Source: Comamonadaceae bacterium (GTDB taxonomy: Bacteria; Pseudomonadota; Gammaproteobacteria; Burkholderiales; Burkholderiaceae_C). Taken from it: DNA of 64,000 nt. The notes beneath the pieces are model-generated. The model worked only from the letters and a program-made list of their open reading frames with translations. It did no database searches and was not told the origin of the DNA. This document shows, in pieces, positions 1 through 64,000 of the stretch (position 1 is the first letter of the stretch; each line of letters begins with the position of its first letter). The translations under genes were made by a program, and so were the position numbers. The stretch covers positions 62,001-126,000 of the forward strand of contig CANGNS010000008.1 in assembly GCA_947455465.1 (NCBI GenBank), in the 5' to 3' direction.

Positions 1-200
1 CCCTGGTGCCGGCCATCATTGAGGAGCTAAAAAAGCAGGGTGGCGAAGGCATCATCGTGTTTGTGGGAGGCGTGATTCCGCGCCAGGACTACGACTTTTT
101 GTACGCGGCAGGGGTCAAAGGCATTTACGGCCCCGGCACCCCCATCCCCGTCAGCGCCCGCGATGTGCTGGACCAGATCAGCAAGTCTTTGCAGGCCTGA
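1..200 (+). CDS. scpA: Methylmalonyl-CoA mutase, C-terminal end (partial)
   Basis: The gene is cut by the window start, so only about the last 65 residues are seen, in the frame ending with TGA at 198-200. The segment reads GGVIPRQDYDFLYAAGVKGI followed by YGPGTPI, which is the end of the B12-binding Rossmann domain of methylmalonyl-CoA mutase. That enzyme interconverts methylmalonyl-CoA and succinyl-CoA with adenosylcobalamin. The downstream genes meaB, pccB, pccA and an epimerase-like gene are the standard partners of this enzyme and support the call. Related mutases (isobutyryl-CoA, ethylmalonyl-CoA) share this domain, so the identity rests partly on context. Confidence 0.85.
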   Translation, partial: LVPAIIEELKKQGGEGIIVFVGGVIPRQDYDFLYAAGVKGIYGPGTPIPVSARDVLDQISKSLQA

Positions 201-212
201 AGTTCTTTCGTT

Positions 213-229
213 ATACTGTAATACCGTAT
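213..229 (+). promoter_or_regulatory. Candidate autoregulatory operator/promoter of the toxin-antitoxin pair
   Basis: An imperfect inverted repeat ATACTG-N5-CCGTAT (one mismatch) lies in the 46-base gap between the mutase stop and the antitoxin start. It overlaps a TATACT -10-like hexamer at 212-217. RHH antitoxins commonly bind such repeats over their own promoter. This suggests the pair has its own promoter as well as readthrough from the mutase gene. The site is proposed from sequence only. Confidence 0.4.
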
Positions 230-246
230 TTCAAAAGGAGTGGATC

Positions 247-561
247 ATGGCCGTTTCTGTGCGTATGGACCCTTTGCTGGAAAAGCAGCTAGAGCAAGCT
301 GCCAAACGCCAGGGCATTACCAAATCGCAATTCATCATCGACGCGGTGGAGCGTTCTCTGGGCCGCAAAAACCCCTATGAGCTGATGCTGGCTTTGAAGG
401 CCGAAGAAGAGCAGCGCGCTTATGGCCCCAACGCCAACCCAGCAGAAGCCGCGGTAGCCCAGGCTTTCGAGGGCTATGAGCAGCCCTATGACACCGAAGC
501 ATCGCGCGCGCAGCTGGTGGCCAAATTGCAAGATAAACATGGCATTCGCAGCGATCGTTGA
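247..561 (+). CDS. Ribbon-helix-helix antitoxin (VapB-like role)
   Basis: A 104-residue protein. The N-terminal 45 residues (SVRMDPLLEKQLEQAAKRQG then TKSQFI) have the beta-strand plus two-helix pattern of a MetJ/Arc-type ribbon-helix-helix DNA-binding domain. The charged, Glu/Ala-rich C-terminal half would be the part that wraps the toxin. The start at 247 is preferred over the longer track ORF because AAAAGGAG sits at 233-240 with good spacing. The gene overlaps the PIN-domain gene by 23 bases, the usual antitoxin-before-toxin arrangement. It probably represses its own promoter. Confidence 0.8.
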   Translation: MAVSVRMDPLLEKQLEQAAKRQGITKSQFIIDAVERSLGRKNPYELMLALKAEEEQRAYGPNANPAEAAVAQAFEGYEQPYDTEASRAQLVAKLQDKHGIRSDR

Positions 562-961
562 CGCCAGCGCCATGGTGGCCTTGTTTGGTCGCGACCAGCC
601 CAGCGCTGCGCATTACAACCAGTTGTTTGCGCGGGCCGCACAGGAGCAGTGGTCGCTGACCAGTACCTGGCCTTGCATCACCGAAGCTAGCTACTTACTG
701 GGCTTGCCGCAGCGCTATGCGTTTATGCGCTGGGTAGCGGCTGATGGCGTATCCATCTTCCCTTTTGACCAGAGCACCCTAGAAGGCATGGCCGAATTGA
801 TGCGCCGCTATACCGAATCTCCGCGCAGCGAGATGGATTTTGGCGATGCGTCCTTGGTGTATTTGGCCTCGGATACGGGGGTGAACCGCATCATGACCTT
901 GGACGTACGCGATTTCTCGCGCTATCGCTTGGCCGATGGCCGGGCTTTTGAGATTCTTTGA
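539..961 (+). CDS. PIN-domain toxin (VapC-like ribonuclease)
   Basis: A 140-residue protein with the PIN nuclease acidic residues in order: Asp in [11 protein letters not shown] near the N-terminus, Glu in ITEASYLLG, Asp in [12 protein letters not shown] and Asp in [10 protein letters not shown]. VapC-type PIN toxins cut RNA (often tRNA or rRNA) in a Mg-dependent way and are held by the cognate antitoxin. The ATG at 539 inside the antitoxin frame fits better than the upstream track start, which adds unrelated residues. The TGA stop overlaps the meaB ATG (TGATG at 959-963), so the toxin may be translationally coupled to a metabolic gene. Confidence 0.8.
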
Positions 962-1992
962 TGGCGCTTGGCAAGTCCCCTACCGTGAACGAACTGCGCA
1001 GTGACACGCCCGCAGTGCAGCGCCGCGCCATGGCCAAAGCCATTACGCTGCTGGAGTCCACGCGCGCTGACCATCGGGGGCAGGCCGATGTTTTGCTCAC
1101 GGAATTGTTGCCCTACACCGGCCAATCCATACGCATAGGGATTAGCGGCGTGCCGGGCGTGGGCAAATCAACATTTATCGAAGGCCTGGGTTTGCATTTG
1201 ATTGCCCAAGGCCACCGCGTGGCGGTGTTGGCGGTGGACCCGTCGAGCAGCGTGTCGGGCGGCTCTATCTTGGGCGACAAGACGCGTATGGAGCAGTTGT
1301 CGGTGCATCCGCAGGCCTTTATCCGCCCCAGCCCGGCCAGCGGCACCTTGGGTGGCGTGGCCGAAAAAACCCGCGAATGCATGTTGGTTTGCGAAGCGGC
1401 AGGCTATGACGTGGTGCTGGTCGAAACCGTGGGTGTAGGCCAATCCGAAACCGCGGTCAGCGGCATGACCGATATGTTTTGTCTTTTGCAACTACCCAAT
1501 GCCGGTGACGATTTGCAAGCCATCAAAAAAGGGGTGATGGAGTTGGCCGATCTGGTCGTCATCAACAAAGCAGATATCGACCCGGATGCCGCCACGCGCG
1601 CGCAAGCGCAGATCACGAGCGCTTTGCGTTTATTAGGTTTGCACGGCAACCCAGACCGTCTGGGCTGGAGCCCGCAAGTAGTGCCTATCAGCGCTTTGCA
1701 GGGCACCGGTATTAGCGAGTTTTGGGAGGCTGTAAGCGCCTTTCGCACCTTGCAAGCCGACAGCGGTCGCTTTGCCACGCGGCGCCAAAGTCAGGCGCTG
1801 GCGTGGATGTGGGAGCGTATTGATGCGGGCCTGAAACAAAGCTTCAAAACCCAGTCGGCAATTGGTGCTTTGCTACCCGAGCTCAGCGCCCAAGTAGCCG
1901 CGGGTTCGCTGGCGGCATCGACCGCCGCACGACAACTTTTACACTCCTACGGCAATAGCCTTAGGGCATCGATTACCAGCACGGAGAAGTAA
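961..1992 (+). CDS. meaB: Methylmalonyl-CoA mutase-associated GTPase MeaB (ArgK family)
   Basis: A 343-residue G3E-type GTPase. Walker A GVPGVGKS lies at residues 63-70, the switch/Walker B region is [10 protein letters not shown], and the base-specifying motif is NKAD. MeaB guards methylmalonyl-CoA mutase: it gates adenosylcobalamin delivery and protects the mutase from inactivation, driven by GTP hydrolysis. ATG at 961 is chosen; the track also allows a TTG one codon upstream. It follows the mutase gene, interrupted only by the toxin-antitoxin pair, and ends two bases before pccB. Older annotations call this family ArgK. Confidence 0.93.
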
Positions 1993-1994
1993 GC

Positions 1995-3527
1995 ATGCAA
2001 GACATCTTGGAGCAACTAGAAGCCAAGCGCGCCGCAGCGCGCATGGGTGGCGGCGAAAAGCGCATTGGCGCGCAGCACGGCAAAGGAAAACTCACAGCGC
2101 GCGAGCGCCTTGAAGTGCTGCTGGACGAAGGCACGTTTGAAGAATGGGACATGTTTGTTGAGCACCGCTGCACCGACTTTGGCATGCAGGACAACAAAAT
2201 TCCCGGCGACGGCGTGGTCACTGGCTACGGCATGATCAATGGCCGCTTGGTGTTTGTGTTCAGCCAAGACTTCACGGTGTTTGGCGGCGCTTTGAGTGAA
2301 TCGCACGCTGAGAAGATTTGCAAAATCATGGACCAGGCCATGAAAGTGGGCGCACCAGTAATCGGCCTGAACGACTCGGGTGGCGCGCGCATCCAAGAAG
2401 GCGTGTCCTCGCTAGGCGGCTATGCCGATGTGTTCCAGCGCAATGTCATGGCCAGCGGCGTGATTCCGCAAATCAGCATGATCATGGGGCCGTCCGCCGG
2501 TGGCGCGGTGTATTCACCGGCCATGACGGATTTCATCTTCATGGTCAAAGACAGCTCGTATATGTTTGTCACCGGCCCTGAAGTCGTGAAGACGGTGACG
2601 CACGAAGAAGTCAGCGCCGAGGAGTTGGGCGGTGCGATTACCCACACCACCAAAAGTGGCGTGGCCGATTTGGCGTTTGACAACGACGTAGAAGCGCTCT
2701 TAATGCTGCGCCGCCTCTACAACTATTTGCCTTTGTCCAACCGCGAAAAAGCCCCGGTGCGCCCCAGCGGCGACCCGGCGCATCGTATGGACATCAGCCT
2801 CAACACCCTCGTGCCGGAAAACCCCAACAAAGCCTATGACATGAAGGAGCTGATCGTCAAAACCGTGGACGATGGCGACTTCTTTGAAATTCAACCCGAG
2901 TACGCCAAAAACATCTTGATCGGCTTCGCGCGCATGGACGGGCAGACCGTGGGCATCGTGGCCAATCAGCCCTTGGTGCTGGCTGGTTGCCTGGACATCA
3001 AGAGCAGTATCAAAGCCGCGCGCTTTGTGCGTTTTTGCGATGCTTTCAACATCCCGGTCATCACTTTTGTAGATGTGCCCGGCTTTATGCCTGGCACCAG
3101 CCAAGAGTACGGCGGCATCATCAAGCATGGTGCTAAGTTGCTCTATGCCTATGCCGAATGCACGGTGCCCAAAATCACCGTCATTACGCGCAAAGCGTAT
3201 GGCGGTGCGTATGACGTGATGGCCTCTAAACATTTGCGCGGCGATGTCAACTTCGCCTGGCCCAATGCCGAGATTGCGGTGATGGGCGCCAAGGGCGCGG
3301 TGGAAATTATTTTCCGCGAGGACAAGGGCGATCCGGAAAAGCTGGCGGCCAAGGAAGCCGAATACAAAGCGCGTTTTGCCAACCCGTTTGTCGCCGGTGC
3401 CCGTGGGTTTATCGACGATGTCATCCTGCCCGCCGAAACGCGCAAGCGCATTTGCCGCTCGCTGGTGATGCTCAAAGACAAAAAACTGGAAAACCCGTGG
3501 CGCAAGCACGGCAATATTCCACTCTAA
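1995..3527 (+). CDS. pccB: Propionyl-CoA carboxylase beta subunit (carboxyltransferase)
   Basis: A 510-residue acyl-CoA carboxyltransferase, the usual length for PccB. It has the N-terminal lead [20 protein letters not shown], the oxyanion-hole glycines in [34 protein letters not shown], and the second crotonase-fold half with [20 protein letters not shown]. With biotinylated PccA it transfers carboxyl from biotin to propionyl-CoA, giving methylmalonyl-CoA. The neighbours meaB and pccA and the full-length fit favour propionyl-CoA over methylcrotonyl- or geranyl-CoA carboxylase. Confidence 0.93.
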
Positions 3528-3546
3528 GCCGGTAAGGAAATAAAAA

Positions 3547-5595
3547 ATGTTTACCAAAATTCTGATTGCCAACCGGGGCGAAATTGCCTGCCGCGTTATC
3601 ACCACCGCCCGCAAAATGGGCATTGCCACCGTGGCCGTGTGTTCGGATGCGGACAAAGAGGCGCGCCACGTAGCCCTGGCCGATGAAGCCGTGTGCATCG
3701 GGCCGGCGCCCAGCCGCGAAAGCTATTTGCTGGCTGACGTGATCATCGCTGCCGCCAAGTCCACCGGCGCACAGGCCATTCACCCTGGCTACGGCTTTTT
3801 GAGCGAGAACGCCGAATTTTCCAAGCGCTGCGAGGAAGAGGGCATTGCCTTCATTGGCCCCAAGCACTATTCGATTGCTGCCATGGGCGACAAGATCGAG
3901 TCCAAAAAACTGGCCGGCAAAGCAGGCGTGAACTGTATTCCTGGCGTGAACGACGCCATCGAGGCGCCCGAAAAGGCAGTGGAGGTTGCCAAAGGCATTG
4001 GCTACCCGGTGATGATCAAGGCCAGCGCGGGCGGCGGCGGCAAGGGCTTGCGTGTGGCCTACAACGACAAAGAGGCCTTCGAGGGCTTTAGCAGCTGCCG
4101 CAACGAAGCGCGCAACAGCTTTGGCGATGACCGCGTGTTCATCGAAAAATTCGTGGAAGAGCCCCGCCACATCGAAATCCAGCTCATTGGCGATGCCCAT
4201 GGCAATGTGCTCTATCTCAACGAACGCGAATGCTCTATTCAGCGCCGCCACCAAAAAGTGATTGAAGAGGCGCCATCGCCCTTTATCTCTGACGCTACCC
4301 GCAAAGCCATGGGCGAGCAGGCCGTGGCTTTGGCCAAGGCGGTGAGTTACCAAAGCGCAGGCACGGTGGAATTTGTGGTCGGCAAAGACCAGAGCTTTTA
4401 CTTTCTGGAAATGAACACCCGCTTGCAAGTGGAGCATCCGGTCACCGAGGCCATTACCGGCCTCGATTTGGTCGAGTTGATGATTCGCGTGGCCGCTGGC
4501 GAAAAGCTGCCGCTCACGCAAGCGCAGGTGCAGCGCAAGGGCTGGGCTATCGAGTGCCGCATCAACGCCGAAGACCCTTTCCGCAACTTTTTGCCTTCCA
4601 CCGGCCGCCTGGTGCGCTTTGCGCCGCCGGCGCAAAGCATGTTTCAGGGCAACACGACCGAGTTACTGGGCGTGCGCGTCGACACCGGCGTGCGCGACGG
4701 CGGCGAGATCCCGATGTACTACGACTCCATGATTGCCAAGCTGATCGTGCACGGCAGCGACCGCATGGATGCGATCGCCAAGATGCGCGAAGCGCTCAAT
4801 GGCTTTGTGATCCGGGGTGTCTCGAGCAATATTCCTTTCCAATCAGCGCTGCTGGCGCATCCCAAGTTTGTGGCAGGTGACTTCAACACCGGTTTTATCG
4901 CTGAAAACTATGCCCACGGTTTCAAGGCTGAAGACGTGCCGCACAGCGATCCGCATTTTCTGACAGCATTGGCCGCGTTTGTGCGCCGCAAGTCGCGCGA
5001 GCGCACTGCTGCGCTTAGCGGGCAGTTGCCCGGCTACGCTGTCGAGGCGGGCAAAGACTATGTGGTCATCGCGCTGTCAGACACAGGCACACATGCTTAT
5101 ACGCAGGTGCATGTGGACGAGTTTGTCGGCGAGACCGGCTCAGCGCGGGTGCAGGTGGACGGTACGACCTACGAAATCCGTAGCCAGTCCCGGCTCAATG
5201 ACATTGCGATTACCGGCACGGTTAATGGCAAAGCCTTTACCGCGCAAATCGAGCGCGGCACGCCCAAGAACCCGCTGGCGCTGCGGGTGCAGCACAACGG
5301 CACGCGCATTGACGCGCTGGTGGTCTCGCCGCGCATGGCGGCTTTGCACCGCCTGATGCCCTTCAAGTCACCGCCAGACATGAGCCGCTTTGTGCTCTCG
5401 CCCATGCCTGGTTTGCTGGCGCAGGTGGTAGTCGTTCCCGGCCAAAAAGTGCAAGCGGGCGAGCGCGTGGCGGTGATCGAGGCGATGAAGATGGAAAACG
5501 TGCTTTTTGCCCAGGCCGACGGCGTCGTCAGCAAAGTGCTTGCAGCGCAGGGCGAAAGCCTGTCGGTGGACCAGCCGATTGTGGAGTTTGCATGA
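3547..5595 (+). CDS. pccA: Propionyl-CoA carboxylase alpha subunit (biotin carboxylase/BCCP)
   Basis: A 682-residue protein. Residues 1-450 form the biotin carboxylase: start [20 protein letters not shown]-grasp glycine loop [26 protein letters not shown] linker/BT region follows, and the C-terminal biotinyl domain carries EAMKMEN with Lys648 as the biotinylation site. It carboxylates biotin with ATP and bicarbonate and partners PccB. A clear Shine-Dalgarno (AAGGAA) precedes the ATG. The stop overlaps the next start by four bases (ATGA), indicating coupling to the epimerase-like gene. Confidence 0.94.
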
Positions 5596-6080
5596 GTGCC
5601 CGGCCTTTTAAAGTACTGGGTATCCAGCAAATCGCCATCGGCGCTCCCGACAAGCAGCGCCTCAAAACGCTGTGGGTGGACATGCTGGGTTTAGAGGTCA
5701 CTGGAACCTTCCAAAGCGAACGCGAAAACGTCGATGAAGATATTTGCGCCATCGGCAGCGGCCCCTACAAGGTGGAAGTGGACTTGATGCAGCCCATAGA
5801 CCCGGACAAAAAGCCTGCCGTGCACACCACGCCGCTCAACCACGTGGGCCTGTGGATTGATGATTTGCCGGCCGCCGTGCAGTGGTTGAGCGCCCAGGGC
5901 GTGCGCTTTGCGCCCGGTGGGATCCGCGCGGGCGCAGCCGGTTTTGATATTTGTTTTTTGCACCCCAAAGGCAATGACGAATTCCCGATTTCGGGCGAGG
6001 GGGTGTTGATTGAATTGGTTCAAGCGCCGCCTGAGGTGGTCAGCGCATTTGGCCGCTTGGCGCAAGGCGCCAGCGCCTAA
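5592..6080 (+). CDS. Methylmalonyl-CoA epimerase-like VOC protein
   Basis: A 162-residue vicinal-oxygen-chelate protein with two betaalphabetabetabeta modules. Position next to pccA fits methylmalonyl-CoA epimerase, which converts the (S)-product of PCC to the (R)-form used by the mutase. Family metal ligands recognised are His in [10 protein letters not shown] and Glu in VLIELVQ. The first ligand, normally His in an HIAIAV-type strand, is replaced: the protein reads [11 protein letters not shown] with Gln13 at that place. Either the metal site is altered or the protein is a diverged VOC enzyme of the same pathway. The family call is firm, the exact activity less so. Confidence 0.75.
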
Positions 6081-6084
6081 TTCG

Positions 6085-6777
6085 CTAGCGCTTGCGCTCG
6101 CGAGCGCGGGCCATGGCCGCCTCGATAAAAGCTTTTTTGCGGGCCAACGCTTCGCTGTCGCTGATGCGTGAATAGGCCGCCAGGTCAGCCAGTTTGGCCT
6201 GCGCTTGGCGGGCCTTAGCCTCTTTTTTGGCGTTGTGCATGGCGATCCGACGGCTTTGGGCGGTTGCGTAGCGCTGGCGGGCCAGGTCGGCTTGCGCGGC
6301 AGACCAGGCATCCCATCCGGTGGGTGCCGCTTTCCCGTTGCTTGCGGGGCTGGCGGGCTCCAGCACGATGCAGTCGACCGGGCACACCGGCAGGCACAAC
6401 TCGCAGCCGGTGCAAAAGGCCTCGACCACGCCGTGCATGCGTTTGTTGGTGCCGAAAATCGCATCCGTGGGGCAAGCCTCGATGCACAAGGTGCAACCGA
6501 TGCACCAGTCTTCATCAATAAAGGCCAGGCTGCGCGGTCCCTCTAGGCCGAAGTCGGGGTTCAAAGGCGCCACCGGCGCGCCGGTGATCGCGGCCAAGCG
6601 CGCTATACCTTGTGCGCCGCCGGGCGGGCATTGGTTGATGGGGGCTTCTTCGCTGGCTATAGCCTGGGCGTAAGCGGCGCAATCGGGGTAACCGCAGCGC
6701 GTGCACTGGGTTTGGGGTAGCGCATCAAGGATGCGCGCAGCCAACGCGTCGGTGGGCGTCGACTGCGCTGGCGCCAT
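6085..6777 (-). CDS. rsxB: RnfB-type ferredoxin (electron transport complex subunit B-like)
   Basis: A 230-residue iron-sulfur protein. The N-terminal Fe-S domain has the RnfB pattern C25-x2-CG-x4-C33 and C50, then two 4Fe-4S ferredoxin motifs, [17 protein letters not shown] and [15 protein letters not shown]. The C-terminal 90 residues are basic and helical with no cofactor motif. It lacks the N-terminal membrane helix of canonical RnfB, and no rnfA/C/D/G/E genes flank it. The start at 6777 is chosen because the longer track ORF runs into phaZ with low-complexity Arg/Pro residues. It is probably a soluble electron carrier; its partner is unknown. Confidence 0.85.
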
Positions 6778-6784
6778 GGCCGGT

Positions 6785-8140
6785 TTAGACGCCGCGCTTG
6801 GCCTTGGCCGCCGCTTTTTTCGCTGGCGCTTTGGCGGCAGGCGTGGCACGGGCCACCGTGGTTTTCATGGCGCCTGCGGGCTGGTAGCTGGCGATAAAGG
6901 CCTTGACTTCCGGGTACACCGTCTCGCGCCAGCGCCGGCCCGAGAAAATGCCGTAGTGGCCCGCACCCATGGCTTCAAAATGGCGCTTATGCGCGTTGGA
7001 AACGCCGGTGCAGATCTCGTGCACAGCGCGCGTTTGGCCCGAGCCGGAGATGTCGTCCAGCTCGCCTTCGACTGACAGCAGGCCCGTGGTTTTGATCGCT
7101 GCGGGGCGCACGCGCTCCACAACGCCGTCGGGCGAGGTAACGTCCCAGGTACCATTGACCAGACTGAAGTCTTGGAAAACGACTTTGATGGTATCCAGGT
7201 AGTAGTCGGCGTCCATGTCCAGCACGGCGTTGTACTCGTCGTAGAACTTGCGGTGGGCCTCGGTGCTGACGTCATCGCCTTTGATGAGGTCTTTGAAATA
7301 GTCGTAATGGCTCTTGGCGTGGTGGTCTGGGTTCATGGCCACAAAGCCCGAATGCTGCAAAAAGCCGGGGTAGACGCGGCGTCCGGCGCCCGGGAATTTG
7401 GCGGGCACTTTGTAAATCACGTTGTTTTCGAACCAGCTGTAGCTCTTGTTCATCGCCAGGTTGTTGACTGCCGTGGGCGATTTGCGGGCGTCAATCGGGC
7501 CGCCCATCATGGTCATGGACAGCGGTGTTTTTTCGCCGCGACCGGCCATCAATGAGACGGCGGCCAGCACCGGCACCGTGGGCTGGCACACGCTCATGAC
7601 GTGGCAATTGCCGTACCGACCCTGCACATGGCGTATGCATTCCTGCACGTAGTTGACGTAGTCGTCCAGCGTGAAATGGCCCTCCGACAGCGGCACCAGG
7701 CGGGCGTTCACCCAGTCAGTGATGTAGACCTTGTGGTCTTTGAGCATGGTTTTGACGGTGTCACGCAGCAGTGTGGCGTAGTGGCCCGAGAGCGGCGCGA
7801 CGATCAGCACCACCGGCTGGTCTTTGATGGCGACCAGGGTGTCCGTGTCGTCCGTCAGGCGCTTAAAGCGCAGAAGATTGCAAAACGGACGGCTCCACTC
7901 GGTGCGCTCGTGGATCGCGACCTCGACGCCGTTGACCTCGACCGAGCGCAGGCCAAATTCGGGCTTTTCGTAGTCCTTGGCCAGGCGGTGCATGAGCTCA
8001 TAGCTGGCGGCCATGCGCTGGGAAAACGGGCTTTGGGCCAGGGGCGAGACCGGGTTGGAGAGCGATTTGGCCGCGAAATTGGCCAAATCGGAAAAAGGCT
8101 CCATCAATGCGCGCTGGGTCTCGTAAAGCTCGTAAAGCAT
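6785..8140 (-). CDS. phaZ: Intracellular polyhydroxybutyrate depolymerase PhaZ
   Basis: A 451-residue alpha/beta hydrolase that mobilises stored PHB granules. It matches the Ralstonia PhaZ1 type, where the nucleophile is cysteine rather than serine: [11 protein letters not shown] puts Cys185 at the nucleophile elbow. The late His is in [13 protein letters not shown]. No signal peptide is seen, consistent with a cytoplasmic enzyme. The last ~28 residues are Lys/Ala/Pro-rich ([17 protein letters not shown]), resembling tails of PHB-granule/DNA-binding proteins such as PhaM. A good Shine-Dalgarno (AAAGGACA on the minus strand) precedes the ATG. Confidence 0.92.
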
Positions 8141-8161
8141 GCCGCTGTCCTTTAGAAAATG

Positions 8162-8172
8162 TTGCAGTGCAA
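8162..8172 (-). promoter_or_regulatory. Candidate PhaR-type operator at the phaZ promoter
   Basis: The 11-base palindrome TTGCA-G-TGCAA lies 22-32 bases upstream of the phaZ ATG. On the coding strand it directly follows and touches a TATATT -10-like hexamer. PhaR, the PHB-sensing repressor, is known to bind TGC/GCA-type palindromes near phasin genes. The position would block transcription. The assignment to PhaR is inference, since phaR itself is not in this window. Confidence 0.4.
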
Positions 8173-8208
8173 TATAACAGCAATCGCGCTGTCAGAGCCT
8201 TACATTGT

Positions 8209-8250
8209 GTAAACCATGCGACGGTTCTGCCAGCGCACCGTCCGGTTTAC
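8209..8250 (-). terminator. Stem-loop at the 3' end of the aminotransferase gene
   Basis: An inverted repeat GTAAACC/GGTTTAC (7 pairs) encloses a second stem ACGGT/ACCGT. It begins over the stop codon of the aminotransferase gene and lies before phaZ. There is no U-tract after it, so it may be a transcript-stabilising structure rather than an intrinsic terminator. Confidence 0.35.
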
Positions 8251-9443
8251 ACCACCTTGGCGATGGACGCGCAGACGTAGGCCAGGTTTTTGCTGTTGAG
8301 CGCGGCCACGCACATGCGTCCGGTGTCGGTGCCGTAGACGCCAAATTCGTTGCGCAGGCGCACCATTTGGTCCTTGCTCAGGCCCGAGTAGCTGAACATG
8401 CCGATTTGACTGGTGATAAAGCCCATATCGCGCTGCACGCCGGCCGCCTTCAGGCCCTCGACCAGCTGTTGGCGCATGGTTTTGATGCGCTCGCGCATGC
8501 CGGCCAGCTCTTCTTCCCATTGGGCGCGCAGGCTCGGATCGTTCAGGACGGCGGCCACCACCGCGCCGCCGTGGATGGGCGGGTTGGAGTAGTTGGTGCG
8601 GATGACGATCTTGAGCTGGCTGAGCACCCTTGCGCATTCCTCTTTGTCGGCGCAGACCACGCTCAAGGCGCCTACGCGCTCGCCGTACAGGCTAAAGCTC
8701 TTGGAAAACGAGGTGGACACAAAGAAATTCAGGCCGGCGGCCACAAACTTGGCAATCACCGCGCCGTCTTGGGCGATGCCGTGGCCAAAGCCTTGGTAGG
8801 CCATGTCCAAAAAGGCGGTCAGGCCGCGCGCCTGGATAACCGCGACCACTTGGTCCCACTGGGCGGGGGTCAGGTCGTAGCCGGTAGGGTTGTGGCAGCA
8901 GGCGTGCAGCACGACCACGGTGCCTGCGGCAGCGGCTTGCAGCGAGGCCAGCATGCCGGCAAAGTTCACCGCGTGCGCCTGGCTGTCGTAATACGCATAG
9001 GTGCCGACCTCAAAGCCGGCGTGGCTGAACAAGGCGCGGTGGTTTTCCCAGCTGGGATCCGAAATCAGCACTTTGGCGGCGGGGCTGAGGTGGCGCAGAA
9101 AGTCGGCGCCGATTTTCAGACCGCCGGTGCCACCCACGGCCTGCACCGTTGCCACACGGCCGGACTGGACGGGCTCAGAGTCGGCACCAAAGACCAGACT
9201 TTTGACGGCGCTGTCATAGGCGGCAATGCCGTCAATCGGCAAGTAGCCGCGTGCGCTGGGCTTGTCCATCATGGTTTTTTCGGCGGCCTGTACGCAGTGC
9301 AGCAAGGGCAATTTGCCCTGGTCGTCGAAATAAACGCCGACGCCGAGGTTGACTTTGTTCGGGTTGGGATCGGCGTTGAATTGTTCGTTCAGGCCCAAAA
9401 TCGGGTCGCGGGGGGCCATTTCGACGGCGGAGAAAAGAGACAT
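8247..9443 (-). CDS. tyrB: Aromatic-amino-acid/aspartate aminotransferase (class I, PLP)
   Basis: A 398-residue aminotransferase of the AspC/TyrB type, close to the usual 397. Features are the N-terminal FSAVEMAPRDPILGLNEQF, LHACCHNPTGYDL, the aspartate-family turn, the PLP lysine in STSFSKSFSLYGERVGAL, and IRTNYSNPPIHGG near the end. It moves amino groups between aromatic amino acids or aspartate and 2-oxoglutarate. The start at MSLFSAVE (9443) is the family start; the track start adds 25 residues of unrelated sequence. Substrate preference cannot be fixed by eye. Confidence 0.9.
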   Translation of the reverse strand: MSLFSAVEMAPRDPILGLNEQFNADPNPNKVNLGVGVYFDDQGKLPLLHCVQAAEKTMMDKPSARGYLPIDGIAAYDSAVKSLVFGADSEPVQSGRVATVQAVGGTGGLKIGADFLRHLSPAAKVLISDPSWENHRALFSHAGFEVGTYAYYDSQAHAVNFAGMLASLQAAAAGTVVVLHACCHNPTGYDLTPAQWDQVVAVIQARGLTAFLDMAYQGFGHGIAQDGAVIAKFVAAGLNFFVSTSFSKSFSLYGERVGALSVVCADKEECARVLSQLKIVIRTNYSNPPIHGGAVVAAVLNDPSLRAQWEEELAGMRERIKTMRQQLVEGLKAAGVQRDMGFITSQIGMFSYSGLSKDQMVRLRNEFGVYGTDTGRMCVAALNSKNLAYVCASIAKVV

Positions 9444-9621
9444 GAAGGCGTCCTGGATCAGGTTGGGAAATAGGGCGCAGCGCTGTCGCAGCGCTTGCCA
9501 AGGGCGAAAGCCGCGCATTTTAGCGGGGCACCTGCCCCTTGCCTGACCGCAGCAGGCCTCAGGAGGGGGGCGCTCGCAGGGACTGCGATAAGCTATCGGA
9601 TTGTCCGCACGCCCCCCACCT

Positions 9622-11727
9622 ATGTCTGAACCTTTGGAAGTTGTAGCGCCCGCCCGCCCCGGCGAATTTGTGCGCTTCCCCGACTCGCCCTTTGAGCTGT
9701 ACCAGCCTTATCCCCCGGCAGGCGACCAGCCCACGGCCATTGCGCAGTTGGTCGAGGGCGTGCGCGATGGTGAAGTGTTTCAGACCCTGCTGGGCGTAAC
9801 CGGCTCGGGCAAGACCTTCACCATGGCCAATGTGATAGCCCGCCTGGGCCGCCCCGCCATTATTTTTGCGCCCAACAAAACCCTGGCGGCCCAGCTGTAC
9901 AGCGAGTTCCGGGAGTTTTTCCCCAATAACGCGGTGGAGTATTTCGTCAGTTATTACGACTACTACCAGCCCGAGGCCTATGTGCCGCAGCGCGATTTGT
10001 TTATCGAGAAGGACTCGGCGATTAACGAGCACATCGAACAAATGCGCTTGTCCTGCACTAAAAGCGTACTCGAGCGGCGCGATGTGATCATCGTGGCCAC
10101 GGTGTCGGCGATTTACGGCATAGGCCAACCCGAGGCCTACCACCAGATGGTGATGACGCTGCGCGCGGGCGACAAAATGGGCCAGCGCGACATGATCATG
10201 CAACTCGTGCGCATGCAATATCAGCGTAATGACATGGATTTTTCGCGCGGCACTTTTCGAGTGCGCGGCGACACCATTGACATCTTCCCGGCAGAGCACA
10301 GCGAAATGGCGATCCGTGTGGAGTTGTTTGACGACGAGATCGAGTCGCTACAACTCTTTGACCCACTGACCGGGCGCATTCGCCAAAAGATACCGCGCTT
10401 TACCGTGTATCCCAGTAGCCACTATGTGACGCCGCGCGAGCAGGTGTTGATGGCGGTGGAAACGATCAAGACTGAGTTGTCGGACCGGCTCAAGGAACTG
10501 GTCGGCATGGGCAAGCTGGTCGAGGCCCAGCGCCTGGAGCAGCGCACCCGCTTTGACCTGGAGATGCTCAGCGAAGTCGGGCATTGCAAAGGCATCGAAA
10601 ACTACTCGCGCCATTTGTCGGGCGCCGCGCCGGGTGAGCCACCGGCCACACTCACAGACTATCTGCCCAAAGACGCCATCATGTTTTTGGACGAGAGCCA
10701 TGTGCTGATCGGCCAACTGGGTGCGATGTACAACGGCGACCGGTCCCGCAAAACGACCCTGGTGGAATATGGCTTTCGCCTGCCCAGCGCACTGGACAAC
10801 CGGCCTTTAAAGTTTGAAGAGTTCGAGCGCAAGATGCGCCAGGCGGTGTTTGTGTCGGCCACGCCCGCGCAATGGGAAAAGGACCATACCGGCCAGGTGG
10901 TGGAGCAATTGGTGCGTCCCACCGGCTTGGTGGACCCGGAAGTGGAAGTGCGTCCGGCCAGCTCGCAGGTTGACGATGTGTTGCAGGAAATCCGTATTCG
11001 CGTAGACAAAAACGAGCGCGTGCTGATCACCACGCTCACCAAGCGCATGGCCGAGCAGCTAACCGATTACCTCACCGACAACGGCGTGAAAGTGCGCTAC
11101 TTGCACAGCGACGTGGACACGGTGGAGCGGGTGGAAATACTGCGCGATTTGCGCCTGGGCGCGTTTGATGTGCTGGTAGGTATCAACCTGCTGCGCGAGG
11201 GCATTGACTTGCCCGAAGTCTCGCTGGTGGCGATTTTGGATGCGGACAAAGAAGGCTTTTTGCGCTCAGAGCGCTCGCTCATCCAAACCATTGGCCGGGC
11301 CGCCCGCAATTTGCATGGCCGGGCGATTTTGTATGCCGACCGCATCACCGACTCTATGGCCCGCGCTATCGGTGAGACCAAGCGGCGGCGCACCCGCCAA
11401 GTGGCCTACAACCTAGAGCACGGCATCACCCCGCGCAGCATCGTCAAAGAAGTGCGCGACCTGATCGACGGTGTGTACAGCGAAAAAGCCGGCAAAGAGG
11501 CCGACCGCCTCGAGCGCGACGCGATGCAGCGCGCCCAGGTGGAGGACATGAGCGAAAAAGACGTAGCCCGCGAGATCAAGCGCCTGGAAAAACTCATGAT
11601 GGAACACGCCCGCAACCTCGAGTTCGAAAAAGCCGCCCGGGTGCGCGACCAATTGGGCATCCTCAAGGAGCAGGCCTTTGGCGCCGGTGGGCACGACAAC
11701 CTGGCGATCTTGCCGCTTCGGGCCTGA
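9622..11727 (+). CDS. uvrB: UvrABC excinuclease subunit B
   Basis: A 701-residue helicase-like repair protein. It has Walker A GVTGSGKT at residues 58-65, the beta-hairpin region [20 protein letters not shown], the DEAD-like [11 protein letters not shown], motif V/VI regions [20 protein letters not shown] and QTIGRAARN, and a C-terminal UVR domain ([14 protein letters not shown]) that contacts UvrC. It verifies DNA damage delivered by UvrA and positions UvrC for incision. ATG at 9622 is preferred over a TTG at 9601. The 178-base upstream gap holds no evident LexA box of the CTGT-N8-ACAG form. Confidence 0.97.
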
Positions 11728-11785
11728 AAAGCGGTTTTGTGACCGCCCAGTCTACTTACCCGAGCAAAATGGTTGGTTGTTTGCT

Positions 11786-11810
11786 ATACTTGAGTCTGTT
11801 AGTCAACTTA
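11786..11810 (+). promoter_or_regulatory. IscR type-1-like binding site and promoter of the isc operon
   Basis: A 25-base element beginning ATACTTGA and continuing to TTAGTCAACTTA matches the known E. coli type-1 IscR consensus (ATASYYGACTRWWWYAGTCRRSTAT) at most positions by eye. It overlaps a TATACT -10-like hexamer at 11785-11790, so [2Fe-2S]-IscR bound here would repress iscR and the genes behind it. The iscR Shine-Dalgarno (AGGAG) follows at 11821. Confidence 0.7.
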
Positions 11811-11831
11811 ACACGACTTCAGGAGTTTGCG

Positions 11832-12368
11832 ATGCGTCTCACCACCAAAGGCCGGTTTGCTGTCACGGCCATGATCGACCTGGGTTTGCGCCAGGCCAGC
11901 GGCCCGGTGACCCTGGCTGCCATCAGCCAACGGCAACAGATCTCGCTGTCCTATTTAGAGCAGCTTTTTGGCAAGCTGCGCCGCAATGAGTTGGTCGAAT
12001 CGACCCGCGGCCCCGGCGGCGGCTATACCTTGGCGCGGGAAGCCAGCGCCATCACGGTGGCCGACATCATCTTGTCGGTGGACGAGCCCATTGACGCCAC
12101 GCACTGCGGCGGCAAAGAAAACTGCCAAAACGACGGCTCGCGCTGCATGACGCACGACCTGTGGAGCTCGCTCAATTCGCGCATGGTCGAGTTTCTCAAC
12201 TCCGTGACCTTGCAAAAGCTGGTGGACGACCAGGTCGCCAAAGGCCTGCATGTGGAGGAAAAGCCCAGCATCAAGCGGGCGATTTCGGCCATTCCGGTGT
12301 CCCAGACGGTGCGTGTCAGCGGGCCTAATTCGGTTTTTGCGCTCGGCAATGCTTTCTCCAAGGTTTGA
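11832..12368 (+). CDS. iscR: Fe-S cluster regulator IscR (Rrf2 family)
   Basis: A 178-residue winged-helix regulator starting [17 protein letters not shown], the family start. The helix-turn-helix is around residues 28-60 ([20 protein letters not shown]). The [2Fe-2S] ligands are visible as C92, C98 and C105 with H108 in [18 protein letters not shown]. It represses the isc operon when loaded with a cluster, giving feedback on cluster demand. The track start 31 codons earlier lies upstream of AGGAG and inside the operator region, so it is rejected. It is the first gene of a complete isc operon. Confidence 0.96.
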
Positions 12369-12373
12369 TTTGT

Positions 12374-13594
12374 ATGGATTCCACTCCCCATTTCCCGATT
12401 TACATGGACTACAGCGCCACCAACCCCTGCGACGAGCGGGTGGTGGACGCCATGGTGCCCTGGTTGCGCGCGCACTTTGGTAACCCCGCTTCGCGCAGCC
12501 ACGCCTGGGGCTGGGAAGCAGAAGAGGCGGTGGAGACCGCCCGCGCTCAGGTGGCCGCCTTGATTGGCGCCGACCCGCGCGAAATCGTCTGGACTTCTGG
12601 CGCCACCGAGTCCAATAACCTGGCCATCAAGGGCGCTGCCCATTTTTACCAAGGCAAGGGCAAGCACCTGATTACCGTGAAAACCGAGCACAAAGCGGTG
12701 CTCGACACCTGCCGCGAGTTGGAGCGCCAAGGCTTCGAAGTGACTTACCTGGACGTCCAGGAAGACGGCTTGCTGGATTTGGACGTGTTCAAAGCGGCGA
12801 TTCGCCCAGACACGATTTTGGCCAGCGTGATGTTTGTCAACAATGAAATCGGCGTGATTCAAGACATCGCCGCCATTGGCGCCATTTGCCGTGAAAAAGG
12901 CGTGATTTTTCATGTGGACGCAGCCCAGGCCACCGGGCGTGTGGAATTCAATCTGGCTGAGATGCCGGTCGATTTGATGAGCCTGACCTCGCATAAAACC
13001 TACGGCCCCAAAGGCATAGGCGCCTTGTTTGTGCGACGCAAGCCGCGCATCCGCCTGGAAGCCCAAATGCACGGCGGCGGCCACGAGCGCGGCATGCGCA
13101 GCGGCACACTGCCCACCCACCAGATCGTGGGCATGGGCGAGGCCTACCGCATTGCCAAAGAAGAAATGGCGTCTGAGAACATCCGCATCCGTGCCCTGCA
13201 CGAGCGCATGCTGGCCGGCCTCAAAGACGTGGAGCAGGTGTTTATCAATGGCAATTTGGAAAAACGGGTGCCGCACAACCTGAACATGAGTTTCAACTAT
13301 GTGGAGGGCGAGTCGCTGATGATGGGCATTAAAGGCCTGGCGGTGAGCAGCGGTTCGGCCTGTACCTCGGCCAGCCTGGAGCCCAGCTATGTGCTGCGTG
13401 CCCTGGGCCGCAGCGACGAGTTAGCCCACAGCAGCCTGCGCATGACGATTGGCCGCTGGACGACCGAAGCTGAAATTGACTATGCCGTGGAAACCATCAA
13501 ATTCCACGTCGCCAAGCTGCGCGATCTAAGCCCTCTGTGGGATATGTACCAAGAAGGCATCGACATTTCCACCATCCAATGGGCCGCGCACTAA
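12374..13594 (+). CDS. iscS: Cysteine desulfurase IscS
   Basis: A 406-residue PLP enzyme that takes sulfur from cysteine and delivers it as persulfide to IscU (and to tRNA thiolation partners). Visible motifs are [15 protein letters not shown] at the N-terminus, [14 protein letters not shown], the PLP lysine in [16 protein letters not shown], and the mobile-loop active cysteine in [23 protein letters not shown] at 12374 is five bases after the iscR stop, so the genes are tightly linked. The length matches E. coli IscS (404). Confidence 0.97.
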
Positions 13595-13643
13595 AGCGCC
13601 CCTTGGCTGGAACGTATTGAATTTTTGACGAGGTAATCAATCC

Positions 13644-14030
13644 ATGGCTTATTCCGACAAAGTGGTCGACCACTATGAAAACCCCCGCAACGTGGGCAGC
13701 TTTGAAAAGGGCGACGACACGGTGGGCACCGGCATGGTGGGCGCGCCCGCCTGCGGCGATGTGATGAAGCTGCAAATCAAGGTCAACCCGCTTACCGGCG
13801 TTATTGAAGATGCGCGCTTTAAAACCTACGGCTGTGGTTCGGCCATTGCATCGAGCTCCTTGGTGACCGAATGGGTCAAGGGCAAGACGCTGGACGAGGC
13901 CGCCGCCCTGAAAAACAGCCAGATTGCTGAAGAACTGGCGCTGCCGCCGGTCAAAATCCACTGCTCCATCCTGGCAGAAGACGCCATCAAAGCAGCCGTG
14001 GACGACTACAAAAAGAAACACCTGAACTGA
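13644..14030 (+). CDS. iscU: Iron-sulfur cluster scaffold IscU
   Basis: A 128-residue scaffold. It carries the three conserved cysteines C37 (GAPACGDVM), C63 ([12 protein letters not shown]) and C106 ([11 protein letters not shown]), plus the LPPVK motif at about 99-103 that HscA recognises. Clusters assemble here from IscS sulfur before transfer by HscA/HscB. It has its own Shine-Dalgarno (GAGG near 13630) and ends one base before iscA. Confidence 0.97.
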
Positions 14031-14031
14031 T

Positions 14032-14355
14032 ATGGCAGTTTCCCTGACCGAGGCGGCTGCGCGCCACGTAACCCGCTACCTGAGCAAACGCGGTAAAGGC
14101 GTGGGCGTGCGTCTGGGCGTGCGCACCACTGGATGCTCGGGGCTGGCCTACCAGCTGGAGTATGTAGACGCCCTCAACCCCGAGGACATGGTTTTTGAAG
14201 GCCACGGTGTCAAAGTGCTGGTGGACCCCAAAAGCCTGGCCTATATTGACGGCACGGAGCTGGACTTTGTGCGCGAGGGTTTGAATGAAGGGTTTCGCTT
14301 CAACAACCCCAATGAGCGCGATAAATGTGGCTGCGGTGAGTCCTTCCGGGTGTGA
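14032..14355 (+). CDS. iscA: A-type Fe-S carrier IscA
   Basis: A 107-residue HesB/IscA protein with the three ligand cysteines: C35 in TTGCSGLAY and C99/C101 in KCGCGESF at the C-terminus. A-type carriers pass clusters, especially [4Fe-4S], to targets. It lies between iscU and hscB, and its stop overlaps the hscB GTG start (GTGA at 14352-14355). Confidence 0.96.
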
Positions 14356-14867
14356 ACCTTCAATCCACGGACTTTGAACTGTTTGGCCTGCCCGCCCAGT
14401 TCGCGCAAACGCCCAGCGTGCTCCAAGAGCGCTGGAAGGCTTTGCAGGCCCAAGCGCATCCTGATAATTTCGCCGCCCAGGGCAGCGCCGCTCAGCGCCT
14501 GGCCATGCAATGGTCGGTGCGCATCAACGAGGCCTACCAGCGCCTGAAAAACCCCTTGCAGCGCGCCGCTTATCTGTGCGAATTGCATGGCGCCCCTATC
14601 CAGGCGCACAGCAACACGGCCATGGCGCCGGAGTTTTTGATGCGGCAGATCGAGTGGCGCGAGGCGCTGGACGAGGCGGGCACCGAGCCGGCGCTGGACG
14701 CTTTGGCCGCTTCGGTAGACTTGGCCCAGAGCACCTTGCTGGCGCGCTGCGCCGAGCTGCTCGATACCCAGGGCGACTATGCCGCTGCCGTGCCGGTGGT
14801 GCGCAGCCTGCTGTTTATTGACAAATTCCGCCACGACCTGGACGCGCGTTTTGACGCTTTGCGCTGA
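14352..14867 (+). CDS. hscB: Fe-S co-chaperone HscB (J-domain protein)
   Basis: A 171-residue Hsc20 protein. The N-terminal J-domain has the HPD tripeptide at residues 36-38, and a C-terminal three-helix bundle binds IscU. It stimulates the HscA ATPase and brings IscU to it. A GTG start overlapping the iscA stop is the only start giving the family N-terminus ([11 protein letters not shown]). hscA begins six bases after the stop. Confidence 0.93.
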
Positions 14868-14873
14868 TTATTT

Positions 14874-16742
14874 ATGGCCTTGCTGCAAATTTCTGAACCC
14901 GGGCAGTCGCCCGACCCGCATACCCGGCGCATTGCCATCGGTATTGACCTGGGCACCACGCATTCGCTGGTAGCTGCTGTGCGCAACGGCGTGGCCGAAT
15001 GCTTGCCCGACGGCCAGGGCCAGGTCTTGCTGCCCAGCGTGGTGCGTTATATCGACGCCCAACGCCGCCAAATCGGGCAGGACGCGCTGGCCCAGCAAAG
15101 CGCAGACCCGGCCAACACCATCGTCTCGGTCAAGCGCCTGATGGGCCGCGGCCTGGCCGATGTGGCCGACGCCCAGCACCTGCCCTACACGCTCATCGAC
15201 GCGCCCGGAATGGTCAAAGTGCACACCGTCGCGGGCGAAAAAAGCCCCGTCGAGGTGAGCGCTGAAATTCTGGCCACGCTGCGTTTTCGTGCCGAAGACA
15301 GTTTTGACGACGATATTTTTGGCGCAGTGATCACCGTCCCCGCCTATTTTGATGACGCCCAGCGCCAGGCCACCAAAGACGCGGCGCAACTGGCCGGCTT
15401 GCAGGTGCTGCGCCTGATCAACGAGCCTACGGCGGCGGCCATCGCCTACGGACTGGACAATGCTTCTGAAGGTGTTTATGCCGTTTACGACCTGGGCGGC
15501 GGCACCTTTGATATTTCCATATTGCGCTTGTCCGCCGGCGTGTTCGAGGTGCTGGCCACCGGCGGCGACTCGGCCCTGGGCGGCGACGATTACGACCGCG
15601 CCCTGGCCGAGGCCATGCTGGCGCGCAGCGGCCTGCATGCTGCCAGCTTGCAAGACCAGGCGCTGCTGCTGGCGGCCGCGCGCGCCTGCAAGCAGTCCTT
15701 AAGTGCCAGCGAGAGCGCGTCTTTTTCCGTCGCCTTGGCCGCTGGCCCGATCGCCCAGACGCTCACGCGCACCGAGTTTGAAGCGCTGACCGCCGCGCTG
15801 ACCGCTAGCACCATGCAGGCGGTACGCAAAGCCCTGCGTGATGCCCGCTTGCAGGCGGCCGATGTGGCCGGCGTGGTGTTGGTGGGCGGCTCCACCCGCA
15901 TGCCGCAAATTCGGCACGCGGTAGGCGACTTTTTTGGCCAGGCGCCGCTGACCAACCTCAACCCCGACGAGGTCGTGGCGCTGGGCGCCGCCATCCAGGC
16001 CAACCAGTTGGCCGGCAATAACCTGGCAGGTAATTTGCTGTTGCTAGACGTGGTGCCGCTGTCTTTGGGCATTGAGACGATGGGCGGCTTGGTCGAGCGC
16101 ATTGTTCCCCGCAACCAGACCATTCCAACGGCGATGGCGCAGGACTTCACCACCTACCAGGACGGCCAAACCGCCTTGGCGCTGCACGTGGTGCAAGGCG
16201 AGCGCGATTTGGTGGCCGATTGCCGCAGCCTGGCGCGCTTTACGCTGCGCGGTATCCCGCCCATGGTGGCTGGTGCGGCGCGCATTCGGGTGACCTTCAC
16301 GGTGGATGCCGACGGTCTGTTGCAGGTGAGTGCGCGCGAGCAAAACAGCGGTGTAGAGGCGCATATCGACGTCAAGCCCTCGTATGGCCTGAGCGATGAC
16401 CAAATTGCCACCATGCTGCAAGACAGTTTTAGCACCGCCCAGGGCGATATGCGCGAGCGCGCCCTGCGCGAGGCGCGCCTGGACGCACAGCGCTTGGTAT
16501 TGGCCACCCGCAGCGCCCTGCAAGCCGACGCCGATTTGCTGGCCCCTGCCGAATTGGCTGCCATCGAGGTCGCTATATCGGTGTTGCAAGCCAGCGCCCA
16601 AGGCGACGACCCGGCCACCATCGAGGCCGACAGCAAAACCCTGGCCCAGGCCACTGAAGCCTTTGCCGCCCAACGCATGAACCGGGGTATTGCCAAGGCC
16701 TTGTCGGGCCGCCATATCGCCACGATTGAAGACAGCCTTTAA
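14874..16742 (+). CDS. hscA: Fe-S chaperone HscA (Hsp70 family)
   Basis: A 622-residue Hsp70 homologue, typical of HscA (616 in E. coli). The nucleotide-binding domain shows [30 protein letters not shown] and [16 protein letters not shown]. The substrate-binding domain follows from about residue 390 ([17 protein letters not shown]). It uses ATP to drive cluster release from IscU at the LPPVK motif, with HscB. It sits between hscB and fdx, the standard order. Confidence 0.97.
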
Positions 16743-16760
16743 ACGAGAAATAGCATCGCC

Positions 16761-17099
16761 ATGCCCACCATCACCATCTTGCCCCACGCCGAATACTGTC
16801 CCCAGGGTGCCCAGGTACGCGCTGCGGCGGGCACCTCGATTTGCGAGGCCTTGCTGGAAAACGGGATTGCCATCGAGCACGCCTGCGATATGAGCTGCGC
16901 CTGCACGACCTGCCACGTCATCGTGCGTGAGGGGCTGGCCTCGCTCAATGAAGCCGATGAAACCGAGGAAGACCTGCTGGACCGTGCCTGGGGCCTGCAG
17001 CCCCAATCGCGCCTGTCCTGCCAGGCCATACTGCGCCAAAGTGATGTGGTGGTGGAAATCCCCAAATACTCCATCAACCACGCCAAAGAAAACCACTAG
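16761..17099 (+). CDS. fdx: Isc-type [2Fe-2S] ferredoxin
   Basis: A 112-residue adrenodoxin-type ferredoxin. Ligands are C42, C48, C51 (ACDMSCACTTCHVIV) and C87 (RLSCQA), at the positions seen in E. coli Fdx. It supplies electrons for cluster assembly on IscU. The operon stops here without a visible iscX: dnaQ follows two bases after the stop. Confidence 0.95.
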   Translation: MPTITILPHAEYCPQGAQVRAAAGTSICEALLENGIAIEHACDMSCACTTCHVIVREGLASLNEADETEEDLLDRAWGLQPQSRLSCQAILRQSDVVVEIPKYSINHAKENH

Positions 17100-17101
17100 C
17101 C

Positions 17102-17812
17102 ATGCGCCAGATATTTTTGGACACCGAAACCACCGGTCTGTCGCCCGAGCAGGGCGACCGGGTGATCGAGATCGGGTGCATCGAGCTGCTCAACCGCAAG
17201 CTGACCGGCAGGCAACTGCATCTGTACGTCAACCCCGAGCGCGATAGCCACGAAGACGCGCTGCGCATACATGGCATCACCACCGCATTTTTGCGCGACA
17301 AGCCCAAGTTCGCCGAGGTGGCCTCGGAGCTTTTGGAGTTCGTAGCCGGTGCCGAGTTGATCATCCATAACGCACCTTTTGACCTGGGTTTTTTGAACCA
17401 TGAGCTGGCGCGCCTGGATTTGGCGCCTATGCCTACCCATATTTCGGGCGTTGTGGACACCTTGGTGATGGCCAAAGAGATGTTCCCCGGCAAGCGCAAC
17501 AGCCTGGACGCCTTGTGCGCCAGGCTGGAGGTGGACAACTCGGGCCGCCAGTTGCACGGCGCTTTGCTCGATGCCCAGCTGCTCGCCGAGGTCTATATCC
17601 ATATGACGCGCGGCCAGGACGGCTTGCTCATGGACAGCGAGGCGGGCGACGACCCCGCCCAGGCCCGCAGCCGGGTGGACTTGCGCAGCCTGACGCTGCC
17701 CGTCATCCGTGCCAATGCACTGGAATTGCAGGCCCACGCCAAAGTGCTGACCGAGATCGATAAGGCCAGCGGCGGCAAGACGGTCTGGGCGAGCGCGCAA
17801 AGCACCGTATAA
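17102..17812 (+). CDS. dnaQ: DNA polymerase III epsilon subunit (3'-5' exonuclease)
   Basis: A 236-residue DEDDh proofreading exonuclease. Exo I is FLDTETTGLSPEQGDRVIEI (Asp7, Glu9), Exo II is IIHNAPFDLGFLNHEL, and Exo III contains HGALLDAQLLAEVY. The C-terminal tail would bind the alpha subunit. It starts two bases after fdx and so may be carried partly by the isc transcript. Its stop codon overlaps a TATAAT hexamer that could serve the tRNA gene behind it. Confidence 0.95.
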   Translation: MRQIFLDTETTGLSPEQGDRVIEIGCIELLNRKLTGRQLHLYVNPERDSHEDALRIHGITTAFLRDKPKFAEVASELLEFVAGAELIIHNAPFDLGFLNHELARLDLAPMPTHISGVVDTLVMAKEMFPGKRNSLDALCARLEVDNSGRQLHGALLDAQLLAEVYIHMTRGQDGLLMDSEAGDDPAQARSRVDLRSLTLPVIRANALELQAHAKVLTEIDKASGGKTVWASAQSTV

Positions 17813-17813
17813 T
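17808..17813 (+). promoter_or_regulatory. Candidate -10 element of the tRNA-Val promoter
   Basis: A perfect TATAAT overlaps the dnaQ stop codon, 26 bases before the tRNA. It is followed by a GC-rich stretch as in stringently controlled tRNA promoters. No convincing -35 hexamer is seen. Confidence 0.4.
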
Positions 17814-17839
17814 CGTGGGCGTTCCTGATCGGGAAGATC

Positions 17840-17914
17840 GGGCGGTTAGCTCAGGGGTAGAGCACCACATTCACACTGTGGGGGTCGCAGGTTCGAAACC
17901 TGCACCGCCCACCA
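17840..17914 (+). tRNA. tRNA-Val (anticodon CAC)
   Basis: A complete cloverleaf can be drawn. The acceptor stem is GGGCGGT/ACCGCCC, the D-arm GCTC...GAGC, the anticodon stem CCACA/TGTGG with loop TTCACAC (anticodon CAC at 17872-17874), a 5-base variable loop, the T-arm GCAGG-TTCGAAA-CCTGC, discriminator A and an encoded CCA. It reads the valine codon GUG. It is a single tRNA gene 27 bases after dnaQ. Confidence 0.97.
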
Positions 17915-17932
17915 TTTTTATGGTGGCAAATC

Positions 17933-17965
17933 AAGCACTTGGAAGTAATTCCCGGTGCTTTTTTA
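17933..17965 (+). terminator. Intrinsic terminator after tRNA-Val
   Basis: Stem AAGCAC/GTGCTT with an inner stem GGAA/TTCC and loop GTAA is followed directly by TTTTTT, a strong rho-independent signal. It closes the isc-dnaQ-tRNA run and reaches the last codon of the convergent oxidoreductase gene. A second hairpin, CCACCAT/ATGGTGG at 17909-17926, overlaps the tRNA 3' end. Confidence 0.8.
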
Positions 17966-20113
17966 TTGGGCCATGGCCGGTGCTGTTGCCAAGCCATTGG
18001 CCGCGCTGACCTGCACCGGCACGCCACTCAAGACCGCATTGCCCGACAGCGGGTCCCGCAGCCGGTCGTCCAGCAAGGCATTCATATTGACGCCGGGGCG
18101 CAGAGCCGCCTCGCGAAGCTGGCTGCCAGGCAAATCATGCCCCCAGCCGTGGGGCAGGCTGACCACGCCCACTTGCATCTCGTTCGTAATGCGCACCGGG
18201 GCGAGCAGTTCGGTGGCGCCGCTTTGCAGGCGCGCCAGGGCGCCGTCCTGCAGCCCCAGGCGCTGCGCATCCGCGGGGTGCACCAGCAGCGTACAACGTT
18301 CGGGGCCTTTGGCCAGCACGGGCAGGTTGTGCATCCAGCTGTTGCCCGAGCGGGTATCGCGCCGTCCGATGAGCAGCATGCCTTCGCTTTGCGTATGCAG
18401 CGCTGCCTCGACATGCGCTAAATCGGCCAGCAGCGAGGGCGGGGCCAGCGCGATGCGCCCGCTGGGCGTGCGCAGCACTTCAGGAATACGCGGCTGCAAG
18501 GGGCCCAGGTCGATGCCACCCTCGGCCGCACGCACCTGCGCCAGACTCAGGCCATATGGCCCGGCGCGCAAGGCCTGGTCAATGATCGCATCGGGGCTGT
18601 GTTGCGGGCCGGCCAATGGCGCCTGCGCTTTGCCCTGCACGATGTCGCACAGGTGCAGCAAGGTTTGCCATTCCTCGGGCTGATCAGCCGCTTTGGCGAA
18701 TACCGGGCCGCTGTAACGGGCATGGTTGCGGTAAGAGAACTGCGGGAAGGGGATGTCAAAGTGCACATCCTCCAGCGGCGAGGGGCCGGGCAGGATGACG
18801 TCCGCATGGCGGCTGGTTTCGTTGATATAAATATCCAGGCTCAGCATGAAGGGCAGGCCTTCCAGTGCCTTGGCAATGCGCTGGCCGTTGGGCGTGGAGA
18901 GCACCGGGTTGGAGGCAATGCAAATGAGCGCCTTGATTTGTCCAGGTCCCGGCGTATCGATTTCTTCGGCCAGGCAGGTGATAGGGAATTCGCCAAACAC
19001 CTCGGGCGCGCCCGAGACGCGGCTGTGGCGCCGCCCGGTGCTCACGCCGCGCCCTTGGCCGGGCGTGCCCGCGGTGTTGGCAGCAAACGCTGCGGCCTTG
19101 GTGAACATGGCGCCCCCGGCGCGGTCCAGGTTGCCGGTGAGGATGTTGAGCACATCGACCAGCCAGCTGTTGACCGTGCCAAAGCGCTGGGTGCAGGTGC
19201 CGATGCGGCCATACACCGCCGCGCGTTCAGCTTGTGCCAGTTGGCGCGCCAATTGGCGCTGGGTGGCCGCGTCTATGCCGCAGGCCGGCGCCATGCGCTC
19301 GGGCGACATCGGCAGTACGGCGGCGCGTAAGGCGTCCAGGCCTTCGAGGTGCTCTTGCAGTCCGCGTAGGCGCAGCAGGTTTTCGTCAAACAAGGTGTGC
19401 ACCAGGCCGAGCAGGAAAAAAGCGTCGCCGCCGGGGCGGATCGGCAGGTGCTGGTCGGCTGCCGCAGCCGTCTCGGTGCGCCGGGGGTCTACGACCACGA
19501 TGCGTCCGCCGCGTGCGCGCATAGCCTTGGCTTTGCCCCGGTAGTCGGGCACCGTCCACAGGCTGCCGTTGCTGACCATGGGGTTGGCGCCCAGCATGAG
19601 CAAGAAGTCGCAGCGTTCAATGTCGGGCACGGGCACGGACATCCAGTCGCCAAACATGAGGCCGGCGCTGAGCTGCTTGGGGATTTGGTCCAAGGAGGAG
19701 GCCGAGAACACATTGCGCGTGCCCAGGGCCCGCACCAGGTGCGGAAAATAGGCCAAAAGGCCGATTTTGTGCGCCGCCGGGTTGCCGATGACCGTGCCCA
19801 CCGCCTGGCCGCCGTGCTCGGCAATCAGGGGCAGCAGGCGGCGCTCGACTTCGGCAAAGGCCTCTTCCCAGGTGGCCTCCACGAACTGCCCGTCGCGCTT
19901 GATGCGCGGGCTGCGTAGCCGGTCCGGATCCTCGTGCAAGTCTTTGAGCGAGACGCCTTTGGGGCAAATGTAGCCGTGGCTAAATACATCGTGCTCCGCC
20001 CCGCGAATACTGATGACTTTGTCGCCCTGGGTGCGCACTTCCAGGCCGCAGCAGGCCTCGCACAGGGGGCAGATACGGTAGTGGCTTTGCTCGGGACTGG
20101 CAGTAGGCGTCAT
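17963..20113 (-). CDS. Molybdopterin oxidoreductase (DMSO reductase/formate dehydrogenase-like family)
   Basis: A 716-residue Mo/W-bis-MGD enzyme. The N-terminal 4Fe-4S site is C15-x2-C18-x3-C22 (ICPLCEACCGLEV) with a fourth Cys in YICPKG. The molybdopterin domains follow (FLLMLGANPMVSNGS, IVVVDPRRTETA, VFSASSLDQIPKQ), and the C-terminal dinucleotide-binding domain ends with VVSLPHGWGHDLPGSQL. No Tat signal precedes the cluster, so it is probably cytoplasmic. No selenocysteine TGA is evident. It is the last gene of a run with Bug, SDR and TcuAB genes, suggesting a role in degrading the same substrate. The substrate is unknown. Confidence 0.88.
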   Translation of the reverse strand: MTPTASPEQSHYRICPLCEACCGLEVRTQGDKVISIRGAEHDVFSHGYICPKGVSLKDLHEDPDRLRSPRIKRDGQFVEATWEEAFAEVERRLLPLIAEHGGQAVGTVIGNPAAHKIGLLAYFPHLVRALGTRNVFSASSLDQIPKQLSAGLMFGDWMSVPVPDIERCDFLLMLGANPMVSNGSLWTVPDYRGKAKAMRARGGRIVVVDPRRTETAAAADQHLPIRPGGDAFFLLGLVHTLFDENLLRLRGLQEHLEGLDALRAAVLPMSPERMAPACGIDAATQRQLARQLAQAERAAVYGRIGTCTQRFGTVNSWLVDVLNILTGNLDRAGGAMFTKAAAFAANTAGTPGQGRGVSTGRRHSRVSGAPEVFGEFPITCLAEEIDTPGPGQIKALICIASNPVLSTPNGQRIAKALEGLPFMLSLDIYINETSRHADVILPGPSPLEDVHFDIPFPQFSYRNHARYSGPVFAKAADQPEEWQTLLHLCDIVQGKAQAPLAGPQHSPDAIIDQALRAGPYGLSLAQVRAAEGGIDLGPLQPRIPEVLRTPSGRIALAPPSLLADLAHVEAALHTQSEGMLLIGRRDTRSGNSWMHNLPVLAKGPERCTLLVHPADAQRLGLQDGALARLQSGATELLAPVRITNEMQVGVVSLPHGWGHDLPGSQLREAALRPGVNMNALLDDRLRDPLSGNAVLSGVPVQVSAANGLATAPAMAQ

Positions 20114-20134
20114 AGGTGTTGGTGGGCAAAGAGA

Positions 20135-21121
20135 TTAATCTGGCTTGATTTGCGCATTTTTCACGACCTGGCTCCAGATCTTTTGCTCGCGCGCGATATA
20201 GGCCGAGAACTCGGCCGGCGGTCCGCCGCCGATGCCAGCATTGTCGGCAGAAAAACGCTCGCTCACGGCAGGTGATTTGAGCGCTTTGAGGCACTCTTCC
20301 TGAATGCGCTTGACCAGCTCGGGCGGCGTGCCTGCGGGGGCCAGCACGCCGTACCACTGCGAGGTCTCGAAGTCTTTAAAGCCCATTTCGGCCACCGTCG
20401 GCACGTCCGGGAAGGCGCTGATGCGTTGCTGCGTGCCCACGGCAATGGCCCGCAGTTTTCCAGCGCGAATATGGGGCCCCAAGGCCGGCAGCCCTGCCGA
20501 AGAGGCTTGGGTGCGTCCGGCCAGCAAATCGGTCAGCTGCGGCCCGGTGCCCCGGTATGGAATATGGGTTAGCGAAATGCCGGTCACCAATTTCAGGTAT
20601 TCCATGGCCAGATGACCAGCGCTGCCGTTGCCCGCTGAGCCGTAATCCAGGCGTCCTGGATTTTTCTTGGCGTAGGCGATGAATTCCTGGAAATTCCTGG
20701 CTGGCACATCCGGGTGGATGACAAACATATTGGGCACTTTGGCCAACAGCGTGACGGGTACGAAATCCTTGTTCACGTCATAGGGCTGGTTGTTAAGCAT
20801 ATAGGGGTTGACCGCCAGCGTGCCCACGTGGCCCAGGATCAATGTGTGGCCATCGGGTGCAGAGCGCGCCGTCTCTTGCATGGCGATGGTGCCGGCGCCG
20901 CCGGGTTTGTTTTCCACGTACACGTTTTGGCCCAGTTGCTTGGTCAACTCCGCAGCCACCGAGCGGGCAACGATTTCCGAGGTGCCTCCCGGCGCGAAAG
21001 GCACCAAAAAGCGCACGGCGTGCGAGGGCCAAGCCTCGGCCCGGGCAAGCGGTAGTGTGAGGGACAGCGCACTGAGGGCGCCCGCTTGCATCAAATGGCG
21101 GCGGGAAGGATGGGGGTGCAT
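20135..21121 (-). CDS. Bug/TTT-family periplasmic solute-binding protein
   Basis: A 328-residue tripartite-tricarboxylate receptor. The signal region MHPHPSRRHLMQAGALSALS has a twin Arg and a hydrophobic stretch ending ARAEAWP. The mature protein has VRFLVPFAPGGTSEIVARSV, VENKPGGAGTIA, LDYGSAGNGSAGHLAMEYL and HIPYRGTGPQLTDLLAGRTQ, all typical of Bug proteins that bind carboxylated compounds. No tctA/tctB membrane genes are nearby. It stands between the SDR and the molybdoenzyme and probably binds the substrate of this cluster. Confidence 0.92.
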   Translation of the reverse strand: MHPHPSRRHLMQAGALSALSLTLPLARAEAWPSHAVRFLVPFAPGGTSEIVARSVAAELTKQLGQNVYVENKPGGAGTIAMQETARSAPDGHTLILGHVGTLAVNPYMLNNQPYDVNKDFVPVTLLAKVPNMFVIHPDVPARNFQEFIAYAKKNPGRLDYGSAGNGSAGHLAMEYLKLVTGISLTHIPYRGTGPQLTDLLAGRTQASSAGLPALGPHIRAGKLRAIAVGTQQRISAFPDVPTVAEMGFKDFETSQWYGVLAPAGTPPELVKRIQEECLKALKSPAVSERFSADNAGIGGGPPAEFSAYIAREQKIWSQVVKNAQIKPD

Positions 21122-21166
21122 GGGGTATCTCCTCGTTGTGTTTGTAATTACAGGCCTCTTTGGCCT

Positions 21167-21922
21167 TCAGAACTGGTAGCGGCGCAGCCCGCCGTCTACC
21201 GGAATGACTGCGCCGGTGATGTAACTGGCGCGCGGCGATGCCAGAAACACCACCAAATTGGCCAGGTCCTCGGGCTCGCCGTAGCGCCCCACCGGGATTT
21301 CGTTGTCGCACTGCCATTGGCGGTACTCGGGCGTGTAATTGCGAAATATCTGCTCCGAGTGGATGCGCCCCGGCGGGATGCAGTTGACGGTGATGCCGTC
21401 CTTGCCCACCATGCGCGACAAACCTTTGGCCCAGCTGTGCATGCCGGCTTTGGCGCAAAAAGCGCCGTTCACATGGTCGGGCTCGCTTTTGCCGGTGATG
21501 TTGATGATGCGGCCCCAGCGCTGGGCAATCATGCCGTCGATCAGCGCGTCGGCGAGTTGGCGGGGGCGGTGAAAGTTCAGCGTCAAGGCCTCTTCCCATT
21601 GCGCTTCGCTCACATGCAAATCCTTGAAGCTGCGCGAGCCTCCGGCGTTGTTCACCAAAATATCGACCTGGCCGAGACCGCGCACAGCCGCTTGGCTCAG
21701 CGCTTGGGCGGCGTCGGCTGCATACATGTCCTGGGCGATGAGCACCGGCTGTGCGCCGCCAGCGGCCACGATGGCCGCACCGAGCTCCTGCAATTTATCC
21801 AGGCGGCGCGCCGTCAGCGCCAGGCGCACGCCCTCGGCCGCCAAGGCCAAGGCAATACCGCGCCCGATGCCCACCGAGGCGCCGGTAACCAGCGCGGTTT
21901 TGCCTTGCAACTGCATGTCCAT
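21167..21922 (-). CDS. Short-chain dehydrogenase/reductase-fold protein with altered active site
   Basis: A 251-residue SDR. The cofactor motif is TGASVGIG (residues 14-21) and NNAG is at 91-94. The C-terminal part is VIPVDGGLRRYQF. The catalytic region reads NITGKSEPDHVNGAFCAKAG: Lys158 aligns with the YxxxK lysine, but the Tyr position is Ala154 and the Ser position looks like Gly144, with about three residues missing compared with FabG. It may be a non-canonical SDR or use other residues. It sits just upstream of a Bug gene and 24 bases after tcuB. Confidence 0.85.
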   Translation of the reverse strand: MDMQLQGKTALVTGASVGIGRGIALALAAEGVRLALTARRLDKLQELGAAIVAAGGAQPVLIAQDMYAADAAQALSQAAVRGLGQVDILVNNAGGSRSFKDLHVSEAQWEEALTLNFHRPRQLADALIDGMIAQRWGRIINITGKSEPDHVNGAFCAKAGMHSWAKGLSRMVGKDGITVNCIPPGRIHSEQIFRNYTPEYRQWQCDNEIPVGRYGEPEDLANLVVFLASPRASYITGAVIPVDGGLRRYQF

Positions 21923-21946
21923 GAATGTCTCCTTTAGCTCGTATCT

Positions 21947-23134
21947 TTATTCGCCGCCGATACGCAGACGCCGCGGCAAGCGCTGTTCGATGGCAAATTG
22001 CAGCAAGGCCGCAGCCCGGTAAAAACCATGGGCAAACTTGCTGTAGGGCATGGTAACGAAAAAGGCCAGTACGCTGCCCAGATGCAACGCCAGCGTGAGC
22101 GGCAGGGCCGGCGTTTCCCGCAGCGCCAGCAGCGCCAAACCGCTGATGCCGCAAGCGAGCAACAGGGCTATGAAGCCCAGGTCCATGGATTGCTGCGCCG
22201 GGTCGCTAAGCAACGGGTGTTGGCGCCGTCGCAAGACCAGCAAACCTACCGGGCCGGCCACCAGGCCCAGGCCCCCGAGTGTGCCCAGCAACACCGGCAG
22301 ACTCAGCAGTGGGTAGGGCGCATGCCAGCCCAGCCCATAGTGGTAAAGCGTGGCAACGCCGGTGGAGGCCAGGCACAGCGCAAAGCCGTACATGCTGGCT
22401 TGGTGCCATATTTTTCGCCAGGGGCTGGGCTGGTCGTCGCTGGGCGCGCAGCCTTGGCCGTGGCCGCCATCGAGGTAGCGCAAGCGCGCGGTGTCGTCCA
22501 GGGCACGCAGGCGGTCGGCGACGTTAGGGGGCTGGGGCGCACCGGCCTCGTCGCGGGGGCGAACGGCTGTCCAATAGTTGCGCAAGCCCATGGCCAAGGC
22601 CAACACCGAGGCGATAAACACGGGCCCGAAAACACCCACGAGCACCTTGTGCGGAAACAGCGCATAGAAATTGCCCGCTTCCATGGGCTGCCACAAGTTG
22701 CCTTGCAAGGCCAGGCTGGCCAGCAAAAAGCCACTGATGGCTGCGCACAAGGCCAGCGCGACGACCAGTCCGTTGCGCTGGTACAGCTGCGCCAGCGGTG
22801 CCGGCCAGGCATAGGCCTGGTAAGTGCGCACACGCAGCGCGGCCATCGCTCCTGGCACGTTGACCCCAAAGTCATTGGGCGGCGCGTACTGGCAGGCGTG
22901 CAGGCAGGCGCCGCACTGATGGCATAGGTTGGCCAGGTAATGCACATCAGCACGGGCAAATTCCAGGCGCTGGGTCATGGCCGGGAAGACGGCGCAAAAA
23001 CCTTCGCAGTAGCGGCAGGCATTGCAAATTTGCATCACCCGCGCCACCTCGTCCTGGGCAGCCACCAGGCCCGGCGTGCCCGCATCGGCGCGGGCCTGGT
23101 CGATCAAGGTTTGCAGGGGACTTGGCGCGTTCAT
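21947..23134 (-). CDS. tcuB: TcuB-like membrane iron-sulfur protein
   Basis: A 395-residue protein with two cysteine-rich motifs near the N-terminus (CNACRYCEGFCAVFP and CHQCGACLHACQYAPP) and about six hydrophobic segments between residues 125 and 370. This matches TcuB/CitB of the tricarballylate utilisation pathway, which reoxidises the flavin of TcuA and passes electrons to the membrane quinone pool. The gene is one base from tcuA, so the two are surely co-expressed. Confidence 0.9.
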   Translation of the reverse strand: MNAPSPLQTLIDQARADAGTPGLVAAQDEVARVMQICNACRYCEGFCAVFPAMTQRLEFARADVHYLANLCHQCGACLHACQYAPPNDFGVNVPGAMAALRVRTYQAYAWPAPLAQLYQRNGLVVALALCAAISGFLLASLALQGNLWQPMEAGNFYALFPHKVLVGVFGPVFIASVLALAMGLRNYWTAVRPRDEAGAPQPPNVADRLRALDDTARLRYLDGGHGQGCAPSDDQPSPWRKIWHQASMYGFALCLASTGVATLYHYGLGWHAPYPLLSLPVLLGTLGGLGLVAGPVGLLVLRRRQHPLLSDPAQQSMDLGFIALLLACGISGLALLALRETPALPLTLALHLGSVLAFFVTMPYSKFAHGFYRAAALLQFAIEQRLPRRLRIGGE

Positions 23135-23135
23135 A

Positions 23136-24545
23136 TCAGGCGCTCATTTGGGCTGCGCGCGCCGCTTGGGTGCCGGCAATACAGCCAAACACGGTGCCAA
23201 TGGTCATGCCTACGCCTGCGGTATAGCCCTGACCGAGCACATTGCCCGCCATGATTTCGCCGGCGGCAAACAAATTGGGCGCCGGTCGCCCTTGCATGGA
23301 CACCGCCGCCTGCGCATCGACCTGCAAGCCCAGGTAGGTGAAGGTGATGCCCGGGCACAGGCGGTAGCCAAAGTAGGGTGCTGTATCGAGCGGGCGCGCC
23401 CAATGGGTTTTGGCTGGCGTGAGGCCCTCGGTGTGGCAATCGTCCAGCACCGCGTGGTCAAAGGTGCCGATGCGGCAGGCGGCGTTGTAGTCGCTAACGG
23501 TTTGGGCCAGAGCCTGGGGCGAGAGCTTCAGGCGCAGCGCGAGCTCTTCAAGGGAGTCGGCCTGCTCGGGCGCGAACACGGCGGGCATAAAGCGCCCGCG
23601 TGCTTTGGCATCGATGATGGCGTAGCCGATTTGGCCGCGCTGGGCGGCTACCAGCCGCCCCCACACCGCATAGCGCTTGGGCCAGAAGTCTTTGCCCTCG
23701 TCGTCAAAGCGCTGGGCGTCCTGGTTGACCATGATGCCCAGAGATACGCAGTCCACCCGGGTGGCGATGCCGCCGTCATAGAGCGGCGCGCGCGCATCCA
23801 CCGCCACGCAATGGGCTTGGGTGGGATCGCCCACGGTGTCGGCGCCCGCCTCCATCAGGTGGGCCAGCATGGTGCCCATGTTGTAGCGTGTGCCCCGGAT
23901 ACGAAAGTTATCGGCCGTCCACTCGCCCCAGGCGTTTTGCCCCCAGGCTTGGCGTTGCCAGTCGATATTGGACTCAAAACCACCACAGGCCAGCACCACG
24001 CTGGCGCAGGGATGGCGCTGGCTACCTGCATGGACGGCCACCACCCGGCCTTCGCTCCATTCCAGGCGGTCCACCACTTGCTCGTAGCGCACGGTGACGC
24101 CCAGACGCGCTGCGCTGCGGTAGTAAGCGTTGACCAGGGCTTTGCCGCCGCCCATAAAAAAGGCATTGGTGCGCGACAAATGCAAAGTTCCCGAGAGTGA
24201 GGGCTGGAAATGCACGCCGTGGCGTCGCATCCAACTGCGGCACTGGGCCGATGCGCGCACCACCTGGCGCGCCAAAGCTTCGTTGGTTTTGCCAGCCGTC
24301 ACCTGCAACAAGTCTTGCCAGAACTCTTCTTCGGTGTAGGCGCCGGTGAGCACGTCCTCGGGCGCCTCGTGCATGCAGCGGATGTTGCGGGTGTGTACCG
24401 AATTGCCGCCGCGCCAGGCCTCAGGGGCGGATTCCAGCAGCAGCACCCGCGCCCCGGCCTCGGCGGCACACAGGGCCGCGCACAAGGCGGCGTTTCCGCC
24501 GCCCACCACGACCACATCCCAGTGCGGGTTGGGGGGCTCTGCCAT
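23136..24545 (-). CDS. tcuA: FAD-dependent tricarballylate dehydrogenase-like protein TcuA
   Basis: A 469-residue flavoprotein of the fumarate reductase/succinate dehydrogenase flavoprotein type. The dinucleotide site is VVVVGGGNAALCAALCAAEAG with an ESAPEAWRGGNS loop. The C-terminal FAD contacts are LFAAGEIMAGNVLGQGYTAG. TcuA oxidises tricarballylate to cis-aconitate in Salmonella. The pairing with TcuB and two Bug receptors supports oxidation of a polycarboxylic acid, but the true substrate here may be another acid. Confidence 0.88.
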   Translation of the reverse strand: MAEPPNPHWDVVVVGGGNAALCAALCAAEAGARVLLLESAPEAWRGGNSVHTRNIRCMHEAPEDVLTGAYTEEEFWQDLLQVTAGKTNEALARQVVRASAQCRSWMRRHGVHFQPSLSGTLHLSRTNAFFMGGGKALVNAYYRSAARLGVTVRYEQVVDRLEWSEGRVVAVHAGSQRHPCASVVLACGGFESNIDWQRQAWGQNAWGEWTADNFRIRGTRYNMGTMLAHLMEAGADTVGDPTQAHCVAVDARAPLYDGGIATRVDCVSLGIMVNQDAQRFDDEGKDFWPKRYAVWGRLVAAQRGQIGYAIIDAKARGRFMPAVFAPEQADSLEELALRLKLSPQALAQTVSDYNAACRIGTFDHAVLDDCHTEGLTPAKTHWARPLDTAPYFGYRLCPGITFTYLGLQVDAQAAVSMQGRPAPNLFAAGEIMAGNVLGQGYTAGVGMTIGTVFGCIAGTQAARAAQMSA

Positions 24546-24569
24546 GACGCCAAGAAGCAGACTTGGCGT

Positions 24570-25541
24570 TTATTCGGGTTCTATCTTGGCGGCGCGCACC
24601 ACTTTGGCCCAGCGCGGCGCCTCCGCTTTAATGAGCGCAGCAAACTGCTCAGGTGTGCCGCCGCCGATTTCGTTGCCTTGGCTGAGCATTTTTTCGCGCA
24701 GATCGGGGTCTTGCAGGGCTTTGTTACAGGCGGCGTTCAGGGTTTTGATCAAGTCAGCAGACATGCCCTTGGGGCCGACCAAGCCCTGCCAATTGAGCAC
24801 CTCAACGGCGGGGTAGCCTTGCTCAGCCATGGTGGGCAGATCAGGCAGGAGCGGCGAACGGGTTTTGCTGGTGATGGCCAAGGCGCGCAGACGCCCGCCC
24901 TTCACGTTGGGGATCGCTGCGTACATTTGCTCAAACATCATGTGCACTTGCCCGCCCATGAGGTCGGTAGCACCAGCGGCGCCACTCTTATAGGGCACGT
25001 GGATCATGTCCACTTCGGCGGCGAATTCGAGCAAGGCGCCGCTTAAATGGTGGGTGCCGCCAATGCCACCGGAGGCGTAACTCAGTTTGCCAGGGGACGC
25101 TTTGGCTGCAGCCACAATGTCTTTCACCGATTTAAAGGGCGAGTCGGCACGCACCATCAATATCAGCGGGCCGCGTTCGATCAAGGTGATGGGGACAATG
25201 TCGGTAAAGGGGTCGAAATTGAGCTTTTTGAATAAAGCCTGGTTGACTGCCAAGGGGGCAAAATTGCCCATGCCGATGGTATAGCCATCGGGTTTGGCGC
25301 GGGCGATGGCTTCGGTGCCAATGTTGCCGCCGGCGCCGGCTTTGTTGTCGATCAGAATTGGTTGCCCCAAAATTTCGCTCATCACGCGTGACACTTGGCG
25401 CGAGCGTGTGTCGGCGTTGCCACCCGCGGCGTAAGGGCAAATCCAGCTGATAGGGTGGCTCGGGTATTTGTCCTCGGCACGGGCCAAGGCGGGTAGCAAA
25501 GCAGCACTGCCAGCCCATTGAATCAGTTCGCGGCGTTTCAT
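24570..25541 (-). CDS. Bug/TTT-family periplasmic solute-binding protein
   Basis: A 323-residue receptor with the Tat-like start MKRRELIQWAGSAALLPALA and Bug hallmarks (ISWICPYAAGGNADTRSRQV, IDNKAGAGGNIGTEAIARAK, HVPYKSGAAGATDLMGGQVH). It lies immediately upstream of tcuA in the same direction, so it likely binds the acid oxidised by TcuAB. No TctAB permease genes are near; many Bug genes in Burkholderiales are orphans of this kind. Confidence 0.92.
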   Translation of the reverse strand: MKRRELIQWAGSAALLPALARAEDKYPSHPISWICPYAAGGNADTRSRQVSRVMSEILGQPILIDNKAGAGGNIGTEAIARAKPDGYTIGMGNFAPLAVNQALFKKLNFDPFTDIVPITLIERGPLILMVRADSPFKSVKDIVAAAKASPGKLSYASGGIGGTHHLSGALLEFAAEVDMIHVPYKSGAAGATDLMGGQVHMMFEQMYAAIPNVKGGRLRALAITSKTRSPLLPDLPTMAEQGYPAVEVLNWQGLVGPKGMSADLIKTLNAACNKALQDPDLREKMLSQGNEIGGGTPEQFAALIKAEAPRWAKVVRAAKIEPE

Positions 25542-25574
25542 GGGGATGTCTCCTGTTATTTGAGGTTGCGAAAA

Positions 25575-25898
25575 TCAGGGGGTACGTGGCTGTAAACCGC
25601 GCACCAAGGTAATAAATTCCAGTTGCGTGCCGGCACGCCGATGTTCTGACAAAGCCTGGTAATCCGGATCCGCAAACCATTGGCGGGCCAGTGCTTCCGA
25701 GGGGAATTTGAACAGAATCAGCCGCCCGGGCCGCGGTGACTGGCCCTCCAAAGTGTCGGGCTGGTCGTCATAGGTCAGGAATTCACCGCCGTAGCGCTTG
25801 AGGATGGGAAAGAAACCTTTCTCGTACACGCGGTACTGCGCAGCATCGGTGACGACCAAATTGGCCAGCATGTAGGCGGGTAGGGGACTGTCGGTCAT
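25575..25898 (-). CDS. DUF1330 family protein
   Basis: A 107-residue ferredoxin-like-fold protein. The lead YMLANLVVTDAAQYRVYEKG, the central RYGGEFLTYD and LILFKFPSEALARQWFADPDY are the typical DUF1330 pattern (dimeric alpha/beta barrel). Members often sit in catabolic clusters and have no proven general function. It is the first gene of the minus-strand run 25898-17963, with 33 bases to the Bug gene. Confidence 0.8.
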   Translation of the reverse strand: MTDSPLPAYMLANLVVTDAAQYRVYEKGFFPILKRYGGEFLTYDDQPDTLEGQSPRPGRLILFKFPSEALARQWFADPDYQALSEHRRAGTQLEFITLVRGLQPRTP

Positions 25899-25961
25899 GC
25901 GAACTCCTGGGGGGCGAGGGCAAAGAGGTTAATTTGCAGCGCATGATGCCAGAAAGCGAAT

Positions 25962-25982
25962 CGGCCCGGGGTCACCGGGCCG
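25962..25982. terminator. GC-rich hairpin between the DUF1330 gene and the K+ channel gene
   Basis: A perfect 8-pair stem CGGCCCGG/CCGGGCCG with a 5-base loop lies 25 bases after the channel stop codon. No T-run follows on the minus strand, so it is a weak terminator or an mRNA-end structure. Confidence 0.4.
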
Positions 25983-26006
25983 ACAGGCATAGCGCAAAGG
26001 CGGTTT

Positions 26007-27050
26007 TTAGCCTAGCAGCTTTTGCACCCGCAGGGCAAACTCGTCGCTGCCCAAGGCGCGCAACTGGGTGGCCTGGGCCTCGTTGATGAGTTTCATCTCG
26101 GTGAGCATGTGCACCACGTTGTCGCGCGAGGCCTTGGGGTGGCCGCCCGCAGGCTCGTCCAGATGCTCACCAAAGAGCACGACCATGATGGTCTTGCCCA
26201 CGATGTTCATCAAAATACCGAAAAGTACCAAGCCCATCAACATGGTGCAGCCGCCTATCACCCGGCCCCAGAAGGTCAGGGGGAACATATCGCCGTAGCC
26301 GGTGGTGGTCAGCGTCACGATGCACCACCACATGGCGGCCGGGATGGAGGTGTAAAAACGCTTGTCCGGTGGAATGTCATTGCCGCTGATAGGGTCCGTG
26401 GGCATGAACTTGGCTGCCTCTGGGGGCGCATCCGCAGGCAGGGGGTTGGCTTTGAGGTATTCGTCAAAAGCGGCCTGGCCGTGGGCCATGGCCTCAGGGG
26501 AGTACAAGCCGCCTTCCACAAAATACATCAGCGTGCTGGAAATCATCATCACCGAGAACAAGGCGATGAAGTAAATACGCAAGTTGGTGACGATGGGGTT
26601 GGTGGACTTAACCGAATTGGCAATATTTTGCACCGCCATCTTGGCCATTTTGAGCACCCGAAGCACCCGCACCACCCGCATAAGGCGAAATACTTTGGCG
26701 CCTTGCAGGGCGGTCAGATTCAGGACCATCAGCACCGTTGGAATGATGGAAATCAGATCCACCAAGCCCCAAAAGCTGAAGAAATACTTGACCCGGTTGG
26801 GCGCGAAATACAGATTCGAAAGGTAATCGACGGCAAAAAAGCTGACCGCGACAATTTCGATGATATGGAACCAGCTGGCATGCTCGGTGGCATAGGGCTC
26901 CACCGTTTCCATGGCCAGCGACAAGCAGGAGATGAAAATCCAAAAATTGATGACTGCCACCCAGCGCACAAAGGCTTTGCTGTGGGGGTTGGTGAACATA
27001 TTGCGCCAAAGGCTGTCATGCTCGTGGTGCAGATGCGCGGTACCGCTCAT
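26007..27050 (-). CDS. Voltage-gated potassium channel (six-helix type)
   Basis: A 347-residue ion channel. S1-S6 can be traced: WVAVINFWIFISCLSLAM (S1), IIEIVAVSFFAVDYL (S2), FWGLVDLISIIPTVLMVL (S3), S4 with periodic arginines (RLMRVVRVLRVLKMAKM), S5 near YFIALFSVMMISSTLMYF, the pore with selectivity filter TTTGYGD, and S6 after it. The long extracellular S5-pore linker (residues about 185-240) is acidic and unusual in length. The C-terminal ~50 residues are cytoplasmic. It gates K+ with membrane potential and is a single gene. Confidence 0.92.
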   Translation of the reverse strand: MSGTAHLHHEHDSLWRNMFTNPHSKAFVRWVAVINFWIFISCLSLAMETVEPYATEHASWFHIIEIVAVSFFAVDYLSNLYFAPNRVKYFFSFWGLVDLISIIPTVLMVLNLTALQGAKVFRLMRVVRVLRVLKMAKMAVQNIANSVKSTNPIVTNLRIYFIALFSVMMISSTLMYFVEGGLYSPEAMAHGQAAFDEYLKANPLPADAPPEAAKFMPTDPISGNDIPPDKRFYTSIPAAMWWCIVTLTTTGYGDMFPLTFWGRVIGGCTMLMGLVLFGILMNIVGKTIMVVLFGEHLDEPAGGHPKASRDNVVHMLTEMKLINEAQATQLRALGSDEFALRVQKLLG

Positions 27051-27199
27051 GGTTCGTGGTCCTTTCTAGTAAATATTCCAAGGTAATGCGGGCAGGCCCA
27101 AGACCCACCGCAATAAACCTTTCCAACGACAGGACCAATCTTAATCGACAGTGGCGGCCCCACCGTATAGCGTTATCCCCATGTGCGTGGCGCCGCGCT

Positions 27200-28768
27200 T
27201 TAGCGCTGGGGCAGCATGCCCTCTCGCGCCAGTTTCACAGGGAACTGGGCGCGAATCTGGGCGTCCATCTCCGGTGAAATATGCGAGGGGAAGTGGCCAT
27301 CAAGTATGGCTTTGAGCTTTTTGGCCGCTGTATCGACGATGCTGGGGCGGCCGGCCTCGGTCCACTGGTTGGGGCTGGCGCGGTTGGCCACCTGGGGGTA
27401 GAGGTAATCTTTTTGCATCAGCTGCAATGTTTGCGGCGCACCTAAATAGTGCCCCGGACCATTCAGGCAAACGTCGCGGATGGTGTCCAGAGAGAGTGTC
27501 TCGTCGTTGACTTCGATGCCGCGGATGGTGCGTTGCACCGCGCCGATGATGTCGTTGTCTATCAGCAGGCTCTCCAGCGAGAAGCCCAAAAGGCTGGCCA
27601 ACATGCCGGCGGACTCATAAATCAGGTTCGCGCCGGCATTGCCCACCAAGGCGTGGTTGTAGGCTTTTTCGAAGCCGGCTTGGGCGTCGGGCATTTTGGA
27701 GTCGCACATGCCCGAAGCGGTGGCGCCGGTCAGGTCATAAAAGCGCGCCATTTGGGCGCTGGCTGCGGACAGCAGCGCTTGCTCCGGGCTGCCACCGGAC
27801 ATCGCGCCGGTGCGCAAGTCCGACACAAAACACCAGGTGCCAAACATGGCAGGGGCTTTGGGCTTGACGGCATTGACATACACCAGACCGGCCAGGCATT
27901 CAGCCGTTTCTTGCACCAGCGCGGTGGCCAAGGAGGCGGGTGCGGTGGCACCAGCTTGACCGGCTGACAGCAGCAACACCGGCATACCGCCACGCACCGC
28001 CACTTCCAGGCATTTGCAAGCGTCGTAAGCAAACTTCATAGGCGGCACGACAAAGCAGTTGGACTGGCTGACAAAGGGGCGCGCGCGCCACTTGTCTTCG
28101 CCACCGGCGATGATGTGCAGCATCTTGAGTGTCTCTTCCAGATGCTCGGGCGATACCCAGCTTGAGCCCACGTGCTTGGTGGTGCCGCTGACGCTGGCGT
28201 AGGTGGTGTTGAAGTCCATCTCGCGGGGCAAATCCAGGTCGCGGCAGACCACCGAGCGCTGGAAAAAGTGGATGTGCTCCAGCGTGTCCACTACGCGGGC
28301 AATGTTGTACAGGTCTTGGGTGGTGGAGTCGCGGTAGTCGCCGGTATACGGATCCACCATGCTCACGGCTGCGCCAGCGGTGCCGAAATACACCTTGCTA
28401 CCCCAGGGCTCCATGTCGTGCTTCGGGTCCTGCCCGTGCAGCACAAAGTGGCGTGCCGCGTTGGCCACGGTGTCTTCAATCAAGGCGCGGGGGAACAGCA
28501 GGCGCCCGGTGTCTGTGAGTTTGGCACCGGCTTTCGTCATGAGCTCGATACCGCTCTCGGGGGCGTCGGCCAGGCCAATGTTCTCTAGCGCGTCCAAAGC
28601 GGCGTTGTGGATTTTGACCACATCGGCATCGCTGAGCGCTTTGTAGGCGCCGCCATTCATGCCGGGGCGCACGGGGCGCAGGCTGTCGGGCAGGGGCGCA
28701 GAGCGCGCAGCGCGGCGAGCATCACGTGCGCCGCCACGGGGGTTGGTTTTCTCAAGAATTGCGCTCAT
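27200..28768 (-). CDS. Trimethylamine methyltransferase (MttB) family protein, non-pyrrolysine
   Basis: A 522-residue member of the MttB superfamily. The body follows the family pattern from VKIHNAALDALENIGL through SQSNCFVVPPMKFAYDACKC, VLLLSAGQAGATAPA, TGATASGMCDSKMPDAQAG and the C-terminal WTEAGRPSIVDTAAKKLKAI. The frame is open throughout, so it lacks the in-frame UAG that encodes pyrrolysine in archaeal trimethylamine enzymes. Characterised non-pyl relatives demethylate glycine betaine, carnitine or proline betaine, giving methyl groups to a corrinoid protein; no corrinoid protein gene is in this window. The neighbouring FAD/GcvT enzymes support an N-methyl substrate. Confidence 0.9.
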   Translation of the reverse strand: MSAILEKTNPRGGARDARRAARSAPLPDSLRPVRPGMNGGAYKALSDADVVKIHNAALDALENIGLADAPESGIELMTKAGAKLTDTGRLLFPRALIEDTVANAARHFVLHGQDPKHDMEPWGSKVYFGTAGAAVSMVDPYTGDYRDSTTQDLYNIARVVDTLEHIHFFQRSVVCRDLDLPREMDFNTTYASVSGTTKHVGSSWVSPEHLEETLKMLHIIAGGEDKWRARPFVSQSNCFVVPPMKFAYDACKCLEVAVRGGMPVLLLSAGQAGATAPASLATALVQETAECLAGLVYVNAVKPKAPAMFGTWCFVSDLRTGAMSGGSPEQALLSAASAQMARFYDLTGATASGMCDSKMPDAQAGFEKAYNHALVGNAGANLIYESAGMLASLLGFSLESLLIDNDIIGAVQRTIRGIEVNDETLSLDTIRDVCLNGPGHYLGAPQTLQLMQKDYLYPQVANRASPNQWTEAGRPSIVDTAAKKLKAILDGHFPSHISPEMDAQIRAQFPVKLAREGMLPQR

Positions 28769-28839
28769 GGAGTACCTCGGTTAAATGCCAGTAATGGGGT
28801 CTATCAATGCCGTCGTGTGCGTACAAAACCAAGCGCGGT

Positions 28840-31266
28840 TTAGGCGCGCAGTTTTTCGTTTTTCGGGTCGTACAAAGGCTCGGCGTGCACGGTGGCGCTG
28901 CGCATCGTGCCCAGCACATTGACTTGCAATTTAGTACCGGGCGTCGCCTTGTCGGCTTTCACGTAGGCCAAGGCCACGCTCTTCTTTAAGGTGTGGCTCC
29001 AGACGCCCGAGGTGGTCAAGCCCACATTTTTTTCGCCATCAAATACTTGCGCGCAATACGGGCTCTCAGCGTCGCCGTCTTCGTCAAAAATCAGCGGCAC
29101 AAAGCGCTGGGCGGCGCCGAGTGCATGTTCGGCCACCAGCGCGGCTTTGCCGATGAAGTCGGCCTTGTTCACATCCACAAAACGGTCCAGCGATGCCTCT
29201 AAAGGCGTGTAGCCGCTTTCCAGGTCACTCTTCCAGCCACGGTAGCACTTGTCCACGCGCAAGCTGTCCATGGCATACAGGCCAAAGTCGCGGATATCGT
29301 GGGCCGTGCCGGCAGCCCAGATGGCAGCGTACAACGTCGGCAATTGCGCGACCGGCGCATGCAATTCCCAGCCTAATTCGCCTACATAGTTGACGCGCAT
29401 GGCCAGGCAGCGGCCCGCTACGGTTTCGATGTGCTGCGCCGTCAGCCAAGGGAAACCGGCATTCGACAAATCCGCTTTCGTCACCTGACCGAGCACATCG
29501 CGCGCACGCGGACCGGCGATGATCAGGGTGCCGAAATCGGCGGTGACATCGGTCACGCTAATAGGACTGTTATCGGGCAAGCCTTGGCGCAGCAAGTCCA
29601 TATCATGCGTGGCGGCGATGGCCGCGCTGATGATGTAGAAATGGTCCTCACCCAAGCGCGTGATGGTGAACTCGCTCCACAGTTTGCCCGTCGGCGTGAG
29701 CGCATACGCCAGCGACACGCGGCCTTGCGAAGGCAGTTTGGAGCAAGACAAATAATCCAAGTGCTTGGATGCGCCCGGGCCTTTGAGTTCGTATTTGGTA
29801 AAGCCGGGCAAATCTAAGATGCCTACGCGCTCGCGCACGGCTTTCACTTCCTCGGCCACCGCACCGTGCCACACGTTTTCGCGGCGGAAAGAATGCGTGT
29901 CGGCAGGGACGTCGCCCTTCAAATCTAAATAAACCGCACGTTCCCAACCGCCACGCGCGCCAAAGCGGGCACCCTTGGCTTTGAGGGTTTCGTACAGCGG
30001 CGAGGTGCGCAGTGGGCGCCCGGCGGGCCGCTCTTCGTAGGGGAAGGACGAGGCGTATTCGTTTTGGTAGACCTCGATGGCTTTCGCCACGGTGTATTCC
30101 GTAGTGGCGTAGTCGCCGTAGCGCCGACGGTCCAGGGACCACAAGTCCCATTCGGTTTGTCCGTGCACCACCCATTCGGCCAGCGCTTTACCCGCGCCGC
30201 CGCCCTGGGTAATACCAAAGCTGAAGGTGTTGCAATGAAAGAAGTTACGCAAGCCCGGTTCGGGGCCGATATAAGGATTTCCATCGGGCGAATAGGGGAT
30301 AGGACCATTCACGCCGCGTTTGATGCCAGCGCGCGACAGTGCAGGCACGCGGGCCATGGCGTCTTCGATGTATTTTTCCAGGCGCTCGAAATCGTCGTTC
30401 CACAACTGGTTGGCAAAGTCGTCGGGCATGCCGTCTAGCCACATCGGCGTGGCTTTCCATTCGTAGGGCCCGAGGATGAAACCTTCGCGCTCTTGGCGCA
30501 GGTAATACGAAGTGTCCGGATCGCGCAACAGCGGCAGTCGCGCGTCGCCGCGTGAAGTGAGCTCGGGCACGTCTTCCGTCACCAAATACTGGTGCGACAT
30601 GACGGCGATGGGCAAATGGCGCCCGACCATGGCCATCACTTCCCCGGCGCGAAAGCCTGCGGCGTTGACGATGATTTCGGCGGTGATTTCGCCTTTGTCT
30701 GTGGTGACCAACCATTCGCCATTGGGCTTTTGCGCCAGCGCCGTGACGCGGGTGTGGCGGCGGATGGTGCCGCCCAACAAGCGTGCTTCGCGCGCCAAGG
30801 CTTGCGTCAATTGCGAGGGGTCGATGTCGCCATCGAGCGGGTCCCACAGCGCGCCTTGCAAGTCGTGGGTTTCAATCAGCGGGTAGCGGTTTTTCAGGTC
30901 CGAGGGCGAGAGAATTTCGTATTCCAGGCCATTGGCCTTGGCCATGCTTTTGACATGGTGGAACTCGTCCATGCGATTGCGCCCATGGGCCAAGCGCACC
31001 GAACCGGTCAAGTGGTAATTAATGGGGTTTTCGGCCGACGCGGCCAGCTTGCGGTACAGCGCTGCGGAATACTTTTGCAGCTTCAGAATGCTCCAGCTAC
31101 TGGAAAACGTGGGCAGATTGCCCGCCGCGTGCCAGGTGGAGCCCGAGGTGAGTTCGTCGCGCTCCAGCAGCAAAGCGTCTTTCACACCTAAAGCGGCCAG
31201 GTGGTAGAGGCAACTGCAACCCACGACCCCACCGCCAATCACGACGACACGTGCATGTTCTGTCAT
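28840..31266 (-). CDS. Dimethylglycine/sarcosine dehydrogenase-like FAD-GcvT fusion protein (copy 1)
   Basis: An 808-residue two-domain protein. Residues 5-~400 are a DAO-type FAD oxidoreductase (VVVIGGGVVGCSCLYHLAAL; STWHAAG, where the His is the covalent flavin site in dimethylglycine dehydrogenase). From about 430 the protein is an aminomethyltransferase (GcvT/T-protein) fold that captures the one-carbon unit on tetrahydrofolate (YVGELGWELHAPV, DSLRVDKCYRGWKSDL). Such enzymes oxidatively remove N-methyl groups. The start MTEHARVVV (31266) is preferred to the longer track start, which reads through the promoter region. It lies 71 bases before the MttB-like gene on the same strand. Confidence 0.9.
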   Translation of the reverse strand: MTEHARVVVIGGGVVGCSCLYHLAALGVKDALLLERDELTSGSTWHAAGNLPTFSSSWSILKLQKYSAALYRKLAASAENPINYHLTGSVRLAHGRNRMDEFHHVKSMAKANGLEYEILSPSDLKNRYPLIETHDLQGALWDPLDGDIDPSQLTQALAREARLLGGTIRRHTRVTALAQKPNGEWLVTTDKGEITAEIIVNAAGFRAGEVMAMVGRHLPIAVMSHQYLVTEDVPELTSRGDARLPLLRDPDTSYYLRQEREGFILGPYEWKATPMWLDGMPDDFANQLWNDDFERLEKYIEDAMARVPALSRAGIKRGVNGPIPYSPDGNPYIGPEPGLRNFFHCNTFSFGITQGGGAGKALAEWVVHGQTEWDLWSLDRRRYGDYATTEYTVAKAIEVYQNEYASSFPYEERPAGRPLRTSPLYETLKAKGARFGARGGWERAVYLDLKGDVPADTHSFRRENVWHGAVAEEVKAVRERVGILDLPGFTKYELKGPGASKHLDYLSCSKLPSQGRVSLAYALTPTGKLWSEFTITRLGEDHFYIISAAIAATHDMDLLRQGLPDNSPISVTDVTADFGTLIIAGPRARDVLGQVTKADLSNAGFPWLTAQHIETVAGRCLAMRVNYVGELGWELHAPVAQLPTLYAAIWAAGTAHDIRDFGLYAMDSLRVDKCYRGWKSDLESGYTPLEASLDRFVDVNKADFIGKAALVAEHALGAAQRFVPLIFDEDGDAESPYCAQVFDGEKNVGLTTSGVWSHTLKKSVALAYVKADKATPGTKLQVNVLGTMRSATVHAEPLYDPKNEKLRA

Positions 31267-31369
31267 GTTTTGAAACTCCGTAGACTGTTTCACACCAAGG
31301 CCAAGGGTATAAATGTCTCCTAGCCACGAATTTTTTTGGATTGTAGGCATAAAAATTAAAAAAACAGCC

Positions 31370-31409
31370 GATTTTTTTACACTAAAATAATTTTCGAAGA
31401 TTTTTTTAC
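31370..31409. promoter_or_regulatory. Direct repeats in the divergent promoter of the two dehydrogenase genes
   Basis: The 11-mer GATTTTTTTAC occurs exactly twice, at 31370-31380 and 31399-31409 (29 bases apart, about three helical turns). A related T7 tract, GAATTTTTTTGGA, is at 31328-31340. They lie in a 155-base AT-rich gap between divergent genes and end 12 bases before the plus-strand ATG. The downstream XRE-cupin protein is a plausible binder, or the tracts may simply bend DNA. Confidence 0.45.
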
Positions 31410-31421
31410 TTTGGGGGTCGT

Positions 31422-33866
31422 ATGGATCTACCTCATCAGGCCAGCGTGGTCATTGTGGGCGGTGGCATCGTCGGATGCAGCTTGGCGTATCACCTTACTT
31501 TGCGTGGGTGTACCGACGTGGTCTTGCTTGAACGCAAGCAACTGACCTGCGGCACCACCTGGCACGCCGCCGGCCTGGTGGGCCAGCTGCGGGCCACCTA
31601 CAACCTGACCCGCCTGGCGCAGTACACCACCAACCTGTACGCTTCTTTGGAGCAGGAAACCGGCCAGGCGACCGGCTTTCGCCAAACCGGCTCGATTGCC
31701 ATTGCCACCAACCTGGCCCGCCTGGAGGAACTTAAACGCGGCGCGTCCATGGCTAAGTGTTTTGGGCTCGAAGTGCAGACCTTGGGCGCCTCTGACATTG
31801 CCAGCATGTGGCCGGGCGTCAATGTGTCCGATGTCGTGGGTGGCGTGTTTTTGCCCAAAGACGGACGCACCAACCCCATCGACACCACACAAGCGCTGGC
31901 CAAGGGCGCGAAAAGCCGGGGTGCGCGCATTTTTGAAAATTGCGCGGCCGAGGAAATCCTTATTGAAAACGGCAAAGCCGTGGGCGTGCGCACCGAGTTC
32001 GGCACCATTCGCGCCGACATGGTGGTCAACTGCGCCGGTATGTGGGCGCATGAACTGGGCGCCAAAGCCGGCACCACGGTGCCGCTACACGCTGCCGAAC
32101 ACTTCTACATCGTCACCGAGCCCATGGAAGGCTTGCACTCCAATTTGCCGGTGCTGCGCGACCCGGACGGCTGCGCCTACTTCAAAGAAGACGCGGGCAA
32201 GCTTTTGGTCGGCTGGTTTGAGCCGGTGGCCAAACCCTGGGGCATGAAGGGCATCCCCGAGACCTTTAGCTTTGAATCCTTGCCCGACGACTTGGAGCAC
32301 ATCGAGCCGCTGCTGGCAGCTGCCATGCACCGCACCCCGGCGCTGGAAAAAACCGGCATCAATTTGTTCTTCAACGGCCCGGAAAGCTTTACCCCCGACG
32401 ACCGCTATTTGCTGGGCGAAACGCCCGAGGTGCGCAATTTGTTTGTGGCCGCTGGCTTTAACTCCATCGGCATCCAGTCCGCCGGTGGCGCAGGCAAGGT
32501 GCTGGCCGACTGGATGCTGGACGGCCATCCGCCCATGGACTTGTGGGACGTGGACATCCGCCGCGTCATGCCTTTCCAGCGCAACCGCCGCTATTTGCGC
32601 GACCGCACCGTCGAGTCGCTGGGTTTGCTCTACGCCATGCACTGGCCCTTCCGCCAGCCCGAGACGGCGCGTGGCGTACGCCGCTCTATCTTGCACGACC
32701 GCCTGGCCGCGCACGGCGCGTGTTTTGGCGAGGTGGCCGGCTGGGAGCGCCCCAACTGGTACGCGCCCGCCGGTGTCAAGGCCGAATACGCCTACAGCTA
32801 CGGCCGCCAAAACTGGTTTGAGTATTCGGCCGCCGAGCACCAGGCCGTGCGCAATGCCGTGGGCATTTTTGACCAATCGTCTTTTGCCAAATCCCTGGTG
32901 CAAGGGCCGGACGCAGAGGCGGTGCTCAACCACATCAGCGCCAACAATATGTCGGTGCCGGTGGGTAAAGTGGTTTACACGCAGTGGCTCAATGAGCGCG
33001 GCGGTATTGAGGCCGACCTGACGGTCACCCGCGAAGCGCAGGACCGCTACCTGGTAGTGACTGCAGCGGCCACACAGACGCATGATTTCTCCTGGCTGGA
33101 GCGCAATATTCCGGCCGGCGCACGCGTCACGGCGGTAGATGTGTCCTCCAGCATGGCCGTGCTGGGCGTGATGGGCCCGCGCGCGCGCGACTTGCTGGCC
33201 CAATTGACCGAGGCCGATTTGTCTAACGAGGCCTTCCCCTTCGCCACCTCACAGGTTATCGACCTGGCGTACGCCCGCGTGCGCGCCAGCCGTATTACCT
33301 ATGTGGGCGAGCTGGGCTGGGAGTTGTACATCCCCACTGAATGCGCGCCTGGCGTGTTCGACGCGCTGATGGCGGCGGCCCCTTCTGTGGGCGGACGACT
33401 GGCGGGCTACCACGCGCTGAACTCCTTGCGCATGGAAAAGTCGTACCGGCACTGGGGCCACGACATCAGCGACGAAGACACGCCGCTGCAATCGGGCCTG
33501 GGCTTTGCCGTTGCCATGAACAAGCCCAGTGGCTTTATCGGCCAGGCCGCATTGCAAGCGCAAAAAGCCGCCGGCCTCACGCGCCGCCTGGTGCAATTTG
33601 CGCTGGACGACCCACAGCCTTTGCTCTACCACAACGAACCAATTTGGCGTGATGGCGCCATCGTCGGACGCATCAGCTCGGGCATGTTTGGACACTTTGT
33701 GGGCAAGTCGCTGGGCATGGGTTATGTGCAATGCCAAACCCAGGGCGAGGCGCCCGAGGCCATCTTGCAAGGCCACTACGAGATTGAAGTGGCGGGTGTC
33801 AAATTCAGTGCCCAGCCCTCGTTGGCGCCGTGGTACGACCCGAAGTCGGCGCGCGTCAAGGTGTGA
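31422..33866 (+). CDS. Dimethylglycine/sarcosine dehydrogenase-like FAD-GcvT fusion protein (copy 2)
   Basis: An 814-residue paralogue of the divergent copy with the same layout. The FAD site is VVIVGGGIVGCSLAYHLTL, the flavin-linking-type His is in CGTTWHAAGLVGQLRA, the substrate-domain end is GFNSIGIQSAGGAGKVLADW, and the C-terminal GcvT domain contains YVGELGWELYIPTE and NSLRMEKSYRHWGHDI. It predicts oxidative N-demethylation with one-carbon transfer to tetrahydrofolate. The two copies differ clearly around the flavin loop (LRATYNL here, SSSWSIL in copy 1), so they probably act on different substrates or steps. The regulator gene starts three bases after the stop. Confidence 0.9.
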   Translation: MDLPHQASVVIVGGGIVGCSLAYHLTLRGCTDVVLLERKQLTCGTTWHAAGLVGQLRATYNLTRLAQYTTNLYASLEQETGQATGFRQTGSIAIATNLARLEELKRGASMAKCFGLEVQTLGASDIASMWPGVNVSDVVGGVFLPKDGRTNPIDTTQALAKGAKSRGARIFENCAAEEILIENGKAVGVRTEFGTIRADMVVNCAGMWAHELGAKAGTTVPLHAAEHFYIVTEPMEGLHSNLPVLRDPDGCAYFKEDAGKLLVGWFEPVAKPWGMKGIPETFSFESLPDDLEHIEPLLAAAMHRTPALEKTGINLFFNGPESFTPDDRYLLGETPEVRNLFVAAGFNSIGIQSAGGAGKVLADWMLDGHPPMDLWDVDIRRVMPFQRNRRYLRDRTVESLGLLYAMHWPFRQPETARGVRRSILHDRLAAHGACFGEVAGWERPNWYAPAGVKAEYAYSYGRQNWFEYSAAEHQAVRNAVGIFDQSSFAKSLVQGPDAEAVLNHISANNMSVPVGKVVYTQWLNERGGIEADLTVTREAQDRYLVVTAAATQTHDFSWLERNIPAGARVTAVDVSSSMAVLGVMGPRARDLLAQLTEADLSNEAFPFATSQVIDLAYARVRASRITYVGELGWELYIPTECAPGVFDALMAAAPSVGGRLAGYHALNSLRMEKSYRHWGHDISDEDTPLQSGLGFAVAMNKPSGFIGQAALQAQKAAGLTRRLVQFALDDPQPLLYHNEPIWRDGAIVGRISSGMFGHFVGKSLGMGYVQCQTQGEAPEAILQGHYEIEVAGVKFSAQPSLAPWYDPKSARVKV

Positions 33867-33869
33867 GGC

Positions 33870-34499
33870 ATGGCCATCCAAGCTGCGCGACTGGCTGCTC
33901 CTGAAGACGGTGAAGACGCCCTGGCCGTCTTAGCCGACCTGGACCCAGGTGCGGCCATTGGCGAGCAGTTGCGCGAACTGCGCCTGGTCAAAAACCTGAC
34001 CCTGCGCGAAGTGGCTGAAAAAGCCGGTATCTCGGTAGGCTACCTTAGCCAGCTAGAGCGCAACCATTCGCGCCTGCCGATTGCGGTGCTCAAGCGCATC
34101 AGCGATGCGCTGGGCGTGCACATGAACTGGTTCTTCCAGCAAAACGCCGAGGGCGACCCGGCCGAGCGCGATGTGGTGGTGCGCAGCACCCACCGCCGGC
34201 GCATGTCCTTTACCGGCTTGGGCATTCAAGAGGAACTGCTCTCGCCTAACCTCAGCGGCCCGCTGGAAATGCTGCTCAGCACCATCGAGCCAGGCTCGGA
34301 TAGCGAAGACTATTTTCACGACGGCGCAGAGGCGGGCTACGTGCTGTCCGGCACTTTAGATTTGTGGGTCTCAGGCCGTCATTTCCGTCTGCAGGAGGGC
34401 GACAGCTTTTCCTTCAAAAGCACCGATGTGCACCGTTGCGCCAACCCGGGCGATATGCCGGTGCGGGTGATCTGGGTGATTACCCCGCCGCATTACTGA
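33870..34499 (+). CDS. XRE-family regulator with C-terminal cupin domain
   Basis: A 209-residue regulator. The helix-turn-helix spans residues about 35-85 (LRLVKNLTLREVAEKAGISV, then GYLSQLERN). The C-terminal cupin is around 140-205 (YVLSGTLDLWVSGRHFRLQE, VHRCANPGDMPVRVIWV), a small-molecule sensing fold. This two-domain type (PuuR/SutR-like) often represses neighbouring catabolic genes until the substrate binds. Its position three bases behind copy 2 of the dehydrogenase makes it the likely local regulator of this locus. Confidence 0.9.
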   Translation: MAIQAARLAAPEDGEDALAVLADLDPGAAIGEQLRELRLVKNLTLREVAEKAGISVGYLSQLERNHSRLPIAVLKRISDALGVHMNWFFQQNAEGDPAERDVVVRSTHRRRMSFTGLGIQEELLSPNLSGPLEMLLSTIEPGSDSEDYFHDGAEAGYVLSGTLDLWVSGRHFRLQEGDSFSFKSTDVHRCANPGDMPVRVIWVITPPHY

Positions 34500-34501
34500 A
34501 C

Positions 34502-34518
34502 GGCGCACCAGGTGCGCC
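34502..34518. terminator. Bidirectional hairpin between convergent genes
   Basis: An inverted repeat GGCGCACC/GGTGCGCC with a one-base centre (effective loop of five) fills the 26-base gap between two converging genes. No T-run follows on either strand, so termination strength is doubtful. Confidence 0.35.
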
Positions 34519-34525
34519 AAGTCCA

Positions 34526-34777
34526 TTAGCTTGCGCTGGCAGGCGCCTCAGGGGCCGCTGGTGGGGTGGCGGGCTTGGGCGGGACGCAGTCGCCGCAGAC
34601 AAACATGCTTTTGCCGGCCAATTTACGGAAAGAACCCAGCGAGCGTGGCTTGTGCAAGCCGCATTTGGCGCAGCTCATGCTGGCATTGCCCGAGGATTGT
34701 GCAAAAGGGGAACCCGAGGCGCGTGAGCGGTAGCGGAGGCCGTCGGGACTGATTTTCGTGGTGGTGTTATCGCGCAT
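34526..34777 (-). CDS. Small CxxC zinc-ribbon-like protein, unknown function
   Basis: An 83-residue basic protein with two cysteine pairs (MSCAKCGLHKPRS and FVCGDCVPP) spaced about 25 residues apart, the pattern of a small treble-clef or zinc-ribbon fold. The N-terminal 30 residues are Ser/Arg-rich and the C-terminus is Ala/Pro-rich. It faces the XRE-cupin gene convergently. No family can be named. The well-placed cysteine pairs argue for a real gene. Confidence 0.6.
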   Translation of the reverse strand: MRDNTTTKISPDGLRYRSRASGSPFAQSSGNASMSCAKCGLHKPRSLGSFRKLAGKSMFVCGDCVPPKPATPPAAPEAPASAS

Positions 34778-34918
34778 CCCCCTATTTTGCCGGTTTTCCG
34801 GGGCATTCGCAAAAAATCGGGGAATTCAGGGCCGCTTTGGCCGGTTTTAGGCGGTTTTAACAAATTTCGGGCGGCTTTGGGGGAGGATTTAGGCCCGTGG
34901 CACCCCACGTGCCGCCCC

Positions 34919-37036
34919 TCAGGCGCCTTGCGCCAGGTGCTGGCGTGCCAGCGCCACGTACCAGTCCAGGCATCCCGGGTTGGCCATGGCCTCGCGGTTG
35001 ACCACTTTTTCCAAGGGGTGGCCCAGCATCAGCTTTTTGATGGGCAACTCCTGCTTTTTGCCCGACAGGGTGCGCGGAATTTCCGCCACTTGGAACATGG
35101 CATTAGGCAAAAAGCGCGGGCTCAGCGCGGTGCGTATGCTGTGGCTGATGCGCTCGCGCAGCGCCTCGTCCAGCGCCAGGCCGGGGCGCAGCACGACAAA
35201 CAGCGGCATGTAGCTCTCGCGGCCCAGGTATTCCAGGTCCACCACCATGCTGTCGAGCACTTCGGGCAGGGCCTCGACGGCGCTATAGATTTCACTGGTG
35301 CCCATGCGCAGGCCGTGGCGGTTGATGGTGGCGTCGCTGCGGCCGTAAATCACGCAGCCCTCGCTGAGCGCGCCGCTGGGGCCGATGCGCAGCCAGTCGC
35401 CGTGGCGCCAGACGCCGCCGGCTTCGGGTGGGGCATCGCCGCCGCCGGGGCGCCGGCCGTGGCCGCGCGGGTACATCTCAAAATAACTGGCCAGGTAACG
35501 CTGGTGATCCGGGTCGCCCCAAAAATACAGTGGCATGCTGGGGATGGGCTGGGTGCAGACCAGCTCGCCCACTTCCCCGGTGACGGGCGCGCCGGCCTCA
35601 TTCCAGGCTTCTACGGCGCAGCCCAGCAGGCGGCATTGCATGACGCCGGGCTCTTGCGCCAGCTCGCGGTTGCCGCCGATGAAAGCGCCGCAAAAGTCGG
35701 TGCCGCCCGAAATATTGCACCACCAAATGTCGGCGTCTGGCCAGACTTGGGCGGGCGCTTGGGCGCGAACCTTGCGCATCTGGGCGCTGCCCCAGCTTTG
35801 CGTCTCAGGCGCCAGCGGCGAGCCGGTCGTGCCCAGGGCGCGGATGCGCGAGAGGTCGCCCAGCTTGGCCAGTTCGATGCCTGCTTTCTGGCAATTGGCG
35901 AAAAACGCCGCCCCGGCGCCGAAAAACGTCACGCCATGGCGCGCGGCAAAGCGCCACAGCGTGCCCCAGTCGGGCGCGTCTTTGGGGCCTGAGGGGTTGC
36001 CGTCGTAAATGACGCAGGTGGTGCCATTGAGCAGGCCGCTCATTTGCGCGTTCCACATGACCCAGCCGGTCGAGCTGTACCAGTGGTAGCGCTCGCCCCA
36101 GCTGTTGGCCTGGTAGCTGCAGCCGATGTCGTTGTGCAAAATTTTGAGCGCCAGTGCCACCAGCACGGTGCCGCCGTGGCCGTGCACGATGGGCTTGGGC
36201 AGCCCGGTGGTGCCGCTGGAGTACACGATCCACAGCGGGTGGTCAAAGGGCAGCCACAGCGGCTCAAAGTCGGCAGTTTGCGCCTCGCTTTGCTGCAAAG
36301 TGTCGGCCAGCAGCGTGGCGCCGGGCAGGCGGTCGGCGCCACCCAATTGCTGGTGCACGATCAAGTGGCGCACGCTGGGCAGGCCGGCCATCAGCGCTTG
36401 GACCACCTCCGCCCGCTGGTGGGCGCGGCCCGCGTAGTGCACGCCGTCTACGGCAATCAACACCGTGGGCTCGATTTGGGCAAAACGGTCCAACACGGCG
36501 GCCGTGCCCATGTCGGGCGCGCAGATGCTCCACACGGCACCGAGGGACACCGTGGCCAAAAAAGCCACCATGGCCTGCGGGCAGTTGGGCAAGTAGGCGG
36601 CCACCCGGTCGCCCGGCTGCACGCCTTGGGCGCGCAAGTACAGCGCCAGCGAGGCAGCCTGGCGGCGCAGCTCGGGCCAGGACAGCTCGCTGACCTCGCC
36701 CGCTTCGTTCTCGCAAACGATGGCCGCAAAACCGGCCGCGTCTGCGGCCTGTACATGCCGAAACACCTGCTGCGCATAGTTGGCCTGCGCGCCGGGAAAC
36801 CATTGCGCCCCCGGCATCACATTGCGGGCCAGCACGGCGCTGTGGGGCGTGGGCGACTGCATGTCGAAATAGTCCCAAATGCTTTGCCAAAACGCATCCA
36901 GATCCGTGACGGACCAACGCCACAACGCAGGGTAGTCGGCAAACTGCAAATGGCGCGTGCGCTGCAGCCAGTCCTGGTACAGCCGGATTTGGGGGATGTA
37001 GGGCGGGGTGGGCACGGTGCGGGCGGTCGGGTTCAT
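34919..37036 (-). CDS. Acetoacetyl-CoA synthetase
   Basis: A 705-residue acyl-adenylate ligase, somewhat longer than the usual ~650. The AMP-binding P-loop is VYSSGTTGLPKPIVHGHGG, family segments are WWCNISGGTDFCGAFIGGNR and YHWYSSTGWVMWN, and the C-terminal catalytic lysine region is PRTLSGKKQELPIKKLMLG. It activates acetoacetate to acetoacetyl-CoA with ATP, linking ketone-body or PHB breakdown to central metabolism; the PHB depolymerase elsewhere in the window makes this sensible. The start MNPTARTVP (37036) is preferred over the longer track start. Confidence 0.9.
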   Translation of the reverse strand: MNPTARTVPTPPYIPQIRLYQDWLQRTRHLQFADYPALWRWSVTDLDAFWQSIWDYFDMQSPTPHSAVLARNVMPGAQWFPGAQANYAQQVFRHVQAADAAGFAAIVCENEAGEVSELSWPELRRQAASLALYLRAQGVQPGDRVAAYLPNCPQAMVAFLATVSLGAVWSICAPDMGTAAVLDRFAQIEPTVLIAVDGVHYAGRAHQRAEVVQALMAGLPSVRHLIVHQQLGGADRLPGATLLADTLQQSEAQTADFEPLWLPFDHPLWIVYSSGTTGLPKPIVHGHGGTVLVALALKILHNDIGCSYQANSWGERYHWYSSTGWVMWNAQMSGLLNGTTCVIYDGNPSGPKDAPDWGTLWRFAARHGVTFFGAGAAFFANCQKAGIELAKLGDLSRIRALGTTGSPLAPETQSWGSAQMRKVRAQAPAQVWPDADIWWCNISGGTDFCGAFIGGNRELAQEPGVMQCRLLGCAVEAWNEAGAPVTGEVGELVCTQPIPSMPLYFWGDPDHQRYLASYFEMYPRGHGRRPGGGDAPPEAGGVWRHGDWLRIGPSGALSEGCVIYGRSDATINRHGLRMGTSEIYSAVEALPEVLDSMVVDLEYLGRESYMPLFVVLRPGLALDEALRERISHSIRTALSPRFLPNAMFQVAEIPRTLSGKKQELPIKKLMLGHPLEKVVNREAMANPGCLDWYVALARQHLAQGA

Positions 37037-37114
37037 GGGCGCTAGCCTAGCAGGGCAGGCGGGGGTGCGTCCAGCCGTGCTAAGGTTGTCCACTTCGCCG
37101 CCCTACCTACTGCC

Positions 37115-38086
37115 ATGAGCTCCAGCGCCCCAGCCCCGCACCCTATGCCGACCGACCCAGAAGTGCTGGCCTATATCGCGCGTACCAATGCGTTTTACCC
37201 GGCCGATGCCTATACCTTCAGCGCCGAGGACAACCGCGCTTGGTACAACCAATATGCGGCCGAAATGCGCGGCCCCATGCCGCCCGAGGTTGCTACCACC
37301 GACTTCTCGATCCAAGCGGACAAACCGCAGCGGCAGATTGCGGCGCGGCGCTACCGGCATGGGCAGCAGCGCCATGCGGGAACGACGCTGCTGTATTTAC
37401 ACGGCGGCGGTTTTTTGCTGGGCGGTTTGGACAGCCATGCCGACGCCTGCGCCGGTTTTTGTGCGGCCACGGGCATGGATGTGCTGGCCATCGCCTACCG
37501 CCTGGCACCCGAACACAGGCATCCCGCCCAGGGCGACGATGTGGCGGCAGCCTTTGCGCACTTGAGCGCTAATGGCGAGCGCGTGGTGATTGGAGGCGAC
37601 AGCGCCGGGGGCAATTTGGCGGCCGCTTTGTGCCTGGCCCAGCGCGCCCAAGGCGGGCCGATGCCGGTGGGTCAGTTGCTGATTTACCCAGGCCTGGGCG
37701 GCGACACCACGACCGGCTCCTACCTTAGCAATGCCTTTGCGCCCATGCTCACGGCCCAAGAGTCTGCCGCCTACTTTGCGCTGCGCACGGGCGGCCTGGA
37801 CCGCCAAGCCGTGAATGACCCGCTGCTCATGCCGCTCAAGGCGCGCGATTTTGTGGGCCTGCCGCCGGCCTTTGTGGTGACGGCTGATATTGACCCCCTG
37901 CGCGATGATGGCCGCGTGTATGTGGAGCGCCTTGTGGCAGACGGTGTGGCGGCGCGCTACCGCAATGAGCCCGAGCTGGTCCACGGCTACTTGCGCGCCC
38001 GCCATATGTCGGCCCGCGCAGCCGCCAGCTTCGCCGCAATGTGCGAAGCCCTGGATCAACTGGCCAGTGGCACTTTGCGGCCCTGA
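37115..38086 (+). CDS. Alpha/beta hydrolase of the hormone-sensitive lipase family
   Basis: A 323-residue esterase/lipase. It has the oxyanion motif YLHGGGFLLGG, the nucleophile in IGGDSAGGNLAAAL (GDSAG), the acid in TADIDPLRDDG, and His in LVHGYLRAR. This is the full HSL-family set. It hydrolyses short acyl esters; the natural substrate is unknown. It starts 78 bases from the divergent acetoacetyl-CoA synthetase start. Confidence 0.88.
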   Translation: MSSSAPAPHPMPTDPEVLAYIARTNAFYPADAYTFSAEDNRAWYNQYAAEMRGPMPPEVATTDFSIQADKPQRQIAARRYRHGQQRHAGTTLLYLHGGGFLLGGLDSHADACAGFCAATGMDVLAIAYRLAPEHRHPAQGDDVAAAFAHLSANGERVVIGGDSAGGNLAAALCLAQRAQGGPMPVGQLLIYPGLGGDTTTGSYLSNAFAPMLTAQESAAYFALRTGGLDRQAVNDPLLMPLKARDFVGLPPAFVVTADIDPLRDDGRVYVERLVADGVAARYRNEPELVHGYLRARHMSARAAASFAAMCEALDQLASGTLRP

Positions 38087-38098
38087 GAGGGTTTGCTT

Positions 38099-39028
38099 TT
38101 AGGACGCTGGATCGCCGGCGCGCTGTTGGGGTTGAACCAAAAACAAGCCCAGCAGCATCACGGCCATGGCGGCCCAGACCCAGGCGCTAAAGCGTTCACC
38201 CAGCAGCAAGACCGCCCACAGCACCCCGGAGCCGGTCACTACATAACTGGTTTGGGTGGCAAACACCGCGCCGGCCCGGTCGGCCAGCCAGACGTAGGCG
38301 GCGTACACCAGCGCATGCACGGCCGATGAAGCCAGCAAGGCCCAGTGGGGCGCGCCCCAGGGCGGGCGCGGGTCTATCCATTGGCCCGATAAAAGCGTCA
38401 AAGGCAGCACCAGCAGCATGGCAAAAACCGAGGCCCACCACATGGCCTGCACGGCATCTAGGCCGGCGGTGCCCCACTTGGCGACATAGTTGCCTTCCAT
38501 CGCATAAAACAAAGGCCCGACCATGGCTATCGGCAGCCAGCGCGCCATGTCGGGCGAGGGCAGGCTGGCTTGGGGCAAGGCAATCAGACATACGCCGGCA
38601 ATGCCGCAGCACAGCCCTAAAAGGCGCACCGGACTGAACCGGTCCATGCCCAGCGCCAAGGCAATGGGCAGCGACAGCATGGGCACGCTGGCAATAACAA
38701 TCGACATCACGCCGCTGGGCAAATGCGCAACGGCTAGGTAAAACGTGGAGTTCGGTATCAGTGTGCCTATGCAGGCAATCACCAAGGCAAAGACCGCTGC
38801 ACGGCGCGTCAAGGCAAAACTCTTGCGCCGCAGGGCATTGAGGATCCCGAGCACCAGCACGCAGACCACCGATTGCCAAAAAATCAGTCCGAAATGCTGG
38901 TAACCGGTGGAAACGGCGATCTTGCCCAGCACCTGGGTGCTGCCCCAGCCCAGGCCCAGTACCAGCAGGATGCCCAGCAAGCGCCAGCGATGCGGGGCGG
39001 CCCCCCCAGCAGGGGAGGCCCTGTCCAT
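38099..39028 (-). CDS. DMT/EamA-family transporter
   Basis: A 309-residue membrane protein with about ten hydrophobic helices in two EamA repeats (for example LLGILLVLGLGWGSTQVLG, VRLLGLCCGIAGVCLIAL, VWAAMAVMLLGLFLV). DMT proteins usually export metabolites or amino acids. Its start overlaps the stop of the solute-binding gene by one base, so the two are probably co-transcribed. Confidence 0.85.
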   Translation of the reverse strand: MDRASPAGGAAPHRWRLLGILLVLGLGWGSTQVLGKIAVSTGYQHFGLIFWQSVVCVLVLGILNALRRKSFALTRRAAVFALVIACIGTLIPNSTFYLAVAHLPSGVMSIVIASVPMLSLPIALALGMDRFSPVRLLGLCCGIAGVCLIALPQASLPSPDMARWLPIAMVGPLFYAMEGNYVAKWGTAGLDAVQAMWWASVFAMLLVLPLTLLSGQWIDPRPPWGAPHWALLASSAVHALVYAAYVWLADRAGAVFATQTSYVVTGSGVLWAVLLLGERFSAWVWAAMAVMLLGLFLVQPQQRAGDPAS

Positions 39029-40617
39029 TAAGCGAACCAGCCCTTTTCAGGGATGCGGCCATCGCCCATGTCAAAACGGCCCGACAAGGTCAGGCCTTGC
39101 AGCTTGGTGCTGTGCGCGTCCAGGTAGTCCTGCACCGCGTAGTTGACCATGCCTGCGTTTTGCGAGACCAGTTCCTGGCAGCGCGAGTACATTTCTTGGC
39201 GCTTCTTTGGGTCGATTTCGACGCGCGCAGCTTCCAGCGTTTTGTTGAAATCGGCGTTTTCGAAGTGGCTGTCGTTCCAGGGATTGCCTTTGCCGCCGGC
39301 AAAAATCGAGGTGAGCTGGTTGTCAATGGTCGGGCGGTTGGCCCAGTACACCGCGCAGAAAGGCTGCTTGAGCCAGATGTTGTCCCAGTAGCCGTCGGCC
39401 GAGACGCGCTTCAAGTCCAGGTTGATGCCCGCTTTGGACAGCGATTCCTGGAAGATTTGGCCAGCGTCGGTGGCGCCGGAGAAAGCACCTTCGGACACTT
39501 GCAGCTCGATCGCGCCGGTGTGGCCCGATTTCTTCATATGGAACTTGGCTTTTTCGGGGTCAAAGCGGTTCAGGGTCTGCTTGGGATCGAAGTACTTCAT
39601 CTTCGGGCCTACGCAGTTGTCATTGCCGATGGAGGCATAACCGCTGTAGACGTTTTCGACGATTTTTTGGCGGTCGATACCGTACTTCAGTGCCAGCATG
39701 ACGTCGCGATTGCTGAACGGCGACTTGTCGGTGTGGGCCACAAAGCAGAAGCGGTTGCCCATGCCGGGGGTGCGCGAGATTTTCAGGTTGGGGTTCTTGG
39801 CCAGCAAACCTGCGGTCTTGGGGTTGACGCGGTTGATGATGTCCACCGTGCCGGTTTGCAGGGCGGTCGTGCGCTGCGAAGCGTCGCCGATGTAGATCAG
39901 CTCGACGCGGTCAAAGTTGCCGCGGTTGGGCTTCCAGTAGTTGCCGCTCTTGCGCTTGAAGGTGGCGCGCACGCCGGGTTGGAACTCGTCCAATACAAAG
40001 GCGCCAGTGCCGTCGGGCTTGCTGTAGTCCTTAAAGCCATTGGGCACGACGATGATGTGGTAATCGCTCAGGTTAAAAGGCAAGTCCACATTGCCCTTGC
40101 TCATGGTGATTTGCACCTGGGTGGCGGACAGTTTTTTGATCTCTTTGATATCGGCCAGCAGCGACTTGGCGGGCGATTTGGTCTCGCCGCGGTGCAGGTT
40201 GATGGAATAGATAACGTCATCGGCGTCCAGCGTTTTGCCCGACGTAAAGGTGATGCCTTTGCGCACATTGAACACCCAATCGGTAGCGCCGGGCTTGACT
40301 TCCCAGCTCTCGAACAGCTCGCCAGTGGCGTCACCGTTGTCGGCTACTTCGACCAGGTTGTTCCAGAGCATCAGGCTCATGGTTACCTGGATGGAGTCTG
40401 CGTACGTGAGCGGATCTAGGCTGTCCGAGGCCGAGCCGCCTTCCATGCCCATGCGCAGGGTGCCGCCTTTTTTGGGCGTGCTTTGGGCCATGGCCGGGCT
40501 GCCGAGCAAGCTGGCGCCCAGACCCAGGGCGGTAGCGCCCGTCAAAATTTGGCGGCGGTCCAGAATGATTCCAGATTCGGTGGTGGTGTTGACATTGTCC
40601 AAGATGAAAATCTCCAT
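39028..40617 (-). CDS. ABC transporter family-5 (peptide/opine-type) solute-binding protein
   Basis: A 529-residue SBP_bac_5 protein. The N-terminus LDRRQILTGATALGLGASLL then AMAQS looks like a Tat signal. The mature protein contains PLTYADSIQVTMSLMLWNNL, DWVFNVRKGITFTSGKTLDA and ALKYGIDRQKIVENVYSGYA, typical of DppA/OppA-like receptors. No permease or ATPase genes are adjacent, only a DMT gene, so its transporter must be elsewhere or absent. The start at MEIFILDN (40617) is preferred over the longer track ORF. Confidence 0.88.
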   Translation of the reverse strand: MEIFILDNVNTTTESGIILDRRQILTGATALGLGASLLGSPAMAQSTPKKGGTLRMGMEGGSASDSLDPLTYADSIQVTMSLMLWNNLVEVADNGDATGELFESWEVKPGATDWVFNVRKGITFTSGKTLDADDVIYSINLHRGETKSPAKSLLADIKEIKKLSATQVQITMSKGNVDLPFNLSDYHIIVVPNGFKDYSKPDGTGAFVLDEFQPGVRATFKRKSGNYWKPNRGNFDRVELIYIGDASQRTTALQTGTVDIINRVNPKTAGLLAKNPNLKISRTPGMGNRFCFVAHTDKSPFSNRDVMLALKYGIDRQKIVENVYSGYASIGNDNCVGPKMKYFDPKQTLNRFDPEKAKFHMKKSGHTGAIELQVSEGAFSGATDAGQIFQESLSKAGINLDLKRVSADGYWDNIWLKQPFCAVYWANRPTIDNQLTSIFAGGKGNPWNDSHFENADFNKTLEAARVEIDPKKRQEMYSRCQELVSQNAGMVNYAVQDYLDAHSTKLQGLTLSGRFDMGDGRIPEKGWFA

Positions 40618-40719
40618 GGAGGTAGATGAGGGCGCCCCGCTTGCGTTTGGGGGGCATACAAGGCGCTGCGCCAAAGCGGAACGCTTGGGGCCATGATAAG
40701 CAGCCGTGCTTCTCTTGGT

Positions 40720-40740
40720 GCCTAAGGTATACCCTTAGGC
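40720..40740. promoter_or_regulatory. Perfect palindrome upstream of the solute-binding protein gene
   Basis: Half-sites GCCTAAGG and CCTTAGGC (8 pairs) are separated by TATAC. The element lies 103 bases upstream of the solute-binding gene start and 13 bases past the racemase stop. There is no T-run on either side, so a protein-binding operator is more likely than a terminator. Confidence 0.45.
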
Positions 40741-40752
40741 AAGGGCACGACG

Positions 40753-41454
40753 CTAGCCGCGTTTGTGGGCCGGCGGTGGCGCGTAACCACCGATGCGCGA
40801 GGTGCGCAATTGCAGGCGCACCATGCTCTCGCACAAGCCGACGGCGCAGGCCAGGCCGTCGAGCACCGGCAGGCCAAAACGCTCGGACATGGCATTGGCC
40901 AGGTCGGCCATGCCTGCGCAGCCTAGCACAATGGCTTCGGCCCGGTCCTCGCTGATGGCGCGTTCAATTTCGGCTTCTATTTTTTCGTAGGCCGCCGGGT
41001 TGGCGTGCTCGAGTTCCAGCACCGCCACTTCTGAGGAGCGCACGCGCTGGCATTGGCGGTCCATGCCGTAGCGCATCAGGTTGTGCTCCAGGGCAGGCAC
41101 TGAGCGTGCCAAGGTGGTCACCACCGAAAACTTGTTGGACAGCATGGCCGCCATGCGGTAACCCGCCTCGCCAATGCCGACCACCGGTTTGTCGGTCAGG
41201 CAGCGCAGGGCGTCCAGGCCGGTATCGTCAAAGCAGGCAATGATGACGGCGTCAAAGTCGGCCGCTTCGCGTACGGCTTGCAGCAGGCCGGCCAGGCTCA
41301 TGGCTTCGTCGTAATAGCCTTCAATCGAGGCTGGGCCGTGCGGTGAGGTCAGGGCCACGATGTCGGTGCCGGGCGCAGCCACACGCTGGGCGGCAGCGGC
41401 AATCTTGGCCGTCATGCCGGCGGTGGTATTGGGGTTGACAACAAGAATTCGCAT
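40753..41454 (-). CDS. Asp/Glu/hydantoin racemase family protein
   Basis: A 233-residue cofactor-independent racemase fold. MRILVVNPNTTAGMTAKI is the family N-terminus. The two catalytic cysteines are in IIACFDDTGLDAL and VLGCAGMADLANAM, as in hydantoin and allantoin racemases. The start at 41454 is used because the track start adds 16 residues overlapping livF. It lies seven bases after livF in the same direction, so the Liv-type transporter probably imports its substrate or the parent compound. Confidence 0.87.
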   Translation of the reverse strand: MRILVVNPNTTAGMTAKIAAAAQRVAAPGTDIVALTSPHGPASIEGYYDEAMSLAGLLQAVREAADFDAVIIACFDDTGLDALRCLTDKPVVGIGEAGYRMAAMLSNKFSVVTTLARSVPALEHNLMRYGMDRQCQRVRSSEVAVLELEHANPAAYEKIEAEIERAISEDRAEAIVLGCAGMADLANAMSERFGLPVLDGLACAVGLCESMVRLQLRTSRIGGYAPPPAHKRG

Positions 41455-41461
41455 GCTGGTA

Positions 41462-42184
41462 TCAGACCTCTGCGCCCAAATAGGCGGCTTTGATGCGCTC
41501 ATCGCCCATCAGCTCGCGCGAGGCGCCGCTCAGGACGACTTTGCCAGTCGACAAGGCATAGGCGCGGTTAGAAATGGACAAGGCCATGCGGCTGTTTTGC
41601 TCGACCAGCAGCACGCTGACTTTTTCGTCGCGCGAAATGGCGACGATGGCACGCGCAATGTCTTGCACCAGCTTGGGCGCGATGCCCAGACTGGGTTCGT
41701 CCAGCAGCAGCATGCGCGGCTTGGCCATCAGGGCGCGGCCAATCACCATCATTTGCTGCTCGCCGCCCGACAGCGTGCCCGCTTGCTGCGAAAAGCGCTC
41801 GCGCAGGCGCGGAAAGCGCTCCAGCACGCTCTCCAGGCTACGTGCAATGCCCGCCTTATCCTCGCGGATAAAGGCGCCCATCAGGAGGTTGTCTTTGACC
41901 GACATGAACGGAAACACGCGCCGCCCCTCGGGCACCATGGAGATGCCTTTTTTGACGATCTCGGCCGTTGGCGTGCCGTCCAAACGCTCGCCCATGAAGT
42001 GAATCTGTCCGGCGTGCAAAGGCGCCAAGCCGGTAATGGCGCGCAAGATAGAGGACTTGCCCGCGCCATTGGCGCCGATCAAGGCCACGGTTTCGCCTTC
42101 TTGCAGCGTCAGGGACACGCCTTTGAGGGCGTAGATTTGGTCGTAATAGAGCTCGACGTTGTCAAAGCTAAGCATCGCTGTCAT
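41462..42184 (-). CDS. livF: Branched-chain-type amino acid ABC transporter ATPase LivF
   Basis: A 240-residue ABC ATPase with Walker A GANGAGKSSI, signature LSGGEQQMM, Walker B MLLLDEPSLG, and the LivF-type lead LYYDQIYALKGVSLTLQEGE. It drives import together with LivG. It starts three bases after livG. The Liv family also carries urea, amides and aromatic acids, so leucine need not be the substrate. Confidence 0.92.
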   Translation of the reverse strand: MTAMLSFDNVELYYDQIYALKGVSLTLQEGETVALIGANGAGKSSILRAITGLAPLHAGQIHFMGERLDGTPTAEIVKKGISMVPEGRRVFPFMSVKDNLLMGAFIREDKAGIARSLESVLERFPRLRERFSQQAGTLSGGEQQMMVIGRALMAKPRMLLLDEPSLGIAPKLVQDIARAIVAISRDEKVSVLLVEQNSRMALSISNRAYALSTGKVVLSGASRELMGDERIKAAYLGAEV

Positions 42185-42187
42185 GGC

Positions 42188-42970
42188 TTACATCCCGATG
42201 GCAGCGTCTTCGGCGCCCAGGTAGGCCTCGATGACTTTGGGGTTGTTTTGGATTTCGGCGGGGGTGCCCTCGGCGATTTTTTCGCCAAAGTTGAGCACCA
42301 CAATCCGGTCGGAGATTTTCATGACGGCAGGCATATCGTGCTCGACCAGTAACACGGTCACGCCGCGCTCTTCGCGCAGTTTGCGCACCAATTGCACCAT
42401 GTGCATGGTTTCGTCGTGGTTCATGCCTGCAAAGGGCTCGTCCAGCAGCAAGACGGTCGGATTGGTCGCCAGGCCGATGGCCATGCCCAGCGCCCGCAAA
42501 TGGCCTTGCGGCAGGTTGGAGGCCAGCTCGTCACGGATGGCGTGCAGCCCCAAAAATTCCACAATATCGTCGGCCGACTGGGCAAACAAGGTCTCGTCGG
42601 CCTGGGCCAATCCGGTGCCCAGGAAGAAGCCCAGCAAACTCGCCCGCGAGCGCAGATGGTGCGCCACGATGATGTTCTCGCGTACCGTCATGGACCTAAA
42701 AATCGTGGTTTCCTGGAAGGTACGCACCACGCCTTTGCGCGCCACGGTATGCGGCGCCAGATCGCTGATGCGCTCGCCGCGCAGGCGCACTTCGCCAGCA
42801 CTGGTCTGCACAAACGAGGCAATCAGCTTGAATAGCGTGGATTTGCCCGCCCCATTGGGCCCGATGACCGAGAGAATTTCGCCCTCTTGAACCGAAAAAC
42901 TCACGTTATTGACCGCCACCAGGCCGCCGTAGCGCTTGGTCACGCCCTTGACCTCCAAGATGGTGCTCAT
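42188..42970 (-). CDS. livG: Branched-chain-type amino acid ABC transporter ATPase LivG
   Basis: A 260-residue ABC ATPase: Walker A GPNGAGKSTLFK, an LPQGHLRALGMA signature variant in place of LSGGQ, Walker B VLLLDEPFAGMN. The variant signature with LPQG is common in LivG. Its start overlaps the livM stop by four bases (ATGA). It forms the ATPase pair with LivF. Confidence 0.92.
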   Translation of the reverse strand: MSTILEVKGVTKRYGGLVAVNNVSFSVQEGEILSVIGPNGAGKSTLFKLIASFVQTSAGEVRLRGERISDLAPHTVARKGVVRTFQETTIFRSMTVRENIIVAHHLRSRASLLGFFLGTGLAQADETLFAQSADDIVEFLGLHAIRDELASNLPQGHLRALGMAIGLATNPTVLLLDEPFAGMNHDETMHMVQLVRKLREERGVTVLLVEHDMPAVMKISDRIVVLNFGEKIAEGTPAEIQNNPKVIEAYLGAEDAAIGM

Positions 42971-43941
42971 GGCTTAGCCCCTTTGCGGTCCATCAGGCTC
43001 AGCACGCCATTGGGCAGCCACAGCATCAAGGCGATCATCAGGCTGGAATAAATCAGCAACTGAAAGCGCCCGGTGGCAAAGAGCAAGTCCCAGCCAAAGT
43101 ACAGCAGCAAAGTGCCCAGCATGGGGCCAAAGACAAAGCCCAGGCCACCCAAGAAGCAGTTGAGCATGAAGTTCACACTGTCGGTGGTCTGAAAAGACGA
43201 GGGGTACAGCGACTGCGAGATCGCCACAAAGCTGGCCCCCGAGATGCCGCCCAAAAACGAGGAAATCGCATACGCCAGCACCCGCAAATAGGCGATGTTC
43301 ACGCCAATCGATGAGGCCAGTTCTTCGTTTTGTTGCAAGGAGCGGCACAGGTGCCCCAGGCGCGAATTGACGATGCGCCACAGCACCGCAAAGGTCAGCA
43401 CCATCATCACCACCGCCATCAGGTAGAAGGCCAGTTTGGGGTTGTCCATGCGGGTGAAAGCCGGGATCAGGGTGATGCCAAAGACCTGCAGTTCGGAAGG
43501 CAGCGGAATCGAGGTGATGCCTTTGGCGCCATTGGTAAAGGGCAGGGCCAGGGCGCTCAAGCGGCTGACCTCGGTGAGCACCAGCGTCACCATGGCGAAG
43601 TACACGCCGCGCAAACGCAAAATCGGCAGCCCGATCAGCACCGCCAAAAACGCGCAAAAAATACCGGCCAGTGGCAGCGTCCACCAAAAGCTTATGCCGC
43701 CTTGGGTTACCAGCAGGGCCGAAACATAGCCGCCCACCAGCGCAAACGCACCCTGGCCGATGTTGATGCGGCCAATGTAGAAAGTCAGCCACACGCCGCC
43801 CGAGGCGATGGACAGCAGCGCCACCGAGGTGAGCGTGTAATACAGGTCGACGCGTCCGCTGGCGCTGATGGCCAAGGGCACCAGCACCAGGACGGTCAAT
43901 AAGAAGAGGCCGACAGCAGCCCAGCGTTGCGTATTGCCCAT
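42967..43941 (-). CDS. livM: Branched-chain-type amino acid ABC transporter permease LivM
   Basis: A 324-residue permease with about nine to ten helices. Family segments include WLTFYIGRINIGQGAFALVG and SSIGVNIAYLRVLAYAISSF, the coupling-helix region that contacts the ATPase. It begins two bases after livH and overlaps livG. Confidence 0.92.
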   Translation of the reverse strand: MGNTQRWAAVGLFLLTVLVLVPLAISASGRVDLYYTLTSVALLSIASGGVWLTFYIGRINIGQGAFALVGGYVSALLVTQGGISFWWTLPLAGIFCAFLAVLIGLPILRLRGVYFAMVTLVLTEVSRLSALALPFTNGAKGITSIPLPSELQVFGITLIPAFTRMDNPKLAFYLMAVVMMVLTFAVLWRIVNSRLGHLCRSLQQNEELASSIGVNIAYLRVLAYAISSFLGGISGASFVAISQSLYPSSFQTTDSVNFMLNCFLGGLGFVFGPMLGTLLLYFGWDLLFATGRFQLLIYSSLMIALMLWLPNGVLSLMDRKGAKP

Positions 43942-43942
43942 A

Positions 43943-44812
43943 TCAACCCCAGGGTTTGCCCATCAGACCTTGCGGGCGCAAGGCCAAAAACACCATCAGC
44001 GAGGCAAAAATGACCAGGTAGGTGATCTCGCCTGACGAGGCCAGCAGCGTGAGCCCTACGCTTTCCATCATGCCCAGAATAAAGCCACCCAAAATCGCGC
44101 CGGATATCACACCGGCGCCGCCGATCATGATCATCATGAAAGCGTTGATAGAGGTGGGCCCGCCCATGCCCAGGTTGATGCCGGTAATGGTTACCAGCAA
44201 ACCGCCCACGATGCCCGCGAGAATCGCACCCAGTGCAAAACCGATCATGGAGTAGCGGTCCACATCCACGCCCATCAGGCGGGCAGCCACTTTGTCCTGC
44301 GCCAGTGCGCGCATGGCGCGCCCGGTTTTGGAATGCTGCATAAACAGGATAAACACGGCCACCATGGCGATGGCGAGTAAGCCGATCAGGATGCGGTCAT
44401 AGGGCATGACCACAATGAAATCCCAGTTAAAAACACCATCGACAATTTTGGGTAGGCCTCGCTGCTTTTCACCAAAGAGCAAAAGAATGATGGCGTCCAG
44501 AAAAAACGCTATGCCCGCCGCCAGCAGCATGGTGCTTTCTTCGCGCTTGGAGTTGCGAATCACGGGGCGGAATAAATATTTCTCTACCAGCGCACCGATG
44601 GCCGCCAAGGTCAGGCCCGAGGCCAGCAGGCCCACGATAAAGGGCAAACCGAATTGCGACACCACGGTGTAGGTGACAAAACCGCCCAGCACATACATCT
44701 GCCCGTGTGCGAAATTGAGCACATTCATTAACGAAAAAATCAGGGTCAGCCCGAGGGCAATCAGCGCGTACTGCGCGCCCAGGTACAGACCGTTTACGAC
44801 AACTTGTTCCAT
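43943..44812 (-). CDS. livH: Branched-chain-type amino acid ABC transporter permease LivH
   Basis: A 289-residue permease starting MEQVVVNGLYLGAQYALIAL, the typical LivH N-terminus, followed by LIFSLMNVLNFAHGQMYVLG. The track start 11 codons upstream overlaps the terminator-like hairpin behind livK, so 44812 is used. It pairs with LivM to form the membrane channel. Confidence 0.92.
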   Translation of the reverse strand: MEQVVVNGLYLGAQYALIALGLTLIFSLMNVLNFAHGQMYVLGGFVTYTVVSQFGLPFIVGLLASGLTLAAIGALVEKYLFRPVIRNSKREESTMLLAAGIAFFLDAIILLLFGEKQRGLPKIVDGVFNWDFIVVMPYDRILIGLLAIAMVAVFILFMQHSKTGRAMRALAQDKVAARLMGVDVDRYSMIGFALGAILAGIVGGLLVTITGINLGMGGPTSINAFMMIMIGGAGVISGAILGGFILGMMESVGLTLLASSGEITYLVIFASLMVFLALRPQGLMGKPWG

Positions 44813-44832
44813 GCATGCCTTGCAGTCAAGCC

Positions 44833-44870
44833 AAAAAAGCGGCAAGCGCAGCCGGTGCCGCGCTTGCCGC
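44833..44870 (-). terminator. Attenuator-like intrinsic terminator between livK and livH
   Basis: On the minus strand an 11-pair perfect stem GCGGCAAGCGC/GCGCTTGCCGC with a 10-base loop is followed at once by TTTTTT. It lies 23 bases after the livK stop and ends about 20 bases before the livH ATG. It should stop most transcripts after livK and let a fraction continue, giving an excess of binding protein over membrane components. Confidence 0.8.
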
Positions 44871-44892
44871 CTGTCAGGCGGAGCCTAGGAGA

Positions 44893-46080
44893 TTAGTCAA
44901 CGCTCGCTACGAACATCGTCTCAAACTTGCCGTCTTTGTACACATTGACCACCAGGGGCACAGAAACCTGGCGTTTCTGACCGAAGGAGGTGGTGCCCAC
45001 GTACTTCAGCTTGGCATCACCCACCATATACGGGTTGGGTGCGGAGAAGCTGTCCATGGTTTTTTGGAATTCTTTGACGTCTGTCAGGCCTTTGGGGTTG
45101 GCCTTGAGGGTTTCCAGAATGTATTCCAGGGCATAGACCTTGGTGTTGGACTCGTCGTTGTACTCACCAAATTTCTTGGTGTAACGGGCGACGAATTCAC
45201 GCATCTTGTCCGAAGCCAATTGGGGTGTGGAAGCACCGCCCACCGAGATGAAGCCATCAGCCAGCTTGCCTGCGCCTTCTTTAAGGACGTTGGCGTCCTG
45301 GGCGGTTTCGGTGGAGATCAGGCCTTTGAAGCCTTGCTCACGCGCCGAGCGGATCAGCTGCGGTGCCTGGGCGGGCGCTACGCCCGACAAGACCAGCAGG
45401 TCCGGCTGGGTTTTGAGCACGGGCAACAGCACGGGGGTGAAGTCTTTGGTGTCCACCTGGTAGGTCACGTTGGCAGAGACCACTTGCAGGCCCAGGGCCT
45501 TGGCCGCTGCGGCGCCGCTGTCACGCTGGCTCAAGGGGTCGGACTCGTTGGCCGCCACGAAGGCGACTTTCTTGATGCCTTTTTCCTTCATCAGGTACTT
45601 GTAGATGGCCGGGCCCGACTGGTAGTTGGCGACCATGCCCAAGATGGCATTGCTGGCCGGCTTGGTGTAGAGCTCTTTGGGGAAGGCATAGGGGAAATAC
45701 ATGATGCCGCGTTGCTCTGCAACGGGGCGAACGGCCGCAGCGCCGTCATCCACATTGGGGCCGACCACATAGTGGATGCCTTCCTGGGCCATTTTTTCCA
45801 TGCCAGCGATGGCGCGCTTGGGGTCTTTTTGGTCGTCAAAGGCGACGATTTGCACGTCATAGGTGGTGCCGCCGATTTTGACGCCGCCGGTTTCGTTGAT
45901 CCAGGCGGCACGGGTTTCCATGGAGCGCTGGTTGGAGATGCCCCAGCTGGCGGCCGGGCCGGAGGTGACACCGACGAAACCGATTTTGAGCACCGGGTTG
46001 GCCGCGAAGGCGGCGCTGCTAAAGCCCGCAGCGATCAGGGTGGAAAGCAGGCTGGCTGCGAGGAAATTGCGCTTTTGCAT
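44893..46080 (-). CDS. livK: Liv-type ABC transporter periplasmic binding protein
   Basis: A 395-residue periplasmic-binding fold type I protein. The signal peptide is MQKRNFLAASLLSTLIAAGF ending AFAANP. The mature part has KIGFVGVTSGPAASWGISNQ, the acidic/aromatic ligand-site region around GMVANYQSGPAIYKYLM, and FVAANESDPLSQRDSGAAAA. The start MQKRNF is chosen; the track start adds 36 non-signal residues. It is the first gene of livKHMGF-racemase and is divergent from a GntR/FCD regulator. Ligand identity is not deducible. Confidence 0.92.
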   Translation of the reverse strand: MQKRNFLAASLLSTLIAAGFSSAAFAANPVLKIGFVGVTSGPAASWGISNQRSMETRAAWINETGGVKIGGTTYDVQIVAFDDQKDPKRAIAGMEKMAQEGIHYVVGPNVDDGAAAVRPVAEQRGIMYFPYAFPKELYTKPASNAILGMVANYQSGPAIYKYLMKEKGIKKVAFVAANESDPLSQRDSGAAAAKALGLQVVSANVTYQVDTKDFTPVLLPVLKTQPDLLVLSGVAPAQAPQLIRSAREQGFKGLISTETAQDANVLKEGAGKLADGFISVGGASTPQLASDKMREFVARYTKKFGEYNDESNTKVYALEYILETLKANPKGLTDVKEFQKTMDSFSAPNPYMVGDAKLKYVGTTSFGQKRQVSVPLVVNVYKDGKFETMFVASVD

Positions 46081-46167
46081 AGACAGAACTCCTAGGGGTA
46101 AATGGACGGGGAAACTTCCAAACCTGGTGGGCGACCCGGACCAAGTTGGTGGCTGCATCTTCAATCG

Positions 46168-46187
46168 TGTTAACAATCCTGTCAACA
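46168..46187. promoter_or_regulatory. Candidate operator for the GntR/FCD regulator
   Basis: Two near-identical octamers, TGTTAACA and TGTCAACA, separated by ATCC, form a 20-base imperfect inverted repeat. It lies 88 bases upstream of livK and 182 upstream of the divergent gntR-type gene, in a 288-base gap with no other gene. GntR/FCD proteins bind short palindromes of this size. The rest of the gap is AT-rich just before the regulator (TTAACATTTAAAAAC) and otherwise featureless. Confidence 0.5.
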
Positions 46188-46368
46188 TATTTCTGTATCT
46201 TCACCGGGCCGAGCGCGCGGCGTTAAGATGGTCAAAATAGGCGGCTGCATGGCTCTGGCACGGGTTTTGAAAGCGACCTGGAGGGCCGAAAAAAGGCCGT
46301 TTCTGCGGCCCTGCCCCATGCCCGCAGCCTAAAAATTAACATTTAAAAACAAAGACTTAAGCTTAATT

Positions 46369-47076
46369 ATGCCCAGCACAATCACCTCCGACGATGCACA
46401 GGAAGCGCACATCGTGGACCGTATTTACGAAGCGGTGATTGACCAGCGTCTGGCCCCCGGCGCCAAGCTTTCCGAGGCCAGCCTGTGTACGGCTTTCGGC
46501 GTAGGGCGCATGCGGATTCGGCGCAGTCTTTTGATCCTGGCCAGCCGCGAAGTGGTCCAGCTGCAGCCCAACCGCGGCGCCTATGTGGCCCAGCCCAGCG
46601 CGCAGCAAGCCAAAGAGATTTTTGAGGCGCGTCTGGCCATCGAGCCCTCGCTGGCGCGTGTGGTCGCCCAGCGCATGCGCCGGGCCGACGCCAAGTTGCT
46701 CAACGGGCTATTGCGCAAAGAGGCGCAGGCCCAAAAGGCGGGCAACCGGCGCGAGGCCATCCGTCTGTCCGGTCAGTTTCATGTGGCGCTGGCCGAGGTG
46801 GCTGGCAACTCGGTGTTGCTGCGCATCGTGAAAGACTTGGTGACCCGCAGCTCCCTGATCATCGGTATGTACGGCGATCCCGGCTTTACCAATTGCCGCG
46901 ATGACGACCACAACGCCATCGTGGCGGCCCTAGCGGCCGGTGAGGGCGACCAGGCCGAATCCCTGATGCGCGACCATCTGAGCCACATTACCGAGCATCT
47001 ACATCTAGAGCGCCCCGTCGTGGCGCAGGCCGATTTGGTCAGCTTGTTTGGTGAGGATCAGGCCAAAGCCCCATAG
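46369..47076 (+). CDS. GntR-family transcriptional regulator (FadR/FCD type)
   Basis: A 235-residue regulator. The winged HTH is at residues about 14-75 (DRIYEAVIDQRLAPGAKLSE, FGVGRMRIRRSLLILASREV, QLQPNRGAYVAQPSAQQAKE). The FCD ligand domain follows with the usual acidic/His pattern (FHVALAEVAGNSVLL, DDHNAIVAALAAGEGDQAE, MRDHLSHI). It probably controls the divergent liv operon in response to its substrate or a breakdown product. The ATG at 46369 is the first in frame after an AT-rich leader. Confidence 0.9.
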   Translation: MPSTITSDDAQEAHIVDRIYEAVIDQRLAPGAKLSEASLCTAFGVGRMRIRRSLLILASREVVQLQPNRGAYVAQPSAQQAKEIFEARLAIEPSLARVVAQRMRRADAKLLNGLLRKEAQAQKAGNRREAIRLSGQFHVALAEVAGNSVLLRIVKDLVTRSSLIIGMYGDPGFTNCRDDDHNAIVAALAAGEGDQAESLMRDHLSHITEHLHLERPVVAQADLVSLFGEDQAKAP

Positions 47077-47107
47077 CAGGGGCCGCCGCCCGGGCGCGTC
47101 TGGTTGC

Positions 47108-47317
47108 TCAGGCCTTGATATCGACGTGCCGGCCTTTTTCGGCGGAGCGCGGTGGCGCGACTTTTTGCACCTCGTGGGCCGGTGCGTTGGCGTGCGCGGG
47201 TGCGCTTTTCACGGGTTTATCTTGCAATTTGGCCTGCAGGCGGTCCAGCGTGTCGGCGCGGGTCTGCTTGGGCGGACGCGGCACGTAGTTGGTGGTGTTC
47301 ACATTGGATATTGGCAT
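47108..47317 (-). CDS. Small hydrophilic protein, unknown function
   Basis: A 69-residue protein (MPISNVNTTNYVPRPPKQTR...) rich in Pro, Lys, Ala and His, with a short predicted helix DTLDRLQAKLQDK in the middle. It has no signal peptide, membrane segment or cysteine. The ATG at 47317 has GAAGGA seven bases upstream, which decides this start over the TTG at 47338. It is likely disordered. It is not recognised. Confidence 0.5.
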   Translation of the reverse strand: MPISNVNTTNYVPRPPKQTRADTLDRLQAKLQDKPVKSAPAHANAPAHEVQKVAPPRSAEKGRHVDIKA

Positions 47318-47353
47318 GGCAAATTCCTTCAGTTGCAAGCGCGCGTTCAGCGC

Positions 47354-48355
47354 CTAGCTGCCCTTACCTAGATTCAGGACCGCATCGGCCACTTTGCCCG
47401 AGTCTTTCTCGAGCGCCAAAATGTCGGTGCCAAAGCGCACGAATTTATAGCCCGGGTAGAAGCTCAGCTTGCCCAGCAGGGGCTCGGGGATGGGGAAGGT
47501 CTTGGCACTGCTGGGCAAGGCTTCGCCAAATTTCCAGTTCACCGGGCTCTTGCTCTCGCAACCGGCGGTTTTGCTAAAGCTCAGGCCCTCGGGGCAGTTG
47601 CCCGGCGAGCTGCTTTCCATAAAGAAGTTGCGGATCATCTCGGCGCGCAATTTGCCAAAATAATTTTTCATCTGCGTACCCCGCTCGGGCGGGAAGGTGG
47701 GCTTGGGCTCGCTGTCCAAAGGCAGTTTGCGCGTCAGGTCCTCGGGCGGTGGGCCGCTGGCGCCCAGGGAGATATTAATGCTCTGGCCACCGGCTGGCGC
47801 TGGTGCCGGCGCGCCGCCTACGGGCGCGGCGGTCGGGCCGGTGCTCACGGCCAAGGTCATGTTGCCGGCGCCTGCGGGCGCGGCGGGGGCTGGGCTGGCG
47901 CTGGCCGACGACTCTTCCGATTTGCGGCTGCCGCCCGCTGCTGCGGCACCCTCGGAGCCGTACATGTATTTGAGTGCGGTCGGGTCGTTCTTGAGCTTGC
48001 CTTCAATGATCTTGTCAAACACACCGGCAATGCGCACGTCGTTCGAGGCGCCCAGCCACTGCGGCCGGTTGCTGCTGATCAGCAAAATTTGCTGCACCGA
48101 GCAGGCGTTGGCGTTGGCGCGCAGCCACTGGGTGGCCAGCTCGGTGCGCTCCATCGGGTCGTGGGTGCTCAAAGCCAGGGTGCGAAACTCGGATATGGAG
48201 CAAATTGGCGCATCGACCGGATTGGGTAAAGTGGCGCGGCGGGTGGTCTGCGCCTGCGCGGGCAGGGCGCCCAAAACGCCAAAGCAGACCAGTAGGGCCG
48301 GCACTCCACGGCAGGCAAAAAACGACGAAATTTGCCGCGAACTCGGTAAACGCAT
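47354..48355 (-). CDS. Secreted protein of unknown function, Ala/Pro/Gly-rich linker
   Basis: A 333-residue protein with a signal peptide (ALLVCFGVLGALPAQAQTTR). Residues 40-130 form a helical domain with two cysteines (PICSISEF, NACSVQQILL). Residues 135-210 are a low-complexity Ala/Pro/Gly linker. The C-terminal 120 residues have another Cys pair (GNCPEGLSFSKTAGCESKSP) and end in a compact domain. It is probably periplasmic or surface-exposed with disulfides. The ATG has a good Shine-Dalgarno (AAGGA). No family is recognised. Confidence 0.7.
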   Translation of the reverse strand: MRLPSSRQISSFFACRGVPALLVCFGVLGALPAQAQTTRRATLPNPVDAPICSISEFRTLALSTHDPMERTELATQWLRANANACSVQQILLISSNRPQWLGASNDVRIAGVFDKIIEGKLKNDPTALKYMYGSEGAAAAGGSRKSEESSASASPAPAAPAGAGNMTLAVSTGPTAAPVGGAPAPAPAGGQSINISLGASGPPPEDLTRKLPLDSEPKPTFPPERGTQMKNYFGKLRAEMIRNFFMESSSPGNCPEGLSFSKTAGCESKSPVNWKFGEALPSSAKTFPIPEPLLGKLSFYPGYKFVRFGTDILALEKDSGKVADAVLNLGKGS

Positions 48356-48543
48356 GGTGTCCTTGGGTTGGAGTGCTGTCAGTAGACCGCAGAAGTCTAA
48401 CTGAATATCACAAAAAACACGGATTTGGCATACCTAACTGGTGTAACTGGTAGCCATGAGGCGACCGTCACGCCAGTTGATGAAGTGGCAGCCCCAGGCG
48501 GGCGAGACGCCAAAGCTGTAAATACCAACGCCGGCGACGCCCT

Positions 48544-50520
48544 TTATTTCAGCAGCACGTTCTCTAAAAACAATGCGCTGCTGTAGAAATAGAAGTCGGC
48601 ATTGGATTTGCGGGCAAAGCCGTGGCCTTCGTTGTCGGCCAGCAGGTACCACACATCAATGCCGTTTTTGCGTACTGCGCTGACGATTTGCTCGGCCTCG
48701 GTGTACGGCACGCGCGGGTCATTCTTGCCGTGCACCACCAACAGCGGGATGCGGATATTGCTGGCGTTGTTAAGCGGCGCGATTTTTTCGTGGAAGGCGC
48801 GCATCGCTGGGTCGCGCTCATCGCCGTATTCGACGCGGCGCAGATCGCGGCGGTAACTTTCGGTGTTGTTCAGAAAGCTCACGAAATTGCTGATGCCCAC
48901 CACGTCAATCGCCCCGCGCAGCTTCGCGCTGTAGTCCACCGCCATGGCCAGGCTCATGTAGCCGCCATAGCTGCCGCCGGTCACCGCCATGCGCGTGCCG
49001 TTGATGCGCGGATGCGTGGCCAGCCAGTCCAGGAAGGCGCCGCCGTCCTTGACCGAGTCTTTGCGCAAAAAGCCGTTGTCCAGGTTCAGAAAGCTTTTGC
49101 CAAAACCAGTGGAGCCGCGCACATTGGGCAAGAAGATGGCCAGGCCCAGCTCGTTGAGGTAGTAATTCCAGCGGCCCATAAAGTGCACGGTGGATTGGCC
49201 CTCCGGGCCGCCATGAAAGTCCACCACTACGGGGCGTTTACCCGGAAATTTGCGGGCGTCGGGCAAATACAGCCAGCCGCTGATCGGCAGACCATCAAAG
49301 CTCTTGATTTGCACCAATTCCGGGCTGATGAAGTTTTGCGGGTCTACGCCCGGCGCAAAAAAGGCTTGCGTCCAACGCTCGCTGCGGCCGGTGGCTACAT
49401 CAAAGCTAAACACGTCACCCGGGCTTTGCGGCGAGTTGAGCGAATAAGCCAGCGTGCCATGCAGGCTCTTGTGCCATGACAGGCCGCCCAAGGCGCCGAT
49501 GCCCAGCTCGGGGCGGGCGAGTTCTTTGCCGCTTTGGGCGTCGAACAGGCGCGCCTCATCGCGGCCATTGTTGTTGACCTCGGCCAGCAGGTATTTGCCG
49601 TCACGCGAGGGGCTGATGCTTTGCACGTCCCAAGGAATATGCGCCGAGAGCATGGTCAAGGTTTTGCTGGCGATGTCGTAGCGCGCCAGTTGGAAAAATT
49701 CGCCGCCGGTGTTGGTCGTAACAAACAGGCTGCGCTGGTCCATGCTCCAGCGGATATCGCCAAAGCCGGCCGGCCCTTGGCCGGGCAGGGGCAAGATGCG
49801 CTCGCGCGTGCCGGTGGCCGTGTCCATCAGCCAGACATCGCTGTCGCTGGGGGTGCGGTATTGCAGCGCGGCTAAGCGGGTGTCATCCGGGCTGAATCGA
49901 AAGTCGCCCCAACCCCCACCGGGCAGGCTGGCCAGCACCCGGCGCGGCGCCACTTGCAGGGGGTCGACCAGGGCGATGGTGGTGGCAATCTCCTCGCGCT
50001 TGCCTTCTTTGGCGGTGCGGTCCAGTGGCACCGAGGCGATCAAAATGCGGTCGCCCTTGCGGCTCCAGGTGGCGCTGCTGCGCTCGTCGGTGGACGAGAG
50101 CAAGGTGGAGGCACCACTAACCAGGTCCAGGCGGTAGATTTGCTCGGCTTCACTGCCACCTGCGGCACGGGCGTACACCAGGTAGCTGCCGTCCACCGGG
50201 TTGAAGCTGGCGCTGCCCACCGGGTCGGCAAAGTTGGTGATTTTTTCCAAAGGCCCACCGGGGCTCTTGAGCAAAAACAGCTGGGCGATGTTCTCGCCCG
50301 CTGCGCGGTGGCGCACCAGCATTTCGCGGCGCAGGGGGTGCCAGTCGACAAAACCAAAGGCGCGAAACTCGGTGTAAGGCGCTACGCGCTGCACCAAATC
50401 CATGCCGATGGGCGGGATGCCGTCAGCTTTCAGGTTGGCATTGGGCGCCAGGGTTTGGGCCTGGGCCTGCCCCAGGCAAAGCAGCAGGGCGGCGGCACAC
50501 AGAGAAAGAGTGCGTTTCAT
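48544..50520 (-). CDS. Secreted prolyl oligopeptidase-family (S9) peptidase
   Basis: A 658-residue S9 serine peptidase. The signal peptide is TLSLCAAALLLCLGQAQAQT. Residues about 40-400 form a beta-propeller with repeated DxxPG/strand patterns, and the C-terminal alpha/beta hydrolase domain has the catalytic Ser in VTGGSYGGYMSLAM, Asp in VVHGKNDPRVPYTEA and His in DNEGHGFARKSN. It cleaves peptides in the periplasm or outside. It lies 23 bases after the thioredoxin-domain gene in the same direction. Confidence 0.92.
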   Translation of the reverse strand: MKRTLSLCAAALLLCLGQAQAQTLAPNANLKADGIPPIGMDLVQRVAPYTEFRAFGFVDWHPLRREMLVRHRAAGENIAQLFLLKSPGGPLEKITNFADPVGSASFNPVDGSYLVYARAAGGSEAEQIYRLDLVSGASTLLSSTDERSSATWSRKGDRILIASVPLDRTAKEGKREEIATTIALVDPLQVAPRRVLASLPGGGWGDFRFSPDDTRLAALQYRTPSDSDVWLMDTATGTRERILPLPGQGPAGFGDIRWSMDQRSLFVTTNTGGEFFQLARYDIASKTLTMLSAHIPWDVQSISPSRDGKYLLAEVNNNGRDEARLFDAQSGKELARPELGIGALGGLSWHKSLHGTLAYSLNSPQSPGDVFSFDVATGRSERWTQAFFAPGVDPQNFISPELVQIKSFDGLPISGWLYLPDARKFPGKRPVVVDFHGGPEGQSTVHFMGRWNYYLNELGLAIFLPNVRGSTGFGKSFLNLDNGFLRKDSVKDGGAFLDWLATHPRINGTRMAVTGGSYGGYMSLAMAVDYSAKLRGAIDVVGISNFVSFLNNTESYRRDLRRVEYGDERDPAMRAFHEKIAPLNNASNIRIPLLVVHGKNDPRVPYTEAEQIVSAVRKNGIDVWYLLADNEGHGFARKSNADFYFYSSALFLENVLLK

Positions 50521-50543
50521 GGGGGCTCCTTGGAATGCGAGAG

Positions 50544-52106
50544 TCAGACTTTGTTATTGCTGGGCTTAAACACTGCGCTGCAGGCTTTGCGCGCTTCGTC
50601 CTCGCGCGGCAGTTTGTTGCAGACCTGGTCAAGCTGGCGGCTGAGCTTGGTGATGGTGGCTTGGTGCTCGCCCTTGTCATTCCAGGCCAGCAACTGCTTG
50701 CCCAGGCGCTGCAGCACGCGGCGGTTGCGCTCGTAAAAGGTTTCGGGCGTGGGGCTGACTTCCGAGAGCAGGCCAGTGGCCGCTTTTTCAATGCGCGCGC
50801 TGTCTTGGGGACTCATTTCCAGTAATTTGCTGATGTAGCCACTGCCCCATTGCATGCGGGTTGCCGGACCTTTGGATTCTTTCCAGGCGCGTTCGGCCCA
50901 GTCCAGCGCGGCCGCCTTGTCGCCGCGTTTTTTGGCGTTGGAGGACAGCACCAGCATATGGTAGTAAGGCGAAATGGCCTTGGGCAGCTCGGCTTTGAGC
51001 ATGGCGTCGGACTCGTCGAGCAGCCCGGCATCGGCCAGTAAATGCGCGGCGTTGGGCACGATGGCTTGGCGCTCATGGGCGTCGGTGGTCTCGCGTTCGG
51101 CGCTCTGGGCGGCGCTGCGGGCCTGCGCCACCAAGGCAGCAGCGGGTGCCGCTTTACCGCCCTCGGGTGCATCGATGCGGCTTATATCCAGCTTGGCCTG
51201 CACGGCGCCCAGTTGGTCCGAGCGCGTCAGGCTCGCGTCCTTGGCCAGATTGTCCAGGCTGTTGTTCAAGGCGGCCACCAAATTGGCGCGCTCGGGGCTG
51301 GCCTTGGCGCTGAGGGCCTGCACCAGGTCGCTGGCGTAGTTTTCCAGGGTGTCAAAGTGGCTACGGGTGAGCGCAGGGTTGGCCAGCACCTCGCGCAGAC
51401 GGGACAGCGTGGCTTCTGGGGCGGGCAGGGCGGTTTTGTTCTGGCCAAAAGCGACTGCGGCCTTGAGCATCAGCCGTGTGGCCGCCTCCGCATTGGCGGG
51501 TGGGCAGGCCTGGGCCAGGGCGCGCAAGGTGGCGGGGCGGTCTTTTTCGGGCACGAGCTGGGCCTGGTCTTGCTCCCAGGAATAAAAAGCCAGCTGGCGC
51601 CAGGCCTGGGGCGTCAGGCTGGCGGCATTGGCGCCCAAAGCGCTGGCCAGTGATTCTTTGACCGAGCTGCTCGAGGCCAGCGCCAGATCGAGCACTTCCA
51701 TATAGCGGGCGGCGTCCACTTCGCCGGGAATGCGCGTCAGCTCGGTGCCGTCAGGCTTGAAGACGATCATGGTGGGGTAGCCCATCACCTTGAACTGGGC
51801 TCCCAGCTTTTGGGCGCCCGGCGTGTCGCCGTCAATATAGACCGCCAAAAACGACTTGCTGCGCTCGGCAAAGTCCGGGCGGGTAAACACTGTGGCTTTG
51901 ATTTGGTTGCACGGCGGGCACCACACCGCGCCCCAGTACAAGAAAACCGGTTTATTGCTTTTGCGCGCCTGGGCGAAGATGGCCTCGACATTCGCACCGT
52001 CCGGCTTGCGCCAGGCAATGGCCGGTGCTGTTGGTGAGGAAGTACTGGCACTGGCGCCGGCCACGAGGCCGAGTGCGAGAGCAAGGGCAGTAAGCATGGG
52101 GCGCAT
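50544..52106 (-). CDS. Secreted thioredoxin-domain protein with helical repeats
   Basis: A 520-residue exported protein. The signal peptide MRPMLTALALALGLVAGASA precedes a thioredoxin domain (FLYWGAVWCPPCNQIKATVF, CPPC active site; GYPTMIVFKPDGTEL with the cis-Pro). From about residue 150 to the end it is almost all helical, with TPR-like stretches. It is probably a periplasmic disulfide-handling or scaffold protein. The start at 52106 gives the clean signal peptide; two alternative ATGs lie just upstream and downstream. It is followed by the S9 peptidase gene. Confidence 0.85.
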   Translation of the reverse strand: MRPMLTALALALGLVAGASASTSSPTAPAIAWRKPDGANVEAIFAQARKSNKPVFLYWGAVWCPPCNQIKATVFTRPDFAERSKSFLAVYIDGDTPGAQKLGAQFKVMGYPTMIVFKPDGTELTRIPGEVDAARYMEVLDLALASSSSVKESLASALGANAASLTPQAWRQLAFYSWEQDQAQLVPEKDRPATLRALAQACPPANAEAATRLMLKAAVAFGQNKTALPAPEATLSRLREVLANPALTRSHFDTLENYASDLVQALSAKASPERANLVAALNNSLDNLAKDASLTRSDQLGAVQAKLDISRIDAPEGGKAAPAAALVAQARSAAQSAERETTDAHERQAIVPNAAHLLADAGLLDESDAMLKAELPKAISPYYHMLVLSSNAKKRGDKAAALDWAERAWKESKGPATRMQWGSGYISKLLEMSPQDSARIEKAATGLLSEVSPTPETFYERNRRVLQRLGKQLLAWNDKGEHQATITKLSRQLDQVCNKLPREDEARKACSAVFKPSNNKV

Positions 52107-52229
52107 AGGCGGGCACATCCTGGTCAATCGTCCAACATCGAGAGGCACGCCGGCGGGGGCGGTGCCAAAAGGGGCGACTATAAGGGTTTGCGCTGGGCGC
52201 CGCCGATGCCGGCCGCACGGCCCCGCCGG

Positions 52230-52772
52230 CTAGACGGTGACGTTGGCGAAGGTGGCGTGCTTGTGCAGGTTCATGGCCACCACCACACGGCGCCCTTTGG
52301 TGGCGGGCACTTCATGGGTCAGGATGCCAGGGAACATGACCAGCATATTGGGGGTGGGCTGCAAAGGGTATTTGCCGGCAAAAATAATCGGCGAACTGTC
52401 GGGATGCGTTTCGAGGTAAATCGAGCAGCTGAAGTCCGAGGGGAAATGGTTGTGCGGCTGGGTGTAGCTCGCTTCCTCGTAAATAATGCCCCAGCACTCG
52501 CTGACGATCATTTCCATATTGAGCGCGTCCAGGTTGGCGGACAACAATTTGCTTGCCTCTTTGCTCACCTGCAAAACCACCTGCATCAGCGGCCCGAATT
52601 TATCGCTCACCAAGTGGCTGCGCCACGGGCTCATATAAGTGGCTTTGACATTGGACTCGGGCGAGAGCGGGTGGCTAATGCGCAGCTCGTCAATGGCTTG
52701 CCGGGCCAGCTCCAAATGGGCGGTCAGCGGCGAGAGGTCGCACACGAAGACCGGAATGTCGGCGTGGGCCAT
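52230..52772 (-). CDS. Putative 2OG-Fe(II) oxygenase-like protein
   Basis: A 180-residue protein resembling uncharacterised 2-oxoglutarate/iron dioxygenases. A possible iron triad is His and Asp in TQPHNHFPSDFSCSIYLE and His in FPGILTHEVPATKGRRVVVA, with the following Arg as the 2OG contact. It is preceded by a variable N-terminal half. The start is uncertain: ATG at 52772 is used, while the track allows a TTG at 52814. It is a single gene with no informative neighbours. Confidence 0.6.
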   Translation of the reverse strand: MAHADIPVFVCDLSPLTAHLELARQAIDELRISHPLSPESNVKATYMSPWRSHLVSDKFGPLMQVVLQVSKEASKLLSANLDALNMEMIVSECWGIIYEEASYTQPHNHFPSDFSCSIYLETHPDSSPIIFAGKYPLQPTPNMLVMFPGILTHEVPATKGRRVVVAMNLHKHATFANVTV

Positions 52773-52995
52773 AAAAGGTTGGACTGCGATCAAGTCAAGT
52801 ACCTCGCCAAACAAAAGGGGCAGCTGAAAGGGCAGCTGATGAGAAATCCAAAAACCAAACCGCCTCGCGCCCCTGCGCGGCAGGCATCGCTTATTTTAGA
52901 GGCAGCCATGGCGCTGAAAAAAAGAGGCCCGCACAAGGCGGGCCGTTGCCAGAGAGGCGCCAGGCTGGCGGCAGGCCACCAGCCCAGGGTGCCGA

Positions 52996-53322
52996 TTACT
53001 TCTTGGGGGCGCGTCCGCCGCTCTTGATGCACTCGTCCATGGTTTTGAAGGGGGTGAAGTTTTTGGTTTGCTTGTAGCCGTTGCTGGACTTTTCGTGACA
53101 AATGCCGGCATTGGATTTTTTGACTTCCGGGTCGGCTGCTGCCGTGGATGCCGCAGCAGCGGGCTTGGCAGAGGCTGCGCCAGAGGCGGCAGGTTTGGCA
53201 GCGGAAGCGGCAGGCGCTCCAGATGCAGCTGGTTTGGCGGCGGCCGAGGCTGCGGGGGTTTGGGCCTGGGCAGCAATACCGGCCAGAGTGAACAAGGCGG
53301 CGAGCAAAGTGGTTTTCAACAT
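52996..53322 (-). CDS. Small exported Ala/Pro-rich protein, unknown function
   Basis: A 108-residue protein. The signal peptide TTLLAALFTLAGIAAQAQ is followed by about 45 residues of AAKPAASGA-type low complexity and a C-terminal ~40-residue module with two cysteines (NAGICHEKSSNGYKQTKNF, MDECIKSGGRAPKK), likely disulfide-linked. The repeat-like linker suggests attachment to or spanning of the cell envelope. The module looks PsiF-like only loosely. Function is unknown. Confidence 0.65.
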   Translation of the reverse strand: MLKTTLLAALFTLAGIAAQAQTPAASAAAKPAASGAPAASAAKPAASGAASAKPAAAASTAAADPEVKKSNAGICHEKSSNGYKQTKNFTPFKTMDECIKSGGRAPKK

Positions 53323-53439
53323 GGTGTTTCTTCAGTGCATGGCGACGTTGCCATAGGTTTACAACGCGCCCACGGCCCCGCCGTTGACCGCAGCGTCAGA
53401 TTTACTTGGCCGATACATAGCGCACCGGTGCCCGCCGAC

Positions 53440-54123
53440 CTACACCTTGCGCCGCTTGTGCAAAAGGCAAAACCAGCCGTCCGGCTCGGCCGAATTGGCA
53501 TAGAGCGCCCCGGCTTGGCGTTCCAGGGACTCCACGGTGCCGGTCGCTTGCAGCGCCTGCAGGGTCTGGGCAAAGCCCATGGACTCCCACACCGCCATCT
53601 TGACGGTGAATGCAAAAGCGGCACCTGGCTTGAGTATGCGAAGCAATTCGCGCAGGCAGCCCGCACCGATATGCCCGCTGGTGAAGGTGCCAGTACACAC
53701 GGCGCCGTCGTAAATGCCATCGGCCAGGGGGAGCGGGACGGTCAAGTCCACGCCAAGCAGTTGGCGGTAGGCGCCGCTGGCGCGGGCCATGGCCAGCATT
53801 TCGGGCGAAATGTCCAGGCCGTCAATGCAGCTGTAGCCGCGCTCGGCCAGCGCACGCCCCACCAGGCCAGTGCCGCAGCCCACGTCCACGACTGCCGCTG
53901 CCTTGTCCGGCAAGGCGTGGGCGAACAGTGCAGCCACCAGGCGGGGCGACTGGTATTGCAGACCTTGCAGCATGGTGTGGTCGTAGCTGCGGGCCCAGTC
54001 GCGGTAGAGGGCGCGCGATGCGGCGTCGCTGTCCAGGGCATAAGCGCGGGCCAGCAAGTCCTGATCGCTGGCGGCCAGGGCGCCGCCGCCGTGGTCGGGG
54101 AGGTCGGTAGGTGCAGGGGACAT
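53440..54123 (-). CDS. Class I SAM-dependent methyltransferase (METTL27-like)
   Basis: A 227-residue methyltransferase. Motif I is VVDVGCGTGLVGRALAERGY, motif II is DGLDISPEMLAMARA, the middle contains AVCTGTFTSGHIGAGCLREL and LRILKPGAAFAFTV. The TGTFTSGHIG stretch resembles METTL27/WBSCR27 proteins. The methyl acceptor is unknown. It diverges from the Bug gene at 54195. Confidence 0.85.
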   Translation of the reverse strand: MSPAPTDLPDHGGGALAASDQDLLARAYALDSDAASRALYRDWARSYDHTMLQGLQYQSPRLVAALFAHALPDKAAAVVDVGCGTGLVGRALAERGYSCIDGLDISPEMLAMARASGAYRQLLGVDLTVPLPLADGIYDGAVCTGTFTSGHIGAGCLRELLRILKPGAAFAFTVKMAVWESMGFAQTLQALQATGTVESLERQAGALYANSAEPDGWFCLLHKRRKV

Positions 54124-54194
54124 GGCGCAAAGGGTTGTTGCTCAGAGCCCGATAATGCCATGCTCAGACCGGCCCACCCAAAGGATTGATTGCC

Positions 54195-55163
54195 ATGAAA
54201 CGACGTACTCTTTTGCAAGCGGCGCCCGCTTTGGCGCTGGCCTCGGGCGCCCGCGCCGAGCCAGGGTTTCCCACCAAGACATTGCGCTACATCGTGCCGG
54301 TGGCCGCTGGCGGCGGTAGCGACCTGGTGGGCCGCACGGTGACCGAGCGCTGGGGCCGCGTGCTCAAGCAAAGCTTTGTGGTGGACAACATCGGCGGGGG
54401 CGGCGGCGTTTTGGCCTGCCAGGCGACGATGCGCGCCCCGGCCGACGGCTATACCCTGATGCAAGGCTATGTCGCCACCCATGGCACCAGTCCGGCCACA
54501 CGCGTTTTGCCTTACGACGCCATCAAAGACTTCACGCCCGTGGGCATGATCGGCGGCACGCCCAATGTGCTGGTCGTTAATTCCAATTTGCCGGTGAAAA
54601 ACCTCAAAGAATTTTTGGACTACGTGCGCAAAAACCCCGGGCGCCTGAGCTATGGCTCGGCCGGCCAGGGTTCGCTCACGCACCTGACCATGGAGCTGTT
54701 CAAGCAGCAGCTGGGCTCTTTCATGGTGCACATTCCTTACCGGGGGATTGCGCCCGCGTTTAACGACCTGATTGGCGGCCAAACCCAGGCCATGTTTCCT
54801 GGCCTGGCTGCGGCCATGCCGCATATCCGCTCCGGGCGGGTGCGTCCGCTGGCGGTCACCGGCCCTACGCGCCACGGCCTGCTCAAGGACACGCCCACCT
54901 TGGAGGAGTCAGGCTTTAAGGGCTTTGACGCCCAGCAGTGGTACGGCGTGGTCGGCCCAGTCGGCTTGCCTGCCGACGTGCTCAAAACCCTGAGCGAGAC
55001 GCTTGCACTCACCTTGCAGGCGCCCGATATGGCCGAAAAGCTGGCCATCGAAGCGATCGAGCCGCGCCCCATGTCGCCCGAAGCCTTTGGCAAATTCATC
55101 AAAGCCGACATCGCCCGCTGGACGCAACTGGCCAAGGAACGCAATATTCAGCTGGAAGGCTGA
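54195..55163 (+). CDS. Bug/TTT-family periplasmic solute-binding protein
   Basis: A 322-residue receptor with the Tat-like start MKRRTLLQAAPALALASGAR and Bug motifs (LRYIVPVAAGGGSDLVGRTV, VDNIGGGGGVLACQATMRAP, HIPYRGIAPAFNDLIGGQTQ). The ATG at 54195 is used; the track starts at a TTG three codons earlier. It is the first gene of a seven-gene plus-strand run and probably binds the acid handled by the two enzymes behind it. Confidence 0.92.
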   Translation: MKRRTLLQAAPALALASGARAEPGFPTKTLRYIVPVAAGGGSDLVGRTVTERWGRVLKQSFVVDNIGGGGGVLACQATMRAPADGYTLMQGYVATHGTSPATRVLPYDAIKDFTPVGMIGGTPNVLVVNSNLPVKNLKEFLDYVRKNPGRLSYGSAGQGSLTHLTMELFKQQLGSFMVHIPYRGIAPAFNDLIGGQTQAMFPGLAAAMPHIRSGRVRPLAVTGPTRHGLLKDTPTLEESGFKGFDAQQWYGVVGPVGLPADVLKTLSETLALTLQAPDMAEKLAIEAIEPRPMSPEAFGKFIKADIARWTQLAKERNIQLEG

Positions 55164-55200
55164 GCCCCGCATCCCCAAAATTTAAAGAAAGTTTTCTTAC

Positions 55201-56580
55201 ATGGCCCGCAATACCCAGGTCGCCGCCGACCACAACGCCCCGCCCGTCACCCAATTGCTGGCGCATTTTGTGGCCACCCATCCCTCGCGCGGTTGGTCCG
55301 ACGCAGTGGACCATGCCGCGCACCGCACTTTTCTCAACTGGCTGGGCTGCGCCGTCGGCGCGGCGGAGCACGAGTCGGTGCAGGCCGCACTTGCGGCGGT
55401 GCGCCTGCTGCAGCCTGCGCCCCAGGCCAGCGTGCTGGGCCGCCGCGACAAAGTAGACATGGCCAGCGCGGCCTTGCTCAATGGCATCAGCTCGCACACT
55501 TTTGACTTTGACGACACGCACCTCAAAACCATCATCCACCCTGCAGGGCCGGTGGCCTCGGCGCTGTTGGCGCTGGCCGAGCACACCGGCGCCAGCGGGC
55601 GCGCGCTGATGGACGCGCTGGTGCTGGGCATCGATGTGTCCTGCCGCGTGGGCAATGCCATGTACCCGGACCACTACGACCGGGGCTGGCACATCACCGG
55701 CTCGACCGGCACGGTGGGCGCGGCGGCGGGCTGCGCGCGCCTCTTGGGCCTGTCCGAGGCGCAAACCGCCATGGCGCTGGGCATTGCCGCCTCGCAGCCC
55801 ATTGGCATGCGCGAACAGTTTGGCAGCATGACCAAGCCTTTTCACCCCGGTGGCGCAGCCCGCGCCGGGCTGATGTCGGCGCTGTTGGCGCAGCAAGGCT
55901 TTACCGCCAGCCCCAAGGCGCTGGAGGCGCCACGCGGCATGATGCAAACCATCTCCACCAAGAACGACTGGTCCGAAATCACCCAGGGCCTGGGCCAGCA
56001 GTTTGAAGTCGCGCTCAACACCTTCAAGCCGTTTGCCTGCGGCATCGTGATCCACCCTTGCATTGACGGCTGCGCGCAGCTGCGCGCCCAGGGCATCACG
56101 CCCGAACAGATTGCGTCCCTGGAGATCCGCGTGCATTCGCTGGTGCTGGAGCTGACGGGCAAAAAAGAGCCTGCGGACGGTCTGCAAGCCAAGTTCAGCG
56201 TCTACCACGGCTGCGCCGCCGGCCTGATGTTTGGGCGCGCCGCCGAAGAAGAGTTTTCGGATGCCATCGTTACCCGGCCCGACATGGTGGCCCTGCGCCG
56301 CAAAGTGGTGGCCACAGTGGACGACAGCATCGACGAGTCGGCTGCCGACATCACGGCCGTGCTAACCGACGGACGGCGCGTGCACCTGCGCGTGGAGCAC
56401 GCCATTGGTTCGCTGCAAAATCCCATGACTGACGCGCAGCTCGAGGCCAAATTCCACGGCCTGAGTGACGCGGTGCTGGGCGCGGCGCAAACGTCCGAGC
56501 TGATCCGCGCCGCCTGGGCGCTGGGCAGCGCCAGCACCACGCAAGCGCTGTTGGCGCTGAGCAGCCCCAAGGCCGCCTGA
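55201..56580 (+). CDS. MmgE/PrpD family protein
   Basis: A 459-residue protein of the 2-methylcitrate dehydratase/immune-responsive family. Segments are NWLGCAVGAAEHESVQAALA, SSHTFDFDDTHLKTIIHPAG, GWHITGSTGTVGAAAGCARL and TKPFHPGGAARAGLMSALLA. Known members dehydrate 2-methylcitrate or decarboxylate cis-aconitate. Here it is linked to a Bug receptor and a 2-hydroxyacid dehydrogenase and not to prpB/prpC, so another substrate is likely. Confidence 0.9.
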   Translation: MARNTQVAADHNAPPVTQLLAHFVATHPSRGWSDAVDHAAHRTFLNWLGCAVGAAEHESVQAALAAVRLLQPAPQASVLGRRDKVDMASAALLNGISSHTFDFDDTHLKTIIHPAGPVASALLALAEHTGASGRALMDALVLGIDVSCRVGNAMYPDHYDRGWHITGSTGTVGAAAGCARLLGLSEAQTAMALGIAASQPIGMREQFGSMTKPFHPGGAARAGLMSALLAQQGFTASPKALEAPRGMMQTISTKNDWSEITQGLGQQFEVALNTFKPFACGIVIHPCIDGCAQLRAQGITPEQIASLEIRVHSLVLELTGKKEPADGLQAKFSVYHGCAAGLMFGRAAEEEFSDAIVTRPDMVALRRKVVATVDDSIDESAADITAVLTDGRRVHLRVEHAIGSLQNPMTDAQLEAKFHGLSDAVLGAAQTSELIRAAWALGSASTTQALLALSSPKAA

Positions 56581-56582
56581 GC

Positions 56583-57581
56583 ATGGCGGCCGTGTCTGGC
56601 GACAAACCGCACATCGTCATCCTGGGCGATGGCGAGCAAGCTTTGCGCCGCTTGGGCGACTGGGGCGCCATTGAGTCCGCAGCGCGCCTGAGCGTGCACA
56701 GCCAGCCCTTGAAAGGCGCCGCCTTGCTGGCCGCACTGCAAGAGGCCGACGTGCTGGTGCTGGTGCGCGACCGCATACCGCTCAACGCGGCCACCATCGC
56801 CCAACTGCCGCGCCTGCGCTATGTGGTGTTTACCGGCTCGCGCAACACCACCTTGGATGTGGCGGCGCTGGCCGCGCGCGGCATCCCGGTCAGCCACACC
56901 GACTGGGGCCCGTCCAAAGACAGCACCTGCGAGCTGACCTGGGCGCTGATATTGGCCGCCACCCGCCAACTGGCCCAGTACAGCGCTTTGCTGCGCGAGG
57001 GTCAGTGGCGCGCAGCGCAGCCGCAAGTCTTGCCCGCGGTTTTGCACGGCGAGGTGCTCGGCCTGGTGGGCCTGGGCGAAATCGGCCGGCGCGTGGCGCA
57101 GGTGGGTAAGGCCCTGGGAATGGAGGTGCTGACCTGGAGCCCGAACATGACGCCCGAGCGCGCTGCCGCCCACGGCGTGCAGGCGGTCGACCTCGATACG
57201 CTGCTGACCCGCGCCAAAGTGCTCAGCCTGCACCTGGTGCCTTCGGCGCCAACGCGCCACCTGATCAACGCCCAGCGTCTGGCGCACATGCGCCCGGACA
57301 GCTTGCTGGTAAACACCTCGCGTTCGGCGCTGGTTGATAGCGCCGCGCTGGCGCACGCTTTGCATCAGGGGCGCATTGGCATGGCCGCCATCGACGTGTT
57401 TGACGCCGAGCCGCTGCCCTTGGATGACCCGCTGCGCCAGGCGCCGCGTGTCTTGCTCACACCGCACCTGGGCTTTGTGGTCGAGCCGGTGTTCCAGAAA
57501 TTCGCCCAAGGCGTGTGCGAGTGCTTGCAGGCCTATTTGACCGGCCAGCCGCTGGTGCGCCCACTCGTGGCCGCGCCATGA
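56583..57581 (+). CDS. D-2-hydroxyacid dehydrogenase family protein
   Basis: A 332-residue NAD(P)-dependent oxidoreductase. The cofactor loop is LGLVGLGEIGRRVAQVGKAL, the substrate Arg region is LVNTSRSALVDSAALAHAL, and the catalytic Glu/His region includes VFDAEPLPLDDPLR and LLTPHLGFV. It interconverts 2-oxo and D-2-hydroxy acids. It starts two bases after the PrpD-family gene, and its stop overlaps the next start (ATGA). Confidence 0.9.
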   Translation: MAAVSGDKPHIVILGDGEQALRRLGDWGAIESAARLSVHSQPLKGAALLAALQEADVLVLVRDRIPLNAATIAQLPRLRYVVFTGSRNTTLDVAALAARGIPVSHTDWGPSKDSTCELTWALILAATRQLAQYSALLREGQWRAAQPQVLPAVLHGEVLGLVGLGEIGRRVAQVGKALGMEVLTWSPNMTPERAAAHGVQAVDLDTLLTRAKVLSLHLVPSAPTRHLINAQRLAHMRPDSLLVNTSRSALVDSAALAHALHQGRIGMAAIDVFDAEPLPLDDPLRQAPRVLLTPHLGFVVEPVFQKFAQGVCECLQAYLTGQPLVRPLVAAP

Positions 57582-60112
57582 CGCCGTCGTTCACCACCCT
57601 GGGCTGGCGCAGCCTGTGGCGCGATGTGCGCGCCGGCCAGTTGCGCCTTCTGGTGCTGGCCGTCACGCTGGCGGTGGCGGCGCTCACGGCTGTGGGCTTT
57701 TTTGCCGACCGCCTGCAAGGCGGCCTGGAGCGTGACGCGCGCCAGCTGCTTGGTGGCGACGCGGTGGTCGCCAGCGACCGCCCGGCGCCCGACTTTTTTG
57801 GGCAGCGCGCCCAGGCGCTGGGCTTGCAGCAGGTGCAAACCCAGAGCTTTCAAACCATGGCGCGCGCGGGCCTGGACCAAGGCGGGCAAAGCAAGCTGGT
57901 GGCCCTCAAGGCCGTTGCGCCGGGCTACCCGCTGCGCGGCCGCATGCGCATTAGCGATGCGCCCGGCGGCCCCGAGCGCGTGACGCGTGACATTCCAGCG
58001 CCTGGCACCGTTTGGGTGGATGCGGCCGTGCTCGACGCGCTAAACCTGGCCCCGGGCGATGCGCTGCTGTTGGGTACGCAGTCGTTCAAGGTGGCCGCTG
58101 TGATTGCGGTGGAGCCCGACCGGGGCGCAGGCTTCATGAACTTTGCGCCGCGCGTCTTGCTGCACCAGAGCGATGTACCGTCCACCGGCCTGGTCCAAGC
58201 GGCCAGCCGCGTCAGTTACCGCCTCGCGGTGGCCGGCGATGACGCGCAGGTGGCCCGCTTTATGGACGCGGCCAAGGCGCACATCGCTGCCGCAGAGGAG
58301 GCAAGCACGCCGCTGCGCGGGCTGCGTTTGGAGTCGGTGCAGTCGGGCCGGCCCGAAGTGAGCCAAACCCTAGAGCGGGCGCAAAAGTTTTTGTCCTTGG
58401 TGGCTTTGCTGGCCGCTTTGCTCAGCGCGGTGGCCGTGGCGCTGGCAGCGCGTGCTTTTGCCGCCCAGCACCTGGACGACTGCGCCATGCTGCGCGTGCT
58501 CGGCCTGGGCCAGCGCAGCATTGCGGCGGCCTACACCTGGGAGTTTGCCTTGGTGGGTCTGTTTGCCAGCGTGCTGGGCGTGCTGATCGGCTTTGCCGTG
58601 CATTTTGTATTTGTGCAACTGCTGGCCGGTCTGGTGCAAAGTGATTTGCCTGCGCCTGGCTGGCGCCCGGTCGCCCTGGGTTTGGGCATGGGTCTGACGC
58701 TGTTGGTCGCCTTTGGCCTGCCGCCCGTGCTGCAACTGGCGCAGGTGCCGCCCTTGCGGGTGATACGGCGCGACGTCGGCGGCTTGCGGCCCGCCTCGCT
58801 GGGGGTGCTGGCGCTGGGTGTTTCGGGTTTTGCCACGCTGCTGCTCGTGGTCAGCAGCGACCGCGCACTGGGCCTGATCGCCGTGGGCGGTTTTGCGGGC
58901 GCCGTCTTGCTGTTTGCGCTGCTTAGTTGGCTGGCCGTGCGGCTTTTGCGCGCCAGTGTGAACGAGACGCGTGCGCCGCGTGCACTGGTTCTTGCCACAC
59001 GGCAAATTGCGGCACGGCCTGCTTTCACGGTGGTGCAGGTGAGCGCGCTGGCGGTAGGTTTGCTAGCCCTGGTGCTGCTGGTTTTGCTGCGCACCGACCT
59101 CATTGCCAGCTGGCGCAAAGCCACGCCGCCCGATGCGCCCAACCGCTTTGTGATCAACGTCAGCCCCGAGCAGTCGGACGAGTTTTTGCGTGCCTTGCAC
59201 GAGGCCGGCGTCGGCAAAATGGACTGGTACCCCATGGTGCGCGGCCGCCTGGTGGCCATCAATGACACCGCGGTGTCGGCCCAAAGCTATACCGAAGAAC
59301 GCGCCAAGCGCCTGGTGGACCGCGAGTTCAACCTGAGCTACAGCGCGGTGCAGCCTGCCAACAACCTGATCGTGGTCGGGCGCTGGACGCCCGAAGAAAA
59401 AGACGCCATCAGCATGGAAGAGGGCATTGCCACCACTTTGGGTCTGCATCTGGGCGACCGGCTGCGCTTTGACATGGCTGGTGTGCAGGTGGATGCGCGC
59501 ATTACCTCCTTGCGCAAAGTGGACTGGGGCTCCATGCGGGCCAACTTCTTTGCCCTGTACCCGCTCAGCCGCATGCCCGATGTGCCTGCCACCTACATGG
59601 GCGCCTTTAAAGCGCCCGCCCAGGCCGGCTTTGACAACGCCTTGGTGCGCCGCTTTCCGAACGTGACCTCGGTGGACATGAGCGCCACCATCAACCAGGT
59701 ACAGCGCATCTTGGACCAGGTGATTGGTGCGGTGGAATTTTTGTTTGGCTTTACCTTGGCGGCGGGCCTGGTGGTTTTGTTTGCCGCCGTGAGTGCCACG
59801 CGCGAGGAGCGTGCGCGCGAATTTGCCATCATGCGCGCCGTGGGTGCGCAAAACCGCTTGCTGCGCCAGGTGCAGGCCTTAGAGCTGGCGGGCGTCGGTT
59901 TGCTCGCAGGCTTGCTCGCCTCTTTGGTGGCTAGTGCGCTGGGCTGGGCGTTGGCGCGCTATGTGTTTGAGTTTGCCTGGACGCTGTCCTTGTGGGTGCC
60001 GCTGGGCGGCGCCTTGGCCGGGGCCCTTTTGGCTTTGCTGGCCGGTTGGTGGGGCCTGCGCGACGTGCTGCGCCGCCCGGTGGTGCAAACCCTGCGCCAG
60101 GCCAGCGCCTAA
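57578..60112 (+). CDS. FtsX/MacB-type ABC transporter permease (YbbP-like)
   Basis: An 844-residue permease with two FtsX-like cores. The first helix is LLVLAVTLAVAALTAVGFFAD (about 25-45), a large periplasmic domain follows (to ~265), then helices near 275-440, a second periplasmic part (~510-690), and final helices including FLFGFTLAAGLVVLFAAVSA with TREERAREFAIMRAVGAQNR, and LAGALLALLAGWWGLR. Such permeases work with a separate ATPase (YbbA/LolD type) that is not next to it here. ATG at 57578 overlaps the preceding stop; the track start is earlier and in the wrong context. Confidence 0.88.
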   Translation: MTPSFTTLGWRSLWRDVRAGQLRLLVLAVTLAVAALTAVGFFADRLQGGLERDARQLLGGDAVVASDRPAPDFFGQRAQALGLQQVQTQSFQTMARAGLDQGGQSKLVALKAVAPGYPLRGRMRISDAPGGPERVTRDIPAPGTVWVDAAVLDALNLAPGDALLLGTQSFKVAAVIAVEPDRGAGFMNFAPRVLLHQSDVPSTGLVQAASRVSYRLAVAGDDAQVARFMDAAKAHIAAAEEASTPLRGLRLESVQSGRPEVSQTLERAQKFLSLVALLAALLSAVAVALAARAFAAQHLDDCAMLRVLGLGQRSIAAAYTWEFALVGLFASVLGVLIGFAVHFVFVQLLAGLVQSDLPAPGWRPVALGLGMGLTLLVAFGLPPVLQLAQVPPLRVIRRDVGGLRPASLGVLALGVSGFATLLLVVSSDRALGLIAVGGFAGAVLLFALLSWLAVRLLRASVNETRAPRALVLATRQIAARPAFTVVQVSALAVGLLALVLLVLLRTDLIASWRKATPPDAPNRFVINVSPEQSDEFLRALHEAGVGKMDWYPMVRGRLVAINDTAVSAQSYTEERAKRLVDREFNLSYSAVQPANNLIVVGRWTPEEKDAISMEEGIATTLGLHLGDRLRFDMAGVQVDARITSLRKVDWGSMRANFFALYPLSRMPDVPATYMGAFKAPAQAGFDNALVRRFPNVTSVDMSATINQVQRILDQVIGAVEFLFGFTLAAGLVVLFAAVSATREERAREFAIMRAVGAQNRLLRQVQALELAGVGLLAGLLASLVASALGWALARYVFEFAWTLSLWVPLGGALAGALLALLAGWWGLRDVLRRPVVQTLRQASA

Positions 60113-60125
60113 GCCTATTGCAGGT

Positions 60126-60848
60126 ATGCAATCGATAAGCGACAGCCTGCTGCTGGCCTGGCATTTGCTGATAACCCTGGAGCCCGGTTTTTTGTCGATT
60201 GTGGGCCGCTCGCTGGCGGTCAGTGCCTGCGCCTGCGCGCTGGCCTGCTGCCTGGGCTTGGTGCTAGGCGCCTGGCTGGGCGTGGCGCGCTTTACTGGCC
60301 GGGCCCTGGTGCTCACATTCCTCAATACCGCTTTGGCTGTGCCCTCGGTGGTGGTGGGCTTGGTGGTGTATTTGCTGCTCTCGCGCTCGGGCCCGCTGGG
60401 ATTTTTGGGCTGGCTGTTCAGCTTCAAGGCCATGGTGCTGGCGCAGGCGATGTTGGTGCTGCCCTTGGTCACAGCGCTGACGCGCCAACTGGTGCACGAC
60501 GCGGACCAGACGCATGGCGAGCAGCTTCAATCCTTGGGCGCCGGTGTAGGCCTGCGCAGCCTGCTTTTGGCCTGGGACGAACGCCACGCCTTGCTGGTAG
60601 TGGTGCTGACGGCCTTTGGCCGGGCCATCTCGGAAGTGGGCGCGGTGATGGTGGTGGGCGGCAATATGGAAGGCTTTACCCGCGTGATGACTACCGCGAT
60701 CGCCCTGGAGACCTCCAAAGGCGATCTGCCGCTGGCCCTGGCGCTGGGTTGCGCCTTGCTGGCCGTGGTGTTGGTGTTGAACGCGCTGGTGGCGCTCTTG
60801 CAGCGTTTGGGATACGGCACGGCATTGCGCCCAGGAGCGCTGGCATGA
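60126..60848 (+). CDS. tupB: Tungstate ABC transporter permease TupB
   Basis: A 240-residue permease with about six helices. The coupling-loop region is AFGRAISEVGAVMVVGGNME, typical of TupB/ModB-type proteins (EVGAVMVVGGN). The track start lies far upstream in an overlapping frame; ATG at 60126, 13 bases after the FtsX-like stop, gives the proper N-terminus (MQSISDSLLLAWHLLITLEP). Its stop overlaps tupC (ATGA). Confidence 0.88.
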   Translation: MQSISDSLLLAWHLLITLEPGFLSIVGRSLAVSACACALACCLGLVLGAWLGVARFTGRALVLTFLNTALAVPSVVVGLVVYLLLSRSGPLGFLGWLFSFKAMVLAQAMLVLPLVTALTRQLVHDADQTHGEQLQSLGAGVGLRSLLLAWDERHALLVVVLTAFGRAISEVGAVMVVGGNMEGFTRVMTTAIALETSKGDLPLALALGCALLAVVLVLNALVALLQRLGYGTALRPGALA

Positions 60849-61600
60849 GCGGGCAGGCTGGCGCACTGGTGTCTTTGCACCAAGCGGGCGTGCAGTTTGG
60901 CGCCGATGGGCGCAGCCGGGCGGGCCGCTCTGGCAAGGGCGACTGGGCTTTGCGCAGCGTAACGCTGGCTATTGCCGCAGGCGAGCGCGTCGCGCTGGTT
61001 GGCGCCAATGGTGCGGGCAAAAGCACGCTGCTGCGCTTGCTGCATGGTTTGCTCGCGCCCACCGAGGGGCGCTTGCAACACCCCGCCGGTTTGGCCCAAG
61101 CCATGCTGTTTCAAAGGCCGCACATGCTGCGCATGCGGGTGGACAGCCAGGTGGCCCTGGGCTTGTGGCTGCGTGGCACGCCCTGGCGTGCGGCGCGCAT
61201 GCGGGCGCACCAGGTGCTGGCGCAGTTCGAGCTGGCCGATCTGGCGGCGCGCAAAGCCCATACACTGTCGGGCGGGCAGCAGCAACGCGTAGCCATGGCG
61301 CAGGCTTGGGCCCTGGCGCCGCAGATGCTGCTTTTGGATGAGCCCACCGCCAGCCTGGATCCGCACGCCAAGGCCGAGGTCGAAAGCCTGTTGCAGGCCT
61401 TCGCACAGGCCCACCCCCAGGCCAGCCTGGTGTTTGCGAGCCACAACTTGGGCCAGGTCAAGCGCCTGGCCAGCCGGGTGCTGTACCTGGAGCGCGGGCG
61501 CCTGCTGGCCGATTTGCCGGTGGCGCAATTTTTTGATGGGCCCACGCTGCAGGCCCAGTGCCCCAGCGCCCATTTATTCGTTAAAGGAGAACTTGCATGA
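60845..61600 (+). CDS. tupC: Tungstate ABC transporter ATPase TupC
   Basis: A 251-residue ABC ATPase: Walker A GANGAGKSTLLR, signature LSGGQQQRVAMAQ, Walker B MLLLDEPTASLDPHAKAE, and a switch His in FASHNLGQVKRLA. The sequence has a short insert before the nucleotide domain (GRSRAGRSGKGDW). Start and stop both overlap neighbours by four bases, giving a compact tupBCA unit. Confidence 0.88.
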   Translation: MSGQAGALVSLHQAGVQFGADGRSRAGRSGKGDWALRSVTLAIAAGERVALVGANGAGKSTLLRLLHGLLAPTEGRLQHPAGLAQAMLFQRPHMLRMRVDSQVALGLWLRGTPWRAARMRAHQVLAQFELADLAARKAHTLSGGQQQRVAMAQAWALAPQMLLLDEPTASLDPHAKAEVESLLQAFAQAHPQASLVFASHNLGQVKRLASRVLYLERGRLLADLPVAQFFDGPTLQAQCPSAHLFVKGELA

Positions 61601-62406
61601 AAAACACTGTGTCTCGCGGCCTCGCCGCCGCGCTGCTGCTGTGGGCCCTGGGCACGGCCCAGGCCCAAAACAGCATCGTGATGGCCTCCACCACGTCGAC
61701 CGAACAGTCCGGGTTGTTTGGGCACCTGCTGCCCGCCTTTACCAAGGCCACGGGCGTGGAGGTCAAAGTGGTGGCGCTGGGCACCGGGCAGGCCATCGAC
61801 ATGGGGCGCCGGGGCGACGCTGACATTTTGTTTGTCCATGACCAGGTGGCAGAAGAAAAATTTGTAGCCGAGGGATTTGCACTCAAGCGTTTTCCGGTGA
61901 TGTACAACGACTTTGTGCTGATCGGGCCCGCCGCCGACCCGGCGCGCGTCAAGGGCGCAGACATCGTGCAGGCACTGGCCAAAGTGGCAGCGGCCAACGC
62001 CGCCTTTGTCTCGCGTGGCGACAAGAGCGGCACGCACGCAGCCGAATTGCGTTTTTGGAAGCTTGGCGCCACGCCCGAGGCCAAAGGCACGCAGTACCGC
62101 GAATGCGGTTGCGGCATGGGCCAGGCGCTCAATATCGCCTCGGCCACCGGCGCCTATGTGCTCAGCGACCGCGCCACCTGGCTGAGCTTTAAAAACCGGG
62201 CCGATTTGCAAATCTTGGTGCAGGGCGATGCCCGCTTGTTCAACCAGTACGGCGTGCTGGCGGTGAACCCGGCGCGCCATCCGCACGTCAAAGCCGCTGA
62301 GGCGCAAAAGTTTGTGGACTGGGTGCTCTCGCCTGCCGGTCAGGCCAGCATCGCCGCCTACCGCATCGAGGGGCAGCAGCTGTTCTTCCCGAACGCAAGC
62401 AAATAG
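61597..62406 (+). CDS. tupA: Tungstate-binding periplasmic protein TupA
   Basis: A 269-residue binding protein. The signal peptide is LAAALLLWALGTAQAQ. The ligand motif near the N-terminus is STTSTEQSG, matching the TTTST-type oxyanion site of TupA. Further family segments are GTGQAIDMGRRGDADILFVH, FVSRGDKSGTHAAELRFWKL and ECGCGMGQALNIASATGAYV. It captures tungstate (possibly molybdate) with high affinity for TupBC. It is last in the operon, whereas tupA is more often first. Confidence 0.9.
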   Translation: MKNTVSRGLAAALLLWALGTAQAQNSIVMASTTSTEQSGLFGHLLPAFTKATGVEVKVVALGTGQAIDMGRRGDADILFVHDQVAEEKFVAEGFALKRFPVMYNDFVLIGPAADPARVKGADIVQALAKVAAANAAFVSRGDKSGTHAAELRFWKLGATPEAKGTQYRECGCGMGQALNIASATGAYVLSDRATWLSFKNRADLQILVQGDARLFNQYGVLAVNPARHPHVKAAEAQKFVDWVLSPAGQASIAAYRIEGQQLFFPNASK

Positions 62407-62418
62407 TTTTTAGCGCGC

Positions 62419-63078
62419 CTAAGGCAGCGCCACGGCAGTTTTGGCCGGGCGCACCGGCTGCAGCAGCACCAGCACCGCGCCGGCGCCGCCTTTGTGCGGC
62501 GGGGCTTGCACAAAAGCGATCACCTCGGCTTTTTGCACCAGCCAGCGCTGCACTTTGTCCTTGAGTACCGGCGCTTTGCCCGGCGAGCCCAGGCCTTTGC
62601 CGTGCACCACGCGCACACAGCGCAAGCCTTGCTTGTGGGCGTCGCGGATAAAGCGCGACAGCGTCTCGCGCGCCTCGTCGCTGCGCTGGCCATGCAAATC
62701 AATTTGGCGCTGGATGCTCCATTTACCTTGGCGCAGCTTTTGCACCACGTCTACGCCCACGCCGGGGCGGCGAAAGCTCAGCTGCGCGTCGGTATCGAGC
62801 AAACTGGTGATGTCCATCTCGTCGCTCAGCGATTCGGCCAGCGCGGCCTGCGCATCTAGCTCGTGCTGCAGCACGGCAGCGGCGGGGGCCAGTTGCTTTA
62901 AATCCACCCGCGCGGCCGCAGGCAGGGGCTGCACTTTGCCTACCGCGTTGGCAAACATATTGCGCTGCGCCTCCAGGCGCCGGGCCGCCCGCAGCGCGGC
63001 CAGTTGCTCGGCCTTTTTGCGCTCGGCCTGGGCTGCCAAGTCGGCCTTGATTTGCAGGAGCGCTTCGAGCCCGGCCAT
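62419..63078 (-). CDS. Smr-domain protein
   Basis: A 219-residue protein. The N-terminal half is a Lys/Ala-rich helical region (LLQIKADLAAQAERKKAEQL). The C-terminal Smr domain has QIDLHGQRSDEARETLSRFI and CVRVVHGKGLGSPGKAPVLK, the DLHG and HGKG motifs of Smr nucleases that act on RNA or branched DNA. Its ATG at 63078 overlaps the radC stop by one base (TGATG), so they are co-transcribed. Confidence 0.9.
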   Translation of the reverse strand: MAGLEALLQIKADLAAQAERKKAEQLAALRAARRLEAQRNMFANAVGKVQPLPAAARVDLKQLAPAAAVLQHELDAQAALAESLSDEMDITSLLDTDAQLSFRRPGVGVDVVQKLRQGKWSIQRQIDLHGQRSDEARETLSRFIRDAHKQGLRCVRVVHGKGLGSPGKAPVLKDKVQRWLVQKAEVIAFVQAPPHKGGAGAVLVLLQPVRPAKTAVALP

Positions 63079-63782
63079 CACACCAAGCCCTGTTCGGCCA
63101 TGGACAAGGCCTGCCCCTGCGCCACGATGATGTGGTCCAGCACCCGCACATCCACCAGCGCCAGCGCTGATTTCAGGGTCTGGGTCAGCACCTCGTCGGC
63201 CCGCGAGGGCTGCACCGCGCCGCTGGGGTGGTTGTGCGCCAGCACCACGGCGCTGGCCTGGTGGTGCAAGGCGCGTTTGACCACCTCGCGCGGGTAGACG
63301 CTGGCCTGGCTCAGGCTGCCCTGAAACATCTCGTCCATGGCAATCATGCGGTGTTGCACGTCCAGGAACAGGACGGCAAACACCTCGTGCGCCAGGGCAC
63401 CCAAGCGCAGCTGTACATAGTGGCGCACGGCCTGGGGCGAATCGAGCACGGTACGCTCGCGCAGGCGCTGGGCCATGGCCCGGCGCGCCAACTCCAGCAC
63501 GGCGATGATTTCGGCCCGCTTGGCCGGGCCCAGGCCCTTGACGCGGGCCAAATCCTGGGGGCTGGCATGCAGCAGGCCGGCGATTCCGTCAAAGCCGGTC
63601 GCGCCGGCAGCGCTCTTGCCGGGAATTTCTAGCAACTCCTGCGCCATTTGGAGCACGCTTTTGCCCTGGATGCCGGTGCGCAGCAAGATGGCCAGCAGTT
63701 CGGCGTCTGACAGGCTGGCCGCGCCCCGCTGGAGCAGCTTTTCGCGCGGCTGTGCCTCAAGTGGCAGGTGTTTGATCGGCAT
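63078..63782 (-). CDS. radC: RadC (JAB/MPN-domain protein)
   Basis: A 234-residue protein. The N-terminal helix-hairpin-helix region has [20 protein letters not shown]. The C-terminal JAMM metalloprotease-like motif is [20 protein letters not shown] (HxHPSG-x-D). RadC is widespread; its proposed repair role is not firmly shown. It lies divergent from the FKBP gene. Confidence 0.93.
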
Positions 63783-63878
63783 GGCAAGGCGGCGTGGGGG
63801 GTAAAACAGGGCTCAGAGCGGGGCGGTGGCGCCCGGGGGGAAGCTTCCTACAATAGCAGCCAGTTTATCTAGACTTGT

Positions 63879-64000
63879 ATGACCTCAGACACTCCCCGCA
63901 TTCAGGCGCATTCCTTTTTAACGCTGCATTACCGGCTGGCCGGGCCGGCCGGGGATGTGATCAACACCTTTGGCGGCAAGCCCGCCACCCTGAGCCTGGG
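63879..64000 (+). CDS. FKBP-type peptidyl-prolyl isomerase (SlyD/FkpB-like), N-terminal part
   Basis: This partial gene is cut by the window end and is not in the ORF track. The visible 40 codons read MTSDTPRIQAHSFLTLHYRL then AGPAGDVINTFGGKPATLSL, the start of a small FKBP/SlyD-type isomerase with the typical FLTLHYRL strand and INTFGGKPATLSLG loop. Divergent placement next to radC is common in Burkholderiales, usually with ispH behind it. The call rests on a short segment. Confidence 0.75.
   Translation, partial: MTSDTPRIQAHSFLTLHYRLAGPAGDVINTFGGKPATLSL

Follow-up and report, generated by a model that had tools for sequence, protein, structure and literature searches.

A four-gene block in the 64,000-nucleotide stretch of a Comamonadaceae genome analysed here (GenBank assembly GCA_947455465.1, contig CANGNS010000008.1; hereafter the window) appears, judged from sequence, reasonably likely to be a substrate-specific module for the catabolism of a quaternary (trimethyl-type) amine that plugs into a distant corrinoid hub. 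In the proposed route the MttB homologue of the block (window MttB) would take off the first methyl group and hand it to MtgC, a Co(I) corrinoid protein encoded on contig C23, MtgD would pass it from MtgC to tetrahydrofolate (THF) and MetF2 would oxidise the methyl-THF, with RamA and DUF1638 re-reducing inactivated cobalt. The second and third methyls would presumably follow by oxidative removal through two flavoenzymes, FGa and FGb, whose GcvT domains would deliver the one-carbon units to THF, and an XRE-cupin protein would regulate both operons of the block in response to substrate or product. The initial annotation had suggested a stepwise route of this kind and it is still the best reading, as the genes stay associated in different phyla and C23 encodes a distant corrinoid partner; the methyl transfer and the order of the steps are the predicted parts. 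That MttB, FGa and FGb act sequentially on one compound we consider likely.

Layout and conservation of the block

The MttB homologue, the two FAD-GcvT enzymes and the XRE-cupin protein that were initially annotated are all present at positions 27200-34499 of the window, arranged as two divergent operons. On the minus strand FGa (FAD-GcvT copy 1, a dehydrogenase of the dimethylglycine dehydrogenase (DMGDH) type; 28840..31263, 807 aa from its probable start) is followed by window MttB (27200..28768, 522 aa). On the plus strand FGb (FAD-GcvT copy 2, a second, divergent DMGDH-type dehydrogenase; 31422..33866, 814 aa) is followed after three bases by the XRE-cupin regulator gene (33870..34499, 209 aa, HTH_3 and Cupin_2 domains). 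The 158 bp between the operons (31264..31421) are a candidate promoter/operator region. No corrinoid protein or corrinoid activator is encoded within the block, as had been noted. The open reading frame of FGa reaches upstream to 31350, its listed start, which is probably too long; ATG 31263 is probably the true start because a GGAG Shine-Dalgarno sequence is conserved there in relatives and homology begins at this ATG. In the gap between FGa and MttB the coding strand of the operon carries a G+C-rich hairpin followed by T-rich sequence (28833-28849), which could reflect partial termination or chance. A separate minus-strand cluster at 17963-25541 of the window encodes a tricarballylate-dehydrogenase-like FAD protein with an Fe-S/membrane partner, TctC-type receptors, an SDR and a molybdopterin oxidoreductase.

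Gene order and strand were kept in 15/15 related loci with the complete set of four genes and an MttB at least 75% identical, other relatives being cut by contig ends. Purifying selection was seen in each of the four genes (dN/dS 0.03-0.23), and together these results argue that the block is not a chance arrangement. Near-identical loci came from Comamonadaceae MAGs, and one of the contigs from relatives in the same genus was deposited as Rhodoferax sp. D15.bin.32. From this we infer that the host (assembly of 3.06 Mb in 34 contigs) is a freshwater, Rhodoferax-like betaproteobacterium. Homologues are carried by Rhodoferax lacus, Sinorhizobium meliloti and Ahrensia sp. R2A130.

The enzyme genes are also conserved together beyond the genus, in Gammaproteobacteria, Rhizobiales and Actinomycetota. 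FGa, FGb and MttB were found together in a gammaproteobacterial MAG (L071), in Ahrensia and other Rhizobiales (L106, L107, L110), in Actinomycetota (L077, L078, L092) and on pSymB of Sinorhizobium meliloti (L137), where FGb does not read through in a single frame. FGa adjoins MttB in Beta- and Gammaproteobacteria (Granulosicoccaceae among them), Rhodospirillales and SAR324. Not every lineage has the two-step oxidative tail, since most sampled Rhodobacteraceae carry a window-type MttB with neither FGa nor FGb alongside and since FGb is missing from Granulosicoccaceae, Rhodospirillales and SAR324 loci that have FGa. These solitary MttBs and missing FGb genes are what would be expected if MttB and the flavoenzymes acted on different compounds and were only co-regulated, with FGa and FGb demethylating di- and monomethylated amines from elsewhere. 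However, the adjacency of MttB and FGa in Beta- and Gammaproteobacteria, Rhodospirillales and SAR324 and the intact trio in Rhizobiales and Actinomycetota speak against such a division of labour, which we regard as improbable.

FGa and FGb are DMGDH-type flavoenzymes of full length in which one half is a folate-binding GcvT unit. Each contains DAO, FAO_M, GCV_T and GCV_T_C domains, and the two are 35% identical to each other. FGa matched mammalian DMGDH with E values of 1e-173 to 1e-175 and FGb matched mitochondrial DMGDH with an E value of 1.6e-157; the histidine of the WHAAG motif aligned with that of DMGDH in both. The genome encodes four FAO_M-containing proteins. A third enzyme of the FGa/FGb type, on contig C16, is 38% identical to FGa and 32% to FGb.

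The XRE-cupin protein is PuuR-like, yet scored under the PuuR cut-off (70 versus 211 bits). It has stayed part of the block in each of the 15 Rhodoferax-type loci with the four genes and is a plausible candidate for the substrate sensor of the block. Across 19 relatives the intergenic region has kept its position and part of its sequence. Within it Rhodoferax lacus (L066) has one perfect 10-bp dyad, whose counterpart in the window is weak and A/T-rich, so the dyad was not taken as an operator. A sigma-70 scan gave no match.

The window MttB and its probable corrinoid hub

Window MttB is a member of the MttB superfamily (COG5598/PF06253), scoring 370 bits against PF06253 where the gathering score is 25. 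Identity with the pyrrolysine enzyme was ruled out, as the reading frame has no internal stop; Met354 occupies the pyrrolysine position, and the score against the pyrrolysine MttB equivalog TIGR02369 was 384.5 bits against a cut-off of 525. An AlphaFold model based on an alignment built from the relatives' loci had a mean pLDDT of 78 and a pTM of 0.83, with low confidence at residues 387-402 and 442-471. Its top ten PDB matches were all MttB-family chains (E 1e-27 to 1e-32), the closest folds being MttB 7xcn and MtgB 2qne/9yce. The genome has four MttB genes, spread over four contigs. In a tree of 85 sequences, obtained by a quick search without bootstrap and using reference sequences from printed PDB alignments, the window-type MttBs formed one separate clade (n=61, SH-aLRT 99; support for clade separation 99-100), and D. 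hafniense MtgB (DhMtgB) grouped with the three other MttBs of the genome, apart from this clade. The tree was made without MtpB, MtcB and MtyB of Eubacterium limosum and MtgB1/MtgB2 of Ruegeria pomeroyi. In the literature we found neither experiments on the window clade nor any report on its S. meliloti homologue.

A search for MttC-like proteins and corrinoid:THF methyltransferases located the distant corrinoid partner that the initial annotation had envisaged. The Mtg hub (L017:10598-19871, contig C23) encodes MtgC, DUF1638, a PF13769 protein, MetF2 (MTHFR-type), MtgD (Pterin_bind), RamA (RACo), a GMC oxidoreductase and MtgE (homocysteine methyltransferase). MtgC (L017:10598-11350, 250 aa) is a stand-alone protein with B12-binding and B12-binding_2 domains and the motif GDIHDIGKN (pattern DxHxxG), and the RACo activator is the only one in the genome. 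In Ruegeria pomeroyi the MtgC/DUF1638/MetF2/MtgD/RamA/MtgE set serves aerobic glycine-betaine demethylation and methionine synthesis; genetics is available for MtgC and MtgD, and use of glycine betaine needs MtgC (PMC12478193). Pterin_bind matched only two open frames of the window genome (327 and 489 aa), and the MetH-type pterin domain of classical MetH, an enzyme usually missing where the aerobic MtgBCD system occurs, was not found in this 96.6% complete assembly. Because the split hub is complete and no MetH-type pterin domain was detected elsewhere in the genome, the window betaproteobacterium probably makes methionine in the Roseobacter way. The marine MtgCDE hub is also seen here in freshwater Comamonadaceae.

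Use of this hub by window MttB was assessed from co-occurrence, counted raw with kinship ignored, and from gene adjacency. Among 398 sampled Pseudomonadota genomes an MttB-family gene was present in 54 and MtgC in 55; all 54 were among the 55, leaving one MtgC genome that lacked MttB. Window-type MttBs, defined in this sample by 55% identity or more, occurred in 38 genomes and MtgC was present in 38/38. Within the genus (37 genomes) MttB and RACo were found together in 17, with agreement in 35/37 and mismatch in 2/37, and MttB and MtgC agreed in 34/37. Of 24 window-type genomes reached through their loci, three gave no orthologous MtgC, namely two small assemblies (G453, G454) and G474, whose sole MtgC match was a MetH-sized protein. 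As MtgB-type paralogues are also present in most window-type genomes, MtgC co-occurrence alone is no proof of use by the window type. Adjacency is more specific evidence. In two SAR324-type loci (L101, L102) the gene immediately upstream of window-type MttB and FGa is that of RamA, MtgC and/or DUF1638 lie a few kilobases from window-type MttB in Hyphomicrobiales (L086, L093-L095, L097-L100, L103), and MtgD and RamA are near it in a further locus (L088). Taken together, these gene associations make it very likely that window MttB uses MtgC.

The initial annotation had also considered that window MttB needs no corrinoid. It might then be a lyase, or a methyltransferase acting directly from amine to folate or from amine to homocysteine. 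Such an activity would fit a block that lacks a corrinoid protein, and in some Rhizobiales (L106, L107, L110) a homologue of homocysteine S-methyltransferase is encoded close to MttB. This proposal was not borne out: MtgC accompanied MttB in 54/54 genomes, which makes corrinoid-free action unlikely and a shared distant hub the best reading, RamA stands immediately upstream of MttB in the SAR324-type loci, and the best fold match was an MttB-MttC complex entry. We consider corrinoid-free action very improbable.

Possible substrate of the proposed module

Neighbouring genes point to a quaternary amine in general as the substrate. A ProV/ProW-like ABC importer lies beside window-type MttB in one of the SAR324-type loci (L102), a choline-type binding protein scoring above its cut-off lies beside a homologue in L124, and on a Mesorhizobium plasmid the homologue (45%) has ABC genes annotated for glycine betaine as neighbours. 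The best match of a neighbour in L085 was GbdR, below the cut-off, and formaldehyde-oxidising genes, above the cut-off, were neighbours in L075.

The most familiar candidate would be glycine betaine itself, with the block acting as an ordinary second pathway in which window MttB yields dimethylglycine, FGa sarcosine and FGb glycine. The DMGDH-like FGa, the GbdR-like regulator, the betaine and choline importers beside homologues and the requirement for MtgC on glycine betaine in R. pomeroyi (PMC12478193) are all consistent with this. The MttB itself is not, as the window clade stands apart from the DhMtgB clade and differs at the residues proposed, from docking, for glycine-betaine binding in DhMtgB (Y94, N199, R309 and H345; PMC6855144). 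The equivalents in window MttB are G132, F239, A349 and E385, and none of the four proposed residues was kept in 61/61 window-clade sequences. In contrast, the N, R and H of this set were kept in 22/22 MtgB-type rows, and the three other paralogues of the genome keep three or four of the residues, all four being present in MttB28 and MttB2. Glu385 was found in 59/61 window-clade sequences in place of the carboxylate-contacting His345, a replacement that would suit a substrate without a free carboxylate at its far end there. The genome also has a better candidate set for glycine betaine on contig C16 (L016:2141-10883), where MttB16 occurs with a DMGDH-type FAD-GcvT enzyme and sarcosine oxidase genes, and this is probably its own glycine-betaine-to-glycine set. 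Glycine betaine is less likely as the substrate because the four proposed residues are missing and because of the C16 set. We therefore regard the second glycine-betaine pathway as unlikely; judging by the residues and genes, there is a good chance that the substrate is not glycine betaine, and it is probably another quaternary amine.

Several other contexts were recorded. On contig C2 MttB2 is followed directly by an OYE-type flavoenzyme whose best family, mycofactocin OYE, was matched below its cut-off (L015:8678-12369). PfkB-type sugar kinases lie beside MttB16-type genes in several genomes of Hyphomicrobiales and related bacteria (L098, L103), as does a pseudouridine-5'-phosphate glycosidase-like protein recognised by eye. 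On a Leisingera caerulea plasmid (L140) a 42%-identical MttB is flanked by a Rieske oxygenase on one side and a mandelate-racemase-family gene on the other, a setting reminiscent of the catabolism of proline betaine or hydroxyproline betaine. On the megaplasmid of Ruegeria pomeroyi DSS-3 an apparent operon (L136:9929-19249) combines a distant window-type MttB (46%) with two FAD-GcvT enzymes, a class III aminotransferase and a TPP enzyme that resembles sulfoacetaldehyde acetyltransferase. This TPP enzyme and a taurine-type binding protein in L111 hinted at a sulfonated betaine, which was not adopted as both proteins scored below their family cut-offs. Methylisocitrate-lyase-like and homocysteine S-methyltransferase genes recur near Rhizobiales and Rhodobacterales copies, and no clear chemistry followed from them.

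Relation to described systems

The closest described system is the aerobic MtgBCD(E) pathway of R. pomeroyi DSS-3 (PMC12478193). MtgC, MtgD, RamA, DUF1638, MetF2 and MtgE are all present in the window genome, no MetH-type pterin domain was found, and MttB genes may sit far from the hub, as there. Unlike that system, window MttB falls outside the MtgB clade, lacks the proposed glycine-betaine residues and has two DMGDH-type enzymes and an XRE-cupin regulator as its partners in the block, in a freshwater betaproteobacterium. In Eubacterium limosum it is biochemically established that MtpB, MtcB and MtyB share MtqC/MtqA/RamQ, encoded in a separate cluster (PMC8604678). That arrangement is alike in having several MttBs with different substrates, one separate hub and MttBs beside their own regulator, and unlike in belonging to an anaerobic acetogen for which no FAD-GcvT oxidation of the remaining N-methyls is described (PMC8604678). 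The pyrrolysine trimethylamine methyltransferase MttB of Methanosarcina (structures 7xcl and 7xcn) has the same fold, and its Gly110 and Tyr364, which flank pyrrolysine, correspond to Gly132 and Tyr384 of window MttB (PMC9842639); in window MttB, which is 31% identical, Pyl334 is replaced by Met354. Dimethylglycine dehydrogenase (4pab, 5l46) and dimethylglycine oxidase (1pj5) share full-length similarity, the WHAAG motif and the GcvT folate domain with FGa and FGb, whereas the window has two diverged copies tied to an MttB.

The initial annotation had called the block a candidate new system. The label 'new system' is too strong because a corrinoid hub shared by several MttBs has been described in E. 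limosum (PMC8604678) and proposed for marine aerobes (PMC12478193). The mechanism is of a known kind, and the new part is the window MttB clade and its substrate.

Corrinoid-dependent demethylation in aerobes was shown recently, in the literature found for glycine betaine only, and bacteria with the aerobic Mtg hub carry up to seven MttB-domain genes, for which diverse compounds feeding the same hub were suggested (PMC12478193). The block adds an MttB clade that is phylogenetically distinct and has conserved partners. As the window type is present in 38/398 Pseudomonadota genomes, its substrate is probably common in the environment. More tentatively, and at somewhat less than even odds, the window clade may represent widespread, unrecognised corrinoid-dependent methyltransferases for a quaternary amine that no characterised member demethylates, which with FGa and FGb would form an aerobic module for complete N-demethylation spread over Beta-, Alpha- and Gammaproteobacteria, SAR324 and Actinomycetota.
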